A stretch of 64,000 nucleotides of DNA from contig JFAX01000006.1 in assembly GCA_000585015.1 (NCBI GenBank), positions 63,696 to 127,695 of the forward strand, given 5' to 3'. Source of the DNA: Candidatus Accumulibacter adjunctus. GTDB taxonomy: Bacteria; Pseudomonadota; Gammaproteobacteria; Burkholderiales; Rhodocyclaceae. The notes under the pieces are model-generated. The model ran no database searches. It had not been told where the DNA came from and worked only from the letters and a program-made list of their open reading frames with translations. Below are positions 1-64,000 of the stretch, in pieces (the first letter of the stretch is position 1; every line of letters begins with the position of its first letter). Position numbers and translations under genes: made by a program.

Positions 1-992
1 TTGCTGCCGAAGATGCCGGCGGCGATGCCGCCCCAGGCGCCGCACAGGCCGTGCAGCGGCCAGACGCCGAGGACGTCGTCGATTTTCCAGCGGTTCTGGG
101 TCAGCGTGAACATGACGACGAACAGGGCGCCGGCAACGGCACCAACGACCAGAGCGCCCATCGGGTGCATCAGGTCGGAGCCGGCGCAGACGGCGACTAG
201 GCCGGCGAGCGGGCCGTTATGGACGAAGCCGGGGTCGTTCTTGCCGAGCACCAGCGCGGCGAGGATGCCGCCGACCATGGCCATCAGCGAGTTGATGGCG
301 ACCAGGCCGGAGATGTTCTCGATGGTCTGCGCGCTCATCACGTTGAAGCCGAACCAGCCGACGGTGAGAATCCAGGCGCCGAGGGCAAGGAAGGGAATCG
401 ACGAGGGCGGATGCGCCGACATCCGGCCGTCCTTGGTGTAGCGGCCGTAGCGCGCGCCGAGGAGGAGCACGGCGGGTAGCGCGATCCAGCCGCCCATGGC
501 ATGCACCACGACGGAGCCGGCGAAGTCGTGGAAGGGCGCACCAAAAGTGGTCGTCAGCCAGTCCTGGAGGCCGAACATCTTGTTCCAGGCGATGCCTTCA
601 TAGAAGGGATAGACGAAGCCGACGAGCAGGAAGGTGGCGGCCAGTTGCGGGTAGAAGCGGGCGCGCTCGGCGATGCCGCCGGAGATGATGGCGGGGATGG
701 CGGCGGCGAAGGTGAGCAGGAAGAAGAACTTGGTCAGCTCGAAGCCCTTCTTGTCCAGCAGGGTGTCGGCGCCGGCGAAGAAACTGACGCCGTAGGCGAT
801 GCTGTAGCCGACGAAGAAATAGGCGAGGGTCGACACCGAGAAATCGGTCAGGATCTTCACCAGCGCGTTGACCTGGCTCTTCTTGCGCACCGTTCCCAGT
901 TCGAGAAAGGCAAAGCCGGAATGCATCGCCAACACCATGATGCCACCGAGCAGGATGAAGAGGACGTCGCTACCAGATTTGAGTTCTTCCAT
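1..992 (-). CDS. amt: Ammonium transporter Amt (C-terminal part beyond window)
   Basis: Inner-membrane ammonium channel of the Amt/MEP/Rh family. The reading frame runs off the window edge, leaving about 330 residues of a family usually about 400 or more. It starts MEELKSGSD and has no obvious signal peptide. Hydrophobic segments alternate throughout. Both pore histidines are visible: HAMGG near residue 170 and LHGLCGAWGG near the truncated end. The ATG at 992-990 is preceded by a GGAGGAG ribosome-binding site. A sigma-54 promoter and an NtrC-type site lie just upstream (see separate entries), so expression on nitrogen limitation is expected. The usual partner glnK is not upstream, where mltA sits instead; it could lie beyond the window edge or elsewhere. 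Confidence 0.95.
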   Translation of the reverse strand, partial: MEELKSGSDVLFILLGGIMVLAMHSGFAFLELGTVRKKSQVNALVKILTDFSVSTLAYFFVGYSIAYGVSFFAGADTLLDKKGFELTKFFFLLTFAAAIPAIISGGIAERARFYPQLAATFLLVGFVYPFYEGIAWNKMFGLQDWLTTTFGAPFHDFAGSVVVHAMGGWIALPAVLLLGARYGRYTKDGRMSAHPPSSIPFLALGAWILTVGWFGFNVMSAQTIENISGLVAINSLMAMVGGILAALVLGKNDPGFVHNGPLAGLVAVCAGSDLMHPMGALVVGAVAGALFVVMFTLTQNRWKIDDVLGVWPLHGLCGAWGGIAAGIFGS

Positions 993-1024
993 GGCTCCTC
1001 CAGGATTTCGTGATGGAGCCAACA

Positions 1025-1040
1025 AGCAAATCCCGTTCCA
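1025..1040 (-). promoter_or_regulatory. Sigma-54 promoter of amt
   Basis: The minus strand reads TGGAACGGGATTTGCT. This matches the sigma-54 consensus TGGCACG-N4-TTGCT with one mismatch and keeps the invariant GG-N10-GC spacing. Transcription would start near 1014, giving a leader of about 22 nt that contains the amt ribosome-binding site. Confidence 0.8.
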
Positions 1041-1091
1041 GGCTTGTCATGCCCCGGAATCGACCATCATCGACGGCGCGCGCCGATTCCG

Positions 1092-1108
1092 CGCACGCTC
1101 ATGGTGCA
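1092..1108. promoter_or_regulatory. Candidate NtrC binding site upstream of amt
   Basis: The minus strand reads TGCACCATGAGCGTGCG, which fits the NtrC dyad TGCAC-N7-GTGCA except for the last base. Its centre is about 85 bp upstream of the predicted start, a usual distance for an enhancer-type site. Only one good half-site pair is visible. Confidence 0.55.
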
Positions 1109-1168
1109 GCGGCGGGAATCGACGCACCAGAACGGGGCGCAAGGGCTTCCGGAGCGGTCAGCCGCGAC

Positions 1169-2413
1169 CTACGGTGGTGCGGCGCCGGCCGGCAACAGGA
1201 CCCACATCTGCCCCTGCTGCTTCATGCGCCCAGCCTGGTTGCCGGCTGCGGCGCCGAAGCCCCAGAAGAGGTCGGCCCGGACGACGCCGCGGATGGCGCC
1301 GCCGGTGTCCTGCGCCATCACCAGCCGGCGCCAGGGCTGCGCCGAATCGGGCTGGGTCGTCGCCAGAAAGACCGGCGCACCGAGCGTGACATGACGCGGA
1401 TCGACGGCGATGCTGCGCTCGGCGGTCAGCGGCACACCCAGAGCGCCGTTCGGGCCGTCGCCTTCCTTGCCGCGGATCGCTTCCTCGCGGAAGAAGACGT
1501 AACTCGGATTGGCGTTCAGCAGTTCGGTGACGCGGCTCGGGTTGGCGCGCGCCCACTGCTTGATCGACTGCATCGACGCCTGCTCGAGGCTCATCTCGCC
1601 ACGATCGACGAGCACGCGACCGATCGATTGATAGGGATGGCCGTTCTGGTCGGCATACGCCAGCCGCAGCTTGCTGCCATCCGGCAACTGCACGCGCCCG
1701 GAGCCCTGCACCTGCAGGAAGAAGAGCTCGACCGGGTCGTCGACGTAGAGCAGCACCCGTTCGCCACCTTCGTTCGCACGCTTGCCGATCTCGGCACGCG
1801 AGAGGTAGGGGACGACCCTGTTGCCCTGCAGGCGACCGCGCAGGCGCATGTTCTTCAGCTCGGGCAGGACGCTGCCAAGGTCGATCGTCAGCAGGTCGGG
1901 GGGAACGCCGAGCACGGGCTGCAGGTACGGCTCGCCACGCGTGCGCGCGCCGCGCAGCAGCGGCTCGTAATAGCCGGTCACCAGACCGCGGGTCGAACCG
2001 TCGGGATTGGTCAGCAGCCACGGTTGCAGCCGTGACTCGAAGAAGGCCCTGGCGGCGGCTGCCGTCGGCACCGCCAGGGCCCGCGCCTCGTCACAGACGG
2101 CTTTCCATTGCGGCCACTGCGCGCGGCTGGCAAGGCCGCGACACGACTGCAGGAAAGGCGCCCAGGCGGCTGCCAGGTCATCGTCGCGCCAGCCCGGCAG
2201 GTCGCTCCAGCGCGCCGCCTGCAATGGCTTGGCGTCCGGCTTGGCGGCGGCTGCCGGGAGCGCCGCCGGGCATTCGGGGCAAGGCGGGCAGGCAGCCGCG
2301 CCGGGGCCGCCGCTGGCGCCGGTGAGCGGCGGCTTGCCGGTACTGCCGCAGGCGGCGAGCAACAGCGCCAGGGCGGTGATCATCAGTTGGCGAGATTGGC
2401 TTTTGCGGGTCAT
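1169..2413 (-). CDS. mltA: Membrane-bound lytic murein transglycosylase A
   Basis: Outer-membrane lipoprotein (414 aa) that cleaves peptidoglycan glycan strands with formation of 1,6-anhydro-MurNAc. The N-terminus is a lipoprotein signal, MTRKSQSRQ followed by a hydrophobic stretch and the lipobox LLAAC. The MltA fold includes VTGYYEPLLRG in the middle. The C-terminal 3D domain has its aspartates in MAQDTGGAIRG and RADLFWGFG. The ATG at 2413 is chosen because the lipobox then sits at a normal distance from the N-terminus; a longer frame upstream would run across the divergent neighbour. It has no clear Shine-Dalgarno sequence. It is transcribed away from the DUF815 gene with only 46 bp between the two starts. 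Confidence 0.93.
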   Translation of the reverse strand: MTRKSQSRQLMITALALLLAACGSTGKPPLTGASGGPGAAACPPCPECPAALPAAAAKPDAKPLQAARWSDLPGWRDDDLAAAWAPFLQSCRGLASRAQWPQWKAVCDEARALAVPTAAAARAFFESRLQPWLLTNPDGSTRGLVTGYYEPLLRGARTRGEPYLQPVLGVPPDLLTIDLGSVLPELKNMRLRGRLQGNRVVPYLSRAEIGKRANEGGERVLLYVDDPVELFFLQVQGSGRVQLPDGSKLRLAYADQNGHPYQSIGRVLVDRGEMSLEQASMQSIKQWARANPSRVTELLNANPSYVFFREEAIRGKEGDGPNGALGVPLTAERSIAVDPRHVTLGAPVFLATTQPDSAQPWRRLVMAQDTGGAIRGVVRADLFWGFGAAAGNQAGRMKQQGQMWVLLPAGAAPP

Positions 2414-2426
2414 TTGGCTAGAGTGT

Positions 2427-2443
2427 CGGGTTTCTGAAACCCG
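2427..2443. repeat. 17-bp perfect palindrome between divergent mltA and DUF815 genes
   Basis: CGGGTTTC-T-GAAACCCG is a perfect 8-bp inverted repeat around one base in the 46-bp divergent spacer. It is followed by the self-complementary AGTATACT (2447-2454), which offers a TATACT -10 box on either strand. It could be an operator shared by both genes. No regulator family is recognised from the half-site. Confidence 0.5.
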
Positions 2444-2459
2444 CCCAGTATACTTTCCA

Positions 2460-3398
2460 ATGAGTGACCCCCTGGCGCAGCTGGCCTCTTTTCTCACCCG
2501 TGCCGAGCGCCTCCTCGATCGCCTCGAGCCGTTGCTGCCGCCGCCAGAAAGCGCTCCCGACTGGGGCACGGCGCACGCCTTCCGCTGGCGCGGTGCGAAC
2601 GGCTCCGGCCACTTGGAGGCGATCCGCCGCCTGCCGCAAGTCCGCCTTGCCGACCTGCGCGACATCGACGAGCAGAAGGCTCGCCTCGACCGCAATACCC
2701 GCCAGTTCATCGCCGGCCTGCCGGCCAACAATGTCCTGCTCACCGGCGCACGTGGCTCGGGCAAGTCATCGTTGATCAAGGCGCTGCTCAATGAGTACGC
2801 GTCGCAGGGCTTGCGCGTCATCGAGGTGGAGAAGGCCGAGCTGACCGACCTGCCGCAGATCGTCGAGCTGATCGAGGAACGCCCGGAACGCTTCATCATC
2901 TTCTGCGACGATCTCTCCTTCGAATCGGGAGACGCGCGCTACAAGGCGCTCAAGGTGGTGCTCGACGGCTCGTTCGCGGCAGCGCCTGAGAACGTGCTGA
3001 TCTACGCGACCTCGAACCGCCGCCACCTGATGCCCGAGTATTTCGCCGAGAACCTCGAAAGCAGGCGCGTGGGCGAGGAGATCCACCCCGGCGAGGCGAT
3101 CGAGGAGAAGATCTCGCTTTCCGAGCGTTTCGGCCTCTGGATCTCTTTTTACCCCTTCGACCAGGAGGCTTACCTCGACATCGTCGCCCACTGGCTGCGT
3201 TCCTTCGGCTGCCGGCCGGAGGAGATCGTCGGCTGCGAGCGGGCGGCGCTCAACTGGGCAGTCGAACGCGGTTCGCGCAGCGGCCGCGTCGCCTGGCAGT
3301 TTGCCAGGGACTGGGCAGGCGGCCAGCGCGGCGCCAACGACGACGCGCTGCCGGCCCGCAGCGGCGGCTCGCGCCGGCGCTCGCGGCAGCGTGCATGA
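2460..3398 (+). CDS. DUF815 family ATPase
   Basis: A 312-aa AAA-like ATP-binding protein of the widely conserved DUF815 family, whose function is not established. The Walker A motif GARGSGKSS lies near residues 97-105 after an N-terminal region of about 90 residues. Walker B is FIIFCDDLSF near residue 145, and a sensor-like ATSNRRHL follows. The ATG at 2460 directly follows TATACTTTCCA; there is no Shine-Dalgarno sequence, and a -10 box at 2449-2454 would make the transcript almost leaderless. It ends 34 bp before the Nudix gene, so the two may be cotranscribed. Confidence 0.85.
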   Translation: MSDPLAQLASFLTRAERLLDRLEPLLPPPESAPDWGTAHAFRWRGANGSGHLEAIRRLPQVRLADLRDIDEQKARLDRNTRQFIAGLPANNVLLTGARGSGKSSLIKALLNEYASQGLRVIEVEKAELTDLPQIVELIEERPERFIIFCDDLSFESGDARYKALKVVLDGSFAAAPENVLIYATSNRRHLMPEYFAENLESRRVGEEIHPGEAIEEKISLSERFGLWISFYPFDQEAYLDIVAHWLRSFGCRPEEIVGCERAALNWAVERGSRSGRVAWQFARDWAGGQRGANDDALPARSGGSRRRSRQRA

Positions 3399-3432
3399 GC
3401 GCCGGCCGTCGGCGCGACACGGGACGAGGGCG

Positions 3433-4380
3433 ATGAGCGCGCTGACGGAAGTCGCGGCAGCGGTCCTGCTGCGCGGCGATCCCGCCGCCCCCGAATTCCT
3501 CCTCGCCCAGCGCCCGCCAGGAAAACCCTACGCCGGCTATTGGGAGTTCCCGGGTGGCAAGGTGGAGACCGGCGAAACGGCGCTCGCGGCCCTGCGGCGC
3601 GAACTGCGCGAGGAACTCGGGATCGCCGTCGAGCGCGCCTGGCCCTGGCTGTGCCGCGAGTTCAGCTATCCACACGCGACCGTCCGCCTGCGCTTCTTCC
3701 GCGTCCACGCCTGGCAGGGGGAGCCGGCAACGCTCGAGCACAGCGGCCTGGTCTGGCTGCGCGCCGGAAAGGCGGCAGAAGTCGCGCCGATCCTGCCGGC
3801 GAACGGGCCGATCCTGCGCGCACTGGCGCTGCCGCCGGTCTATGCGCTGACCAACGCCAGCGAGAACGGCATCGAGGCCGAGCTCGAGCGGCTTGCGACG
3901 GCACTGCGCAACGGCCTGCGCCTGGTCCAGGTGCGGGACAAGACGCTGCCGGCGAGCGCGCGGCTCGCCTTCGCGCAGCGGGTCATGCGCCTCGCCAGCG
4001 CGCATCCCGCAGCCAGGATTCTCGTCAACGACGACCTGCAACTGGCGACGGCGGTCGCCGCGCATGGCGTCCACCTCTCTGCGGCCAGTCTCTGGCGGCT
4101 CGCGGAGAGACCGCCGTTGCCGCTGGTCGGCGCTTCCTGCCACGACGCCGACGACCTCGCACGAGCGGCTCACCTGCAGCTCGACCTGGCGGTCCTCGGC
4201 CCGGTGCTGCCGACCCCCAGCCACCCGCAGGCAACCGGCATCGGCTGGCAGCGCTTTGCCGAACTCGGCGCGCGCTCGCCGCTGCCGCTCTATGCGCTGG
4301 GCGGCATGCAGCCGGCGCTGCTGGCGCAGGCCTGCGGCCACGGCGCACACGGGATCGCGATGCTGCGCGGCTGGCATTGA
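3433..4380 (+). CDS. Nudix hydrolase fused to a ThiE-like domain
   Basis: A 315-aa two-domain protein. Residues about 3-130 are a MutT-type Nudix hydrolase with the full Nudix box from GGKVETGE to REELGI, expected to hydrolyse oxidised nucleotide triphosphates such as 8-oxo-dGTP. Residues about 138-315 form a TIM barrel like thiamine-phosphate synthase: QVRDKTL, VNDDLQLA, GVHLS, LGPVLPTPSHP and YALGGM. The Lys expected after the PT motif in true ThiE is replaced (PTPSHP), so the second domain may not make thiamine phosphate. Such fusions are known in other proteobacteria. The ATG at 3433 lies just after the DUF815 stop. Confidence 0.88.
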   Translation: MSALTEVAAAVLLRGDPAAPEFLLAQRPPGKPYAGYWEFPGGKVETGETALAALRRELREELGIAVERAWPWLCREFSYPHATVRLRFFRVHAWQGEPATLEHSGLVWLRAGKAAEVAPILPANGPILRALALPPVYALTNASENGIEAELERLATALRNGLRLVQVRDKTLPASARLAFAQRVMRLASAHPAARILVNDDLQLATAVAAHGVHLSAASLWRLAERPPLPLVGASCHDADDLARAAHLQLDLAVLGPVLPTPSHPQATGIGWQRFAELGARSPLPLYALGGMQPALLAQACGHGAHGIAMLRGWH

Positions 4381-4435
4381 AAGCGCAGCGCGGCAGATGC
4401 CGTTTGCAGATGAAGGCAGCGGCGCAATGCCCGTT

Positions 4436-4444
4436 TGGTAGAAT
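4436..4444 (+). promoter_or_regulatory. Extended -10 promoter candidate for metG
   Basis: TGGTAGAAT fits an extended -10 element (TGn followed by TAGAAT), 30 bp before the metG ATG. No convincing -35 hexamer lies at the standard distance, so this is a tentative vegetative promoter. Confidence 0.35.
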
Positions 4445-4473
4445 GCCGGCTTTGCCCGCTTGCACCAACGCCG

Positions 4474-6579
4474 ATGACACGCAAGATCCTGGTCACATCC
4501 GCCCTGCCCTATGCCAACGGCGCCATCCATCTCGGCCATCTCGTCGAGTACATCCAGACCGACATCTGGGTACGCTTCCAGAAGATGCGGGGGCACCAGT
4601 GCTGGTACGTCTGCGCCGACGATACGCACGGAACGCCGATCATGTTGCGCGCCGAGCAGGAAGGAATCAGTCCGGAAGCCTTGATCGAACGGGTGCATGG
4701 CGAGCACACGCGCGACTTCGCCGGCTTCCACATCGGCTTCGACGACTATTACACGACCCATTCGGCGGAAACCCGCGCCTGCGCCAACGAGATCTACGCG
4801 CGCCTGCGCGCTGCCGGGCTGATCGAGGCGCGCACGATCGAGCAGTACTACGATCCGCTGAAGCGGATGTTCCTGCCGGACCGCTTCATCAAGGGCGAAT
4901 GCCCGAAATGCGGCGCCGCCGACCAGTACGGTGACAACTGCGAAAGCTGCGGTGCCGCCTACACCGCCGACGAGCTGAAGAACCCGTACTCGGCGGTCTC
5001 CGGCGCGCGGCCGGAGCTGCGGCAGTCCGAACACTTCTTCTTCCGCCTCTCGGATCCGCGTTGCCAGGCCTTTCTGCGGCGTTGGACGCAGGCCGAGGGC
5101 CGCCTGCAGAACGAGGCGGCGAACAAGCTGCAGGAATGGCTCGGCGGCGGCGACGAGAACCGCCTCACCGACTGGGACATCTCGCGCGACGCACCGTACT
5201 TCGGCTTCGAGATCCCGGACGCGCCGGGCAAGTACTTCTACGTCTGGCTCGACGCGCCGATCGGCTACATGGGCGCCTTCCGCCACCTCTGTGATCGTCT
5301 GGGACTGGACTTCGACGAGTACTGGCGGCCGGACTCGAGAACCGAGCTCTACCATTTCATCGGCAAGGACATCCTCTACTTCCACGCTTTGTTCTGGCCG
5401 GCCGAGCTCGAGCATGCGGGCTACCGCACGCCGACCAAGGTCTTCGCGCACGGTTTCCTGACCGTCGACGGCGCCAAGATGTCGAAGTCGCGCGGCACCT
5501 TCATCACCGCCGCCAGCTACCTCGAGCGTGGCCTCGACCCGGAATGGCTGCGCTACTACTACGCGGCCAAGCTGGGCAGTTCGATGGAGGACATCGATCT
5601 CAACCTCGACGACTTCATCGCCCGCGTCAACTCGGATCTGGTCGGCAAGTTCGTCAACATCGCCAGCCGTTCGGCGGGCTTCATCGTCCGCAAGTTCGCC
5701 GGCCGATTGTGCACCTGCGACGAATCGCTGCCGGCGATCGAGGCGATCCGCGAACGCCGCCGGCTGATCGCCGACCACTACGAGGCGCGCGAGTTCAGCA
5801 AGGCGATCCGCGAGATCATGGCCCTGACCGACCTCGCCAATCAGTATGTGGACAGCGTCAAGCCCTGGGAACTCGCGCGCCAAGCCGATCGCGAAAGCGA
5901 GCTGCAGGCAGCGTGCAGCAACGCCATCAATCTCTTCCGGCTGTTCGCCATTCTGCTCAAGCCGGTGCTGCCGGCACTGGCCGCGAAGACCGAGGCCTTC
6001 CTCAACGTTGCGCCACTGGTCTGGGCCGACGCGGCGACGGTCCTCGCAGCCGGGCATGTGATCAACGATTACCGGCACATGCTGACACGGGTGGAGAAGC
6101 AGCAGATCGATGCCCTGCTCGCCGCCAATCGCGAGTCGCTGGCAGCGACGCCGCCGGCAGCGCCGCAGAAGCACGCGGAGCACCAGGAGAAGGCGGCAGT
6201 CGTCGCCGCGGCACAGGCTGCGGTGGCTTCCTCCACTGGGCCGCACATCAGCATCGACGACTTCCTGCGTGCCGATCTGCGCGTCGCCCGCATCAGCGCA
6301 GCCGAACAGGTCGAAGGCGCCGACAAGCTCCTGCGGCTGCTGCTCGACCTCGGCCCGCTGGGAACGCGACAGGTCTTTGCCGGCATCAAGGCCGCCTACG
6401 ATCCGGCGACGCTGGTTGGCCGACTGACGGTGATGGTTGCCAACCTGGCACCGCGCAAGATGAAGTTCGGCCTGTCCGAAGGAATGATCCTCGCCGCCTC
6501 CGACCCTGCCGGAGAAACGCCAGGCATCTTCCTCCTGGCTCTGGACGACGGTGCGCAGCCCGGCATGCGCGTCCGCTAG
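4474..6579 (+). CDS. metG: Methionyl-tRNA synthetase
   Basis: A cytoplasmic class I synthetase of 701 aa that charges tRNA-Met. The HLGH version of the HIGH motif is at residues 19-22. A zinc knuckle is formed by C143, C146, C156 and C159 (CPKC...CESC). KMSKS is at residues 335-339. A C-terminal tRNA-binding OB domain starts near residue 595 ([15 protein letters not shown]) and gives the dimer-forming long form. Length and motif order match the E. coli type. The upstream gene ends 93 bp before this start. Confidence 0.97.
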
Positions 6580-6740
6580 TCCCTCGTCGAGGCGATCCGC
6601 TCAGCCATGCATTCACCGCCTCGTCGCGGCGGGCAAGGCCCCCGCAGCACTGGCCATGGCGAGGCATGGCGACGCCGCCCGGCACGCCAGGTTGCGATCC
6701 CGACCGCCGGGTCGAGCGGCAGGGACTGCTAGGCTACGCG

Positions 6741-6998
6741 ATGGATCGACGCCAACGACCGCGCGTCACCGCAAGGGTGATGCTCTACGCGCTGCTCGAC
6801 GTTGCCGGCACCCTGATCCTGGCCAGCGGCCTGATGTGGCTGGCCAGGCAACAGCCGCTGTTCCTCCCGGATTTCCCGACCAGCACCGCAACCGCCATCC
6901 TGACGGTGGCGGCTGGCGTCGCACTGATGCTCTGGTCGGTCGCAGGAATCATTCGTGAACTCTCACGAAAGCGTCTGACGGACGAGATCGACGGCTGA
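6741..6998 (+). CDS. Small two-helix membrane protein
   Basis: An 85-aa protein with a basic N-terminus (MDRRQRPRV) and two predicted transmembrane helices, about residues 13-34 and 47-69, followed by a charged tail (RELSRKRLTDEIDG). I recognise no family. The topology suggests both ends are cytoplasmic. It follows metG by 161 bp on the same strand. The Shine-Dalgarno sequence is weak. The coding assignment rests on hydrophobic patterning and on frame and start consistency. Confidence 0.6.
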   Translation: MDRRQRPRVTARVMLYALLDVAGTLILASGLMWLARQQPLFLPDFPTSTATAILTVAAGVALMLWSVAGIIRELSRKRLTDEIDG

Positions 6999-7068
6999 AG
7001 GGGTGACCATGCAGCGCCGGCCTGCCGCGGCGCTGGCGTCGCTGTCGCCCGCCTGTCACCGCGCCCGC

Positions 7069-7620
7069 TCAGGGCTTGCGCATCGGGTCGGCGGAAACGA
7101 GCTGAAAGACGCCCTCGGCGTAGCGATGGGTGAACGGGGTGCTCGATTCGATTCCTTCCGAGTAGTCGAGCACCCGGTAGGCGGCGAAACCGCGCTGGCG
7201 CTGCAACTGCAGTGCGCGCCGCTTGAAGATCAGCCCTGATTCGCCGTCGCCGCCGATGCGGAAACTCTTGGCACGCATCGCCAGCCGATAGGTATCCCCT
7301 TCGAGCAGCGTCTCCTCGATCGTCCAGTTGGGCGCCAGCGGATCGTAGATGACGTAGGCGGCGATGACCACGGCAGCGCCGTAGTTCAGGTATTGTGCCG
7401 GCCCGCCGTAGTGGCTCGCCATGTAGCCGACGGAGCCGGCGAGCGCGAGAGCCTTCGCCGGCGGCAGGCTTGCCGTCGGGTTGGGCGCCTGCGTGAAGGC
7501 GAGGTCATACGGCTGACTGACCGGCGCCGGCTGCCCGTTCCAGTCGATCGTGCCGCAGGCAGCAAGCAGCGCCAGCGACAGGCTCGCGCCAACGAGACGC
7601 GGGAAAAGCGCCCTGCTCAC
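7069..7620 (-). CDS. Lipoprotein of unknown function coupled to flgL
   Basis: A 183-aa protein with a lipoprotein signal (MSRALFPRL, hydrophobic stretch, LLAAC lipobox). A further hydrophobic segment follows (YLNYGAAVVIAAYVIYDP, about residues 79-96), then a polar domain ending ADPMRKP. No named family is recognised. The start is GTG at 7620-7618 and overlaps the flgL stop in a GTGA arrangement, so its translation is probably coupled to flgL and its expression follows the hook-filament junction genes. It is the last gene of the minus-strand flg cluster. A structural or quality-control role near the flagellar outer-membrane passage is possible but is only inferred from position. Confidence 0.75.
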   Translation of the reverse strand: MSRALFPRLVGASLSLALLAACGTIDWNGQPAPVSQPYDLAFTQAPNPTASLPPAKALALAGSVGYMASHYGGPAQYLNYGAAVVIAAYVIYDPLAPNWTIEETLLEGDTYRLAMRAKSFRIGGDGESGLIFKRRALQLQRQRGFAAYRVLDYSEGIESSTPFTHRYAEGVFQLVSADPMRKP

Positions 7621-8966
7621 AGGTACTTGAACAGGCTCAACCCGCTGATCGCGACGAAGGATTTCTGCGCCGCCTCGAGGCTGACCTGCTCGCGGGTGAA
7701 ATCCGAGATCGCCCGCACGAAGTCGAGGTCGACGAGGTCGGAAAGCGTCTGCTGATACTGGATGTCGAGCACGGTGGCGTTGTCGCTGAGGGCCTCCAGG
7801 GTCTGCAGGCGGGTGCCGACGCTCGACTGCACCTCGCCGGCCTTCGCCAGCGCCTGATCGATTCCTGCGAGGTGCCCCTGCATCTTGCCGGTGAACTCGG
7901 TCCGCGCCGTACTCGAGTCGAGCGGTAGACGAAGCAGGTCGATCGTCTCCTGCAGGGTCTGAAAGACGCTCTTGTTGGTGCTCGGCCGGATGCTGAAGGT
8001 ATCACCGGCAGCTGGAGAGCCGGTGATCACCACTTGGGCGCCGAAGTCGACTCCTGCCGACGGAGCCGGCGGTTGGGTCGTCAACAGCGGGATCGCTTGC
8101 CCAGGCGTGAAGGGCAGGAGCGGACCGACCGCGGTTGCCGGCAAGGGTGCCGCCGGCGGCGCTGGCTGCGAGACATCGAAAAGCTGATAGCTGCTCACCC
8201 CTGCGACCGACGAAAAGCGAATCTGCAGGGCGCGATCGTCCGTTCCCTGCCAGGCGAAGCCGCCGTTCACTGCCGCAGCCCACTTGCCTTGGTCGACAAC
8301 CGAACCCTGTCCGATGACGCCACTTCCCTGGTTGGCCTGGGCAGTCCCGTTGCCACTGGCAGCGGCGACGAAACTGCCGTTGCCTTCGCGAAGCTGCATG
8401 AACAGATGGCTGCCAGCAACGCTGGTCGCCATCTGCTGCGACGCACCGACCTGCAGCAGGCGTTCTCCGTCGTCACCGAAATAACCGACGAAGCCGCTCG
8501 TTGCGGGGGATGCCGCTCCGCCACGCGCGAACGGCATCGTCGAACCGCGGTGGCCTGAAAACAGGTACTCCCCCTCGGCGCTGCGACTGTTGGCGATACC
8601 GAGCAGCTCCTCGAACCTGGCTTCGAGTTCGCTCGCAATCGCTTGCCGATCGGTGTCGGCAAGCACCGTATTGCCGGCTTGAATGACCCGGTTGCGAACA
8701 CTCTGCATGACCTCGGTCAAGCTCGTCAACTGACTGTCGACGAGCCGCAGGCGATCGGTCGCGATGCCCTGGTTGCGCGCATACTGCGCGCCGATCTCCT
8801 TCGCCTGGGTGACTTCCAGCGCGCGCGCGGCGGCCACCGGGTCGTCAGCCGGCGTCAGCAGGCGGCGCCCGCTCGAGAGTTGCTCCTGCAGCTTGAGGAG
8901 CTGGGCCTGCCGGCGCTCGATTCCGTTTGCGCCCGCTGCGTAAAGCTGGCTCGTACTGATGCGCAT
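7617..8966 (-). CDS. flgL: Flagellar hook-filament junction protein FlgL
   Basis: Hook-associated protein 3 (449 aa), which with FlgK joins hook to filament. The flagellin-like N-terminus MRISTSQLYAAGANGIERRQ and coiled-coil region (to about residue 140) pair with a C-terminal helix containing DLDFVRAISDFTREQVSLEAAQKSF. It is longer than the enterobacterial protein (about 317 aa) because of a low-complexity middle region (about residues 150-330), as is common in pseudomonads and betaproteobacteria. It lies 118 bp downstream of flgK and is presumably cotranscribed from the flgK sigma-28 promoter. Confidence 0.95.
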   Translation of the reverse strand: MRISTSQLYAAGANGIERRQAQLLKLQEQLSSGRRLLTPADDPVAAARALEVTQAKEIGAQYARNQGIATDRLRLVDSQLTSLTEVMQSVRNRVIQAGNTVLADTDRQAIASELEARFEELLGIANSRSAEGEYLFSGHRGSTMPFARGGAASPATSGFVGYFGDDGERLLQVGASQQMATSVAGSHLFMQLREGNGSFVAAASGNGTAQANQGSGVIGQGSVVDQGKWAAAVNGGFAWQGTDDRALQIRFSSVAGVSSYQLFDVSQPAPPAAPLPATAVGPLLPFTPGQAIPLLTTQPPAPSAGVDFGAQVVITGSPAAGDTFSIRPSTNKSVFQTLQETIDLLRLPLDSSTARTEFTGKMQGHLAGIDQALAKAGEVQSSVGTRLQTLEALSDNATVLDIQYQQTLSDLVDLDFVRAISDFTREQVSLEAAQKSFVAISGLSLFKYL

Positions 8967-9084
8967 CCGGTCCTCCTACCGCTGTCGCCTGAACGTCACA
9001 AGACAAGAAAAATGCTCAATCATCACTCTGCACCGGCAGCCTACCGCGTTCGGCGAGGCCGGATTCCCCGCTCAATCCGCTACC

Positions 9085-11130
9085 CTAGCGGGCAGCGAGG
9101 TCGAGAATCGTGTCGAACAGGTTGGTGGCAATCTGCAGCGCCTTCGCTGACGCCTGGTAAGCCTGCTGATAACGGATCAGGTTGGCGGCTTCCTCGTCGA
9201 GATTGACGCCGGAAAGGGAATCACGGCTTTCCCGTGCCTGCTTCAGCAGGGAATTCTGTGCTGCGGCACCGATCTGCGCCTGCCTCGTCCGGTTGCCGTT
9301 GTCGCTCACCAGCTGCGCATAACTCTCCTGGAACGACACGGTCCTGCCCGACATGGTATCCCGCGTCTGCAGCTCCGCGAGCGCCAGGACGTTGCGGCCA
9401 TCGGCAGTCGCCCCGCTGTTCCCCGCCAGCACGAAGCGGTCGCCGTTGTTCGGCGAACCGCTGATGCTGAAACTGATGCCGGTCGGCGGACTGCTGGCGC
9501 TCGTACCCACCAGAGTGATGGTGGCGCCGCTGGTGTACGGAACGACACTGGCCGGGCTGCCGATCAGCTGCGGTGTTCCCCCGTTGATCGATACCCGCGT
9601 CCCCGCGGGAAAGTTGCGCAGCTGGCCGTTCTCGTACAGCACCGCAAGCGGCAGGGCGGCACCGAGAGACTCGTATCCCGGCCCGACGCTACCAGGCGAG
9701 ATCGTCGCCGACCCGGTGTTCGCTGCGCCGAGGCTGGTCCTGATCGGAGCGGCCGCGGTGAGCAGCCGCGGATCGGCGACGACGGCCGGATTGACCGCGA
9801 TCCGCCGTGCCGCATCGCGGGTTGGCTGCACGAGATAGCTGGCGCCCGCCGGCAAAGGCGCCGAAGATGCGAGCGAGAAGCCCTGCGGATCAGTCTGCAG
9901 TTGCGCGTCCAGCCCCGCGAGGTCAGCCGCCGTCCATCGCCGATCGTCCGTCAGGCGTGTCAGGGTGACACTGGCACCGTCGGAAGTGAGCCGATAATCG
10001 CTCGCCACAAGGTCGGTATAGAAGTTGCCGTTGTACGGCACCGGCGTCGTGAAGGTGGCGCTGACGGTCGGGCTGCCGGGCGGATTGCGGCTGTCGGCCC
10101 GCACCCCGGGCTCGCCGACCGCAAACAACTCTGGCGTGAAGCCTGACGGCGGTGGCGACAGCAGCGACTGGCCGAGGAGGTCCTGCCCGAGCGCACTCTG
10201 GGCATTCACGGTCAACGCCAGCGACACGGCATTGCGTCCGAGGTCGCTGCTGACGCGATCCAGCGACTCGCTGCGAAAGGCGAGCAAGCCCCCCAGGGCG
10301 CCACCACTGAGCAGCGACTCGGGCATCTCGCGCACCGCGGCACCGCTCTTCAGACCGACCACCAGACGCGATGGATCAGTCCCCGCGACGGTGATCGCAA
10401 GGCCGATCGACTGCGACCCGACGACCAGTTGCTGACCGTTGCCGACGAAGACGTTGATGCTGCCATCGCCATTGGTGGTGCTTTTCGCTCTGATCAGCTT
10501 GTTGAGTTCGGCAACGAGGTTGTCACGGCTGTCGAGGAGGTCGTTGGCGGAATGGCCCGTCGCCGCCTGTGCGAGGCCGATCTGTTCGTTCAGGCTGGCG
10601 ATCTGCTCGGCATAGGAGTTGATCGCCTTGACGCTGTCCCTGATCTGGCCATTGATGCCGTCGTACATCTGCGCCAGCTGCGTGCCCAGCGACTGGTAGC
10701 GGGTACTCAGCCCCTGTGCGTTGGCGATCAGTGCCTGCCGGCTCGGCAGGTGCGACGGATTCGCCGCCACCTGTGCGACGCCATCGAAGAAGCCCTGCAA
10801 TGCCGGCGACAGGCCGGCACTGCTGTCGCCCAGCAGATTGTCGATCTGCCTGATCTGCGCAACGTAGGTGTCGAGCTGGCTGACACCACTCTGCGAACGA
10901 TCCACCTGCTCGGCGAGAAAGCTGCTGTAGACGCGCTCGATGGTTGCGACATTGGTACCTTGGCCGAGAAAGCCGGAGCCGGTGTTCACACCGGGATTGC
11001 TGCCCTGGATCACCCGCTGGCGCGTGTAACCCGGCGTGTTGGCGTTGGCGATGTTGTGCTCGGTGGTCTGCAATCCATGCTGTGCGGCCAAAAGGCCGCT
11101 CACACCGGTACCAAGGATTCCTGAGCCCAT
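9085..11130 (-). CDS. flgK: Flagellar hook-associated protein FlgK
   Basis: Hook-associated protein 1 (681 aa), secreted through the flagellar export apparatus. The N-terminus GILGTGVSGLLAAQHGLQTT followed by EHNIANANTPGYTRQR is the rod/hook-type signature. The C-terminus NLIRYQQAYQASAKALQIAT is the conserved coiled-coil closing segment. The middle is enlarged relative to the 547-aa E. coli protein. A sigma-28 promoter lies just upstream, so flgKL can be expressed as late genes separately from the hook-basal-body genes. Confidence 0.96.
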   Translation of the reverse strand: MGSGILGTGVSGLLAAQHGLQTTEHNIANANTPGYTRQRVIQGSNPGVNTGSGFLGQGTNVATIERVYSSFLAEQVDRSQSGVSQLDTYVAQIRQIDNLLGDSSAGLSPALQGFFDGVAQVAANPSHLPSRQALIANAQGLSTRYQSLGTQLAQMYDGINGQIRDSVKAINSYAEQIASLNEQIGLAQAATGHSANDLLDSRDNLVAELNKLIRAKSTTNGDGSINVFVGNGQQLVVGSQSIGLAITVAGTDPSRLVVGLKSGAAVREMPESLLSGGALGGLLAFRSESLDRVSSDLGRNAVSLALTVNAQSALGQDLLGQSLLSPPPSGFTPELFAVGEPGVRADSRNPPGSPTVSATFTTPVPYNGNFYTDLVASDYRLTSDGASVTLTRLTDDRRWTAADLAGLDAQLQTDPQGFSLASSAPLPAGASYLVQPTRDAARRIAVNPAVVADPRLLTAAAPIRTSLGAANTGSATISPGSVGPGYESLGAALPLAVLYENGQLRNFPAGTRVSINGGTPQLIGSPASVVPYTSGATITLVGTSASSPPTGISFSISGSPNNGDRFVLAGNSGATADGRNVLALAELQTRDTMSGRTVSFQESYAQLVSDNGNRTRQAQIGAAAQNSLLKQARESRDSLSGVNLDEEAANLIRYQQAYQASAKALQIATNLFDTILDLAAR

Positions 11131-11157
11131 GCGATCAATTCCTCGTTGATGTTTCGG

Positions 11158-11184
11158 TCAACGGCAGCTTGCGCTGGAAGTTTA
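11158..11184 (-). promoter_or_regulatory. Sigma-28 (FliA) promoter of flgK-flgL
   Basis: The minus strand reads TAAACTTC, an 11-bp spacer, then GCCGTTGA, close to the consensus TAAAGTTT-N11-GCCGATAA. The predicted start is about 20 nt before the flgK ATG. The element lies between flgJ and flgK, inside the larger flg cluster. Confidence 0.72.
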
Positions 11185-11203
11185 GCCGCTCCCGGAAGAA
11201 AAA

Positions 11204-12142
11204 TCAGGCGCTGGACAGTGCCTGTCGCAACGTGTTGCCGCCGATGATGCGGGCCAGCTTGTCAGCGTATGCCGGATCGGTCGCATAGCCAGCCCGCTGC
11301 AGCGAACGGGCGAACTGGACCCCATCCTGCTGCCCGATCACGTTCGCGTAGCGTGGTTGGCTGCTGAGGAGCTGCGCGTAGTCGCGGAAGGCCTCGGCAT
11401 AGGAAGCATAGGCGCGAAATTTCGCCCGCACCGTCTGTGGCAGGCCATCGACGAACTCGGTCGTGGACACTTCGACGGTTGCTCCCGTCCAGCCACGACC
11501 GGCCTTGATGCCAAAGACGTTGAAACTGGGCGAGCCGTCGGCCATGCGCAGCTCACGCCTTCCCCAACCACTCTCGAGTGCCGACTGCGCAACCAGAAAA
11601 TGCGCCGGAACACCCGTCCGCGTCGCGGCCTCAAGTGCATGTGGCCAGACCCGGTCGACGAAGTCGCGCGGACGCCGCGCACTGTCGGCAGAGGCTGCTG
11701 GCGACGTCGTGGCGGCGGGTGGCGGCGGCGCCGGCAAGGGCGCGGTCGCCGCGGCGAATGGGCGTCTTGCCGCCAGTACTGCCTCTGTCGGCAACCCAGG
11801 TGTGCGCGCCGGCGATAGCGTCGGCGCGACACCAGCATGTTGCCGTGCCAGCTGCCGCTCGATCAAGCCGGCGAAACCGAGAGGTGCCTGCGAGGCCAGT
11901 TCCTGCGCCAGTTGCTGATCGCCGATGGCGGTGAAGAAACGGCTCTGTTCGCTGTCCAGCACACCACCGGTCGGCGTCGCTTCGCGCATGCTCTTCAGCA
12001 TCAGGTGCAGAAGCATGCCCTCGAACTGCCGCGCCGCCTGCCGGACTCCAGACTGCGGATCGCTGCGCAGCCGGTTGCGCAGGTCGCCAGCGGCAGCGGG
12101 GTCGAGCACGAGGCGTTGGGTCGCGAGATCAGGAGCTTTCAT
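11204..12142 (-). CDS. flgJ: Flagellar rod-assembly muramidase FlgJ
   Basis: A two-domain periplasmic protein (312 aa). Residues about 15-110 are the rod-binding/cap domain (ARQFEGMLLHLMLKSMREA). A Pro/Ala-rich linker follows. Residues about 160-312 form the glucosaminidase-type peptidoglycan hydrolase (AQSALESGWGRRE with a catalytic Glu, FNVFGIKAGRGW, YASYAEAFRDYAQLL). The start MKAPDLATQ at 12142 leaves 37 bp to flgI; an upstream start would overlap flgI. The dual-domain form is typical of beta- and gammaproteobacteria. Confidence 0.94.
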   Translation of the reverse strand: MKAPDLATQRLVLDPAAAGDLRNRLRSDPQSGVRQAARQFEGMLLHLMLKSMREATPTGGVLDSEQSRFFTAIGDQQLAQELASQAPLGFAGLIERQLARQHAGVAPTLSPARTPGLPTEAVLAARRPFAAATAPLPAPPPPAATTSPAASADSARRPRDFVDRVWPHALEAATRTGVPAHFLVAQSALESGWGRRELRMADGSPSFNVFGIKAGRGWTGATVEVSTTEFVDGLPQTVRAKFRAYASYAEAFRDYAQLLSSQPRYANVIGQQDGVQFARSLQRAGYATDPAYADKLARIIGGNTLRQALSSA

Positions 12143-12179
12143 GATTGACACACGGCTTCGTTCCTGCACACGACGCGGC

Positions 12180-13316
12180 TCAGATGATCTCGAGGTCGGC
12201 ACGCAGTGCGCCCGCTGCCTTCATCGACTGCAGGATCGACAGCAGATCCTGCGGTCCGGCGCCGAGCGCGTTGATCGCCTTCACCACTTCGGCAAGGCTG
12301 ACACCGGCCTTGAGGTGGATCAGCGACCCGCCACCCTGCTTGATGTCGATCTCGCTCTGCGTCGTCGTCACCGTCTGTCCCGGGGACAGCGGGTTGGGTT
12401 GACTGACCTTCTGCTCGGTGTTGACGATGACCGAAAGGTTACCATGAGCGACTGCGCACGAGTCGATGGTGACCGTCTGGTTCATGACCACCGAGCCGGT
12501 GCGCGGATTGATGATGACCTTCGCCACCGACTTCGTCGGTCGCACCTCGAGATTCTCTATCCGCCCGAGGAAAGCGACGCGACTGTTCACCTCCTCGGGG
12601 GCGATGACGCGAATCACCCGCCCGTCGAGAGCCTGCGCGACACCGGCTGCCGTTTCCCGGTTGATCGCCTCGACCATCTTCTGTGCGGTCCCGAAATCGG
12701 TCGTCGCCAGCTCATAATGAACGAATGGCCCTTGGCCGAGCGCCGTCGGCACTTCGCGCTCGACGGTTGCGCCACCGGCGATACGACCGGCCAGCAGGTG
12801 GTTGACCACCAGCTTGCTGCCGCCGGACGCCGCGCCGGCACCGCCAACCAGCAGGTTCCCCTGCGCCTGCGCATAAATCTGCCCGTCGGCCCCCTTCAGC
12901 GGGGTCATCACCAGCGTCCCGCCGCGCAGGCTCTTGGCATTTCCCATCGACGACACGGTGACATCGATCTGCTGGCCAATGCGCGCGAAGGGCGGCAGAT
13001 TGGCGGTGACCATCACCGCGGCAACGTTCTTGAGTTGCAGGCCCTGCACCGAATTCACGGTCGTACCCAGCTGTGCCAGCATGTTGATGACGCTCTGCGA
13101 CGTGAACGGTGCCTGCGTCGTCTGGTCACCGCTGCCGTCGAGTCCGACGACGAGACCGTAACCGACCAACTGGTTGTTGCGCACACCCTGCAGCGACGCC
13201 AGGTCCTTGATCCTCTCCGCCGCCACGAGCGAGAGCGGCACGGATAGAGCGAGGGCGGCAAGAACTGCCGCCGCGAGGCGCCTACGGCCGGGCATTCCGG
13301 CGATGATCGAGAACAT
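12180..13316 (-). CDS. flgI: Flagellar P-ring protein FlgI
   Basis: A periplasmic P-ring subunit (378 aa) that surrounds the rod in the peptidoglycan layer. It has a signal peptide of about 32 residues ending VPLSLVAA. The mature protein begins [21 protein letters not shown], the family hallmark, and ends with the conserved [25 protein letters not shown] precedes the ATG. A 151-bp spacer with a GC-rich hairpin separates it from flgH. Confidence 0.96.
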
Positions 13317-13436
13317 GACCCGTCTTCCTCAGCGGTTGTGAATCAATCCATTGCGCGCCCGGCACGAACAGCCGCCTGCGCCCTCACCGGTACGGCTGCT
13401 GCCTCCCGTCGTCCGCCCTCTCACGTCCTTGATCCC

Positions 13437-13457
13437 GGCGGGCCCGCGACGCCCGCC
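13437..13457. repeat. GC-rich inverted repeat in the flgH-flgI spacer
   Basis: GGCGGGC and GCCCGCC form a 7-bp stem around a 7-nt loop, 11 bp after the flgH stop. There is no T-run, so it is not a standard terminator. It may stabilise or divide the polycistronic message. The rest of the 151-bp spacer shows nothing recognisable. Confidence 0.35.
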
Positions 13458-13467
13458 CCGACGCCGC

Positions 13468-14142
13468 TCAGAAAGGCAGAACGGTGAGGAAGAAGCGCGC
13501 CAACCAACCCATCACCTGCGCCTCGCTGATCGCGCCGCTCTCCTTGTACTCGATGCGCGCATCGGCAATCTGTGACGAAGCGATGGTGTTGGCGGCGTTG
13601 ACGAAGTAGGGGTTGACGACACCCGAGAGGCGGATGTACTCCTGCCCATGCCCGATCGCCACCTGCTTCTCGCCCGAGACGAGCAGATTGCCGTTCGGCA
13701 GGACTTCGACGACCGTCACCGTGATCGTTCCCGTGAACACGTTGTTGGCCGCTGCATCGCCCTTGCCACTGGCGACGTTGCTGCTGCTCGTCTTCAGTTC
13801 GGTCAGCGTCCTCCCGGGCAGATTGAGGTTGGGCCCGATCGAGGCGTTGATGCTGCCGGTCTTGGCAACGCTGTTGTTCGACTTGGTCGCCGCCGACGTG
13901 TTCTCGGTGATCGTCACCGTGATCGTATCGCCCACATGGCGGGCACGCCGATCCTCGAACAGGGTGCGCGACGCGCCTGCCTGGTAGATGCTGCCCGTCG
14001 AGGCCAGCGCTGCCGCCAGTTGCTCCGGTCGCGGCTGCGGCCTGGCGGTCATCGGCTGATGCACATTGGTGGGCGGAACGGTCGTACAGGCTGCCAGCAA
14101 CAGCAAGGTGGCAGGCAGCAGCAGGAACGATCGGGCAGGCAT
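13468..14142 (-). CDS. flgH: Flagellar L-ring lipoprotein FlgH
   Basis: An outer-membrane lipoprotein (224 aa) forming the L-ring. The lipobox LLAAC is near residue 19. The body carries the conserved segments FEDRRARHVGDTITVTITE, GNLLVSGEKQVAIG and VVNPYFVNAANTIASSQIAD, and it ends GWLARFFLTVLPF. Length matches the family. It starts 10 bp after flgG. Confidence 0.96.
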   Translation of the reverse strand: MPARSFLLLPATLLLLAACTTVPPTNVHQPMTARPQPRPEQLAAALASTGSIYQAGASRTLFEDRRARHVGDTITVTITENTSAATKSNNSVAKTGSINASIGPNLNLPGRTLTELKTSSSNVASGKGDAAANNVFTGTITVTVVEVLPNGNLLVSGEKQVAIGHGQEYIRLSGVVNPYFVNAANTIASSQIADARIEYKESGAISEAQVMGWLARFFLTVLPF

Positions 14143-14152
14143 GGCGGATTCC

Positions 14153-14935
14153 CTAAAGTTGCGTCAGCCGCGCCAGCATTTGATCGGAGGTCGATACGAC
14201 CTTGGCGTTCAGCTCGTACGCCCTCTGCGTCTGGATCATCAGTACCAGTTCCTGCGCCACGTTCACGTTCGACGCTTCGACATAGGACTGGACCACCATG
14301 CCGGCGCCGTTGCTGCCCGGCGTATTGAGCGTTGGCGTACCGCTCGACGCCGTCTCCTGGTAGAGATTGTCGCCAAGACTCTGCAGGCCGCCGTTGTTGA
14401 TGAAGGTCGCCACCTGGATTGTGCCGATCTGCACCGGCGCCGCGGCGTTCGGCAGGGTGACGCTGACGACGCCATCGGTGGCAACGGTCACGGTCAACGC
14501 GTTCTGCGGAATGGTGATTGCCGGCTGTACCGGATAACCGCTGGCGGTGACGATCTGCCCCTGGTTGTCTTTCTGGAAGGACCCGTCACGCGTGTAGGCG
14601 TTGGTACCGTCCGGCAGCAGGACCTGGAAGAAGCCCGCGCCATCGATCGCCATGTCGAGACTGTTTCCGGTCTGCTGCAGCGAGCCCTGCGTGAAGATGC
14701 GGCCGGTCGACACCGGCGCGGCGCCGAGGCCGATCTGCAGACCGTCCGGGATCTGGGTCGTCTGCGACGACTGCGCACCCGGTTGGCGCACGGTCTTGTA
14801 GAGCAGGTCGGCGAAGATTCCCCGCGCCTGCTTGAAGCCATTGGTGCTGACGTTCGCCAGGTTGTTGGCGATGACGTCGATCTGCACCTGCTGTGCATTG
14901 AGGCCGGTGCTCGCGGTCCAGAGAGAGGTGATCAT
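14153..14935 (-). CDS. flgG: Flagellar distal rod protein FlgG
   Basis: A distal-rod subunit (260 aa), the same length as the enterobacterial protein. The N-terminal rod motif is [20 protein letters not shown] followed by [16 protein letters not shown]. The C-terminal motif [20 protein letters not shown] closes the coiled-coil domain. It lies 10 bp downstream of flgF in the same operon. Confidence 0.97.
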
Positions 14936-14945
14936 CGCTTTCCGT

Positions 14946-15695
14946 TCAGCGGTTCATGGTCAGCAGGGTGGCTGCGGCACGGGCGTTGGCCTCGGCGGTC
15001 TGCAGCATTCTGACCTGCAGTTCGAACTGGCGCGCGAGGCTGATCATCCGCACCATGGCGTCGACCGAATTGACATTGCTGCCCTCGAGCGCGCCAGGCT
15101 CGATCTGCACGGTCTCATCGGCGACGGCCGGCTCGGCATTGCGCGTCCGGAAGAGGCCATCGTCGCCACGCACCAGCTCGCCTTCCGGTGGATTGACGAG
15201 CTTGATCCGGCCGACCACATTGACACTGCTCGCCGCCCCGGCCCCGGGACGTGGCACGCCGGATACCGTGCCGTCAGCGGCAATGACAATGTTGTTGTCG
15301 GGCGGCAGCGTGATCGGCCCGCCTTCGCCGACGACCAGGTTGCCAGCGCTGGTCTGCAGGATCCCGTTGGCGTCGGTCACCAGGTTGCCGGCACGCGTGT
15401 AGGCCTCGCTTCCATCGGCCGCCTGGACGGCGATCCAGCCGCGCCCACGCAGCGCGATGTCGAGCGGCCGCCCAGTGGTCAGCAACGGACCCTGCTCGAA
15501 ACTGTTGGCCACCGAGGCATCGATCGTGAAGGCCCGCGTCGGCTGACCGGTGCCGAGCACGGGCACGGCGCGGAAGCGATTCTCCATTGCCCGGTAACCG
15601 GCGGTCGAGGCGTTCGCCAGATTGTGCGCGACCCCTGCCTGTTGCAGAAAGGCCTGTTTGGCGCCGCTCATGGCAGTGTAGATCAGACGATCCAT
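14946..15695 (-). CDS. flgF: Flagellar proximal rod protein FlgF
   Basis: A rod protein (249 aa). The N-terminus [20 protein letters not shown] and [13 protein letters not shown] are FlgF-type. The C-terminus ([20 protein letters not shown]) matches the paired rod domain. It is followed by flgG and preceded by flgE at a 30-bp distance. Confidence 0.96.
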
Positions 15696-15725
15696 GCAGC
15701 CTCCGTGCCGTCAATCGAGGGTTGA

Positions 15726-16973
15726 TCAGCGCAGGTTGATCAGCGTCTGCATGATCTGATCCTGCGTCTTGATCGTCTGCGCATTCGCCTGGTAGTTGCG
15801 TTGCGCCGTGATCATCGCCACCAGTTCATTGGTCAGATCGACGTTGGAATCCTCGACCGCTGCCGACTGAATGACGCCGCGACTTCCCGATGCCGGCGCG
15901 CCAACCAGTTCCGGTCCGGAGGTCGAAGTCGCACTCCACTGGTTGTTGCCCAGGTTGAGCAGCCCGTTGGGATCGGCAAAGGTCGCCAGAACCAGTTGCC
16001 CCATGCTGCGCGTCTGGCCATTGCTGTAGCGGCCCTGAACGATTCCGTCGCTGAGGACGCCGATGCCGACCAGGCTGCCGGTTGCATAGCCCCCCTGCGT
16101 CAGGCGGTCCACGCTCGAAGCGCTGCCATACTGGGTCGTCCCCGTGAAGTCGATCACGCCCGGTGACCACGGCGTCTGCGCGCCGCTGCTCAGAGGCCAC
16201 GAAGGCAGCGTGTAGGTCGGGGTCGAACTGAGTGCGCCCGAGGTGTCGAAGACGAGGTTGCCCGCCAGTGTCTGCGGGTTGGCACCGTCCAGTGTCGCAT
16301 GCACCGTCCACTCGCCGCCGGTCGGCGGTGTCGGCGGGTTCAGCACATAGAAGGTGGTCAGGTTGTGCGGGACTCCCAGCGTGTCGAAGACGGTGAGCGC
16401 AGTCGAGAAGTTGTAGGTCGACGGGTTGGTGTAATCGAAAGGAACCAGCACCGGCACCGTCGCGCGCGCATCGAGATTGAGCACGGCCGTGACGTCGCCC
16501 GCGAGCGGGTCGCTGGTTGCCCGCGGTGGAATCTGGCTCGCCGACAATTGCAGTTCAATCGGATTGGCCGGCGTGACCGCGCCGGTGACGCTGACCGGAT
16601 AGCCGGTCAGCCGGAGCTTCTGGTCATTGATGATGTAGCCCTGGTTGTCGATGTGGAACTGCCCATTGCGCGTATAGCTGATGGCGCCATCGTCGCTCAT
16701 GCGAAAGAAGCCGCCACCATTCACCGCGAGGTCGAGCGCATTGTCGGTGGTCGTCAGGTTGCCCTGCGTGAACTGCTGCTGGATCGCGCCCACCGACACG
16801 CCGATACCGATCTGTGAAGCCCCGACGATGCCCAGGGAAGCGGCATAGACATCGGCGAAGTTGGTGTTGCCGCGCTTGAAACCGACCGTGCTGGCGTTGG
16901 CGACGTTGTTGCCGATGACGTCGAGCGCCGAGGCTGCCGCATCGAGACCACTCAAACCCTGTTGAAAACTCAT
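15726..16973 (-). CDS. flgE: Flagellar hook protein FlgE
   Basis: The major hook subunit (415 aa). It begins MSFQQGLSGLDAAASALDVI followed by GNNVANASTVGFKRG and ends SNVDLTNELVAMITAQRNYQ and QTIKTQDQIMQTLINL, as the family requires. The middle hook domain includes the FlgE D2 region. It is 17 bp from flgD, the hook-cap gene. Confidence 0.97.
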   Translation of the reverse strand: MSFQQGLSGLDAAASALDVIGNNVANASTVGFKRGNTNFADVYAASLGIVGASQIGIGVSVGAIQQQFTQGNLTTTDNALDLAVNGGGFFRMSDDGAISYTRNGQFHIDNQGYIINDQKLRLTGYPVSVTGAVTPANPIELQLSASQIPPRATSDPLAGDVTAVLNLDARATVPVLVPFDYTNPSTYNFSTALTVFDTLGVPHNLTTFYVLNPPTPPTGGEWTVHATLDGANPQTLAGNLVFDTSGALSSTPTYTLPSWPLSSGAQTPWSPGVIDFTGTTQYGSASSVDRLTQGGYATGSLVGIGVLSDGIVQGRYSNGQTRSMGQLVLATFADPNGLLNLGNNQWSATSTSGPELVGAPASGSRGVIQSAAVEDSNVDLTNELVAMITAQRNYQANAQTIKTQDQIMQTLINLR

Positions 16974-16990
16974 CCTGCCCCCCGATTGCG

Positions 16991-17677
16991 CTAGAGAATC
17001 TGTTGCACCTGGTCGAAACGGATTCGGCCCGCGCCGCTGACGTCCAGTTCAAAACCCTTTGGCGTCCTGACCAAAGCAGATACCGTGCCAAGCTGCAACG
17101 GTTCGGCGGCCACCTTGTCGGCACCACGCAGCGCACTGACCCGGAAGCTGTAGTTGCCGGGAGCCACCGGCAGCCCGGCATCGTTCCTGCCGTCCCAGGC
17201 GAAACTGAAGCTGCCTGCCTCCCTCGCCCCGAGATTCTGGCTCTGGACGACCGTTCCCGCCGCATCGAGGATCGTCAGCTTGACTTGATCGGCGGCCTCG
17301 GCCAGCTGGACGCCGGCGACCGCTTGGCCAGCGGCCAGTGACAACCGGGAACCGACCGTGAGTACGTTGCGGCCCATCAATGCCGCGCCTTGCATGGCCT
17401 GCGTGTCCTGGTAACTGCCGAGCAGTGTTGCCAGCGTCGCATTCAGTTTCTCGATGCCGGTGACGGTGCTGATCTGCGAGACCTGAGTGGTAACCGCGGC
17501 GTTGTCCAGCGGGTTGAGCGGATCCTGATTCTGCAACTGGGTCACCAGCAGCTTGAGAAAACGATTCTGGACTTCCTCGCTGGTCGTCGCCGGCGCCGTG
17601 CCGGCATCGCTCGAACTCGCGTTGAGCGCGGAAAAGATGCTGCTGGCAGCACTGGCCACCTGAAGAACACTTGCCAT
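16991..17677 (-). CDS. flgD: Flagellar hook-cap assembly protein FlgD
   Basis: A hook-capping scaffold (228 aa). The conserved N-terminal signature NRFLKLLVTQLQNQDPLNPL is at about residues 38-57. The C-terminal Ig/tudor-type region includes FSFAWDGRNDAGLPVAPGNY. It lies between flgC and flgE in the usual order. Confidence 0.96.
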   Translation of the reverse strand: MASVLQVASAASSIFSALNASSSDAGTAPATTSEEVQNRFLKLLVTQLQNQDPLNPLDNAAVTTQVSQISTVTGIEKLNATLATLLGSYQDTQAMQGAALMGRNVLTVGSRLSLAAGQAVAGVQLAEAADQVKLTILDAAGTVVQSQNLGAREAGSFSFAWDGRNDAGLPVAPGNYSFRVSALRGADKVAAEPLQLGTVSALVRTPKGFELDVSGAGRIRFDQVQQIL

Positions 17678-17709
17678 GGAACTCTCCTCGACTTGCGAAT
17701 CGGTGATGA

Positions 17710-18114
17710 CTACTGGCCAATGCTCAGCGTCTTGAGCAGCAGCTGCTTGGCCGAGTTCATCACCTCGGCATTGGTCTGATAGGCGCGTGCCGCCGAGATC
17801 ATGTTCGTCATTTCATCGACCACGCTCACGTTCGGCATTTCCACGTAGCCCCGCTCGTTCGCCGCCGGGTTGCGCGGGTCATACACCAGGCGGCCTGGGC
17901 TGCTGTCCTCGACGACCCGGGTCACGCGGACACCCTGTGCCGCGGCATTGCCCATCGGCGTCGCAGCGAACACCACCTGCTTCGCGCGATAGGGTTTGCC
18001 ATCGGAACCGATCACGCTCTCGGCGTTGGCCATGTTGCTGGCGACCGCATTGAGACGGACGGACTGCGCCGTCAGCGCGCTGCCAGCGACGTGGAAAGTG
18101 CTGAACATGCCCAT
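17710..18114 (-). CDS. flgC: Flagellar proximal rod protein FlgC
   Basis: A rod protein of 134 aa. It begins MGMFSTFHVAGSALTAQSVR with SNMANAESV, and has the FlgC-specific YDPRNPAANERGYVEMPNV. It ends with the coiled-coil MISAARAYQTNAEVMNSAKQ. Its ATG follows the flgB stop by 2 bp. Confidence 0.97.
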   Translation of the reverse strand: MGMFSTFHVAGSALTAQSVRLNAVASNMANAESVIGSDGKPYRAKQVVFAATPMGNAAAQGVRVTRVVEDSSPGRLVYDPRNPAANERGYVEMPNVSVVDEMTNMISAARAYQTNAEVMNSAKQLLLKTLSIGQ

Positions 18115-18116
18115 GC

Positions 18117-18521
18117 CTATTGCCCCTGCAACGCCGTCATCATCGTTCTGATCTTGCCGCTGATGAAGGTCAAGCCGGCCTCGTAGAAGATGGTGTTCTC
18201 GGCGAGCTGCGCCCCCTCGACATCCATTTCGACCGTGTTGCCGTCGGCACTCGGCTGCATCGGCTGGCGATAGAGAAGCGACGATGCCCGCTGACTCGGA
18301 TCGCCCGCCAGATGGCGCGACGCGGTCATCGTCAGCGGCAAGCTGCCGGCCGACCTGCCGCCAAGAGCACTCTCGAGCGCGGCGGCAAAATTGAAATCGC
18401 GCGCCTTGAAGTTCGGCGTATCGGCGTTGGCGATGTTTCCCGCCAACACCTGCTGCCGGCTGGCGCGCAGACCAAGTGCCTGCTGCTGGAACTGGAGGTT
18501 GCGGTCAAGCTTGCTGAGCAT
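18117..18521 (-). CDS. flgB: Flagellar proximal rod protein FlgB
   Basis: A rod protein of 134 aa and the first gene of the flgB-L cluster. It begins MLSKLDRNLQFQQQALGLRA with GNIANADTPNFKARDF, and ends in the conserved helix ENTIFYEAGLTFISGKIRTM. The ATG at 18521 is chosen over an in-frame upstream extension because it has a GGAG ribosome-binding site 7 nt away, lies about 26 nt downstream of the predicted sigma-54 start, and gives the standard FlgB length. Confidence 0.96.
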   Translation of the reverse strand: MLSKLDRNLQFQQQALGLRASRQQVLAGNIANADTPNFKARDFNFAAALESALGGRSAGSLPLTMTASRHLAGDPSQRASSLLYRQPMQPSADGNTVEMDVEGAQLAENTIFYEAGLTFISGKIRTMMTALQGQ

Positions 18522-18848
18522 CGGGCGCTCCTCGATCTGGCGGACGAGAATCGTGGAAGCAATAGCCATGCCATGCCCGAGAGGGCGATACCGTGAACGG
18601 TGATGCCGACGCGAACGCGATGCCTGCCGGCCATTCGCGCTGCCGCCCAACGTGCTGCCGCTGGCGCAGCGGCAGCGATCACGGGCAGCCTCCAGTCGTC
18701 GGGCTGGCAGCTTCCGCGACCTGCATGATCGGACTGACGTCAATCAACGACGGTCCTTGCCGGCGGCACGGCAAATATTGCCGGTGGCAACCGACGCGTG
18801 GCGCCGCAGTTTCTGCCGACGGCCGGCAGATTGAGGCAAAATGGCAGC
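18522..18848. other. Divergent flgB-flgA control region
   Basis: This 327-bp spacer separates the minus-strand flgB operon from plus-strand flgA. It contains the flgB sigma-54 promoter (18558-18573). No sigma-54, sigma-28 or strong sigma-70 element was found for flgA. No additional gene is supported. Confidence 0.7.
18558..18573 (-). promoter_or_regulatory. Sigma-54 promoter of the flgB operon
   Basis: The minus strand reads TGGCATGGCTATTGCT. It matches TGGCACG-N4-TTGCT with a single mismatch and exact GG-N10-GC spacing. The start would fall near 18547, some 26 nt before the flgB ATG. This makes the rod-hook operon a sigma-54 (class II type) unit, probably under a FleQ/FlrC-like activator encoded elsewhere. 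Confidence 0.83.
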
Positions 18849-19565
18849 ATGCCTGTCACGTCACGCGCCCAGCACCACAGCGGATGGCCGCATCCGTACC
18901 CGCCGCTCGTCCTGGCGATCCTTGCCCTCGCCAGTGGCATCGTGAGCGCGCAGACCACCTTGTCTGCCGCCCTCAGCGACTATCTGCGCGCCCAGACAGC
19001 CGGTCTGCCGGGAACGGTGAGCTTCCAGATCGGCCAACTCGATCGGCACGCCCGGCTCGCAGCCTGCGACGCCTTCGAGCCCTTCGTGCCCTCGGGGGGC
19101 CGCCTTTGGGGAAACACGACGGTCGGCGTACGTTGCCTCGGCCCCGGCCGGTGGACGGTCTACGTGCCGGTGCAGATCCGGATAGCCGGCAACTACCTGG
19201 TCGCAGCACGGCAGCTTGCGCCCGGGCAGCAGATCGGCGCCGCCGACCTGCTGCCGCAGAGCGGCGATCTCGGCGCGCTGCCGGCCGGCATCCTGACCGA
19301 CCCGGCGCAGGCGATCGGCAAGACGCCACGACAGGGTATCGCTGCCGGCCAGCCTCTGCGCAGCGACCAGCTCAGCGCCGCCTGGGTGATCCAGCAGGGA
19401 CAGAGTGTCAGGCTGCTTTCCAGCGGCGCAGGATTCAGCGTCAGCAACGAAGGCAAGGCCGTGAACAACGCGGCCGAGGGCCAGGTTGTCCAGGTGCGAA
19501 CGGCATCCGGACAGGTCGTCAGCGGCATTGCCCGCCAAGGCGGCATCGTCGAGGTGAGCTACTGA
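18849..19565 (+). CDS. flgA: Flagellar P-ring chaperone FlgA
   Basis: A periplasmic chaperone for P-ring assembly (238 aa). It has an N-terminal signal region (VLAILALASGIVSA). The SAF domain includes GNYLVAARQLAPGQQIGAAD. The C-terminal motif is AWVIQQGQSVRLLSSGAGFS with GEGQ-type EGQVVQVRTASGQVVSGIA. The start at 18849 (MPVTSRAQ) keeps the signal at a normal position; an in-frame ATG 51 bp upstream is possible. It is transcribed away from flgB. Confidence 0.93.
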   Translation: MPVTSRAQHHSGWPHPYPPLVLAILALASGIVSAQTTLSAALSDYLRAQTAGLPGTVSFQIGQLDRHARLAACDAFEPFVPSGGRLWGNTTVGVRCLGPGRWTVYVPVQIRIAGNYLVAARQLAPGQQIGAADLLPQSGDLGALPAGILTDPAQAIGKTPRQGIAAGQPLRSDQLSAAWVIQQGQSVRLLSSGAGFSVSNEGKAVNNAAEGQVVQVRTASGQVVSGIARQGGIVEVSY

Positions 19566-19673
19566 TCGGCTGGCCGGCTCCCGGCCCGGCGTACGGCCCG
19601 GAGGTTCACGACAGGCGGCTGGTGACAGCTTTTGTTCCTTGGCCGCCGACGGGCCGCGATGCGAAAAAAGTGC

Positions 19674-19700
19674 TAAAGTTCCGACGCCGTCCGCCGATCA
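19674..19700 (+). promoter_or_regulatory. Sigma-28 (FliA) promoter of flgM-flgN
   Basis: TAAAGTTC, an 11-bp spacer, then GCCGATCA: only two bases differ from the consensus TAAAGTTT-N11-GCCGATAA. The start would be near 19707. This places the anti-sigma gene flgM under its own target, the standard feedback loop. Confidence 0.87.
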
Positions 19701-19734
19701 GTGAATTGAGGACAACCGTTCAAGGGGCACCACC

Positions 19735-20016
19735 GTGAAGATCGACAGCACCACCACCACCGCCAGTGCTCTTGGCGAAACGCGCAACCGCGCTGCCATC
19801 GCGAGATCGACGGCGAGTGCCGCGACCGAGGTTCATTTGAGCGAGCTGGCGGCACAACTCCAGACACCGGGCGACGCAGGCGCCTTCGATGCCGGTCGTG
19901 TTGCGGAGATCCGGCAGGCAATTGCCGAAGGCCGTTTCACGATCAATGCCGAAGCGATTGCCGAACGCCTGATCACCTCGGCCAGTGAGCTCGTGGCTGC
20001 GCAGCAGCGCTCCTGA
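19735..20016 (+). CDS. flgM: Anti-sigma-28 factor FlgM
   Basis: A small anti-sigma factor (93 aa) that holds FliA inactive until hook completion, then leaves through the export apparatus. The C-terminal FliA-binding region carries VAEIRQAIAEGRFTINAEAI followed by AERLI, typical of the family. The N-terminus MKIDSTTTT is low-complexity, as in homologues. It starts at GTG (19735) with AAGGGG 8 nt upstream. It is followed by flgN after 29 bp. Confidence 0.95.
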   Translation: MKIDSTTTTASALGETRNRAAIARSTASAATEVHLSELAAQLQTPGDAGAFDAGRVAEIRQAIAEGRFTINAEAIAERLITSASELVAAQQRS

Positions 20017-20045
20017 GCAGCGTCTGCGACGAACGACAGCCGGTG

Positions 20046-20510
20046 ATGACGGACTTGCGACAGTTGTTCGAAGAAGAGCTGGCTGTCGTGCGAGCCTTTG
20101 TCGGCGTCCTGGAGCGCGAGCAGAGGCTGTTGATCGAGGGCGATGTCGAGGGCTTGCCGGCACTCTTGCACGACAAGAATGAACTTGCAGCCCGCCTCAC
20201 CGCAATCGCGGGACAGCGCCGGCTGACGCTCGCAAGAGAGGGGCTCAATGCCGAACGCAGCGGTGTTGCGACCTGGTTTGCCACACACCCGGACGATGAG
20301 GGCGCACGCGTCGCCTGGGCCGAACTGTTGCCGCTGGCCAGCCAGGCGCGAGAACTGAATCAACTGAACGGTGACCTGATTCAGCTTCGCCTGCAGCACA
20401 ACAAGCAAGCGATCGAGGCACTCGTCGGCAGCAGCGGTGCCGGTGGTCTATACGGCCCGGACGGCCAGAACAAGCCGGGCGGCGGTGGCCGCATCCGCGA
20501 CAGCGCCTAG
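20046..20510 (+). CDS. flgN: Flagellar export chaperone FlgN
   Basis: A cytoplasmic chaperone (154 aa) for FlgK and FlgL. It is helical, with the FlgN-type pattern LFEEELAVVRAFVGVLEREQ followed by LLIEGD, LLHDKNELAARL and LNQLNGDLIQLRLQHNKQAI. It ends in a Gly-rich tail. The ATG at 20046 follows an in-frame GTG and gives the standard start. Its TAG stop and that of the convergent motD share the palindrome CTAG, so the genes overlap by 4 bp. Confidence 0.93.
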   Translation: MTDLRQLFEEELAVVRAFVGVLEREQRLLIEGDVEGLPALLHDKNELAARLTAIAGQRRLTLAREGLNAERSGVATWFATHPDDEGARVAWAELLPLASQARELNQLNGDLIQLRLQHNKQAIEALVGSSGAGGLYGPDGQNKPGGGGRIRDSA

Positions 20511-21325
20511 CGAGCGGCAGGCGGCAAGGCCGCGCGCGCACCCGGCGACGCCGTTGCCGCCCCCTGCAGATCGAGCTCGGTACTTTTTTCCGGAATCGTG
20601 GAATCGATGAGGATCGTCACGCGACGATTCCGCGCCCGCCCATCGGCCAAGAGATTGGGCTCGACCGGACGCGTGTCGGCGTAGCCGATTGCGGTCAGCC
20701 TGTCAGCGGCGATGCCGGCATCCGCAAACAGCCGCAGAACCGTGGTCGCACGTACGGCCGACAGCTCCCAGTTGGAGGGGAACTGCGCGTTGCTGATCGG
20801 CATGTTGTCCGTGTGCCCCTCGATCGTGATCGGGAAATCTGCCGCCACGAGAACCTCCGCCACGGACAGCATCGCCTTGGCCAGCGGGGGCTTGAGGATG
20901 GCCTGGCCCGGCGAGAAGAGGATGCTGTCATTGATCTCGATGCTCACGCCGCGGCTCGTTTCGAGCACCCGCACCTTGCCCTGTTCGACGAGGGGCGCCA
21001 TGACATCGAGGATGTTCTTCGCCACCTGGCGCATCTTCTCCCGCTCCTTCTGTCGCAGGCCCTCTGATGCCTTGCTCGCGAGCGGCGTGGCGACTGCCGG
21101 TGAGGGTGTCGGCATCACTGTCGGCGTCTGCCCAACACTATTGACCGGCGCGTTGCGGAAGGCGACCACCATCGAGTTGCTGAGAATCCGGTACTTGCCC
21201 TCGTTGACTGAGGAAAGAGCATACATGACGACGAAGAAGGCGAAGAGCAGGGTGATGAAATCGGCGTAGGAAACGAGCCAGCGCTCGTGATTGTCGTGCT
21301 CCTCCTCGTGCCGTCTGCGTGCCAT
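20507..21325 (-). CDS. motD: Flagellar motor stator protein MotD (MotB family)
   Basis: A 272-aa stator subunit. A single transmembrane helix (WLVSYADFITLLFAFFVVMY) carries the proton-binding Asp22. The periplasmic OmpA-like peptidoglycan-binding domain shows EGHTDNMPISNAQFPSNWEL and RARNRRVTILI. The start MARRRHEEE at 21325 is 5 bp after motC. The fliA-motC-motD order matches the Pseudomonas-type MotCD stator set, so I use motD rather than motB; another stator pair may exist elsewhere. Confidence 0.92.
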   Translation of the reverse strand: MARRRHEEEHDNHERWLVSYADFITLLFAFFVVMYALSSVNEGKYRILSNSMVVAFRNAPVNSVGQTPTVMPTPSPAVATPLASKASEGLRQKEREKMRQVAKNILDVMAPLVEQGKVRVLETSRGVSIEINDSILFSPGQAILKPPLAKAMLSVAEVLVAADFPITIEGHTDNMPISNAQFPSNWELSAVRATTVLRLFADAGIAADRLTAIGYADTRPVEPNLLADGRARNRRVTILIDSTIPEKSTELDLQGAATASPGARAALPPAAR

Positions 21326-21329
21326 CGCG

Positions 21330-22070
21330 TCAGAAGATGTAGGCACGCAAGCGGCTCTCGATGATCCGCGGGTTGTCGCCGTTGGCGATCCCGACGAGAC
21401 CGGCAACGATCATCTCGCGCTGCACCACCAGCCGACCGATGTGTGCCTTCAGCCGATTGGCAATCGGCAGGTACACCAGGTTGGCCAAGCCGACACCATA
21501 GATCGTCGCGACGAACGCGACCGCGATGCCGGCACCGAGCTTGGAAGGATCCGAGAGGTTTTCCATGACGTGGATCAGGCCGAGGACGGCGCCAAGAATG
21601 CCGATCGTCGGCGAGTAACCGCCGGCTGCCTCCCAGATGCGTGCAGCCAGCTTCATCTCCTGCTCGTAGGTCGTGATCTCGACCTCCATCACCTCGCGCA
21701 GGCGCTCCGGCTCGGCGCCATCGACGAGAAGCTGCAGACCCTTGCGAACGAAGTCGTCCTTCAGTTCGCTCACCACGGCGTCGAGTGCCAAGAGGCCCTC
21801 ACGCCGCGAAACCTGGCTCCAGCCGGTGACCTGCTGAATCACCTGCAGATTGTTGACCACCGGTGGGTACAGAATCCATTTGATCATGCGCATGCCGCGC
21901 ACGAAGGTGGCAAGGGGGCTCTGCAGCATGACCGCCCCGAGTGTGCCACCGACGACGATCAGCATTGCCGTCGGCTGCGCCAGCGAAGCGACATGTCCGC
22001 CCTCGAGGATCTGGCCGACGACGATGGCCAGCACACCGATCAACAGGCCGGCGATGCTGCCCCTATCCAT
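21330..22070 (-). CDS. motC: Flagellar motor stator protein MotC (MotA family)
   Basis: A 246-aa four-helix stator subunit forming the ion channel with MotD. TM segments are near residues 5-22, 34-52, 150-170 and 184-203. The cytoplasmic loop contains REGLLALDAVVSELKDDFVR, with the charged residues that face FliG. The second pair of helices includes GYSPTIGILGAVLGLIHVME. Its start overlaps the end of fliA by 8 bp, implying coupled translation. Confidence 0.94.
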   Translation of the reverse strand: MDRGSIAGLLIGVLAIVVGQILEGGHVASLAQPTAMLIVVGGTLGAVMLQSPLATFVRGMRMIKWILYPPVVNNLQVIQQVTGWSQVSRREGLLALDAVVSELKDDFVRKGLQLLVDGAEPERLREVMEVEITTYEQEMKLAARIWEAAGGYSPTIGILGAVLGLIHVMENLSDPSKLGAGIAVAFVATIYGVGLANLVYLPIANRLKAHIGRLVVQREMIVAGLVGIANGDNPRIIESRLRAYIF

Positions 22071-22812
22071 GGCGTTCCAGCCGCGCCCGGGCGTTGCGCG
22101 TACCGTCGCCGAACAGTCGGCTGCGCAGCCGCAGAACCGCCTGACTGTGCAACTGGCAAACGCGGGACTCGCTCACCCCCATGACCTCGCCGATCTCCCG
22201 CAGGTTGAGGTCCTGCTCGTAGTACAGGGCCATCATCAGTTGTTCACGTTCGGGCAACGATCCGATCGCCTGCACCAGTCGCCGACGCAGATCCGCGTCG
22301 GCGACCAGCTGGGCGGGGTCGGCGCTGTCATCGGCGAGGTGACCCTCGAGATAGTCCTCGCCGCGCTCGGCAACGACGTCCTCGATATACACCAGTTGAT
22401 GCCCGCGCACCTCCTGCAACATCTCCTGGTAATCGGCAAGCGTCATGCCGAGTGAATCGGCAAGTTCACTCTCCGTTGGCACGCGCCCGCTCGCCTGTTC
22501 GAGCTGGGCGATCGCCGCCTCGATGCGACGACAGTTGCGGCGCAGGCTGCGCGGCAACCAGTCGTTCTCCCGCAAGCCGTCGAGCATTGCGCCGCGCACC
22601 CGCTGCGCGGCATAAGCCTCGAACTGGGCACCGACTCCGGCCTCGAAACGCCCCAAGGCATCAAGCAGGCCGAGCATGCCGTTCTGCACGAGGTCATCGA
22701 TGTGCACGCTCGCCGGCAGCCGTGCCATCAGATGGCAGGCGATACGCCTGACCAGCGGCGCGAAGCGCTGGACAAGCTGATCCTTGTTGAGCTGGCCAGC
22801 AGCGTTGTACAT
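22063..22812 (-). CDS. fliA: Flagellar sigma-28 factor FliA
   Basis: RNA polymerase sigma factor for late flagellar genes (249 aa). Region 2 shows VHIDDLVQNGMLGLLDALGR and AAQRVRGAMLDGLRENDWLP. Region 3 is RRIEAAIAQLEQASGRVPTE. Region 4 is LPEREQLMMALYYEQDLNLR with the helix-turn-helix GVSESRVCQLHSQAV. At least three promoters in this window (flgK, flgM, mcp) carry its recognition sequence. It lies in the flhBAFG-fliA-motCD operon. Confidence 0.96.
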   Translation of the reverse strand: MYNAAGQLNKDQLVQRFAPLVRRIACHLMARLPASVHIDDLVQNGMLGLLDALGRFEAGVGAQFEAYAAQRVRGAMLDGLRENDWLPRSLRRNCRRIEAAIAQLEQASGRVPTESELADSLGMTLADYQEMLQEVRGHQLVYIEDVVAERGEDYLEGHLADDSADPAQLVADADLRRRLVQAIGSLPEREQLMMALYYEQDLNLREIGEVMGVSESRVCQLHSQAVLRLRSRLFGDGTRNARARLERHG

Positions 22813-22830
22813 GCGTCCTGGGGGGAGCTA

Positions 22831-23715
22831 TCAGGCGTAGATAGCCGTTGCGTGAATGCGTTGGCTCAAGTGTAGCAGCAGTTGCACGAAATGTTCGAGC
22901 CCCCCTCGCTCATCATTGCCGGGCGGCCACTCCAGCACCTGCTCCGCAAGCATCGCATAGGCGCGTGCCGCTGGTGCCTCCGGAAACAGTGCGGCCACCG
23001 GCTGGCAGAGCCGTGAAGCCTGTCGCAGCTGTCCATCGAGCGGCACCCAGCCGGCGTACTCGAGACGCGCCAGCCGGCGGCTGTCGGTGACGCGCGCCAT
23101 GTTGTCATGGATCGCCAGCGCCTCGACCTCGCTCCGCACCCGGTTGAGCAGGATGCGGAAACGCCTGTGTGCATACCCCAGGCTGACCTTCTTGATCAAT
23201 GCGTAAGCCTCGGTGATGGCAGCAGCCTCTGCCGCGACGACGACCACCGTCTCCTGCGCCGCCAGCCCAAGCGGCGAGAAGCCCAACGGGTGGTCGAGGG
23301 AGCTGTCGACGAGCACCACGTCGGCCGGCGGCAGAAGTCCGGCCAGGCAGGTCACCAGGGTTCGCTGCTCGCGTTCGCCGAGCGAGCCGAGCTGGCCGAC
23401 GACGCGGGCCACCGGCAGGACACGGATTCCCGGCGCAACCTGGACCAACACATCCTCGAGTCGCTTCTCGTGACTGATCACCTGTTGCAGGTCGTTGGCG
23501 ACGAAAGCGCCGAAAAACGATGCGACCCCGACGTCGGCGTGTTCGTCAATCACCAGAACTTCCCTGCCGACGCGCGCCAGCGACGCCGCCAGGTTGGCCA
23601 CCGCAGTGCTTTGGCCAACACCCGCACCACCAGCCGTGAAGCTGATGCTGCGCAACTGCGGGTGGCCGAGGAGTCGGCGCAACCCGGTGGCCTGGTCGCC
23701 GCGAAAATCAGCCAC
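22831..23715 (-). CDS. flhG: FlhG/FleN-type MinD-like regulator with altered P-loop
   Basis: A 294-aa ParA/MinD-fold protein at the flhG (fleN) position; in other bacteria FlhG limits flagellar number with FlhF. Start GTG at 23715 is set by GGAGG 5 nt upstream and overlaps flhF by 8 bp. The fold is intact: SISFTAGGAGVGQST, VLVIDEHADVGVASFFG, VVLVDSS. However, the deviant Walker A motif is GGAGVGQST (residues 29-37), so both lysines of KGGxGKT are replaced (Gly30, Gln35). ATP hydrolysis may be weak or absent. The C-terminus, SQRIHATAIYA, lacks an obvious amphipathic membrane helix of the usual kind. Confidence 0.83.
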   Translation of the reverse strand: MADFRGDQATGLRRLLGHPQLRSISFTAGGAGVGQSTAVANLAASLARVGREVLVIDEHADVGVASFFGAFVANDLQQVISHEKRLEDVLVQVAPGIRVLPVARVVGQLGSLGEREQRTLVTCLAGLLPPADVVLVDSSLDHPLGFSPLGLAAQETVVVVAAEAAAITEAYALIKKVSLGYAHRRFRILLNRVRSEVEALAIHDNMARVTDSRRLARLEYAGWVPLDGQLRQASRLCQPVAALFPEAPAARAYAMLAEQVLEWPPGNDERGGLEHFVQLLLHLSQRIHATAIYA

Positions 23716-25042
23716 GCTGTCCTCCGACAGACAACATGCCTTCACTGCCGGCAGCCATCATCAGTCCTGGCTCGACGCCGGCAAACCGGTGCGGAGAGGT
23801 TTCGGGCAGGTTCTTGAAGGCGCGATGCAAGAGATATGGTCGATTCGGCAGGTGCAGGTCTTCCGGCACGCGCTGCCCATTGGACACGTAATACAGCCGC
23901 AGCTCGTGGCGAATGAGCACATCCAGCGACGAAGCCAGGCTGGCGGCCTCGTCGACCTTGGTCAGCACGCAACCCGCAAGCCCAAGCCCACTGTAGGCAC
24001 GCACCACATCGTCGAGGGTATCGCCGCGACCGGTCGCCGCCAGCAGGAGCAACGACCGGACGTCGCTGTCGCGAAACATCGCCACCTGCTCGCCGACCAT
24101 CCGGTCTCTCTGGCTCATGCCCATGGTGTCGATCAACACCATGTGGGTATGCCGCAGATCATGCAGTGTCGCCCGCAGGTCCTTGGCGTCCCGCGCCAGA
24201 TGGACCGGTACGCCGAGGATGCGCCCGTAGATGCGCAATTGCTCGTGCGCCCCGATGCGATAGCCGTCCGTCGTCACCAGCGCAAGCTTCCGCGCTCCAT
24301 GTCGCAGGACGCAGCGCGCCGCCAGCTTGGCAGCGGTCGTCGTCTTGCCGACCCCGGTAGGTCCGACCAGGGCATAGATTCCGCCTTGGTCGACGATGTC
24401 CCTCTCGCCGTCGATGGTCAGCATGCCGCGCTCCGCGCGCCCGCGCACCCAGGCCAATGCCTGCGCCGCGTCGAGATCGCGTGGCAATTCGGCCAGCAGC
24501 TCGCGAGCGAAGCGCGGCGAGAAACCGGCGTCGAGCATCTGCCGCAGGATCTCGGTCTTCACCGGCTCCGAACGCGCGCCCTCTCCCCAGGCAAAGCCAG
24601 CCAGCTGTTGTTCGACGATGCGGCGCAGGGAGCGAATCTCGTCCATCACCGCCGCCGGCACGACCGCGGCTCCGGCAGCGGAGGAACCGTCGCTCTCGCC
24701 CGGCGGCGGCGACGACGAGGCCAACGGCGGTGCGGCGGCGTCCGACCGGTTGCCCGCCTGGCCGCGCGGGGCGGTTGCCGTGACAAGCGCGGCTGCCCGA
24801 CCGTCGGCGCTGCCCCGCTCGCGTGCAGTCACCGACGTGGCGTCGGCGATACCGCCGTCCGGACGCCGCGACTCGCGGGATGGCGGCACGATCATCTCCA
24901 TGTCGCTGGCGGCGACAGCCATGATCTCGACGCCGCCCGGAATCCCGCGATTGGAAAGGATGATCGCGTCCGGCCCAAGAGTCTCCCTGACCTTTCGCAA
25001 GGCGTCGCGCGCTGTCGCGGCGATGAATTTCCTGACGTTCAT
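23708..25042 (-). CDS. flhF: Flagellar biosynthesis GTPase FlhF
   Basis: An SRP-type GTPase (444 aa) that places polar flagella. The N-terminal B domain (MNVRKFIAATARDALRKVRE) is followed by a long low-complexity linker (about residues 55-125). The NG domain has the P-loop GPTGVGKTTTAAKLAARC, TTDGYRIGAHEQL and IDTMGMSQRD, and the guanine-specifying LTKVDEA. It starts with an ATGA overlap on the flhA stop and overlaps flhG at its end. FlhF with FlhG suggests a polar flagellum. Confidence 0.95.
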   Translation of the reverse strand: MNVRKFIAATARDALRKVRETLGPDAIILSNRGIPGGVEIMAVAASDMEMIVPPSRESRRPDGGIADATSVTARERGSADGRAAALVTATAPRGQAGNRSDAAAPPLASSSPPPGESDGSSAAGAAVVPAAVMDEIRSLRRIVEQQLAGFAWGEGARSEPVKTEILRQMLDAGFSPRFARELLAELPRDLDAAQALAWVRGRAERGMLTIDGERDIVDQGGIYALVGPTGVGKTTTAAKLAARCVLRHGARKLALVTTDGYRIGAHEQLRIYGRILGVPVHLARDAKDLRATLHDLRHTHMVLIDTMGMSQRDRMVGEQVAMFRDSDVRSLLLLAATGRGDTLDDVVRAYSGLGLAGCVLTKVDEAASLASSLDVLIRHELRLYYVSNGQRVPEDLHLPNRPYLLHRAFKNLPETSPHRFAGVEPGLMMAAGSEGMLSVGGQRG

Positions 25043-27123
25043 GCTCGTTGTCCGATGATGGATGTCACTCTGATCGTTCGCTGCTCAGGCACCTCGGCGT
25101 GCGCCAGAACCTTGAGCTGCGGAATGGTGCGGCGGAGGAAGCGTGACAGCAGACTGCGCAGTGCCCCGGAGACCAGAAGGACCACAGGCAGACCCGCCTC
25201 CTCCTGCCTCTGCGCCGCCGCCAAGACCTCGCGCAGCAGCGTGTCGGCCAGGCCCGGTTCGATGCCGCCGGCGTCGCCAGCTCCGGCGACTGCCTGCTGC
25301 AGCAGGCGTTCGAGCTGCGGGTCGAGCGCCAGCACCTGCAGCTCGGATGCACCGGGATAGAGATCCTGAACGATCGAACGTCCGAGCGCGATGCGCACCT
25401 GGACCGTCAGTGCGTCCGCATCCTGCAAGCGAGGGGCGAAGTCGGCCAAGGTTTCGATCACCGTCCGCATGTCACGCAGGGAGACGCCTTCGTCAAGGAG
25501 GTTGCGCAGGACCTTCTGCACCACTCCCAGTGACAGGGCCTTGGGTACGAGGTCTTCGACCAGCTTCGGCATGTCCTTCGCCAGGTGGTCGAGGAGAGCC
25601 TGCGTCTCCATCCGCCCAAGGAGCTCGGCGGCATGCGACAGGATCAGGTGGTTGAGGTGCGTTGCGACCACGGTGCTCGGATCGACGACCGTGTAGCCGT
25701 AAGCCTGAGCCTGCTCGCGAACCGCCGGGTCGATCCACACGGCCGGCAGACCGAAGGCCGGATCCTTGGTTGCCGTCCCCGGCACCTGGCCCGCCACGCG
25801 CCCCGGGTTGATCGCCAGCAGATTGCCTGGAAAGGCCTCGCCGTCGCCGATCTCGACCCCCTTGAGCAGGATCTTGTAGGCATTGGGCTTCAGCTCGAGG
25901 TTGTCGCGTATGTGTACCGGCGACACGAGAAAGCCGACGTCCTGGGCGAACTTCTTCCGGATGCCGCGAATACGGCGCAGCAACTCTCCGTCCTGCGCCT
26001 TGTCGACCAGCGGGATCAGCCGATAGCCAACCTCCAGGCCGAGAACGTCGAGCGGCGCCACGTCTGCCCAGCTCGCTTCCTGCACTTCCCTCGCCACTGG
26101 CGGTGCTGGCGCAACCGGCAGTGGCTTCTCCTCCGTTCGCTGCCGGTCGAGACGCCAGGCCGCCGCCGCCAGCGCACCACCAATGAGCAGGAAGATGAAG
26201 TTGGGCATGCCGGGGATCAACCCGAGGAGGCCGATGATCGCCGCCGTCAGGTAGAGCGGCTTGGGGTTGTGGAACAACTGTGCGGCAAACTGTTGCGAGA
26301 CGTCCTCCTCGTCACCGACGCGGGTCACCACCATGCCGGCGGCTATCGAGACGATCAGCGCCGGGATCTGGGCAACCAAGCCATCACCGATGGTCAACAG
26401 GGTGTAGGTTCGCGCCGCCGTGGCGACATCCAGGTTGTGCTGCAGGACGCCGACGAACAGACCGCCGACGACGTTGATCAACATGATCAGGATGCCGGCG
26501 ATCGCGTCGCCGCGGACGAACTTCGATGCACCATCCATCGAGCCGAAGAAGTCCGCCTCCTGTGCGATCGTTGACCGCCGCTTGCGCGCCTCGTCCTCGC
26601 CAATCAAGCCGGCATTGAGGTCGGCATCGATCGCCATCTGCTTGCCCGGCATCGCGTCCAGGGTGAAGCGGGCAGCGACTTCGGCGACCCTGCCGGCACC
26701 TTTGGTGATGACCACGAAGTTGATGATCACCAGGATGGTGAAGACGACCAGCCCCACACCATAGTTGCCGCCGACGAGAAAATGGCCAAAGGCTTCGATC
26801 ACGCGCCCCGCCGCCGCCGGACCGGTATGCCCTTCGAGCAGGACCACACGCGTCGAGGCGACGTTGAGGGACAGGCGCAGCAGTGTCGTGACCAGCAGGA
26901 CGGTGGGAAAGACCGAAAAATCGAGCGGCTTCATCACGCTCATGGCAACCAGCATGACGATCACCGAGATGGCGATGTTGAAGGTGAAGAAGAGGTCCAG
27001 CAGGAACGGCGGCAACGGCAAGACCATCATCGCCAGGATGAGCAGGATCAGCAACGGGCCAGCCAGCTGCCGCTGACCGAAGCGCGCGACGAAATCCTGC
27101 AGGGCGATGGTGCCGCTAGCCAC
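25039..27123 (-). CDS. flhA: Flagellar export gate protein FlhA
   Basis: A core membrane component of the flagellar type III export gate (694 aa). About eight N-terminal helices are followed by a large cytoplasmic domain. The conserved FHIPEP-region equivalents LRLSLNVASTRVVLLEGHTG and GDAIAGILIMLINVVGGLFV are present. Start GTG at 27123 (VASGTIALQDF) overlaps the flhB stop and has GGAG 7 nt upstream; a longer in-frame ATG start inside flhB is less likely. Its end overlaps flhF by 4 bp. Confidence 0.95.
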   Translation of the reverse strand: MASGTIALQDFVARFGQRQLAGPLLILLILAMMVLPLPPFLLDLFFTFNIAISVIVMLVAMSVMKPLDFSVFPTVLLVTTLLRLSLNVASTRVVLLEGHTGPAAAGRVIEAFGHFLVGGNYGVGLVVFTILVIINFVVITKGAGRVAEVAARFTLDAMPGKQMAIDADLNAGLIGEDEARKRRSTIAQEADFFGSMDGASKFVRGDAIAGILIMLINVVGGLFVGVLQHNLDVATAARTYTLLTIGDGLVAQIPALIVSIAAGMVVTRVGDEEDVSQQFAAQLFHNPKPLYLTAAIIGLLGLIPGMPNFIFLLIGGALAAAAWRLDRQRTEEKPLPVAPAPPVAREVQEASWADVAPLDVLGLEVGYRLIPLVDKAQDGELLRRIRGIRKKFAQDVGFLVSPVHIRDNLELKPNAYKILLKGVEIGDGEAFPGNLLAINPGRVAGQVPGTATKDPAFGLPAVWIDPAVREQAQAYGYTVVDPSTVVATHLNHLILSHAAELLGRMETQALLDHLAKDMPKLVEDLVPKALSLGVVQKVLRNLLDEGVSLRDMRTVIETLADFAPRLQDADALTVQVRIALGRSIVQDLYPGASELQVLALDPQLERLLQQAVAGAGDAGGIEPGLADTLLREVLAAAQRQEEAGLPVVLLVSGALRSLLSRFLRRTIPQLKVLAHAEVPEQRTIRVTSIIGQRA

Positions 27124-28255
27124 GCTCAGACTCCGGGAGAAGTTCAGCAGGAACGGCGATCCGCTCGGGTGGCAGCGGCGGCTCACCGCCAGCCTGCCGC
27201 CAATGGCTCAACTGATAGACGTAGGCGAGCACCTCGGCGACCGCTGCATAGAGCAAAGCCGGAATCTCCTGATCGAGGTCGACGTGCCGGTGCAGCGCCC
27301 GCGCCAGCACCGGCGCCTCGACCAAGGGCACACCGTTGCTGGCAGCCAGCTGCCGTATCTTCAGCGCGATCTCGCCAGCTCCCTTGGCGAGCACTTTCGG
27401 TGCCCCCATGCCGCTGCTGTAGGCGAGGGCAACGGCGTAGTGCGTCGGATTGGTGACGATGACGTCGGCCGCCGGTACCGCAGCCATCATGCGCTTGCGC
27501 GCCGCCTCGCGCTGCAGTTGGCGGACACGCCCCTTGATCTCCGGGTTGCCTTCAAGTTCCTTCCCTTCCTGCTTCACTTCCTCGCGGCTCATCTTGAGCT
27601 TGTCGTGGTACTGCCACAGCTGGAACGGCACATCGACGGCAACGATCAGCAACATCGCCGCAACGATGGCGAGAAAGCTGAAGCTGAGCAGGTGGCCTGC
27701 GTTCGCCAGCCCGACGGGCAGTGGCTGCGCAAACATGGCGAGCAGATCACCCCGCTCGCTCCACATCACCCAAGCGGCGACACCACCGAGCAACGAGGCC
27801 TTGGCGATCGCCTTGACGAGTTCGACGACGCCATGCCACGACACCAGGCGGGCAATGCCCTGCAGGGGGTTCAGGCGACTCGGGTCGGGTTGCAGGGCCT
27901 TGGCCGAGAAGTTCCAGCTTCCCAGGAAGAAGGGAGACAGCAGCACGGCGACCAGCAGAGCGCCGAAAAGCGGGGCAAGAGTGAGCAAGGACTCGGCCGC
28001 CAGATCGCCCAGGCGCGTCAGCATCAATGACGGTTCGTGTGCTGCCTGGTGGTCTACCACGAGACCGCGGCGGACAAGCACCGACAGCCTCTGCATCATC
28101 CACGGCCCCAGTACCATGAACGCCGCCGCACCGACGATCAGGACGAGAAAGGCGCCCACCTCATGCGAACGCGGCACCTGCCCCTCTTCGCGAGCCTGCT
28201 CGAGGCGTCGCGCCGATGCGGGCTCGGTACGTTCGACGTCGCTTTCCTCTGCCAT
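27116..28255 (-). CDS. flhB: Flagellar export switch protein FlhB
   Basis: A membrane protein (379 aa) that switches export specificity from hook to filament. It has an N-terminal basic region (ARRLEQAREEGQVPRS), four helices between about residues 35 and 210, and the autocleavage motif NPTH at residues 269-272, the same numbering as in Salmonella. It starts the flhB-flhA-flhF-flhG-fliA-motC-motD operon. Confidence 0.97.
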   Translation of the reverse strand: MAEESDVERTEPASARRLEQAREEGQVPRSHEVGAFLVLIVGAAAFMVLGPWMMQRLSVLVRRGLVVDHQAAHEPSLMLTRLGDLAAESLLTLAPLFGALLVAVLLSPFFLGSWNFSAKALQPDPSRLNPLQGIARLVSWHGVVELVKAIAKASLLGGVAAWVMWSERGDLLAMFAQPLPVGLANAGHLLSFSFLAIVAAMLLIVAVDVPFQLWQYHDKLKMSREEVKQEGKELEGNPEIKGRVRQLQREAARKRMMAAVPAADVIVTNPTHYAVALAYSSGMGAPKVLAKGAGEIALKIRQLAASNGVPLVEAPVLARALHRHVDLDQEIPALLYAAVAEVLAYVYQLSHWRQAGGEPPLPPERIAVPAELLPESERG

Positions 28256-28281
28256 TTCGCGCTTCCAGTCTGGATCACCGT

Positions 28282-28287
28282 ATTATA
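28282..28287 (-). promoter_or_regulatory. -10 element candidate for the flhB operon
   Basis: A perfect TATAAT on the minus strand lies 27-32 bp before the flhB ATG, in an AT-rich stretch. No good -35 hexamer is at 16-18 bp. No GG-N10-GC sigma-54 signature or sigma-28 box was found in the 180-bp region up to cheA. Transcription by vegetative RNA polymerase, perhaps with an activator, is the likely reading. Confidence 0.4.
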
Positions 28288-28381
28288 GGAAAACCGTTGT
28301 TAGAATAGAGGGCTAGGCAATCTTATTTACATCAATTCTCGAATAGTTGCAGCCTAACAACAGTCGTGGCGGCGAAGCAAT

Positions 28382-28408
28382 CAAAACGGGGGGCTTGCGC
28401 CCCCCGTT
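28382..28408 (-). terminator. Rho-independent terminator after cheA
   Basis: On the minus strand, AACGGGGGGC, a 4-nt loop and GCCCCCCGTT form a 10-bp stem followed by TTTG. It lies 28 bp after the cheA stop and isolates the chemotaxis operon from flhB, which is transcribed in the same direction. Confidence 0.85.
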
Positions 28409-28435
28409 GCCACCTGCACAAGAGAAATCCGGCAG

Positions 28436-30376
28436 TCAGACGAGCAGTTCCAATGCTCGAGGTGCCGTCGTCCGCGTGTCTCGCTCGCCCTTCGCGGCAA
28501 GATCCGACAACAGCTCCTTCATGTCCAGTATGAGAACGATCTGACCATTCGACAGGGTCGTCACTCCGGCCACCCCGCGCGGCCGGAAGTCGTCGAGCGC
28601 CTTGATCACCGCATCATCGCGCCCGGCGAAGTTGTCCACCGCCAGAATGAAGCTCCGTTCAGCAGTCTGCATGAGGACACCGAACTCGGGCCGCCGCACC
28701 TGTGGCCACCCGAGGAGATGTGCCAGGGCAATCACCGGCAGAATCTCGCCCCGCACCACCAGTGTTTCCCGGCCGCCCACCTCCTGCATTCGCTCGTGGT
28801 CAATTGGCAGAATCTCCCGCACCAGCGACAGCGGCAGGGCAAACGGCTGCTCTTCCAGGAGGACGAGCAGCACGGGCAGGATGGCGAGCGTCAGCGGCAA
28901 CGAGATGACGAAGACCGAACCCTTGCCGGGTTCGGAACGGATCTCGATCGAGCCATTGAGTTTCTGGATGTTTGTCTTCACCACATCCATGCCGACGCCG
29001 CGACCGGACACCGCCGAAGCCTTGGCCATCGTCGAGAAGCCCGGCAGGAAGATGAGGTTGAGACTCTGCCGGTCATCGAGCGTGTTCGCGTCCTCCTCGC
29101 TGATGATGCGCTTCTCGACCGCTTTCGCACGAATGCGCTCCGGACTCATGCCGCGCCCGTCATCGGCGATCATCAGGACGATGTGGTCACCTTCCTGTCG
29201 CGCTTCGAGACGGATGACACTCTTGGCCTGCTTGCCGGCGGCACGCCGCTCGTCGGGCGATTCGACCCCGTGATCGACGGCATTGCGGATCAGATGGATC
29301 AGCGGGTCGGCCAGATCCTCGATCATCGTCTTGTCGACCTCGGTTTCTTCTCCGATCAGGGCCAGTTCGACATCCTTGCCCAACTGTCTGGCAAGGTCGC
29401 GCGCGATGCGCGGGTATTTCTGGAACAGGCGGCCGATCGGCTGCATGCGCGTCTTCATGACCGAGTTCTGGAGGTCGGAAACCAGCAGGTCGAGCTGGCT
29501 GACGGCCTGATCGAGTGCCTGCAGGGTGTCCGAGTCCGTACGCCCGGCCAGGATGTCCGCCCGCAGGCTGGTCAGGCGGTTCTTCGTCAGGCCAATCTCG
29601 CCGGACAGATTGAGCACCTGATCGAGTCGCGCCGTGTCCACACGGATGGTCGTCTCGCGTGCCGCCGCCCGCTCGTCAGCACGCCGCCCCGAGGGCGCGG
29701 CGCTGGCCGCAGCCCCGGGCCGGTCCGTGCTGCGTCGCCCCTCCGGAGGGAAGTGCGGCTGCAGCTGCGACAGTTCGACCTCGTCTGCCTGCTTGCCAGC
29801 TGGCGCGGTCGCAGCCGTGCGGGCAACGGCCGGCAGGCTGACGGCAGGCTGGCCACCGATGACGGCCGCGTGCAGCGCCTGCCAGTCCGGACCCTGCTCG
29901 CCCGAGCCGGTGGCCACTGCCGGCCCCGCTGGCCCGCCTGCCCGCGGCTCTGCGGCAACGGGCGATGTGGCGCCGGGATCGGCGGCCGTCGTCAGCGCGC
30001 TCTGCAGATTGGCGGTGACCTCTGCGGCGGCGGGGAACGGCTGCCTGCCCTGGGCAATCTCGCCGAACATCTGGCGAACGCCCTGCGTGGCCGCCATGAT
30101 GGTGTCCATCAGCGCCGGGGTGAGCTCCTTCTCACCATTTCTCAGCCGGTCGAACAGGTTTTCGGTCAAGTGACAGAGCTTCACCAGCTCGCCGGCATTG
30201 AGGAAACCGGCACCACCCTTGATCGTGTGAAAGCCGCGAAAGATGTCGTTGAGCAGCCCCAGATCCTCCGGGCTTCGCTCGAGATCGACGAGCTTGTTGT
30301 CGACATCCGACAGCAGGTCGCCGGCTTCCTGCAGGAAATCCTGCAGCAGATCCTCCATCCCCGCAAAATCGCTCAT
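28436..30376 (-). CDS. cheA: Chemotaxis histidine kinase CheA
   Basis: The central chemotaxis kinase (646 aa). The P1 phosphotransfer domain has His50 in GFHTIKGGAGFLN. A long Ala/Pro-rich linker (about residues 130-250) shows no clear P2 domain. P3 dimerisation follows (LDQVLNLSGEIGLTKNRL). The P4 ATPase has LIRNAVDHGVESP, IADDGRGMSPERI and GRGVGMDVV. The CheW-like P5 domain closes the protein. AGGAGG precedes the ATG at 30376. No cheW gene is nearby, so coupling may rely on the two CheV proteins or on a remote CheW. Confidence 0.96.
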   Translation of the reverse strand: MSDFAGMEDLLQDFLQEAGDLLSDVDNKLVDLERSPEDLGLLNDIFRGFHTIKGGAGFLNAGELVKLCHLTENLFDRLRNGEKELTPALMDTIMAATQGVRQMFGEIAQGRQPFPAAAEVTANLQSALTTAADPGATSPVAAEPRAGGPAGPAVATGSGEQGPDWQALHAAVIGGQPAVSLPAVARTAATAPAGKQADEVELSQLQPHFPPEGRRSTDRPGAAASAAPSGRRADERAAARETTIRVDTARLDQVLNLSGEIGLTKNRLTSLRADILAGRTDSDTLQALDQAVSQLDLLVSDLQNSVMKTRMQPIGRLFQKYPRIARDLARQLGKDVELALIGEETEVDKTMIEDLADPLIHLIRNAVDHGVESPDERRAAGKQAKSVIRLEARQEGDHIVLMIADDGRGMSPERIRAKAVEKRIISEEDANTLDDRQSLNLIFLPGFSTMAKASAVSGRGVGMDVVKTNIQKLNGSIEIRSEPGKGSVFVISLPLTLAILPVLLVLLEEQPFALPLSLVREILPIDHERMQEVGGRETLVVRGEILPVIALAHLLGWPQVRRPEFGVLMQTAERSFILAVDNFAGRDDAVIKALDDFRPRGVAGVTTLSNGQIVLILDMKELLSDLAAKGERDTRTTAPRALELLV

Positions 30377-30386
30377 CGCGAACCTC

Positions 30387-31241
30387 CTAGAATCCCAGGC
30401 TGCCGAGCAGCTCGTCAACCTGCTGCTGTGAGGCGACGACGTCGCTACGACCCTCGGGGTTGATCACTGGCCCGTTGAGGAGGCTGTTGATCGATTCGGT
30501 ACGCCGCTCGCCAGGCAGCGTCTCGATCAGCACCTCCATCAGCTGCGTCTCCAGCTCGTGTGCCACCTGAATGATCTTCTTGATCACCTGGCCCGTGAGA
30601 TCCTGAAAATCCTGGGCCATCATGATCTCGAGAAGCTGTGCCTTGGTTGCCTCCGTCTTCGCCGGCAAGGCCTGTTTGAGAAAGGAACGGGTCTCCTCGG
30701 CCAGAAGCCTGAACTCGTCGACCGCCAACCGGTTGGCAAAAAGCGCATCCCAGCGGGTCGCCAGCGCCGTCGAAGCGGCTTCGAGTTGCTCCTGCAGCGG
30801 GTTGGCAATGTCGGTCGCGTTGAGGACGCGGCAGGCAGCCTGCTCGGTCAACGTGGCGACGTAGTTGAGCCGCTCCCTGGCATCAGGAATGGCGGACACG
30901 GTGCTCTCGAGCAGTTCGCTGTAACCCAGTTGGCCCAATGTGTCGTGCAGCTGGCGGGCCATCTGACCGACGCGCTGAAATACCCGATCCTGTCCCTGCC
31001 ATTGCGCCGCCGCGCCCGGTGCAGCCGTGGCCGCCTGTGCTCCCCGCACGGAGTCGAACAGCGCCTGCAGTTCGTCACTGTCGTCTGCTCCGTCTCCTTC
31101 ACGCAACTGCTGCAGCAGAGATGCCGCCTTGGCCTTGGCGGCAGGTGGCTCGGCAGAACTGGCGGTCACGATTCCCGAGGCGATGCTGTCGAACAGAGCC
31201 TCGAGCTCCCGTGAATCGCCGGAGGTGTCGCTCTCGTTCAT
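30387..31241 (-). CDS. cheZ: CheY-P phosphatase CheZ with N-terminal extension
   Basis: Phosphatase that removes the phosphate from CheY-P (284 aa; E. coli CheZ is 214). The catalytic helix region contains MMAQDFQDLTGQVIKKI, with the essential Gln in the QDLTGQ context. The CheY-binding tail is QQQVDELLGSLGF at the C-terminus. The extra N-terminal 70 residues carry two near copies of one motif, SRELEALFDSI (10-20) and SDELQALFDSV (55-65). It lies between cheY and cheA, 10 bp from cheA. Confidence 0.93.
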   Translation of the reverse strand: MNESDTSGDSRELEALFDSIASGIVTASSAEPPAAKAKAASLLQQLREGDGADDSDELQALFDSVRGAQAATAAPGAAAQWQGQDRVFQRVGQMARQLHDTLGQLGYSELLESTVSAIPDARERLNYVATLTEQAACRVLNATDIANPLQEQLEAASTALATRWDALFANRLAVDEFRLLAEETRSFLKQALPAKTEATKAQLLEIMMAQDFQDLTGQVIKKIIQVAHELETQLMEVLIETLPGERRTESINSLLNGPVINPEGRSDVVASQQQVDELLGSLGF

Positions 31242-31242
31242 C

Positions 31243-31632
31243 TCAGCCCCCCATCCTGTCGAAGATCTTCTGCAGCTTCTCTGCCAGCGTTGCCGCCGTG
31301 AAAGGCTTGACGATGTAACCGCTGGCCCCCGCCTGCGCGGCGGCGATGATGTTCTCCCTCTTCGCCTCGGCGGTGATCATCAGTACCGGCAGGTGCTTCA
31401 GCGTTGCCGAACCGCGGATGGCCTGCAGCAGCTGCAGGCCATCCATGTTCGGCATGTTCCAGTCGGTGACGACGAATTCGAAACCACCCTGGTTGAGCTT
31501 CTGCAGAGCCACGGCGCCATCTTCGGCCTCGTCGACGTTGGCAAAACCGAGTTCCTTCAGCAGATTCCTGACGATGCGCCGCATCGTCGAGAAATCGTCG
31601 ACCACGAGAATCCTCATCTTGGGATCAGCCAT
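31243..31632 (-). CDS. cheY: Chemotaxis response regulator CheY
   Basis: A single-domain receiver (129 aa) that signals to the flagellar switch. It has the acidic pocket [13 protein letters not shown], phosphorylated Asp in [12 protein letters not shown], the Thr in LMITAEA and Lys in [10 protein letters not shown]. Two ATGs are adjacent (31635 and 31632); the second has GGAG at a proper 6-nt spacing and is chosen. The upstream gene is a cheV. Confidence 0.96.
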
Positions 31633-31652
31633 CATTGACTCCGATTGTTCGC

Positions 31653-32591
31653 TCAGCGCTCGAGCAGGGGACGCAGGGTGTCGGCCAGAACCTCTGCGTC
31701 GAACTTGGCAACGTAGGAGTCGACACCCACTGCCTTGCCCATGGCATGGTTGGCCTGTGACGACAGCGACGAGTGCATCACGACCGGGATGCCCGAGAAC
31801 CGGGCATCCGCCTTGATGTTGCGGGTTAGGACGTAGCCATCCATTTCCGGCATCTCGGCGTCCACCAGGATCAGGCGGACCTCGTCGCGCAACGCGTTGC
31901 GACTCTGCTCGGCGTGCGCCGCAAGCGCCTGCAGGCGGCTCCACGCTTCCGCGCCATTGGTGGCGTGCTTGTGCCGGACACCAAGTTTGTCCAGCACCTC
32001 GGTGATCTTGCGCCGGGCGACCACCGAGTCATCGACGAAGAAGATGCTCGCATCCTGATCGACGTTGGCTGGAGGAATATCGACGATGATCGCCTCGCCG
32101 AAGGCGTTGGCCAGGATCTGCTCGACGTCGAGAATCGATACCAGTTTGCCATTGTCCAGTTCGGTGACCGCGGTGATCAGCCCCTGATTCGTGGACAGGA
32201 CGTTCTCCGGTGCCCGGACCTTCTCCCAGTCCACCCGGATGATCCGGTCCACTTCATGCACGAGAAAACCAAGCGTCCGCTTCGAATACTCGGCCACCAT
32301 CATCGTCCTGCCGTACTCGTCGTGGTGCTCCCCATGCTCGAGAAAGGCAATCAGCGAGAGCACCGGTATCACGTTGCCGCGCAGCGAGATCAATCCCTCG
32401 ACGCCGCGCGGCATGTTCGGGGTCTTGGTGATGGGCGGCGTCCGCCCCACTTCCCTCACCTTGAAGACGTTGATGCCGAAGGTCTCGCGTGTCCCCAGCG
32501 AGAAGAGCAGGATCTCCATCTTGTTCGATCCGGCGAGACGCGTTCTCGCGTCGACGCCGTCGAGCAGGTTCTTCCTTTCGGCCAACTCCAT
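31653..32591 (-). CDS. cheV: Chemotaxis coupling protein CheV (copy 1)
   Basis: A CheW-receiver fusion (312 aa). The CheW-like domain covers about residues 20-165 ([26 protein letters not shown]). The receiver covers about residues 185-310, with [13 protein letters not shown], phospho-acceptor Asp in [13 protein letters not shown] and the C-terminal Lys in SYVAKFD. It couples receptors to CheA and may adapt by phosphorylation. It is adjacent to a second, diverged cheV. Confidence 0.94.
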
Positions 32592-32614
32592 CCTATCGCT
32601 CCTGTGAGGCCCGT

Positions 32615-33586
32615 TCAGCGCGACGGCAGCGCTGGCAGGCCGCCGCCCTGCAAGCGGCGCGTCAGCGTCTCCGAAAGCCGCTGCGGTTCGAACTTGGGCA
32701 CGTACTCGTCAACGCCGACCGACTTGCCGAGCTGCTGGTTCGACATGCCCGACAGCGACGAATGCATGATGACCGGCACGCCGGCAAATCGCGGGTCGGA
32801 CTTGATCTTCTTCGTCAAGATGTAGCCGTCCATCTCCGGCATCTCGATGTCCGTCAGAACGAGACTGATCAGGTCGCCGACCGCCTGACCGGAAGCCTGC
32901 GCATAGGCAGCCATCTTCTCCAGCTCGAGCCAGGCTTCCAGACCGTTGATCGCGGCAACGTACTTGACGCCCATCGCCCCCAACGTGCGCTCGATCTGCT
33001 TGCGTGCAACCGACGAATCGTCGGCGAAGAAGACCGTCAGCTGCGGATTGTCGAGTGGCTTGATGTTGCGATAAACGATCTCGTCGTCGTAGTTGGTCGT
33101 CTCGGAGAGGATCTTCTCGACATCCATCATCATCACCAGACGCCCATCCGGCAGTTCCGTGACAGCCGTCACCAGACCACCCAGATCGGCCAGCAACATC
33201 GCCGGCGGCACGCGCATCTGCCCCCAGTCGAGACGCAGGATGGTATCCACACCCTCGACCAGGAAGCCCTGGGTATGACCGGCATACTCGGTGATGATCA
33301 TGATCGAGCGTGGTGTGTGCGTATCGACTCCGGCATAGCGGGCGAGGTCCACGACCGGCACCAGCGCACCGCGCAGGCTGACCATGCCCTCGACCGATGG
33401 CGGCATCTCGGGCGCCGCGGTGATCGGCGGCGTGCGCATCACTTCACGCACCTTGAAGACGTTGATGCCGAAAGTTTCGCGGCGGCCGGTGCGCGCATCG
33501 GTGCCGAGGGAGAAGAGCAGGATCTCCAGCTTGTTGGTGCCGGCCAGCTTGGTCCGGGCATCGATGTTCTTCAGCAATTCCGACAT
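32615..33586 (-). CDS. cheV: Chemotaxis coupling protein CheV (copy 2)
   Basis: A second CheW-receiver fusion (323 aa) with the same domain order. The CheW part includes [20 protein letters not shown] and GMVSLRGALVPVV. The receiver has [29 protein letters not shown] and the Lys in EYVPKFE. The start at 33586 is fixed by AGAGGAAG 4 nt upstream; an in-frame extension reaches the mcp gene and is rejected. Similarity to copy 1 suggests an old tandem duplication. Confidence 0.94.
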   Translation of the reverse strand: MSELLKNIDARTKLAGTNKLEILLFSLGTDARTGRRETFGINVFKVREVMRTPPITAAPEMPPSVEGMVSLRGALVPVVDLARYAGVDTHTPRSIMIITEYAGHTQGFLVEGVDTILRLDWGQMRVPPAMLLADLGGLVTAVTELPDGRLVMMMDVEKILSETTNYDDEIVYRNIKPLDNPQLTVFFADDSSVARKQIERTLGAMGVKYVAAINGLEAWLELEKMAAYAQASGQAVGDLISLVLTDIEMPEMDGYILTKKIKSDPRFAGVPVIMHSSLSGMSNQQLGKSVGVDEYVPKFEPQRLSETLTRRLQGGGLPALPSR

Positions 33587-33695
33587 ATATCTTCCTCTTG
33601 CAGGAATCAGCGCCGATCGGGTCAGCGACATCTTAATCGAATCGTCGTCCGCACGCCAAGGTAGCCAGTCGTGTCGGCAGTGGGCTCTGCCGCTC

Positions 33696-35396
33696 TCACA
33701 CCTCGGTCCTGTAGCCGATGCGGAAGCCGCCCCAGTGGCGGCCCTTGACATGGATCGGCGCGGAAATGTCGTGCATCAGCTCGCCCGTGTCGCGGCGATA
33801 GGTCTGCAGCAGGAATGAATGCTCGTGAACGCCGCAACGCTTTCCGACCGGGTCGTCGAAGATGCGCTTGCTGCGATTGCGGACGAAATCGATCTTCTCG
33901 TCACCGGTCAGCGGTTGCGCAAACGCCCGGTTGTGCGTCGGCACATAGCCATTGCGGTCGATGCAGATGGCGTAGACGAGGCACTGGTGCTGTGCCAGCA
34001 CCTGCTCCTGCAGTGGTGCCACGGCCTGGTCGGTAAACTCGTCGAAACGCGTCCGGTACTTCTGCGGCCGGGTATTCGGCAGCGGCTGGTAGCGCTCGTC
34101 GAACAGATCGTCCAGGCCGATCCTGCCGGCATCGACGGCGCCGTCGAGGAGCTTGCCGATGCTCCGGGCCGCCTCGGTGACGATGCCGGGCATGCGCGTA
34201 TGAACGCCGACCGCGTGCTCACCGGCCGCCCCCAGCCGGAAGACATTGCCCACTTCCTTCAGGTTTTCGGCCAGGCACTCGACGTGGTCGACCGCCAGCA
34301 GCGTCTGCCCGCTGACCTCGCTGTTCGCCTCGGCCATCTGCCTGATGTTGCGCACATGCTCGGCGATGCTCGCGCCGGTGCGCGTCTGCAGGGCGACCGC
34401 AGCGGCGATCGCCTCGACCTTATCGAGTGTCTGCCGTGCCCCGCTGTTGATGCCGTCAAGCGCCTGTGCTGCCTGCCGTGCGAGTTCGGCACCCTTGCGC
34501 GCCTGACCGCTGCCGGCCTCGATGCTGGCAATCGCCGATTGTGTCTCGCCCTGGATGGCGGTGATCATCTGGCTGATCTCGCCGGTCGCCTGCGAAGTTC
34601 GTTCCGCGAGCTTGCGCACCTCGTCGGCGACGACGGCGAATCCACGCCCGTGCTCACCTGCCCGCGCCGCTTCGATGGCGGCATTGAGGGCCAGCAGATT
34701 GGTCTGGTCGGCGATTTCGCGAATCGTCTGGACAATGCCGCTGATGGCTCGGGATCGTTCGCCGAGCGCACCGACCACGGCTGCCGACTGGCTCACCGAG
34801 GCAGCGATCTGCTCCATCTCTGCCGACGCCATGCGGGCAATCGACATGCCGTCTCTGGACAGACTGTTCGATCGCTCGGCGATACCCGCCGTTTCGCTGG
34901 CTTTCTCGCTCACCTCGTTCAACTGCAGGGTCAGACTGGCCATCTCGTCGGCAGTCGCCAAGGCGGCATCCCGCTGCTCGTTCGATCCGGCTGCCACCCG
35001 CCGGGCATCACCGATCAACTGCTGCGAAGCGGTGCCAACTTCGATCGAGTTGAACAACAGCTTGCCAACGATGATGGCGAAGCTCTCCATCAGCCGGTTG
35101 TAGTCGGCCGCAACGAGCGCCAGTTCATCCCCGCCGACGGCGGCTGCGCGTCTGGTCAGGTCGCCATCGGCATAGGTTCCCGTGATCACTGCCCGCAATC
35201 CTTGCAGCCGACGCAGCAGGCTGCGCTCGACGATCACGGACATGGCGACTGCAGCGAGGAGCGCGAGTCCCGTCGCCGGCAACCAGCCGGACATGCCGCC
35301 ACCCAGGACGGAATGACCCAGCCAGCCAGCTGCGACCGTCAGCAGCACCATCAACAGCAGCGCCGCACGGATTTTCCACGCCAGTCCCATCATCAT
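33696..35396 (-). CDS. Methyl-accepting chemotaxis protein with C-terminal sensor domain
   Basis: A chemoreceptor of 566 aa with an inverted layout. Two N-terminal helices (about residues 10-28 and 40-56) are joined by a short loop, leaving almost no periplasmic domain. A HAMP-like region follows (to about 110). The signalling hairpin is [20 protein letters not shown] with [20 protein letters not shown]. After it comes a domain of about 135 residues (from about 430) with [29 protein letters not shown] and HWGGFRIGY, resembling Cache/PAS-type ligand domains placed C-terminally in some receptors. Sensing is therefore probably cytoplasmic. A sigma-28 promoter lies upstream. Confidence 0.9.
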
Positions 35397-35438
35397 CGTC
35401 GTCTCCTCGTCGTCGCTGCAGCGCTCTTCATCATCAGC

Positions 35439-35465
35439 AATACGGCAGAAAACGCCCGACCTTTA
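35439..35465 (-). promoter_or_regulatory. Sigma-28 (FliA) promoter of the chemotaxis operon
   Basis: The minus strand reads TAAAGGTC, an 11-bp spacer, then GCCGTATT. The -35 differs from TAAAGTTT at two positions and the -10 keeps GCCG. The predicted start is about 35 nt before the mcp ATG. With only small gaps downstream, it may drive mcp-cheV-cheV-cheY-cheZ-cheA up to the terminator at 28.4 kb. Confidence 0.7.
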
Positions 35466-35560
35466 GCGACTTCGCCAAATCGGTGAGGTCGCCGCCGCCG
35501 TTGCCCGCCAGGCGGCGCAACTGCGTCGCGACTGGCGCCACCTGCAGCGCGGCCCGGCGC

Positions 35561-37612
35561 TCACTCGGCCAGCGGTTCGTGGATCGTCACCCGCGCTGCA
35601 CGGCCACGAACCGCCACGCGGTCAAGCTCGCGGCACGGCCAGTCGCCGAGCTGCTGCCGCGTCGCCTCACCGACGATCACCCCGGCCTCATAATGCGCCG
35701 ACAGACCCTGCAAGCGTGCGGCCAGATTCACGGCATCGCCAAGCACGGTGTAGGCCCGTCGATGCCGCGAACCCATGTCGCCGACGACCATGACGCCGCT
35801 GTTGATGCCGATACCGATGCGCAGCGGTGGCCAGCCACGCACGGCCAGCAGCCGATTGAGGGCCGGCAACGCTGCCTGCATCGCCAGGCCGGCGGCAACC
35901 GCGTGCCGCGCGTGCAGCGGGTCGGCGACTGGCGCCCCCCAGAAGGCGACGATGGCGTCACCGACGTACTTGTCGAGCGTTCCCCTGTGCGCCCGGATGA
36001 CATCGGTCATCGCCGACAGGTAGTCGTTCATCATCGTCGCCAGCTCGTCGGCCGGCATCTGTTCGGCAATCGTCGTGAACCCACGGATATCGGCGAAAAG
36101 CACCGTCAATTCGGCACTGCGACCGCGCATGTCGTAGCGCTCGGGATCACGGCTCATCTCGTCCACCAGCTCCGGTGGTACGTACTGACCGAAGAGCGCC
36201 GTCAACCGGCGGCGGGCGCGCGACTCGACGAAGAAGCCGAAGAAGAGTTGCAGCGCCAGGAGCAGCAGCAGCAAACAGAGGCTGGCGGCAGCCGGCAGGA
36301 CCAGCCCGACCGCTCCCCAGGCGAGCAGGATGAGGACGGCCAGCAGGACGACGAGCATCACCGTCAGACCGACCGCAGCCTGGGGTGACAGTCGCGGCAG
36401 CAGTCGCAGCAACAGCAGAGCGAGAAGAGACAGCACGGCCACTTCGAGCAGCGTCGTCCAGGCTGGCGCGTGCGGCAGCGCTCCGGCGAGCAACCCGGCG
36501 AGCAGATTGGCATGTACCTCGACTCCCGGAAGCAGTTCATTGACTGGCGTGACCCGCTGATCGAGCAAACCCGGAGCGCTGCTGCCGAGGAGAACGATCC
36601 GCCCGCGCAGGGCGTCGCCAGGCAGCCTGCCGGCGACGACGTCGGCCGCAGAGTGGTAGTGGAATCCTCCCGCCGCCCGGCGAAACGGCAGCAATACGGC
36701 GCCTTGGCGATCCACCGCGATGAGGCGCGAGCCGCGCGTGCTGTGCAACTCGATGGCGGTCAGCGGCGGCCCGGTGGTCTGCCCTGGCAGCGGGTCGGCG
36801 AAATGCAGCCGCAGAGCCGGATCACCGAGGAGCAGTCGCGCCATGATCAACGGCAGTGCACCGTGGATCTGATCGGCATGCCTCGCCAGCAGCCAGCCGC
36901 GCCGAACCACTCCGTCAGGATCGACCGGTGCGCCAAGGAAACCGCCGCCCGCTGCCACCTGCTGCAGCAACGGCAGGTTGGCAGCATGACCCGGCCAGTC
37001 TGTCAGACCGGTTGCCTGAGCGCGCTCGCCAGCGTCGATCGGCAAAGCCGGCGGCAGCGCACCGCTCCTCGTCGCAGCCGCGCCGGTGGACAGGTGGAAA
37101 CCAAGCACCACCGGATGTCGCCGCAGGACGTCGGCGAGTCGGCCATCGTAGTCGAGCGTCGGCCGCAGGCCTTCGACGGCGGCGCAAAAGGCAGCGTTCT
37201 GTCGCAGGGGCCCGCGTGTCAGTGCCTCCAGAACGGGCAACCCGGAGCTTTCGTCGGCCTCCGCCAGGATGAGGTCGAGACCGAGCAGCAGCGCACCGTA
37301 ATCGGTGAAGATCCGTTCGATCAGCTCGGCCAGCCGGGCACGGTTCCACGGCCAGCGCCCGAGCTCGGCCAGCGAACGCTCATCGACATCGACGACGACG
37401 ATGCGCTCATCGATCGGCGCCTGCGCAAACCAGCGCACGCGGGCATCGTACAAGGCCGCGTCGAGTCGGTTCAGGACATCGAGCTCGATGAAACGCAGGC
37501 TGTGCGCCGAGAGCACACCGAGCAGCAGCAGCCCAAGAAGACCGCGCCAACTGGCAACTGAGAGGCCCCGTCCGATCTTCGCCGCCCAGTCAGCGAAGCT
37601 TGATCTCGACAC
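35561..37612 (-). CDS. CHASE2-domain class III adenylate cyclase
   Basis: A membrane cyclase of 683 aa predicted to make cAMP. One N-terminal helix is followed by a large periplasmic CHASE2 domain (RIVVVDVDERSLAELGRWPW, then FLGAPVDPDGVVRRG), three helices (about residues 400-480), and a cytoplasmic class III catalytic domain: VLFADIRGFTTIAEQ and YVGDAIVAFWGAP with both metal Asp residues, and LDKYVGD with the adenine-specifying Lys. The start is uncertain: GTG at 37612 overlaps the preceding gene by 23 bp and lacks a clear ribosome-binding site. It is third in an operon with fecR-like and ompA-like genes, which suggests a common envelope-sensing unit. Confidence 0.88.
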   Translation of the reverse strand: MSRSSFADWAAKIGRGLSVASWRGLLGLLLLGVLSAHSLRFIELDVLNRLDAALYDARVRWFAQAPIDERIVVVDVDERSLAELGRWPWNRARLAELIERIFTDYGALLLGLDLILAEADESSGLPVLEALTRGPLRQNAAFCAAVEGLRPTLDYDGRLADVLRRHPVVLGFHLSTGAAATRSGALPPALPIDAGERAQATGLTDWPGHAANLPLLQQVAAGGGFLGAPVDPDGVVRRGWLLARHADQIHGALPLIMARLLLGDPALRLHFADPLPGQTTGPPLTAIELHSTRGSRLIAVDRQGAVLLPFRRAAGGFHYHSAADVVAGRLPGDALRGRIVLLGSSAPGLLDQRVTPVNELLPGVEVHANLLAGLLAGALPHAPAWTTLLEVAVLSLLALLLLRLLPRLSPQAAVGLTVMLVVLLAVLILLAWGAVGLVLPAAASLCLLLLLLALQLFFGFFVESRARRRLTALFGQYVPPELVDEMSRDPERYDMRGRSAELTVLFADIRGFTTIAEQMPADELATMMNDYLSAMTDVIRAHRGTLDKYVGDAIVAFWGAPVADPLHARHAVAAGLAMQAALPALNRLLAVRGWPPLRIGIGINSGVMVVGDMGSRHRRAYTVLGDAVNLAARLQGLSAHYEAGVIVGEATRQQLGDWPCRELDRVAVRGRAARVTIHEPLAE

Positions 37613-38192
37613 GGCGATTGCGGGGCTCGGCGACGCCGTCCTCGGTAAAGACCACCGGCTCGCGTTCGCCCCGACCGACGACGCTGATCGCAGCGGGCGC
37701 AACGCCGGCCTGGATCAGCTGCTCTCGCCCCGCCTCGGCGCGGCGCAGCGACAGCCGGTCATTGGCCTCGGAGCTGCCGACGCGGTCGGTATGGCCGATG
37801 ACGATGGCCTCCGGCGCGGGCAGGCTGGCGAGTTGCTCACGAATCATCGGCAACTTGCTGCGCGACTCGGGAGTCAGGACGGTGGTTCCGGTTTCAAAAT
37901 GGACGACGTAGACGCGCGGGCGTGCCGGTTGCAGGTCGAGCAGCCGGCCATACGCATCGCGCACCATGCGTGCACTGCTGGTCAGCCTGTGCGGCGTGCC
38001 GCCGTGGACCTCGACCCCGCTGTATGGCTCGGAGAGCAGGATCTCGCCACCGGCAGCCGTCACCGAAAGCGCGCCGACGCGACCGTCCGGCCCGGGCAAC
38101 AGCAGAACGTGGTCGGTCACTCGCGAACAGGCGACCGAACAGGTGGCGACTGCCAGCCAGACGACGCAGGGGACGATCCGGACGCAACTCAT
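37590..38192 (-). CDS. OmpA-family peptidoglycan-binding lipoprotein
   Basis: A 200-aa envelope protein. It has a signal with possible lipobox cysteines (ATCSVAC, residues 17-22), a middle beta-rich region, and an OmpA/MotB-type C-terminal domain with HFETGTTVLTPESR, VIGHTDRVGSSEANDRLSLR and RNRRVEIKLR. It should bind peptidoglycan from the outer membrane. Its ATG overlaps the fecR-like stop (ATGA) and its end overlaps the cyclase start, so the three genes are tightly coupled. Confidence 0.9.
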   Translation of the reverse strand: MSCVRIVPCVVWLAVATCSVACSRVTDHVLLLPGPDGRVGALSVTAAGGEILLSEPYSGVEVHGGTPHRLTSSARMVRDAYGRLLDLQPARPRVYVVHFETGTTVLTPESRSKLPMIREQLASLPAPEAIVIGHTDRVGSSEANDRLSLRRAEAGREQLIQAGVAPAAISVVGRGEREPVVFTEDGVAEPRNRRVEIKLR

Positions 38193-38641
38193 TCGCCTGC
38201 CCCGTGGGCTTCGATGATGAACTCGGTGCCCCTGATGCCGAGGACGACGTTCGGCGTCCTGAAGCTGACGTTCTCGGGAGTCTGCCTGGCCAGCAGACCA
38301 GTCACAACACTCAGCGTACCCTTCAGCAGCGTAGTCAGCATGTTGCCTTCGCGCGTCGTCGGGTCAAAGCGGAACTCGTTGATCAGCAGCGTGCTGTTCG
38401 GTCCCGCGGTGAGGAGGGTGTCATCCGCCAGCGTGATGCCCACCGCGCCGTCTGCACCCGTACGAACCCGGTCCCCGACATGCACCGGGCTGCCCACCTG
38501 CACCGGCTGCGTCAAACCGGCACGTTCCAGATTCACGCTGCCTTCGTAGCGCTTCACCTTGCCGATGCGCAGGCCCGCTTCGGCACTGGCAGTCATGGCG
38601 AAGAGGAGCAGCAGGGACGGCAACAGGTGGCGGAACCTCAA
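38189..38641 (-). CDS. Secreted FecR-domain protein
   Basis: A 150-aa protein with a signal peptide (MRFRHLLPSLLLLFAMTASA) and a FecR domain: GDRVRTGADGAVGITLADDT and NVVLGIRGTEFII. Unlike true FecR it has no N-terminal cytoplasmic or transmembrane sigma-regulator part, so it is probably a periplasmic sensor-like module. Translation starts at TTG (38641), supported by a strong AAGGAGG 8 nt upstream and the correctly placed signal peptide. It is the first gene of the fecR-ompA-cyclase operon. Confidence 0.86.
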   Translation of the reverse strand: MRFRHLLPSLLLLFAMTASAEAGLRIGKVKRYEGSVNLERAGLTQPVQVGSPVHVGDRVRTGADGAVGITLADDTLLTAGPNSTLLINEFRFDPTTREGNMLTTLLKGTLSVVTGLLARQTPENVSFRTPNVVLGIRGTEFIIEAHGAGE

Positions 38642-38807
38642 TCCCGGACCCTCCTTCCGGTCAGCCGAATCCGTGTCGAGAAAAGCTGGTCAGCGCTGTG
38701 CAAACCGAGCCCTGCCAGCATGTGCAGCCCCGCCCGGCAGCACTTGGCAGAGCGGCGTCGGCATGCTGCCGCACCGGCGTCACGGGCGCCCGGCATCCGG
38801 CTCGCGA

Positions 38808-39239
38808 TCAGCGCGCCCGATAGAGCAGGGTCGGATGGACCTCTTGCAGAATCTTCTGCATCGCGCGGCGCCGCTGCAGGTTGAGAATGATCGGCGAGCG
38901 GGTGTTGGCGGCAATCGTGCCACCCGCCGCCGCGTCGCGATAGACGATGATCACCACCGCCGCATCCTCGGCACGCTCCAGCTCGAGTTGGGCGCAATCG
39001 GCATCGGACAGCTCGATCTCGTACTCGAGGTCGAGCGTCCCCGGGTCAACGATCGGAAAGGCAACGGCCACATCGTCCAGAGACTGCAGCCAGAAGACTG
39101 CCGGCTGCGGCCCTTCCTGGTGGAAGACCTTGAATCGCCGACAATCGGGAAAACCGGCAGGGCCAACGGCAAAGGTGAACACGCTGTCCGGATCGACCGG
39201 CACATCCTTGAGCCCAAAGCGCTCGAGATCAATCTTCAT
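38808..39239 (-). CDS. fliW: Flagellar assembly factor FliW
   Basis: A 143-aa protein of the FliW family. In other bacteria FliW binds flagellin and antagonises the translational repressor CsrA. Conserved segments are [37 protein letters not shown] and [26 protein letters not shown] precedes the ATG. Neither csrA nor fliC is adjacent, unlike the common fliW-csrA pair. No sigma-28 promoter was found before it. It is divergent from tex. Confidence 0.92.
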
Positions 39240-39555
39240 CGCTTACCCCCAGTCATGGCAGTTCGAAGCAGCCGCCCGAAAGCGCCAATTTAACCTCTTT
39301 CATCGCCCGACGGCAATTCTCCTGGCGGCCAACCGCCGCCAGCGCAAGCCGGCCGACTTGAGTTTTGCCGCCGGATTCTGCATAGTCGTGCCGCTTCGTG
39401 GCGCGCTCCGCGCTCCCGGGGGAGATCCGGCAGCCGGGGGTCGGCGTCGCCGGCCTCTGCCTGCCGCCATTCCGTCGTCGCTGGCTGCCGTCACCGGACG
39501 TATCGTGCACCGCCAGCGCGAATCCACCGCCAGCCAACCAGGTCCCGTAGAGTCC
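39240..39555. other. Divergent fliW-tex spacer
   Basis: A 316-bp region without a supported gene. It holds a candidate vegetative promoter for tex (39358-39386). On the fliW side only a poor sigma-28-like sequence was seen. The tex frame stays open upstream of its chosen start but shows no conserved protein features there. Confidence 0.6.
39358..39386 (+). promoter_or_regulatory. Sigma-70 promoter candidate for tex
   Basis: TTGAGT, a 17-bp spacer, then CATAGT. The spacing is ideal and each hexamer keeps four or five consensus bases. The leader would be about 160 nt long. Confidence 0.38.
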
Positions 39556-41880
39556 ATGCCCCGCTTTGCAGATCGAGATGTCTCCCGCCTGATCGCGGCA
39601 AGAATCGCCGACGAGATCGGCTGCCACCCACAACAGGTTCTGGCAACCGCCGCCCTTCTCGACGAGGGCGCGACAGTCCCCTTCATCGCCCGCTACCGCA
39701 AGGAAGCGAGTGGCGGTCTCGACGACACCCAGTTGCGGCTTCTCGACGAGCGGCTCAACTACCTGCGTGAGCTCGAAGAGCGGCGCAGCAGCATTCTCGC
39801 CTCGATCGACCAACAAGGCTGCCTGACGGCCGAACTGGCGGACGAGATCATCGCCGCCGAGAGCAAGCAGCGGCTGGAGGATCTCTACCTGCCGTACAAG
39901 CCGAAACGGCGCAGCAAGGCGCAGATGGCCCGCGAGGCCGGTCTCGCCCCGCTCGCGGAACTGCTGCTGACGGCACCGACGCACTCGCCCGACACCGAGG
40001 CGGCGTGTCATCTGAACCCGGAGGCGGGTTTCGCCGACACGCGCAGCGTCCTCGATGGCGCGCGCCAGATCCTGATGGAGCGCTTCGCCGAGGAACCCGA
40101 GCTGCTGGCGGAACTGCGTGCCCATCTGGAAGCCCACGCGCACCTCAAGGCGACGGTCATCAGCGGCAAGGAAAGCGAAGCTGCCAAGTTTCAGGACTAC
40201 TTCGACTACGCCGAGGCGCTGCTCGCAATCCCCTCACACCGCGCTCTGGCGCTGTTTCGTGGCCGCAACGAAGGGCTGCTGCAACTCACGCTGCTGCTGG
40301 ACAGCGAACTCGACCCTGCCCAGGCAGCGACGCGCAATCCCTGTGAAGCCCGCATCGCAGTGCGTTTCGGTGTTCGCGATGCGGGACGTGCGGCCGACAG
40401 GTGGCTTGCCGACACGGTTCGCTGGGCCTGGCGAATCAGGATCGCGCCGCACTTGGAGACGGAGTTGCTGGGTGCGCTGCGCGAGCGCGCCGAAGCCGAA
40501 GCGATTCGCGTCTTTGGCAACAACCTGCACGACCTTCTGCTCGCCGCTCCGGCTGGCCGGCGGTCGACGATGGGCCTCGACCCGGGCCTGCGAACGGGTG
40601 TCAAGGTGGCGGTCGTCGACCCCACCGGCAAATTGCTCACGACCACCACGGTCTATCCGCACGAGCCACGCCGGGACTGGGAGGGAGCGTTGCACAGTCT
40701 GGCCGTCCTCGCACGGCAGCATCGGGTCGATCTGATCAGCATCGGCAATGGCACCGCGTCACGCGAGACCGACCGCCTGGTCGGCGAACTCATCCGGCGG
40801 CATCCGGAGATGCACCTCTGCAAGGTCGTCGTGTCGGAGGCTGGCGCTTCGGTCTATTCCGCCGCGGAGTACGCGTCGCGCGAGTTCCCGGACCTCGATG
40901 TCAGCCTGCGCGGCGCCGTGTCGATCGCCCGCCGCCTGCAGGATCCGCTCGCCGAACTGGTGAAGATCGATCCCAAGGCCATTGGCGTTGGCCAGTACCA
41001 GCACGACGTCAGTCAGAACCGCCTTGCCAAGGCGCTCGATGCGATCGTCGAGGACTGCGTCAATGCGGTCGGGGTCGAGGTCAACACCGCTTCGGTGCCG
41101 CTGCTCGCCAGTGTCTCCGGCCTCAGCGCGACACTGGCGGCGAACATCGTTGCCCACCGTGACCAACATGGTCCGTTCCGCAACCGCCAGCAACTGCGGG
41201 CAGTGCCGCGCCTCGGCGAGCGGGCCTTCGAACTGGCGGCCGGCTTCCTGCGCGTCGGCGAAGGCGACAACCCGCTCGACCGCTCGGCCGTACATCCGGA
41301 AGCCTATCCCGTGGTCGAGCGAATCCTCGCCGACACGCGAAGGAGCATTGCCGACCTGATCGGTGACTCACGGACGCTGCGGGCGTTGCGGGCCGAGAAG
41401 TACGTCGACGAGCGCTTCGGGCTGCCCACCGTCACCGACATCATCAAGGAACTCGAGAAGCCGGGTCGCGACCCGCGCCCGGAGTTCCGTGTCGCCGCCT
41501 TCCGCGAGGGCGTCGAGACGATCAGGGATCTGCGACCGGGAATGATCCTCGAAGGCGTGGTCAGCAACGTCGCCAACTTCGGTGCCTTCGTCGACCTGGG
41601 CGTCCACCAGGATGGCCTGGTGCACGTCTCGGCAATCGCCGAGCGCTTCGTCAAGGACCCGCGTTCGGTGGTCAAGGCCGGCGACGTGGTGACCGTCAAG
41701 GTGCTCGAGGTCGACCTGGACAGGAAGAGGATCGCGCTCAGCATGCGCCTTGCTGACGAGCCGCCGGGTGTCGCCAGGATAGTGCCGGCAACGCCCTCCG
41801 GCCGCGGACGCCAGCGGCAACGGAAGCAACCCGAAGCAGCCAGCGCAATGGCCAGCGCCTTTGCCCGGCTGCGACAGTGA
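39556..41880 (+). CDS. tex: Tex family RNA-binding protein
   Basis: A conserved nucleic-acid-binding protein (774 aa) associated with transcription and toxin-gene expression in Bordetella. The N-terminal helical region contains [20 protein letters not shown]. The YqgF/RuvX-like domain contains [20 protein letters not shown]. Helix-hairpin-helix motifs follow ([20 protein letters not shown]). The C-terminal S1 domain is [20 protein letters not shown]. The tail is basic. Start [20 protein letters not shown] at 39556 fits the family; the frame is open further upstream without conserved sequence. Confidence 0.95.
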
Positions 41881-42127
41881 CGGGACGAACGCTGCCTTTC
41901 GCGCAGGTCGCGAGAGACGAGGCACGACGCGGCCGAGCGTCCACCCTTGGCCAACCGCTGCGGACATGATGTGTCGGGCAAGCCGGATGCTTCGGTGCGC
42001 CGGGACGTCCCATTCTCGGGCTGCGACCCATGCTCCCGCCTGCGGAACAGCGGCCAAAGCACCTGCACCAGCGGCCGCTTCAGGTGCCTTGCCGTGGCCG
42101 CTGACCGCCGCCGCTGCCCTGGCCCTG

Positions 42128-44935
42128 CTAACCGCTTCGATAGTGATCCACGATCAGGCCAAACGAGGCTTCAACGCTGCAGCCCAGTCGCTGCGCCATC
42201 TGCAGCAGGAACTCGTTTTGCCGGCTGCGGACGTTGACCCTGCAGAGCTCCACCGCCTCAACGCCAGGCCCGCCGTCGACGGCCACCGGCGCCGGCAACG
42301 GTGCCGGCAGCGGAACTTGATCGGCGATATAGGTGGCGAGAAGATGGCGCGCGGCAGCGGACAAGCTGATCCGTTGCGCGTCGGCGATCAGGCGCAGTGT
42401 CGCCAGTTGCCGGCCCCGGAAGTGGACCGCGACCTGCCGCCAGTCGCCGTCCGGCATGGGAGGATGGTCCGGCCGATCGTGCTCGCCGGCCGGCTGCGGC
42501 CCGCCAGTGGGCTGCTGATACACGACGCCACCTCTCGAGCCCGGCCGACGACCGCTCGCCAGGCGCATTACCGGTCGTTCCAGCAAAAGGAAGGACAGTG
42601 CTGCGACGGCCATCGAGCCAGCCAGACTCAGCGCCGCGAACAGCCACCAGAACTGGCCCAGGGACAGATCGGCGAGCCCCAGCAGCCACGCGAAGAGCTT
42701 CTGCACAGGGTAATGGAAGATGTAGAAGCCGTAGGAGATCAAACCCAGCCGACGCAGGGCGGCGGCTTCCAGAATGCGCCTGGCGATGGCCGAGTGTGGC
42801 GTCGCGAAGATCATCGCCGCCAGTAACAACGGTACGAAAGGCCAGTTGTAGTGACCGTGGGGCGCCTGCAGGATATCGTCAAGTGGCGTGCTCAGTATCA
42901 GCAGCACCGCCACGGCGCAGGTGCAGAAGACCCAGTCGGCGCGCGACCTGAATGCCCCGGGAAACCGGGCAGGCCTGCCAGGTGCGCTGGCTACGAAGAG
43001 CAGGGCAGTCGCAATGCCGATCAGGAAGTAGGTCAGATGCGCCAGCGTCGAATAGGTCAGGACGAAGCTGGCCGGTCCCGAGATGTACAGCGAGAAGGGC
43101 CAGATCAGGCTCGACTCAATCGGCCACTGGTCACGCGCCAGCAGGAACGAGAGCAGACCGTAGTTCGCCAGATAGCTGCCGACGGCGAGCGACGAAACCC
43201 AGATCAAGGCAGTCCTGAGCGAAAGTCGCCGCAGAGGCAGCATCAGAAACGGCAGCAAGAGATAGAACTGCATTTCGACCGCGAGGGTCCAGAAAGGCGC
43301 GTTCAGGCTGAGGATGTGCGAGTCGTTGAGGTTGTAGAGAAAGACGATGTGCGATAGCACGTTGTTGATGCTCGGTGCGTGCCCCCTCGCGAGCAGGATG
43401 GCAAGCAGACCGAACAGACACAGATAGTAGGCCGGCAGGATGCGCGCCAGGCGGCGCACGAAGTAGTTGCGGACATCGACCGGCGGTCCCGACCCATGCG
43501 CCTCGCGCCAGAATGGCATGGACAGGAGAAAACCGCTGAGGACGAAGAAGAGTGCGACGCCGCTGTTGCCATTGGCCAGCCAGCGCCCGAGATCGAACGG
43601 CCCAAGCTTGGCATCCAGCCCGACCATCTGGTTGAAATGCACGCCAAAGACGCCAAGCGCTGCAATCGCACGCAGCCCGTCGAGGCCGGCAAGGCGAGGA
43701 TTGCCGGCAACGGCAGCGGTGGCCGAGGGCACCGGTACCGGCACCGGTTCCGGTTCCGGTAGCGGGACGACGCGTGCGGCTGCGGCTACCCTCTTCTGGC
43801 TGTCCGACGCCGTTCGCACACTGGCTTGCCTGTCGATCGCGGCAAGACCAACAGCGACGATCACGGCCAGCAGCGGATCGGTGATGTCAGGGGTCCCCCT
43901 GCGCGATACGATCTGCGCCGCTTCCTGAACGCTGACAGCCAGCAAGACAACGACGGCTGCCCCCGGCCACGTGCCGCCACCGGCACGAAACAGCCACGCC
44001 GCACCACCATAGAGAAACAGCTTGCGCAGCAGTGCCGCCGAGTTTGACGCCATGTTTCCTTCGAGCAGGCTGGCGAAGGGCACCCAGTGGAAGTCCCTCG
44101 CCCATGCCGCGGCCTCCCAGGGGAGCAGATTCGCGGCGAGCGTTGCCGCCAGCAGAAGGGCGCCAAGCAGCAGTGGTGACAAGCGCGATCGCCCGGCAAG
44201 CCAGACCAGGCCGGCAGCCACACTGCCGGAGACTTCAGCGAGAGTGATTTCGCCGCCGACGATGAAGGGTTGTGGTGCAAGGACCGCCAGCGGCAGGAAC
44301 GGCAACAGCTTGCCGAGGCGAGTAGCCAGCGACGGGCGGTCGAGCATGTGGAGCACGGCCAGCCACGCCACGCAGTACAGAACGGCATCCGGGATCGCGA
44401 AGACAGGTTGCTGCAATAACGGCTTCAATGCGGTCCGCACGGCCGACAGGTCCAGCGTCGGCACCAGGGGCAGGAGTTGCGAGATGATCCACAGGCCGGC
44501 GAGATACAACGGAACGTCGGCTCGATGCGTCGGCGACAAGCCCAGAGCCAGCCGCTTCACGCCCGGAATGCGGGCCAGCAGGAGGCCGCCAGCGATCCCG
44601 ACGGCGTTGAGGCAGACATCGACCAGAGACGGATCACGCGTCGGCAGCGCCAGTTGTCCCAGTTGCAGCGCCAGAGCCAGGACGAGGCCGGCCAGGAAAA
44701 GTCCCAGGGTTGACACGGCATCCACCTGCCGACGGACGAGCGCGAAGTCGCCGCAGAAACCGAACGGCACGAAGAGGGCGAAGTTGCCGAGCATGTCACC
44801 GCGCAACGTCAGATGCAACGACGCCAGTGCGGCCAGCCGGCTCCGCAGTTCGTCGGGCGACGGCGCAAGGAAGTCGAAGGGATACAGCGAACCGTAGACG
44901 ATCAGCAGGATCACCGCGGCAAAGATCAGCCTCAC
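42128..44935 (-). CDS. VanZ-like / acyltransferase-3 membrane fusion with two C-terminal RHH-like segments
   Basis: A 935-aa protein joining unrelated parts. Residues about 1-370 are polytopic with VanZ features (LRGDMLGNFALFVPFGF, then a second half with LLEGNMASNSAALLRKLF). A Pro-rich linker (about 391-404) follows. Residues about 415-780 are an acyltransferase-3 domain (LDGLRAIAALGVFGVHF with the R-x10-H motif, FFVLSGFLLSMPFW, then LLERPVMRLASG at its end), expected to O-acetylate or O-acylate a glycan in the inner membrane. Residues 832-872 (WRQVAVHFRGRQLATLRLIA and onward) and 897-935 (CRVNVRSRQNEFLLQMAQRL and onward) each look like a ribbon-helix-helix DNA-binding unit. GTG at 44935 overlaps the upstream stop (GTGA). 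Membrane and acyltransferase calls are firm; the RHH call is by pattern only. Confidence 0.85.
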   Translation of the reverse strand: MRLIFAAVILLIVYGSLYPFDFLAPSPDELRSRLAALASLHLTLRGDMLGNFALFVPFGFCGDFALVRRQVDAVSTLGLFLAGLVLALALQLGQLALPTRDPSLVDVCLNAVGIAGGLLLARIPGVKRLALGLSPTHRADVPLYLAGLWIISQLLPLVPTLDLSAVRTALKPLLQQPVFAIPDAVLYCVAWLAVLHMLDRPSLATRLGKLLPFLPLAVLAPQPFIVGGEITLAEVSGSVAAGLVWLAGRSRLSPLLLGALLLAATLAANLLPWEAAAWARDFHWVPFASLLEGNMASNSAALLRKLFLYGGAAWLFRAGGGTWPGAAVVVLLAVSVQEAAQIVSRRGTPDITDPLLAVIVAVGLAAIDRQASVRTASDSQKRVAAAARVVPLPEPEPVPVPVPSATAAVAGNPRLAGLDGLRAIAALGVFGVHFNQMVGLDAKLGPFDLGRWLANGNSGVALFFVLSGFLLSMPFWREAHGSGPPVDVRNYFVRRLARILPAYYLCLFGLLAILLARGHAPSINNVLSHIVFLYNLNDSHILSLNAPFWTLAVEMQFYLLLPFLMLPLRRLSLRTALIWVSSLAVGSYLANYGLLSFLLARDQWPIESSLIWPFSLYISGPASFVLTYSTLAHLTYFLIGIATALLFVASAPGRPARFPGAFRSRADWVFCTCAVAVLLILSTPLDDILQAPHGHYNWPFVPLLLAAMIFATPHSAIARRILEAAALRRLGLISYGFYIFHYPVQKLFAWLLGLADLSLGQFWWLFAALSLAGSMAVAALSFLLLERPVMRLASGRRPGSRGGVVYQQPTGGPQPAGEHDRPDHPPMPDGDWRQVAVHFRGRQLATLRLIADAQRISLSAAARHLLATYIADQVPLPAPLPAPVAVDGGPGVEAVELCRVNVRSRQNEFLLQMAQRLGCSVEASFGLIVDHYRSG
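43731..43760. repeat. In-frame hexanucleotide repeat in the fusion linker
   Basis: Five hexamers of the form (A/T)CCGG(T/C) lie in the VanZ-acyltransferase gene and encode the PEPVPVPVP part of the linker on the minus strand. Copy-number change would keep frame and alter linker length. Confidence 0.6.
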
Positions 44936-45993
44936 GCCGCTGGCACCCCGAGCTTGCCTTGGCCCGCTCTCCCTGCCCGCCACTCGACCGGTCGCCAGCC
45001 CGGTATCGCCAGCTTCAGACCCGGCGCAAACAGCAGAGCGAAGACGATCTGTACGGCTGCCCAGGAGGCAATCCCGGCTGCCGCCGACCAGTCGCCCGTG
45101 CGCTCACCGGTCAGCAGGAACTGCAGGGCGGAGAAACGATGACCGTATTTCTCGACATGCCCTTCCAGGCCCTGTGCTGCAACCAGACAGCCGAGAGGGA
45201 GGAGCAGCAGACCAAGACACAACGCGAGCCGCGGCGACAGCAACCGGATCATGGCTCCCCAGGCCAGCGCCGCCCCCAGTGCCAGCAGGAACAGCGCGAG
45301 GTACAGCCAGACCATCGCCGGGATGCCCAGTGGTGCCCGCCGTGCCATCAGTTCCACCAGGTTGTCTGTCACCGCATGGTCAACGACGATCAGCTTGCAC
45401 AACCACAACAGGCCGATCGATATCGCCAACAAAGGCAGCCTGTTGGGTGCTCGCCGCCCGTAACTGACGTAGTCTCCGAGCAGAACCACGGCGAGTGAGA
45501 CCAGGATCGGAATCGGCGCATAGAGCCCGATGTAACGGGCGCCCATCTCGATGTAGTCGGCCGCCTTCGGGTACAGGGCAATCCCCTGCTGGACCACGGG
45601 CGCCAGGTTCTCGGTGCCCTGCCAGCCGTTCTGTGTCCAGACCGGTACACCGAGGATGTCGTGCAGGCTTTCCGGGGTGACGCTCAAGCTCAGGAAGGCG
45701 AAGCTGACCACGCTCACGCCGACGGCCAGCAACGGCAACAGGAGGACTGATGCAGGCCGCCGCCGCACGGCCCGCACCATGAACCCGCTGCCGATACCCA
45801 GCCAGCAGACGCAGAGTCCGAACATCAGCCAGTTGAGTGCGTTGCCGCCCCGCCACATGAGTTCTTTCAGGTTGCCGGGTGCGCCGGGCAACCTGCCAAG
45901 GAGGCCGACCATGACACCAACGAGGAAGGCGACAACGGTCACCAACAAGCCGAGGCGCAACCAACGCAGCCAAGCGCGGCCGAAAGGCAACAT
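44932..45993 (-). CDS. Polytopic membrane protein of unknown function
   Basis: A 353-aa protein with about eight hydrophobic helices and a periplasm-like loop (SVTPESLHDILGVPVWTQNG, after about residue 105). I recognise no family. Two in-frame ATGs are close together; the second (45993) has GAGG at 7 nt, whereas the first overlaps that Shine-Dalgarno sequence. Its stop overlaps the GTG of the VanZ-acyltransferase gene, so the two products are probably made together and may act together at the inner membrane. A sigma-70 promoter is predicted at 46167-46196. Confidence 0.75.
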   Translation of the reverse strand: MLPFGRAWLRWLRLGLLVTVVAFLVGVMVGLLGRLPGAPGNLKELMWRGGNALNWLMFGLCVCWLGIGSGFMVRAVRRRPASVLLLPLLAVGVSVVSFAFLSLSVTPESLHDILGVPVWTQNGWQGTENLAPVVQQGIALYPKAADYIEMGARYIGLYAPIPILVSLAVVLLGDYVSYGRRAPNRLPLLAISIGLLWLCKLIVVDHAVTDNLVELMARRAPLGIPAMVWLYLALFLLALGAALAWGAMIRLLSPRLALCLGLLLLPLGCLVAAQGLEGHVEKYGHRFSALQFLLTGERTGDWSAAAGIASWAAVQIVFALLFAPGLKLAIPGWRPVEWRAGRAGQGKLGVPAA

Positions 45994-46529
45994 GGCCATT
46001 CCTCACTGACGGTTAGAGAAGCCTGTGGCGCGGGGCCGTCGTACGGACCGGCCCAGCCCTCGCGACCGCGCAACCGGATCGCTGTCAGCCGTCTGCGGCG
46101 CGGTGCCGCGGTGTCGCGTTGTCGTGCCGGAGGGATGCAGGATCGGACATCCCGTGATCGCCGAAGAGTATATGGGCACCGATCGACGGCCGTCAACGCG
46201 TCCCACGGGGTTCGATGCCGGCAGGCACCTTGATCGACTGAGGACGCGAATGACCCGCGCCGCGTTGCCGTTGTGGGACACCATCGGCACGCGCAGCAAG
46301 CAGTGAAATCCTGCACAGCAGCGGCCACGAGTTTAGCGTAGCATTCACCGCTGACCGGAGCGACCTCAGCCAGCAACCCGAGCAGGAGAACTCCGGCAAG
46401 GGGCCTGCGGCCTGCGCTCCATGCCCCGCGAACCCGAAGATGCCTCACTGCCAGACGATCGCTGCCGGATTATCGGGCTCCCGCGGCGACCGACACCCCC
46501 GCCAACCCTGCCCGGCGAACCCGAAACCC
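45994..46529. other. Divergent spacer between membrane-protein operon and asparagine-synthetase-like gene
   Basis: About 536 bp with no supported gene. It contains one sigma-70-type promoter on the minus strand (46167-46196). A plus-strand sequence near 46220 looks somewhat like a sigma-54 site but lacks the -12 C. A short sequence cgaacccgaa occurs twice (about 46429 and 46516) before the plus-strand gene; its meaning is unknown. Confidence 0.55.
46167..46196 (-). promoter_or_regulatory. Sigma-70 promoter of the membrane protein / VanZ-acyltransferase operon
   Basis: On the minus strand TTGACG, an 18-bp spacer, then TATACT. Both hexamers keep five of six consensus bases. The start would be near 46160, leaving a leader of about 165 nt before the ATG at 45993. 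Confidence 0.65.
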
Positions 46530-48296
46530 ATGAACGCAAGACTATCCGGCCAGCTGGACCTGACCGAACTTCTCGACTCTGCAACGCCTCCGCAGCGGCT
46601 GCAGTCGAGTGCACTGCGGGGGGAGCAGATGGCGCGTGACGACTCCGCCATCTGCTTGCTGATCGGCTCGCCTGGGCTTGCCGGGCAAGGCACGGCCACG
46701 ACTGCCTCGCAGCCAGGTCTTGCTGCGGCGGTGTTGGCGGCTTGGCGCAAGCATGGTATCGATCTCACCTCGCACATCAGCGGCAGCTACGCGCTGGTCA
46801 TCGTCGACGCCGCGCGCAGGTCCGCGTTTCTCGCCGTCGACCGCTTCGCCATCGAAACGCTGTGCTACTTCACCGACGGCAAGATCCTCGCCTTCGCCGA
46901 CCGCGCCGACTGCGTCACGGGCCACGACCGGCAACTGGAGCCGCAGGCAATCTTCGACTATCTGTACTTCCACATGATCCCGGCACCGCGGACGATCTTC
47001 CGCCAGGTACGGCGATTGCCGGCGGCGCACGCGCTGCTCGTCGATCAGCAGGGCGTGCACGAGATCCGCCATTGGCGCTTGCGTTTCGACGAGGGTGGTC
47101 GTCCTTCCTTCGATGCCGCACGAGACTCGTTCCGCAGCCTGATCCGCGAATCCGTCGCCGAGCAGCTCGCTGGCGGGCAACGGGTCGGCGCCTTCCTTTC
47201 AGGCGGCACCGACAGCTCGACGGTCGCCGGCATGCTCTGCCAGATCACCGGTACGGCGGCTCCAGTCTATTCGATCGGTTTCGACGCCGCAGGTTACGAT
47301 GAGATGGAATACGCGCGCATCGCCGCCAGGCACTTCGGCTGCGAGCATCACGAATACTATGTGACGCCAGCCGACCTGTTGGCGAGCATCCCGGCCGTGG
47401 CCAAGCATCACGATCAGCCCTTCGGCAACTCATCGGCCCTGCCGGCCTATTACTGCGCGCAAGCCGCGCAGGCCGATGGCTGCAGCAGGTTGCTGGCTGG
47501 TGACGGCGGCGATGAACTGTTCGGCGGCAACTCCCGTTACGCCATGCAGCGTCTGTTCGAGTACTACCACAGCCTGCCGCAGGCGATCAGGCAGGCGATC
47601 GAACCGATGTGCGCGGACGGCAGTCCCTTGCGCCGGATCCCCGGCCTGAAGCAGGCGACCGGCTATGTGCGTCACTCGCGGGTGGAGCTGCCGGCCCGGT
47701 TGCAGAGCTTCAATCTGCTGCTGCAACTCGATCCGGCACAGGTGCTCAACGCGGACTTCCTGGCTGACATCGATCTGCACGAACCAGCCCGACACATGCA
47801 GGCAACCTGGGCCGAATGCCAGGCCCAGAGCCTGATCAACCGCCTGCTGGCCTACGACTGGCGCTATACCCTCGCCGACAGCGACCTGCCGAAGGTTCGG
47901 GGTGCGGTACAGATGGCCGGGATTGCGGTTGCCTACCCGCTGCTCAGCGATCGCTTGACCGACTTCTCGATGACCCTGCCAGCTGACTGGAAACTCCGGC
48001 GCTTCAAGCTGCGCTGGTTCTTCAAGGAAGCCTTGCGCGGCTTCCTGCCCGACGAAATCATCAACAAGAAGAAGAAGGGTTTCGGACTGCCATTCGGCGT
48101 GTGGACCACGCGCAACCCGGCGCTGCTCGAACTGGCCCGGGATTCTCTCGATATGCTGGCAAAGCGGGGAATCGTCCGGGCGGACTTCGTCCACAGGCTT
48201 CTGCACGAGCACCTTCCGGAGCACCCCGGATACTTTGGAGAAATGGTATGGATCCTGACCATGCTCGAGCAATGGCTCCGCCGCGACGCAGCTTGA
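46530..48296 (+). CDS. Asparagine-synthetase homologue lacking the glutaminase cysteine
   Basis: A 588-aa protein with AsnB layout. The N-terminal part (about 1-210) follows the class II amidotransferase fold (SHISGSYALVIVDAARRSAF, VDRFAIETLCYF), but the protein begins MNARLSGQLDL rather than Met-Cys-Gly, so the catalytic Cys2 is absent and glutamine hydrolysis is not expected. The synthetase domain is intact: PP-loop AFLSGGTDSSTVAG, YSIGFD and LAGDGGDELFGGNSRY. It probably activates a carboxylate as the adenylate and joins it to ammonia or another amine. The genes around it suggest a glycan or sugar-acid substrate. Start MNARLSG at 46530; a frame extension upstream shows no Cys start either. 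Confidence 0.85.
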   Translation: MNARLSGQLDLTELLDSATPPQRLQSSALRGEQMARDDSAICLLIGSPGLAGQGTATTASQPGLAAAVLAAWRKHGIDLTSHISGSYALVIVDAARRSAFLAVDRFAIETLCYFTDGKILAFADRADCVTGHDRQLEPQAIFDYLYFHMIPAPRTIFRQVRRLPAAHALLVDQQGVHEIRHWRLRFDEGGRPSFDAARDSFRSLIRESVAEQLAGGQRVGAFLSGGTDSSTVAGMLCQITGTAAPVYSIGFDAAGYDEMEYARIAARHFGCEHHEYYVTPADLLASIPAVAKHHDQPFGNSSALPAYYCAQAAQADGCSRLLAGDGGDELFGGNSRYAMQRLFEYYHSLPQAIRQAIEPMCADGSPLRRIPGLKQATGYVRHSRVELPARLQSFNLLLQLDPAQVLNADFLADIDLHEPARHMQATWAECQAQSLINRLLAYDWRYTLADSDLPKVRGAVQMAGIAVAYPLLSDRLTDFSMTLPADWKLRRFKLRWFFKEALRGFLPDEIINKKKKGFGLPFGVWTTRNPALLELARDSLDMLAKRGIVRADFVHRLLHEHLPEHPGYFGEMVWILTMLEQWLRRDAA

Positions 48297-48408
48297 CGGG
48301 GCAGCCGGCAACGCCGGACGATCACGGGCAGTGGGGACAGCGGACGCCCAGGCCGGCGGCCGCAGCTTTGACGTTCAGGCCGCTACGACCATCGCCAGGG
48401 AAGCGACC

Positions 48409-49659
48409 ATGAAGCGTGTCCTGATGATTGCCTACCATTTCCCGCCCCTGGCAGGCAGCAGCGGTATCCAGCGCACCCTGCGGTTTGTGCAACACCTCCC
48501 CGGATACGGATGGCAGCCGCTCGTCGTCACTGCGGATCCACGCGCTTACGAGCGGACGAGCGATGACCTCCTGCAGGAGATTCCGGAGGGCACCGTCGTC
48601 CATCGCGCATTCGCCCTCGATACCTCGCGTCATCTCGCCCTGCACGGCCGACACCTGGCGTGGATGGCGCGGCCAGACCGCTGGGTGAGCTGGCGGTTCG
48701 ATGCCGTGCGCACCGGCCTGCGCATGATCAGGGACTACCAACCGGATGTCATCTGGTCTACCTATCCGATCGCCACTGCACACCTGATCGCGGCTCAGCT
48801 CCACCGGCGCACGGGGGTCCCATGGCTGGCAGACTTCCGCGACCCCATGGCACAGCCGGGCTATCCGGCGAACCCGCGCACGCGACAGAGCTTCATCGAT
48901 ATCGAGAGTACGGCCGTGCGCGAGGCCCGGTTCAGTACGTTCACCACGCCGGGTGCCGCACGCGAGTATCGCCGGCGCTACCCGGAGGCGGCAGCGCGCA
49001 TCCTCGTCCTCGAGAATGGCTACGACGAGGAGAGTTTCCCGCCCACGGCACACACGGCTCAGGCACCTGAGCCACTGCACCCCGGACAGCTGACCTTGCT
49101 GCACAGCGGACTGGTCTACCCGATGGAGCGCGACCCGACGCAGCTTCTGCGCGCTCTGCAGTCCCTGAAGGACTCGGGCAAGCTGCCGCCGGGGCAACTC
49201 CGGCTGCGTTTCCGGGCCGCGGTTCATGACTCCATGCTGGCACGCCTTGCCCGGGAACATCAGGTCGAAGACTGGATTGAATGCCTGCCGGCCGTGGGCT
49301 ACCGTGCCGCCATCGCAGAGATGTTGCGCGCCGACGGACTGCTGGTTCTGCAGGCAGCATGCTGCAACGAACAGATCCCGGCCAAGATCTACGAGTACCT
49401 GCGCGCCGGTCGACCGATACTGGCGCTCACCGACGCTGCCGGCGACACCGCTGCAACCTTGCGGGCAGCGGGAGTCGAGCACCTCGCTCCGCTCGACTCG
49501 GCGGAGGCGATCGCGACACAGCTGATGGCCTTCGTCACCGCGCTGCGACAGGCGAAGGCTGCACCGCCGTCGCCCGCGGTCGTTCGCCAGGCCTCTCGCC
49601 GGGAACGGACGGCCGAGCTTGTCCGCTTGCTCGAAGCCTGTCGGGACGGTGGCGCCTGA
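48409..49659 (+). CDS. GT4-type glycosyltransferase
   Basis: A 416-aa GT-B glycosyltransferase, cytoplasmic or peripheral to the inner membrane. The N-terminal donor-independent motif MKRVLMIAYHFPPLAGSSGI is typical of the GT4 family. Further features are WLADFRDPM, VLENGYDEESF and, in the C-terminal half, NEQIPAKIYEYLRAGRPILA, with the Glu-rich nucleotide-sugar pocket. AGGGAAG lies before the ATG. It follows the asparagine-synthetase-like gene by 112 bp. Confidence 0.88.
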   Translation: MKRVLMIAYHFPPLAGSSGIQRTLRFVQHLPGYGWQPLVVTADPRAYERTSDDLLQEIPEGTVVHRAFALDTSRHLALHGRHLAWMARPDRWVSWRFDAVRTGLRMIRDYQPDVIWSTYPIATAHLIAAQLHRRTGVPWLADFRDPMAQPGYPANPRTRQSFIDIESTAVREARFSTFTTPGAAREYRRRYPEAAARILVLENGYDEESFPPTAHTAQAPEPLHPGQLTLLHSGLVYPMERDPTQLLRALQSLKDSGKLPPGQLRLRFRAAVHDSMLARLAREHQVEDWIECLPAVGYRAAIAEMLRADGLLVLQAACCNEQIPAKIYEYLRAGRPILALTDAAGDTAATLRAAGVEHLAPLDSAEAIATQLMAFVTALRQAKAAPPSPAVVRQASRRERTAELVRLLEACRDGGA

Positions 49660-49880
49660 GCGCCGGTGAAGGGGTCGTGGCGAACGGGCGGACGAGCAGG
49701 ATGCGCGCGAACGGCGGCACAGTACCGGCCAGCCGGGACGCCCTGATCAGACAGACGCACGACCCGGACTGGTGTGACTTTTTTGGCTTGACTCAGGCGA
49801 GCGCCTTGAGGCACCCTGATGCAGGTTCCACTCGACGGCGGAGTCCGCACTCAGCCGCCAACTCAGATGAGGATTCAAGC

Positions 49881-50648
49881 ATGCTTGGCGAAGGAAGGAA
49901 GCTGTTGTCGTTGATGCGGGGTGTCCGCAATCCGTTGCCCGCGGTTTTCGACCGCCTGGGTCAGCAACGCGAACCCTATGTCCTGTGTCGTCACGACGGT
50001 GTCAGCATCGAAGTGAGACCGGGGGTGGGCGATCTCTTCGGCTTCTACGAGATCCTGTTGCGCAACGACTATCTCGCGTCCGGACAGGTGCTCAACGACG
50101 GCGATACGGTGATCGACGTCGGTGCCAACATCGGTTGTTTCTCGGTCCTGGCGGCTCGAGTGGTGGGACCGAAGGGCAGGGTCATCGCTCTCGAGCCAGA
50201 GGAGTCCACCTATCGCCAGCTCGTGCGCAACATCGAGCTCAACCGGCTGCACAACGTGATTGCCCTCAAGCTGGCTGTGGGTGCCGAATGCGGCTCGATC
50301 AAGCTGCACTCGGCGAGCAATCGACTGTTCAGCTCCTTCTACACGTCGGTGAATGGACAGGCCGTTGCCGGCGTCGAACAGGAGGTCGAGGTCGTGACGT
50401 TGGCGGAACTGATGGCGGTACAGGGAGTGCTCGCCTGTGACTATCTCAAGCTCGACTGCGAAGGCGCCGAGCACGATATCGTGCGGACGATGACTGCAGA
50501 GACCGCACAGCGGATTCGGCAGGTCACCGTCGAGCTGCACCGGGTTCCCGGACATGATGGCGCCGTCTTCGCCGACCGGTTGATCGACCTCGGATACGAG
50601 CGGGTCGGCACCAGTACCCTGCCCTACTACCGACGCCGGCCGGTGTAG
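49881..50648 (+). CDS. FkbM family methyltransferase
   Basis: A SAM-dependent O-methyltransferase (255 aa). SAM motif I is GDTVIDVGANIGCFSVLAAR, then VIALEPEESTY and the FkbM-type YLKLDCEGAEHDIV. In glycan clusters such enzymes methylate sugar hydroxyls. GAGGA is 7 nt before the ATG. The 221-bp spacer upstream shows no clear promoter. It is convergent with the flippase gene. Confidence 0.9.
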   Translation: MLGEGRKLLSLMRGVRNPLPAVFDRLGQQREPYVLCRHDGVSIEVRPGVGDLFGFYEILLRNDYLASGQVLNDGDTVIDVGANIGCFSVLAARVVGPKGRVIALEPEESTYRQLVRNIELNRLHNVIALKLAVGAECGSIKLHSASNRLFSSFYTSVNGQAVAGVEQEVEVVTLAELMAVQGVLACDYLKLDCEGAEHDIVRTMTAETAQRIRQVTVELHRVPGHDGAVFADRLIDLGYERVGTSTLPYYRRRPV

Positions 50649-50786
50649 CACGCGCACGCAGCGGCGATCGGGCCGTTGGTAGACCGGCGATGCGCTTCGG
50701 ATCGCCGGTCAGGGCGAGCGACGGAGTCGCAGCTGGCGAGCGGTTTCGCTCGGTGGCGGCGCCGCGAACCTGCGTCTCCGCCGCGT

Positions 50787-52274
50787 TCAGCCGCGATGCC
50801 GACGAGCGGCGAGACTGGCGACCGTCCGCCAGGCCTGTTGCTCGATGCCTGCCTGACGACCGGAAGCGAGCCAGAGAACGACCAGCACACCGGGAAACAG
50901 CACCAACCCGACCACGACCTTCAGCACGAGCAGCACGACGAGGGGTGCATCGATCAGCTGCGCGAGGACGGCAAGACTGCCATACATCGCCAGTCCCGCC
51001 AGACAGGGACGCCAGAGCGAGCCATAGAGCCGGCCGATGCCGATCATGCAGGACGAGGAGACGAAGCGCAACATCAGTGGCAGGACGGCAATCGATACCG
51101 CCACCCGTGCCATCGCCACACCCTCCATGCCCTGGACCTGCGCCGCCCGAAAGGCGATCGGCGCCAGCAACGCGAGTTCCAGCCAGGTCTGAGCCGCCGA
51201 GAGGCGGGTACGCCCCATGACCCAGAGTGGCATCTCCAGGGTCAGGGTCAGGGAAGAGAAGGCCCCGTAAAGCGCCAACCAACGCATGGCATCGATCGCC
51301 CCCAGCCACTTGTCACCGAGAACCAGCGGCACGAACTCCGGCGCCACCGCCATCAGCCCAAAACCGACCGAGAAGCACAGTGCGGCGATTGCCCCAAGAC
51401 TCAGGCAGAACAGATTCTCGAATTCTTCGCGCGCGCCTGCCACTTTGGACAGTGTGGGGAACAGCGCGCGCCGCAGCGGCATGACCAGCTCGGAACTGGG
51501 CATCGTCGCCAGTTCATTGGCGACGTGGTAGCCCCCCATGACACTCGTTCCGAGCAGACGGCCGACGACGAACTCATCGGTCTTGCGATTGAGGTAGGTT
51601 CCAACACGGGAGATGATCAGCCATTGCGAGAATCCCCACATCTCACCCAGGCAGCTCAGGCTGAGGCGCGGACGGTAAGGATGCATCCGATAGCTCAGGA
51701 TCAGCGCAATGGCGCTGCCGCTGGTCATGCCGATGGCAAGCGCCCAATAGTTCTCGAGATAAAAGGCCGCGCCGACGACTATCGCGAAGTTCGCCAGTTT
51801 CGTATACACGGTGAAACGAAAGTCCTTGGCGAAATCGAGATCCTTGCGGAAGGCGACGACGCCAATGTTCTCGAAACCGCTGATCAACGGTCGCAGCGCG
51901 ATCAGCTGCACGACGCTGACCGTACGCGGTTCGGAGAAGATCTGCCCCACCCACGGCGCGACCACGACCAGCAGCCCGGCGATCAACATTCCCTGGATGA
52001 TCTGGATCGTCCACGCCGTATCGAAGTGTTCACGGCTGTTCGCTCCGGGACGCATCAGGGCCAGATCGACACCGGCATAGCCGACAGTCTCCAGTAGACC
52101 AACGGCAATCAGGGCGATCGCGACGATGCCAAAATCCGCAGGGGCCAGCAGCCGCGCGAGGATTACTGTACTGACCAGGCCGATCAGGCGTGTTGCCCAT
52201 CTGGCGCCGACCATCCACGCCGACCCATGGACGAGCTGCCGACCCGTCGAAGGCACGTTCTCAGCGTTCACCAT
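50787..52274 (-). CDS. Polysaccharide flippase of the MOP superfamily (Wzx-like, copy 1)
   Basis: A polytopic inner-membrane protein (495 aa, about 12-14 helices) of the RfbX/WzxC type that moves lipid-linked glycan to the periplasm. The N-terminal signature is GSAWMVGARWATRLIGLVST, then VILARLLAPADFGIVAIA. Internal motifs include FRKDLDFAKDFRFTVYTKLA and GYHVANELATMPSSELVMPL. It starts 7 bp after the kinase-fold gene. Confidence 0.9.
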   Translation of the reverse strand: MVNAENVPSTGRQLVHGSAWMVGARWATRLIGLVSTVILARLLAPADFGIVAIALIAVGLLETVGYAGVDLALMRPGANSREHFDTAWTIQIIQGMLIAGLLVVVAPWVGQIFSEPRTVSVVQLIALRPLISGFENIGVVAFRKDLDFAKDFRFTVYTKLANFAIVVGAAFYLENYWALAIGMTSGSAIALILSYRMHPYRPRLSLSCLGEMWGFSQWLIISRVGTYLNRKTDEFVVGRLLGTSVMGGYHVANELATMPSSELVMPLRRALFPTLSKVAGAREEFENLFCLSLGAIAALCFSVGFGLMAVAPEFVPLVLGDKWLGAIDAMRWLALYGAFSSLTLTLEMPLWVMGRTRLSAAQTWLELALLAPIAFRAAQVQGMEGVAMARVAVSIAVLPLMLRFVSSSCMIGIGRLYGSLWRPCLAGLAMYGSLAVLAQLIDAPLVVLLVLKVVVGLVLFPGVLVVLWLASGRQAGIEQQAWRTVASLAARRHRG

Positions 52275-52280
52275 CGCCGG

Positions 52281-53162
52281 TCAGTGAAGCACCTGCTCGA
52301 GAATGGCATCGATGCGCTGGCCGATCTCGCGTCCGTAGTTGCGCTTCAGGTACCTGAAAACGATGAGGTAGAGCGGCACTGCGCGACGAAAGCTTGCGTA
52401 GGGCAGTGCCGACGCTGCACAGGCGCGCTGCGCGAAGAACCAGGGGCATGCAGCCGGATCCTCGGTATCGCGGATCAGCCGTGCCGATGTCGCGCTCATG
52501 CCGGCGACGGACAGGCTGATCATGAAGATGTCGAACCCGGCCAAAGCCGTCGCACCATAGTCCTCCCAGTCGAACACCAACAGATCGCCGTGCGCCGCAC
52601 CCAGATTGTTGAGTACGAAGTCGCCATGCTGCGGGATGTGCGGGATGTCCGCCCAAGGCGTGCGATCCACCTGCCCCAGATAGCGCTGGAGCGCGCTACC
52701 GGCAGCGGCGGAATCCGCCAGGAAGGCACCGGCCTCGGCCATGAAAAGATCGTGGCTGCAGGCGTCCGCAGCGTCGAGCGAGCTGGCACGGGCACTGGCA
52801 AAGAAAGCGATCAACTGCCCTACAAGGTGCGCCGATCGGCGAGCGGAGTCGAGGTCACGCGCACGGACGATGCGGTGCTCGCAGGCCGTCGCGACCAGCA
52901 GGCTCCAGCCGTCAAGGCGCAGATGGGCGAGCGGCTTCGGCGTGCGCTCGCGAAACCGGTCGTGCGCCAGGCGATAGCTGGCGAAGCGTTCGCCGAGATC
53001 GTAATGGAAGCACGCCTGGACGTGATACCAGGCATCCTTGCCCGGATCCCAGACATCCAGTGCAATCGCCTCGCCGCGCGAGACCATGACGTTGAAAACG
53101 AGCCTGGCTTGCGGCGCCACGAACCCACTGCTCACCAGCGCCTTGCGGACCAGGCTCAGCAC
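52281..53162 (-). CDS. Aminoglycoside-phosphotransferase-fold kinase
   Basis: A 293-aa protein with the protein-kinase-like (APH/choline kinase) catalytic motifs HGDFVLNNLG (catalytic Asp and Asn) and VFDWEDYG (metal Asp). The substrate is unknown; in this setting phosphorylation of a sugar or an amino-alcohol is more likely than antibiotic resistance. GTG at 53162 overlaps the preceding methyltransferase stop and has GGGGG 8 nt upstream. An in-frame extension into the neighbour is rejected. Confidence 0.75.
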   Translation of the reverse strand: MLSLVRKALVSSGFVAPQARLVFNVMVSRGEAIALDVWDPGKDAWYHVQACFHYDLGERFASYRLAHDRFRERTPKPLAHLRLDGWSLLVATACEHRIVRARDLDSARRSAHLVGQLIAFFASARASSLDAADACSHDLFMAEAGAFLADSAAAGSALQRYLGQVDRTPWADIPHIPQHGDFVLNNLGAAHGDLLVFDWEDYGATALAGFDIFMISLSVAGMSATSARLIRDTEDPAACPWFFAQRACAASALPYASFRRAVPLYLIVFRYLKRNYGREIGQRIDAILEQVLH

Positions 53163-53938
53163 GACCGACGCCCCCAATAGAAGAGGTGTGGCTCGAGAAA
53201 GCGGTTGAGGCCCAGTTCGACGACAGCCTTTCGCAAGAGGTATCCGGAACGGCTCAGGGAGTCGCGCGAAGACTCCAGCGCGTAGCGGAATGCCCGGCGC
53301 GAGGCTTCCACTTCGACCGCGGCAAGGGTGCTCGGAGCCTGTGGGTCCGGCCACAGGTTGCACACCTGGATGTCACGGAATCCTGCACCGAGCAGGACGC
53401 GCTGGCACGAAAGCACGTTCAGCGCCGCCACCTTTGGGGAACCCGACGCCACCGCCCGCCGGTGCCAATGCCAGCCGCGCGGGCTGCTGCCGTTGCGTCC
53501 GCAACCGGCGACCACCCCACCTGGCCTGAGAATCGACGCGATCCTGGCCAGCCACTCTTCGGCTACCTGGCGAGGGTGTCGCTGCGGCAAGGCTGCCGCC
53601 AGATCATCCAGGGTATGGTGCAGGATCACGAGATCGAAACTCGCAGCGGGGAAAGGCAGCGGCTCGTCGTAGGACGCCTCGCAGCCTTGCAGGCGGCCGA
53701 TCATCGGCGTCGTGACCGGCGACCCACGGTCACCGCCAAACAGGCGACAACTCACCACCTGGCGGGCCGGCCACTCGCCGTCGACCACCCGTCCGTGATC
53801 CTGAAGGTACAACTCCAACACGCCTGCGCCGTCGACCATGGCCGGCAATTGGTAGATCGCCCGCAAGCGCGCGCTTGCCAGTTCGTAGGGTCGCAGAGCC
53901 GTGGTACCAGCTGGCTCATCGCAAGAACGCTGCTCCAT
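53156..53938 (-). CDS. Methyltransferase-like protein with degenerate SAM motif I
   Basis: A 260-aa protein. The later class I methyltransferase motifs are recognisable: LPFPAASFDLVILHHTLDDL and ILRPGGVVAG. The glycine-rich motif I is not (the region reads LQDHGRVVDGEWPARQ), so SAM binding is uncertain. The ATG at 53938 lies 1 bp after the stop of the neighbouring methyltransferase gene; a GTG 9 bp upstream is an alternative. It shares an operon with a second methyltransferase and a kinase-fold gene. Confidence 0.7.
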   Translation of the reverse strand: MEQRSCDEPAGTTALRPYELASARLRAIYQLPAMVDGAGVLELYLQDHGRVVDGEWPARQVVSCRLFGGDRGSPVTTPMIGRLQGCEASYDEPLPFPAASFDLVILHHTLDDLAAALPQRHPRQVAEEWLARIASILRPGGVVAGCGRNGSSPRGWHWHRRAVASGSPKVAALNVLSCQRVLLGAGFRDIQVCNLWPDPQAPSTLAAVEVEASRRAFRYALESSRDSLSRSGYLLRKAVVELGLNRFLEPHLFYWGRRSC

Positions 53939-53939
53939 C

Positions 53940-54683
53940 TCAGGCACGACGGCGAGCAACCAGTATGGTGTCGGGTGCCACCGGCGCCAGAAACCGATGG
54001 CCAAACATCGCCTCGCGGCGCAATGATCCACCATCCACGGTGCGTACTTGTCCCAGCATCCGTGAGCGGTAGAGCCAGGCACCGATCGGCAGGCTATTGA
54101 CGACCTGAAAGCCGTGCTTGGCCAGCAGCTGCTGCAGCGCGTGGTGGGTCAGGTCCATCTCTGGTTTGCCGCCCGTCAGGCGATGGAAGAGTGCCGCCAG
54201 CGAGCGAGGATTGCGGTGATTGTTGAGGACCAGATAGCCTTCGGGCCTGACGAGATCGGCCAGCACCTGCAGCACCTGCTGCCGCAGCGTCGGCTGCGCA
54301 TTGCCGAAGAAGCGAAACGCCGTCGCCAGATCGAAAGTACCCAGATCGATTGCTGCCCTGGTCAGGTCAGCCTCTACGAAACGGACACCCGGACACCTCT
54401 GACGCGCCGCAGCAAGCATGCTCGGCGATAGGTCGACCCCGATGGTCTCGCGCGCGAAAGGGGCGACGGTGTGAGTGATGCGAGCCGTGCCACAAGCAAA
54501 ATCCAGGTAGCGGGCAATGCCGTCCGGAAAGAGCTGCGGCAGGATGCGCTGCAGATGAACGCGCTCCATGTCGCACATGTAGGCGTCGAACGGGTCCTTG
54601 GCCAGATTGCGGTCATAGTTCTCGCCGCGCTCGATGTGGCTCGTCCGGTAATCGCCAATCTGCGTCGATTCACTGTCACTCAT
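53940..54683 (-). CDS. Class I SAM-dependent methyltransferase
   Basis: A 247-aa enzyme. Motif I is YLDFACGTARITHTV, followed by GVDLSPSMLAAARQRCPGVR and FVEADL, FDLATAFRFFGNA and LVRPEGYLVLNNH. Its substrate is unknown but probably a glycan precursor. The ATG at 54683 is preceded by an in-frame GTG. It is first in the methyltransferase-methyltransferase-kinase-flippase run; 130 bp separate it from the GT2 gene. Confidence 0.85.
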   Translation of the reverse strand: MSDSESTQIGDYRTSHIERGENYDRNLAKDPFDAYMCDMERVHLQRILPQLFPDGIARYLDFACGTARITHTVAPFARETIGVDLSPSMLAAARQRCPGVRFVEADLTRAAIDLGTFDLATAFRFFGNAQPTLRQQVLQVLADLVRPEGYLVLNNHRNPRSLAALFHRLTGGKPEMDLTHHALQQLLAKHGFQVVNSLPIGAWLYRSRMLGQVRTVDGGSLRREAMFGHRFLAPVAPDTILVARRRA

Positions 54684-54813
54684 CACTCAACACCCATTTT
54701 CCACTGTCGGCTTGACGACCGCTGCGGAACATACCGCCACCCGCAGCAACGTTTGGCAAGGTGCGGGATTCCCGTCGGCACAGGCACCTCCTCCGTTCCT
54801 GCCCATCGGCCGT

Positions 54814-55731
54814 CTAGCCGCGGCCAATTGCGCGCATTTCCCGCAGGGCGAACCAGTTGGTCACCGTGTAGATGCCGTTCCAGGTCAGTGAAAGACGATC
54901 GGAATCGCCGTAGATCTCGCGAATGTCTTGCGGCATCGCGGCAATCCCTCCGGCCTGCAGACGGGGGCCGAGAAGCTTGAACTCGTAGCCCCGGCGACCG
55001 TACCGCACCATGCGTCGCCAGTAGGCCCGGACATCGGCGAACCTCGATATGGTGAAGGACTCGAAGATGAACCCGGCATCCGCGCAGGGCGCGATCAGCA
55101 GGTCGTTCATCGGCTGTGACGGATTCAGATCCCATTTCACCAGTGCGCCCACCAGACCGTCGTCACCTTCGAGTCTGAGTGGGATTCTGACGCCGAGTTG
55201 CTGGCAACGGATCACGAAGGAGCCACGCAGCGCGTACAGGTTGGCCACCAGCCCGCGTTCACGCAGCAACTCCTCGCGGTCATGGCGCATGCTGCGCCCG
55301 GATGCCGGCGGCACGCCGACTGCCTGCGCCTGCGGTTCCGCCCGCAAGGCCCGTTCCATCGCCGAGAACGAGCCCGGAACGGCACGCGCGTCACCATCCA
55401 TGAAGAAATATATTTCCTGCCCGGCGCAATGCTGGGGAACGGTCTCATGGATGAAGACGTTCCAGGCGTTGCACTTGTCACCGAGCGTGATCGAGACGAG
55501 ATGAACGCGCGGATTCTTCCTGCCGTAGGCGCGGACGATTTCCTCGGTGCGGTCGGTACAGCCGTTGGCCATGACGAACACTTCGAAAGGACCGTCCGGG
55601 TCGGCCGCGAAGATGCTCTCGAGGCACGCATCGATATGCCGCTCCTCGTTGTGGGCGAGGACCATCACGGGCCAGATGGCACGCGACTGCGTCGCCGAGC
55701 CCGGTTCACTGCTATTGATAACATCGCTCAT
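54814..55731 (-). CDS. GT2 family glycosyltransferase
   Basis: A GT-A enzyme (305 aa): PVMVLAHNEERHIDACLESI, VMANGCTDRTEEIV and the metal-binding DGDA in YFFMDGDARAVPGSF. The C-terminal part has RRMVRYGRRGYEF and no clear transmembrane helix. The second of two close ATGs (55731) has GGAG at 6 nt and is chosen. It overlaps the end of the aminotransferase gene by 20 bp. Confidence 0.87.
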   Translation of the reverse strand: MSDVINSSEPGSATQSRAIWPVMVLAHNEERHIDACLESIFAADPDGPFEVFVMANGCTDRTEEIVRAYGRKNPRVHLVSITLGDKCNAWNVFIHETVPQHCAGQEIYFFMDGDARAVPGSFSAMERALRAEPQAQAVGVPPASGRSMRHDREELLRERGLVANLYALRGSFVIRCQQLGVRIPLRLEGDDGLVGALVKWDLNPSQPMNDLLIAPCADAGFIFESFTISRFADVRAYWRRMVRYGRRGYEFKLLGPRLQAGGIAAMPQDIREIYGDSDRLSLTWNGIYTVTNWFALREMRAIGRG

Positions 55732-56950
55732 GATCATCTCCGTCCTGACGATTGGAAACACATTGTCGATACGCGGCCGCCACACGTCGCAGCCGCTGGC
55801 AGACCTCTGCGACATCCTTGGCAGTCATGTCCGCATAGGCCGGCAGTTCGATCAGGCGCGCGCCAGGGTCCGGCGACCCTCTGGCCGAACAGGATGCGGG
55901 GGAATGCGTCGCGTAGCCGCGCCGGGTGCATACGGACTCTCGCCGCAGTTGCCGCTGGCACTCATCGAGTTCGACACCGGGTGGCAGGGAGACCATCACC
56001 CGCGCCAGATACCGTCCGGGCGAAAACTGCGGCATCAGCCATGGGTCGCCGGGGGTCGCCAGCGCCGCCGCATAATGGCCGAGAATCCGGAGGCGCTGTT
56101 CGCGCCGCCGCGACAGCGATTTCAGCTGCTGCAGGGCGAGGCACGCATCGAGGTTCGCGATCCCAGCGGGCACGAGTCCGCGCGCTCTGGCGCCAAGAAC
56201 CTGCTGCCGCAGGCGCTGCCAGCGATAGCTCAGCGCTGCGGTGTGCGCCTCCAACAGGTAGTTCCAGAAGAACGCAACCAGTGCCCGCAAGCGCCCTGCC
56301 GCCGGCGCCAGCCCTGCGACCCGCGCTTGCACGATGGGAGAGACTTCATTCTCATGGCAGATCAGGACGCCACCACCACCGCTCTCGCCAGTCACGACAC
56401 ACTTCGACTGGGCGAAACTGAGCACACCGAAATCGCCAAAGGTCCCCAACATGCGGCCACCCACCGATTCCCCGACGACCTGTGCCGCGTCATCCACCAG
56501 ATACACCCTCGCCGCTTTGGCAATGGTCTCGAAGGCTTCGATCTTCGCCGGGCACCCGTACATATGGGCAACGATGATCGCCAGCGTCCGGCTGCCAATC
56601 CGCTGCTCACACGCGCCGGGATCCAGGTTGAGGTCGGCACCGACATCGGCGAGAACCGGCACCAACCCGAGCGAGTTGACAACCTCGACAACGGCCGGGC
56701 AGATGAACGCGGGGATGATCACCTCGTTGCGCCCCGGCCGCAACTGCATCAGGGCCTCGAGGCCGAGACGCAGTGCGGTACGGCCGGAATTGACCGGCAG
56801 GACATGCGGCACGGCCAACAACCCGGCGAGTGCGCCCGCCAGCTGCCTGGCAGCGGGGCCACGGCGTATCCGGCCGCAGAGCATGGCTGCCAGTACGGCC
56901 CGCAACTCGGCCCAGCCCCAATCGGCGTAGGGCAGACGTTGGTAAGACAT
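55712..56950 (-). CDS. DegT/DnrJ/EryC1/StrS-type PLP aminotransferase
   Basis: A sugar aminotransferase-type protein (412 aa). PLP-site elements are VNSGRTALRLGLEAL, VDDAAQ (Asp153/154) and the Schiff-base Lys183 in SFAQSKCVVTGESGGGG. It likely installs an amino group on a nucleotide keto-sugar, the amine on which the neighbouring ligases could act. It lies 3 bp after the ATP-grasp gene. Confidence 0.88.
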   Translation of the reverse strand: MSYQRLPYADWGWAELRAVLAAMLCGRIRRGPAARQLAGALAGLLAVPHVLPVNSGRTALRLGLEALMQLRPGRNEVIIPAFICPAVVEVVNSLGLVPVLADVGADLNLDPGACEQRIGSRTLAIIVAHMYGCPAKIEAFETIAKAARVYLVDDAAQVVGESVGGRMLGTFGDFGVLSFAQSKCVVTGESGGGGVLICHENEVSPIVQARVAGLAPAAGRLRALVAFFWNYLLEAHTAALSYRWQRLRQQVLGARARGLVPAGIANLDACLALQQLKSLSRRREQRLRILGHYAAALATPGDPWLMPQFSPGRYLARVMVSLPPGVELDECQRQLRRESVCTRRGYATHSPASCSARGSPDPGARLIELPAYADMTAKDVAEVCQRLRRVAAAYRQCVSNRQDGDDHERCYQ

Positions 56951-56953
56951 CCC

Positions 56954-58114
56954 CTATCTCCGCCCCGTCAGCAGCGTCTGACAGCGTGCGCGCACTCTTT
57001 CCCAGGTCAGGACGCACCATGGCATCGGATCAGTCGCCCGCCAGTAGGCATCGACGACGTCTGCTGCAGGCAGGGCACCCGCACTCCCCTGTTCCTCGGC
57101 CGACCAGCGATCAACGATCGGATCGCGCCAGATCTTCGGTGGCTGCCGGTACTGCCCGGGCGGCAACGAAGCACCGGTTTCCGCGCAGTAGGCGGCGAAC
57201 GGGATGTTCACGCCATTGACCGTGGCAACCTCCTCCTGAAAATCGGTACGCCCGACGGTAGGCTCCACCATGTAGAAGCGGCCATCGCGGCAATCCCGCT
57301 TGTACTCCATGCTGCCCATGCCGACGAAACCGACCTGGCGAAAGAAGAGCGATGTCATGTCGCTCAGTTCGTCATGGCATTCCGGAGCCGCAATGCAGCT
57401 CGCCGTGCCGCCAATCCGTGGTGGCCACGAGCGCAGCTTGCGGCCGACGAACGAGGCCGCCGGGCGCTGATCGGCGGTGACGTACTGCAGACAGAAATAG
57501 ATTTCGGAGTCAGCGCCTTCAATCCATTCCTGGACGACGAGGTCGGCGAGCACCGGTGCAATCTCGCGATAGCGTGCCGCAGCTTCGGCAGCCGATGCGA
57601 CCACATATGCCTTCTTGAAGCGGTCGCCATAGCCATAATGCTTGAACGCGGGCTTCAGAACGCAAGGGAAGCGCAACTCGCGAAGACGCTCGAGATCACG
57701 CTCCGTCTGCAAGCGGACGGCTGCCGGAACAGGACTCCCACAGTCGATCGCCAGTTTCTGGAACCCTTCCTTGTGCATCAGATTCGCCAGTGTCAGCTGG
57801 TCAGGCAGGGTGATCAGGTAGTCGGAGACAAGCTCCTGCCGGCGTTCCGAGACCGATGTGACCGATTTCTCTTCGGTCAGGAAGAGAACCGGTCTTGCCG
57901 GCAAGCTTGCGGCGATCGACTTGAGCGCGGCGATCAGGGCCTCACCTTCCGTCTCCCTGACGACATGGTGCCGCGGATATCGGCTGTTCCAGGCCGGGCC
58001 ACTGCCGCTGCACACCAGAATCATTGGAACGTTCCGCTCGGCCAGGCTGCGCACGATCCCGAGGGCATTCAATCCGCCGCCAACGATCACCGCCGTCGCC
58101 GTTGCCTTCGTCAT
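56954..58114 (-). CDS. ATP-grasp carboxylate-amine ligase
   Basis: A 386-aa ATP-grasp protein. The N-terminal Rossmann-like start is TAVIVGGGLNALGIVRSLAE. The ATP-grasp core has PCVLKPAFKHYGYGDRFKKA and LVVQEWIEGADSEIYFCLQY, and the metal-binding Glu/Asn region is GSMEYKRDCRDGRFYMVEPT. It should join an amino acid or similar acid to an amine through an acyl-phosphate. Its start overlaps the flippase stop (ATGA). Confidence 0.85.
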   Translation of the reverse strand: MTKATATAVIVGGGLNALGIVRSLAERNVPMILVCSGSGPAWNSRYPRHHVVRETEGEALIAALKSIAASLPARPVLFLTEEKSVTSVSERRQELVSDYLITLPDQLTLANLMHKEGFQKLAIDCGSPVPAAVRLQTERDLERLRELRFPCVLKPAFKHYGYGDRFKKAYVVASAAEAAARYREIAPVLADLVVQEWIEGADSEIYFCLQYVTADQRPAASFVGRKLRSWPPRIGGTASCIAAPECHDELSDMTSLFFRQVGFVGMGSMEYKRDCRDGRFYMVEPTVGRTDFQEEVATVNGVNIPFAAYCAETGASLPPGQYRQPPKIWRDPIVDRWSAEEQGSAGALPAADVVDAYWRATDPMPWCVLTWERVRARCQTLLTGRR

Positions 58115-59580
58115 GACCGAGCCTCCCTGTCCGCGATTGATGGCTGCCGCTCCGGTCGCAGGAGAGCCAGCGCTTCGTCGATCCCGCGGCGGTTGAACAG
58201 CGAGCTCGCGGCCAGATAGGCGACGGCACCGAGCAGCGCGAGCAGCAGCAACATCGGCAGCGGCGGCAGAGCGAAGTGTTCACGAGCCAGAGCGACACAG
58301 CCGTACATGACACCACTGGCCAATGCCGATCTGCCCAGCGCGCCAATGACTTCGCCCAGATGCAGATCGAGGTGAGGCGCGGCACGCACCAGATTCGCCA
58401 GAAATACGCAGGGAAAGGCGAGCACCCAGGACAGGGCAAGGCCAACGAGGCCAAACTGGCAGCCGACGACGAAGGCCAGGCACATCACGACGGCGGTGAC
58501 ACACGTGTTCCGGAAGCTGACGTCGGCGCGACCCACCGACTGCAGCGCGGCGTGAACGATCGGCCCGAGGACGCGCAAGGGCATGATCAGGCAGAGCAGC
58601 ATCAGGGGCAGGCGGGCACCATCCCAGTTGGCACCAAGGAGCCCACCAACGATTTCCGGGGCCACGCTCGACATGCCCCACATGACTGGAAAGCTGATCA
58701 GGCTGATGGCACGCATGCTCTTGAGAACATAGGGATTGACACTGCCGCCCTCACGCTTCACCTTGGACATCGCGGGAAAGGCCACCTGATTCAGGATGGA
58801 TGCGAGTCGCGAGGTCGGCAACGACGCCAGATCCATCGAAACCGAGTAAAGGCCCAGATCGTGTCGTCCCAGCAGCTTGCCGACGATCAGGGAGTCAGCC
58901 TGTGAATAGAAATGATAAACCACCTGGTTGGCAGCGATATCACGCCCGAAGCGGACGATCCGGCCGCTGCCACTGAAGTCGAACAACGGCAGACCCTTGT
59001 ACGGTCTGAGCAGATTGTAACCGGCAGCGCGCAGCGTCGCCATGAGCACGCCGCCCCAGGCCAGCGCCCAGACGCCGTGTGACGCATAGGCCAGACCGAG
59101 GGTGAGGAGCGAGCCGGCCAGACTGGACCCGAAGTCGACGAGACTGCGTCCACGGTAGGCCATCTCCCGATGCAACAACGCCCCCGGGATCACCGCAAAG
59201 ATTGCCGGAATGAATTGCAACGCCACCACTTGAATGATCGTCTGCAGGCGCGGCTCACTGAAGAAGATCGCTGCCAGCGGTGCGATGACCAGCGCCAGCA
59301 GGGCGAATACCCCCAGGTTGGCGAGGACGGTGACGCCGAACACCTGGCGCATCTCGCGATCGGAGATAGCGCGCGTCTGGATCAGGCTGGAACTCAGGCC
59401 GAGTTCTGCGACCAGCGCCAACAGACTGGAAAAGATGGTCGCCATGGCCATCAGGCCGTAGTCGGCCGGCAACAGGAAGCGCATGACCAGGATGGTGATC
59501 GCCCAGGAGGCAATCTGGCTGGCAAAACGCCCGATCACCGTCCACCGCAGTGCGGCGAGCACCTGGCTGCGCAGGCTCAT
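58111..59580 (-). CDS. Polysaccharide flippase of the MOP superfamily (Wzx-like, copy 2)
   Basis: A second RfbX/WzxC-type transporter (489 aa). It begins MSLRSQVLAALRWTVIGRFA with VMRFLLPADYGLMAMATIFS. Length and helix pattern match copy 1, but sequence identity is clearly limited. The start MSLRSQ is preferred to an upstream in-frame extension that is Arg/Gly-rich and non-homologous. Confidence 0.9.
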   Translation of the reverse strand: MSLRSQVLAALRWTVIGRFASQIASWAITILVMRFLLPADYGLMAMATIFSSLLALVAELGLSSSLIQTRAISDREMRQVFGVTVLANLGVFALLALVIAPLAAIFFSEPRLQTIIQVVALQFIPAIFAVIPGALLHREMAYRGRSLVDFGSSLAGSLLTLGLAYASHGVWALAWGGVLMATLRAAGYNLLRPYKGLPLFDFSGSGRIVRFGRDIAANQVVYHFYSQADSLIVGKLLGRHDLGLYSVSMDLASLPTSRLASILNQVAFPAMSKVKREGGSVNPYVLKSMRAISLISFPVMWGMSSVAPEIVGGLLGANWDGARLPLMLLCLIMPLRVLGPIVHAALQSVGRADVSFRNTCVTAVVMCLAFVVGCQFGLVGLALSWVLAFPCVFLANLVRAAPHLDLHLGEVIGALGRSALASGVMYGCVALAREHFALPPLPMLLLLALLGAVAYLAASSLFNRRGIDEALALLRPERQPSIADREARS

Positions 59581-59742
59581 CGGCCGTCGCCCCGAGCCAC
59601 TCGAGCACCGCTCCGGCAAACCGGCGAGAGAGCCGTCGTCGGCTCCTCGCGTGCGACCAGCAGCGGCTGGCCATCTGCCGGCCCGACGCGCAGGGCAAAC
59701 CCGGGCAGCGATGCCACGAGCGTGCAGGCCTTCTGGTGGCAC

Positions 59743-60954
59743 TCAGCGCTCATCGCCTGGACCGCGAGGAGGAACGTCCGCCGACGCTTCCAGCAACTGC
59801 GAATCGACGCAGAACTTGGCTGCCCAATTGAGATACTCGAATCGCCCGTAGTCCCCGTCTACGGGAAAGGAGCCGCGCACGCCGCCCACCACGTCGGGGT
59901 TGCCACTCAGGTAAACCGTTCGCCGCACGTAGCGGTTGGCGCGCCGCGCGGCATCGAGGTAAGCGGCCTTGCCGGTGATGCCGAACAGAAGAAGCCAGCA
60001 GGCGGCAATCTGGACATTGCCCGTCAGGCACACCCAATCGACCGTCGGCCGCCAGTTGCGGTCCAGCTTTCCGGGCAGGCGCCCGTCGTCCTCGATGACC
60101 TCGAGCAGCGCGTCGGCGGTCAGCGCGGCGGCTGCCAGCAGGTCCGCCTCGCCGGCGAACCGATAGGCCTCGATGACGCCACGCAAGACGTAGCCGATCG
60201 TGTGGGTATGTGGTTCCGCCGGCGATGACAGGCTGTTGCTTGCGAACCAGCCATTGTCCATCTGCTTGCCAATCGCCCAGCGCACCTGCTTCAGTCCAGC
60301 CTCGGCAAAGCCGAGACCGGGCTCGATCCGTGCCGCCTCGAACAAACCCCAGGAAACGTGTGTTTCGTAGGCCTTTTCTCCCGGGCTGGCGAAGGGCGTC
60401 GCGTGTTTCCGCCAGCATCCATCGGGATCCAGCGAATCACGCAGCCAGCTGCCGGCCAGCACCATCGGCCGCCGATAGGCCTCGCCAAAGCGCTGCACTC
60501 CGGCAGCCAGACCAAGCAGAATCTGGCCGGTGTTGAACGTCACCGGAACCCGCTCGGAAGCGTCCACCTTGCCTCCCTGGAAGCCTCCCTCGGGAAACTG
60601 GATCGACACCAGCCAGTCAAGCATCCGCTGTGCCCGGTCAGCCAGGGGCTGATCGTTGGTCCGCGCAGCAAAGTCGATCAAGGTCGGCACGATGTAACCG
60701 GACGTCTCCGGGTACGAACTGGCCCACCCTCGGAGCAGGCTGAAATCGCGCGCCGAGCCGCCATCCTGGCAGGCGGACTTGTCCTGCGAGCGTTTCAGCC
60801 ACTCGATGCCCGCCTCGGCGACCGCCAGAGGGCCCGCGTCATGCTCCGGTAGCCCGGCACGATCACGCTGCAGCTGCTGTCGGGCCGCCTCGGGCAGACG
60901 GCGTTCGTCGATGTAGCGCGCTTTGAAATCAGAGGCGATCTTCTTCAGTGACAT
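59743..60954 (-). CDS. Alpha/alpha-toroid protein, possible glycan-active enzyme
   Basis: A 403-aa soluble protein with repeated helix-pair patterns, for example AGIEWLKRSQDKSACQDGG, DWLVSIQFPEGGFQGGKVD and KQMDNGWFASNSLSSPAEPH. These recur as W-x(n)-QxxxGGF-type units, as in terpene-cyclase and six-hairpin glycosidase folds. No signal peptide is seen. No catalytic assignment is possible from the sequence alone. It stands apart from its neighbours by gaps of 209 and 162 bp. Confidence 0.7.
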   Translation of the reverse strand: MSLKKIASDFKARYIDERRLPEAARQQLQRDRAGLPEHDAGPLAVAEAGIEWLKRSQDKSACQDGGSARDFSLLRGWASSYPETSGYIVPTLIDFAARTNDQPLADRAQRMLDWLVSIQFPEGGFQGGKVDASERVPVTFNTGQILLGLAAGVQRFGEAYRRPMVLAGSWLRDSLDPDGCWRKHATPFASPGEKAYETHVSWGLFEAARIEPGLGFAEAGLKQVRWAIGKQMDNGWFASNSLSSPAEPHTHTIGYVLRGVIEAYRFAGEADLLAAAALTADALLEVIEDDGRLPGKLDRNWRPTVDWVCLTGNVQIAACWLLLFGITGKAAYLDAARRANRYVRRTVYLSGNPDVVGGVRGSFPVDGDYGRFEYLNWAAKFCVDSQLLEASADVPPRGPGDER

Positions 60955-61163
60955 ATTGGTTTGCAGCTCTCAAGAGTGATGAGGTTGAAGGGGCAGGCGA
61001 CGCGACATCAGCCGGCACCTGGCGGCTCGACGGCGATCGGCCACCGCCTGGCCGCCGCGCGGCCGGCTGCGGAGGCCTGTGCGAGGACCCGGCAAGTCCA
61101 TTGCCGCGTTGCCCGCCTGCTGCGATCCGGCCGGCACATCACGGGGCTCATGGCGCGCCACAC

Positions 61164-62138
61164 TCAGCCGGCAAGCTGCATGCTCGCCCGCCGTGAGTCG
61201 TCGAGCAGGTTCCTGAGCAGTCTGAGCCCGAAGCGCAGGCGCGTACCATCCCAGGGGGTGAAGCGAGGCAGTTGCATGAGATCGCTGCCGGCATCGGCGA
61301 CACCCCATGCGGTCGTCACGGCCGCATCGAAGCCAAGGGAACGAATGCACTCCGCATCTTCGGCGCGGTAGTCCATCGACGGTCGGCCGTTGGGGTAGGC
61401 GAACAGGCCGACCCGCTCCTGCAGGAGATCCTGCAGGAAGTCCCTGCTGGCGACCACTTCACGCCGCGCCTCGTCCGGGCCCAGGCGTGCGAGGATTGGA
61501 TGCGTCGCGGTGTGGGCACCGATGAGCATCCCGGCGCGGCGCATCGCGCGCACCTGTTCCGAGGTCATCATCAGATCGGTGGGTAGGCGGCAGCCAGCGA
61601 CTTGTGCCACGTGCTCCGCCGCCTGGCTGCGTTCGCCGGGAGGCCTGTACTTGAGGCCGTCGAGCACGACGGTTATCGTCCGACGCATGGCCGCCGGCGA
61701 ACCGAGGTCATGGGTACCCAGCCCGATCCCTGACAGGTCAAGCGTTGCCTGACCGCAGCGTCTGACGGACTCGATGACCGTATCGTTCCACATGCGGCCA
61801 CCGTCGAGGTAGCCGGTAGCGACGAAAAACGTGGCGGGAACACCCAATTGCTGCAGTATCGGCAGCGCGACATGATAGTTGTCGGCATACCCATCATCGA
61901 AGCTCACCGCGGCCGCCCGTGCGGGCAGGCATCGCTCGCGCAGCCGCTGAACGGCTTCGTCCAGTGGCAGAACGTGAAACCAGGTGCGCAGCCACCGCAT
62001 CCTCTGCGCGAAGGCGATGGCATCCGGATTCCCGTCGAAAACCTCATCCCGCCGGGCAACGACGCGGTGGAAGATGAGGATGGAGAGGCGTCCGTTCTTT
62101 CCTGCTGGCGACAGCAGATTGGCCAGAGTCCTGATCAT
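61164..62138 (-). CDS. Polysaccharide deacetylase (NodB homology)
   Basis: A 324-aa CE4-type deacetylase. Motif 1 is AAVSFDDGYADNYHVALPIL and motif 2 is GAHTATHPIL, giving the metal-binding Asp-His-His set. FAYPNGRPSMDY is a later conserved strand. It removes N-acetyl groups from a glycan; homologues are common in exosortase-associated EPS loci. ATG at 62138 overlaps the upstream TGA (TGATG), so translation is coupled. Confidence 0.9.
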   Translation of the reverse strand: MIRTLANLLSPAGKNGRLSILIFHRVVARRDEVFDGNPDAIAFAQRMRWLRTWFHVLPLDEAVQRLRERCLPARAAAVSFDDGYADNYHVALPILQQLGVPATFFVATGYLDGGRMWNDTVIESVRRCGQATLDLSGIGLGTHDLGSPAAMRRTITVVLDGLKYRPPGERSQAAEHVAQVAGCRLPTDLMMTSEQVRAMRRAGMLIGAHTATHPILARLGPDEARREVVASRDFLQDLLQERVGLFAYPNGRPSMDYRAEDAECIRSLGFDAAVTTAWGVADAGSDLMQLPRFTPWDGTRLRFGLRLLRNLLDDSRRASMQLAG

Positions 62139-63463
62139 CACGACGTCACCTGTTGCGTCGCAGTCGATGGAAGCGGTCGCTGCTGGGCGCTCCCGGCAGT
62201 CGTCACGGTCCCGCCCGCCTTCTCTTTCCAGCCACCGGCATCCAGCCAGCGCTGGGTGACGACGAGGACGACGAGGATGTTGTACGGGAGATCGAAGTAG
62301 GCGAGTTGCAGGAACGCGCCACCGACAAAGTAGCCGACCAGCGATACCTGACACATTCCCACCAGATGAAAAACCCAGGCCAGCTCTGGTTTGCCCTTGC
62401 TGGCCTTGCGCAACCGTGCGGCCTGGCGCATCGCCAGCCACCAGAGCAGCAGGAAGAGGAACAGGCCGATGTAGCCGTGCTCACCCAGAACCGAGAAGTA
62501 GATGCTGTGCGCGACGTGCACGCTGCGCGCGCCGGGGGCCCCCCAGATCGCCAGGTTCTGGACATTGTAGATCGAGAAACCACCGCCAGTCAGCCGGTCA
62601 GCCGCCAGGTTGGCGCAGAACTGCCAGGTCTGGATGCGGCCCATTGCCGAGCCATCGCTCTCGTAGGTGCCAATCGTGCTCATGCGTTCCTCCCAGGCTG
62701 CCGGCATGAAGGCGATCAGGGCGACCCCGGTCACTGCCAGAATCACACCCGTCACCGCCTTGTTCGGTGCCCGCGCCCACAGCACCAAAGTCATGGCGGC
62801 AATCGCCAGCAGTGCTCCACGCGACTGCGACCCCAGGGCAGAGAACGCGCAAAACACCATCAGCGCGAGCAAACCGAGGCGCAGGTACTTGCCGGTGGCG
62901 ACGGTACGCAGGTAGTTGAGCAACGGAATCACCATGATGACCGCCACCGCCAGATGATTGTTGTCGGCGATGAACGTCCCCGCCGGACCCCAGACCCTGC
63001 CGCCGCCGCCGCTGAGAACCGTGTAGAGCCCGCCCTTGAAACCATAGAAACCGATCGAGAGGGCGTTGACCCAGATGAAGAGCTCGATGTGCCTGCGCTC
63101 CTGCAAAGCCATCAGGGCAATGGCCGTCACCACCTGAATCTTCAGCACCTTGTTGAGCTGATTCCATGAATCCTCCGGACTGAGGGCGAAAGCCGTCGTG
63201 ACGCACATCCAGAAGACGAACAGAAACAGCACGATGACCGGCGGCGACCAGGGCATCCGCAGCTTGTCGCGGCCGATGAACAGGGACAGGAAGATGACCC
63301 CGGCGGCGGCCGCCGCGAACGGCGCATCATAGGCAAAGCCGTAGGTCAGGCGGTGCGGATTCATCAGGCTCAGCCAGGTCCACAGGAGGACGCCGATCCA
63401 GGTGTTGCGCAGCGCGAACGGCAGGACGGCGAGAAAGATCCCGACCAGCAGCAGGTCACGCAT
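62138..63463 (-). CDS. O-antigen-ligase family protein, exosortase A-associated O-glycosylation ligase type
   Basis: A polytopic protein (441 aa, about 10-12 helices) of the Wzy/WaaL superfamily. The cluster-specific features are GFKGGLYTVLSGGGGRVWGP, SQSRGALLAIAAM and HVAHSIYFSVLGEHGYIGL, matching the putative ligase seen next to exosortase A systems. It would transfer or polymerise glycan on the periplasmic side. The start MRDLLLVG at 63463 overlaps the CoA-ligase stop by 8 bp. Confidence 0.87.
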   Translation of the reverse strand: MRDLLLVGIFLAVLPFALRNTWIGVLLWTWLSLMNPHRLTYGFAYDAPFAAAAAGVIFLSLFIGRDKLRMPWSPPVIVLFLFVFWMCVTTAFALSPEDSWNQLNKVLKIQVVTAIALMALQERRHIELFIWVNALSIGFYGFKGGLYTVLSGGGGRVWGPAGTFIADNNHLAVAVIMVIPLLNYLRTVATGKYLRLGLLALMVFCAFSALGSQSRGALLAIAAMTLVLWARAPNKAVTGVILAVTGVALIAFMPAAWEERMSTIGTYESDGSAMGRIQTWQFCANLAADRLTGGGFSIYNVQNLAIWGAPGARSVHVAHSIYFSVLGEHGYIGLFLFLLLWWLAMRQAARLRKASKGKPELAWVFHLVGMCQVSLVGYFVGGAFLQLAYFDLPYNILVVLVVTQRWLDAGGWKEKAGGTVTTAGSAQQRPLPSTATQQVTS

Positions 63464-64000
63464 GCGCAGCACCCCGGTCACCGCCAGGCGCCTTGACCCG
63501 GCTGACCACGTAGCGAAATTTCCCCGACGACTCGGCGGCGATCTCCGCCACACGTTCGACACGGATGGCGACTGCGTCGCCGAGCCGCGCCTTGAAATCG
63601 CGCACGATCCGCTCCTCGGCCGCACGGTCGAAAGCCGGTCCGGCGACGATGCGGACAACCGTCAGGTCGAGCGACATCTGCTCGATACGGAACCGCTCGA
63701 CCCCGGGCAGATCCCTGACCGTGTAGATCAGCGCCAGCCCGTGCATCACCGTACCGTCGCGGGCGACGACGAAGTCGGTCGTCCGTCCCTGCACTTCCTC
63801 GAGTACCGGCAGACCGCGGCCGCAGGCGCAGGCCCGGCTGCCGAGAACGCCGACGTCACCCGTACGGTAGCGGACGAAGGGGAAATCCGCCGTCGCCATG
63901 TGCGTGACGACGATCTCACCGGCTTCCCCCGCTGCAGCCGGCTGACCATCCGGGCGCAGCGTCTCGACGACGATGTCCTCGGCGCTGATGTGCAGACTGC
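63456..64000 (-). CDS. AMP-forming CoA ligase, C-terminal part (start beyond window)
   Basis: The last 180 residues of a phenylacetate-CoA-ligase-type adenylate-forming enzyme. The A8 region is PFVRYRTGDVGVLGSRACAC with a Cys-rich loop (CACGRG), then VQGRTTDFVV. The C-terminal lid ends GKFRYVVSRVKAPGG with the catalytic Lys context. The 5' end lies outside the window. It overlaps the O-ligase gene start, so it belongs to the glycan operon. Confidence 0.85.
   Translation of the reverse strand, partial: SLHISAEDIVVETLRPDGQPAAAGEAGEIVVTHMATADFPFVRYRTGDVGVLGSRACACGRGLPVLEEVQGRTTDFVVARDGTVMHGLALIYTVRDLPGVERFRIEQMSLDLTVVRIVAGPAFDRAAEERIVRDFKARLGDAVAIRVERVAEIAAESSGKFRYVVSRVKAPGGDRGAAHA

Follow-up and report, generated by a model that had tools for sequence, protein, structure and literature searches.

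Gene organization at the locus

The window analyzed here is a 64,000-nucleotide stretch of a Candidatus Accumulibacter adjunctus contig (JFAX01000006.1). Its longest frame at the locus (42128-44983, minus strand) runs for 951 codons from a GTG without an internal stop. This frame encodes a VanZ part, an acyltransferase-3 (AT3) domain, and a C-terminal tail predicted to form two ribbon-helix-helix (RHH) units. Translation from the GTG at 44983 gives 951 aa, and translation from the GTG at 44935, which is residue 17 of the same frame, gives 935 aa (42128..44935, minus strand). The TGA stop codon of the upstream gene, p355, sits in a GTGA at 44935-44932, resulting in a 4-base stop/start overlap with the second GTG. 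The GTGA overlap is also found in A. conexus UW7, and an ATGA is found at the same place in another Accumulibacter genome (G160). Because of this overlap, GTG 44935 is the preferred start, and the 935-aa form is most likely the true product. Residue numbers follow the 951-aa frame; subtracting 16 gives the numbering of the 935-aa form used in an earlier, sequence-only reading of this DNA.

p355 is a 355-aa hydrophobic protein (44932..45999, minus strand) that has 8 hydrophobic windows and no Pfam or NCBIfam match. A single sigma-70-like promoter (TTGACG-18-TATACT, 46167..46196, minus strand) precedes p355 on its own strand, and A. conexus retains the hexamers. The stretch from this promoter to the p355 start contains a perfect palindrome of 22-24 bp in A. 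conexus UW7 (L036 6878-6901) and G160 (L081 12128-12149), a candidate operator or hairpin. The palindrome gives no regulon signal and is degenerate in the window.

Facing these genes is a divergent AsnB-type amidotransferase gene (46440..48296, plus strand) of an exopolysaccharide (EPS) cluster. The cluster has AsnB-type, Wzx-like, Wzy_C, FkbM, glycosyltransferase, aminotransferase-like, and polysaccharide-deacetylase genes, names that are loose since several of the NCBIfam matches are below curated cut-offs. The Dechloromonas homolog faces EpsL-D-E-F-G, every one above cut-off. Beside the Azonexus homolog, inspection by eye of the listed ORFs (250 aa or longer) recognized no EPS gene. The gene context in the window and in Dechloromonas points to a role of the VanZ-AT3-RHH gene in EPS or a related surface glycan.

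Two further genes lie nearby. A CHASE2-adenylate/guanylate cyclase protein is encoded at 35561-37702 (minus strand), near the EPS cluster, and a very similar 713-aa frame was seen by eye near the A. conexus homolog (L036 15151-17292). A Tex protein is encoded in the frame at 38947-41880 (plus strand). The true Tex start is probably well inside this frame because the Tex_N match begins only at residue 216.

Domains of the membrane part

The first VanZ copy is a Pfam match at residues 58-139 (44567..44812, minus strand), scoring 38.9 bits against a cut-off of 30.1 with the whole protein. A weak second copy at about residues 298-375 (43859..44092, minus strand) is below cut-off, with 15.6 bits in the window protein and 13.9 bits in Dechloromonas. 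Aligned to each other, the two copies reach an hhalign score of 27.9, and the maximum over 60 column shuffles is 21.7. The VanZ-1 lipocone motif is defined by an Asn in H2, ExxQ in H3, and DxDDxxxN in H4, according to the text of PMC12419801. With helices assigned by eye, copy 1 has N67, QxxQ in place of ExxQ, and only D122xxxN126 of the H4 part, and copy 2 has E354xxQ357 and DxxD, the final Asn being absent.

A Pro-rich, fast-evolving linker at about residues 391-430 (43694..43813, minus strand) leads to the AT3 domain at residues 432-796 (42596..43690, minus strand). This domain matches Acyl_transf_3 (PF01757) with 100.3 bits against a cut-off of 31. AT3 proteins are described as carrying R-x10-H in TMH1 and RxxR in TMH3 (PMC9833829, in part). 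The corresponding residues, R438-x10-H449 and R511xxR514, are present in all six AT3 rows of the alignment and also in a separate AT3 protein of the class (G1031). Hydropathy detects only the strongest of the AT3 transmembrane helices, of which ten are expected, and the AT3 part of the model is low-confidence. As a whole, the model of the complete protein is of low quality (pLDDT 61.5, pTM 0.42).

The linker after AT3 spans residues 810-847 (42443..42556, minus strand), with pLDDT mostly under 50. The tail is read as cytoplasmic because hydropathy gives no further strong hydrophobic stretch beyond 783-801 and the full-length model places a helix at 779-809 followed by disorder at 812-846. Oac, a standalone AT3 protein, is reported to have both termini in the cytoplasm (PMC9833829, in part).

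Distribution of the architecture

Homologs are rare. In the genus set, which is not a sample, 5 of 28 genomes have a match at E <= 1e-20. Three are full-length (the window genome, A. conexus UW7, which is G152, and G160), and two have the VanZ part only. The family, order, and class sets are samples of larger groups. Matches were found in 6 of 395 family genomes at E <= 1e-50, four of them full-length, and in 3 of 399 order genomes at E <= 1e-60, namely the window genome, Dechloromonas (G200), and G704 (AT3 only). The class scan returned 2 of 369 genomes, the window genome and G1031 (AT3 only). A further contig search added the Azonexus homolog. On plasmids, 38 records have a match, none covering 80% of the query; among the matches listed, all 20 are in the AT3 part. 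The five distinct full-length VanZ-AT3 proteins known here all carry the tail. The separate AT3 proteins of G704 and G1031 stop soon after AT3, and at E 0.01 the tail finds no match in their fetched loci.

p355 is found in several arrangements. It is fused ahead of VanZ-AT3-RHH in Dechloromonas (L037, 1290 aa) and Azonexus (L038, 1289 aa). G158 and G156 are two other Accumulibacter genomes in which p355 follows a tandem VanZ in one fusion protein; the 16-18 kb fetched from them contain neither AT3 nor the tail. The neighbor family search covered G158 of this pair, where the tandem VanZ-p355 gene (L079 7451-9901) is followed by an AsnB gene and an exosortase-A-associated acyl-CoA ligase. In G1031, p355 is a separate gene and shares one strand with AsnB, an AMP-binding match, VanZ, and AT3. 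In G704, VanZ and AT3 are neighbors encoded on opposite strands, and the locus also has a Wzy_C match. p355 is probably an EPS partner family.

These arrangements bear on whether the gene is a chimera, in which an assembly error or frameshift merged two or three separate genes. Adjacent genes at the locus overlap, and VanZ, p355, and AT3 do occur as separate genes in other genomes. However, the same VanZ-AT3-tail frame is unbroken in four further assemblies (two other Accumulibacter, Dechloromonas, and Azonexus). Because the continuous frame recurs, the gene is not regarded as an assembly fusion, and the probability of a chimera is negligible. The description of one polypeptide with VanZ, a Pro-rich linker, AT3, and two strand-helix-helix tail segments, which the sequence-only reading had given, is borne out by the frame, the Pfam matches, and the models.

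The C-terminal tail

The two tail units lie at residues 848-886 (unit 1, 42326..42442, minus strand) and 912-950 (unit 2, 42134..42250, minus strand). They coincide with the segments 832-872 and 897-935 of the earlier reading, which are 848-888 and 913-951 in the present numbering. In the full-length model, the tail elements are a strand at 848-855 and helices at 857-870 and 874-886, followed by a strand at 912-919 and helices at 920-933 and 937-950. Prediction of the tail alone matches these elements to within a few residues and likewise shows the strand-helix-helix order twice. By prediction, the strands of both units pair as a ribbon, and this is the beta-alpha-alpha arrangement that defines the RHH superfamily. 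In a fold search, the tail prediction superposes on TraY over 89 residues and on single-chain Arc over 79. The Foldseek search with the tail model gave a best E of 0.003, with none at or below 0.001.

Sequence profiles separate the two units. Against 30 RHH_1 domains, unit 1 reaches an hhalign score of 29.0, and the maximum of 100 column shuffles is 15.2. Unit 2 reaches 15.2, above the 95th percentile of its 100 shuffles (10.8) and below their maximum (16.35). In Pfam and NCBIfam, no RHH family matches the tail, and no RHH chain in the PDB was matched by sequence with the tail profile. The profile did retrieve two small RHH_1 proteins. Its alignment is shallow, with 5 rows.

Several weak matches were set aside. 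Those of the tail to DUF2471, DUF6290, DUF7528, SAWADEE, NOD, and DUF5500 (E 0.03-0.16) were taken as chance; the DUF6290 match, to a family that may be RHH-like, occurs in 2 of the 5 rows with a best E of 0.095. The PDB matches to the tail profile, two entries of one tandem-repeat protein at E 0.02, were likewise taken as chance. Searching 150 family genomes with the tail as a single sequence gave matches in 57 at E <= 0.1. The window genome's own match is strong and the others are weak (best 0.0017), some with internal stops.

The shallow alignment, the lack of an RHH library match, and the best Foldseek E of 0.003 would also suit a tail that is some other small alpha-beta module, forced into a known fold by the predictor. 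This is very improbable, since the unit 1 profile match is far above its shuffles, the tail profile retrieved two small RHH_1 proteins, and the full-length model shows the same elements.

Selection was estimated as dN/dS by NG86 over regions of 22-376 codons, for which values of the short regions are rough. Between the window and G160, dN/dS is 0.29 for VanZ, 0.24 for AT3, 0.22 for unit 1, and 0.32 for unit 2, with 0.60, 1.16, and 0.96 for the linkers. Between Dechloromonas and Azonexus, the values are 0.19 (VanZ), 0.12 (AT3), 0.20 (unit 1), and 0.10 (unit 2), with linkers at 0.53, 0.55, and 1.06. The comparison of the window with Dechloromonas is near saturation and gives 0.28 (VanZ), 0.17 (AT3), 0.40 (unit 1), an undefined value for unit 2, and 1.61, 0.82, and 0.35 for the linkers. 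Thus, in two pairs the dN/dS of both RHH units is as low as, or near, that of the enzyme parts, and the linkers are relaxed.

This result weighs on a second alternative, in which the tail derives from a captured two-unit RHH regulator that has lost DNA binding and now only stabilizes the protein or keeps its fold. The tail diverges fast between lineages (identity of the window to Dechloromonas is 33% in unit 1 and 28% in unit 2, against 64% in AT3), and unit 2 is remote from RHH profiles, as such a history would have it. However, the low dN/dS of both units beside relaxed linkers and the retention of the tail in 5/5 full-length homologs make it improbable.

The earlier claim that the tail reads as RHH is supported by its predicted structure, by the fold search, by the unit 1 profile, and by selection on both units; sequence matching agrees for unit 1, leaves unit 2 within its shuffle range, and finds no RHH family in the Pfam and NCBIfam libraries. 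Prediction gives good support to a VanZ-AT3 EPS enzyme whose tail is a tandem RHH folded as a single-chain pseudo-dimer. As in the F TraY described in PMC12117103 (in part), a single chain should suffice for the ribbon, its two units pairing with each other so that no partner chain would be needed.

Proposed function

VanZ-AT3-RHH may be a polytopic inner-membrane protein of EPS biosynthesis. From what is known of the families, the VanZ part would handle the head group of a lipid-carrier-linked glycan, and the AT3 part would transfer an acyl group from cytoplasmic acyl-CoA to the glycan on the outer face. The single-chain RHH pseudo-dimer would sit on the cytoplasmic side, tethered to the end of the last AT3 helix by about 35 flexible linker residues. 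Our hypothesis is that the tail, while anchored in the membrane, binds DNA and controls transcription, the likeliest sites being its own operon promoter or another EPS promoter. Enzyme occupancy or conformation would then set expression, signaling presumably in that direction. As a whole, this explanation, an EPS membrane enzyme with a cytoplasmic DNA-binding RHH tail that sets expression, is evenly poised in our judgment.

RHH folds can also bind proteins, as in antitoxins. The tandem RHH could thus be a protein-interaction or oligomerization module that brings cytoplasmic EPS enzymes or a regulatory partner to the membrane complex, with no DNA binding. Unit 2 is acidic in two homologs (pI 4.7 in Dechloromonas and Azonexus), and homologs differ at the unit 1 strand residues presumed to point outward (Q/A/H, Q/T/Q, K/R/S, and K/R/C). 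The search for an operator or regulon established none. The p355/VanZ/AT3 module is also rich in fusions that resemble complex building. Against these points, unit 1 is basic in all five homologs (pI 9.2-11.7), S873, S875, and R879 are invariant in all five, and the nearest structures are DNA binders (PMC12117103, in part). We regard a pure interaction module as rather unlikely. The DNA-binding reading can be carried one step further, and this step is tentative: a membrane-embedded EPS enzyme may be its own transcription factor, with the tethered RHH pseudo-dimer binding EPS promoters and reporting substrate flux with neither a second messenger nor a two-component system.

Relation to known systems

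CadC and ToxR are one-component membrane-bound regulators with a winged helix-turn-helix on a single-pass protein. VanZ-AT3-RHH resembles them in having a DNA-binding-like domain at the membrane; unlike them, it carries an RHH on polytopic enzyme domains.

A close parallel is the group of VanZ-1 lipocone proteins. According to the text of PMC12419801, VanZ-1 domains occur in fusions with DNA-binding RHH domains and with HTH domains, both cytoplasmic, and the paper suggests that VanZ could influence transcription by way of these partners. Shared features are VanZ and a predicted cytoplasmic RHH in one chain, the EPS context, and, in betaproteobacteria, paired VanZ copies of which the second is degenerate. 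Going by that paper's text, the present protein differs in having AT3 between VanZ and RHH, an RHH that is a tandem pseudo-dimer, and p355 coupled or fused upstream. The available text of PMC11237479 describes RHH regulators as separate genes and VanZ fused to a HAAS domain, with no VanZ-RHH protein.

F-plasmid TraY has, by prediction for the tail, the same single-chain RHH pseudo-dimer fold; it is a relaxosome protein on oriT with 14% identity, whereas here the fold is the tail of a membrane enzyme (PMC12117103, in part). Oac and OafB share the PF01757 match and the R-x10-H and RxxR motifs (PMC9833829 and PMC9558356, both in part). The common AT3 fusions in the 2022 review are SGNH and alanine-racemase, and the words VanZ and DNA-binding are absent from its available text (PMC9558356). 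A literature search, mostly by title and abstract, found no publication on an AT3 and RHH or a VanZ, AT3, and RHH protein. The earlier statement that no protein of this architecture is described holds to that extent; a VanZ-RHH fusion as such had already been stated in the text of PMC12419801.

If the tail binds DNA, a single polypeptide would link the state of envelope glycan synthesis to gene expression, and this in organisms with EPS that is important to granular sludge. The published idea of VanZ acting on transcription via a fused RHH gains a concrete, well-delimited protein. In addition, the fusions of p355, VanZ, and AT3 connect a so far unnamed family of membrane proteins with EPS acylation.
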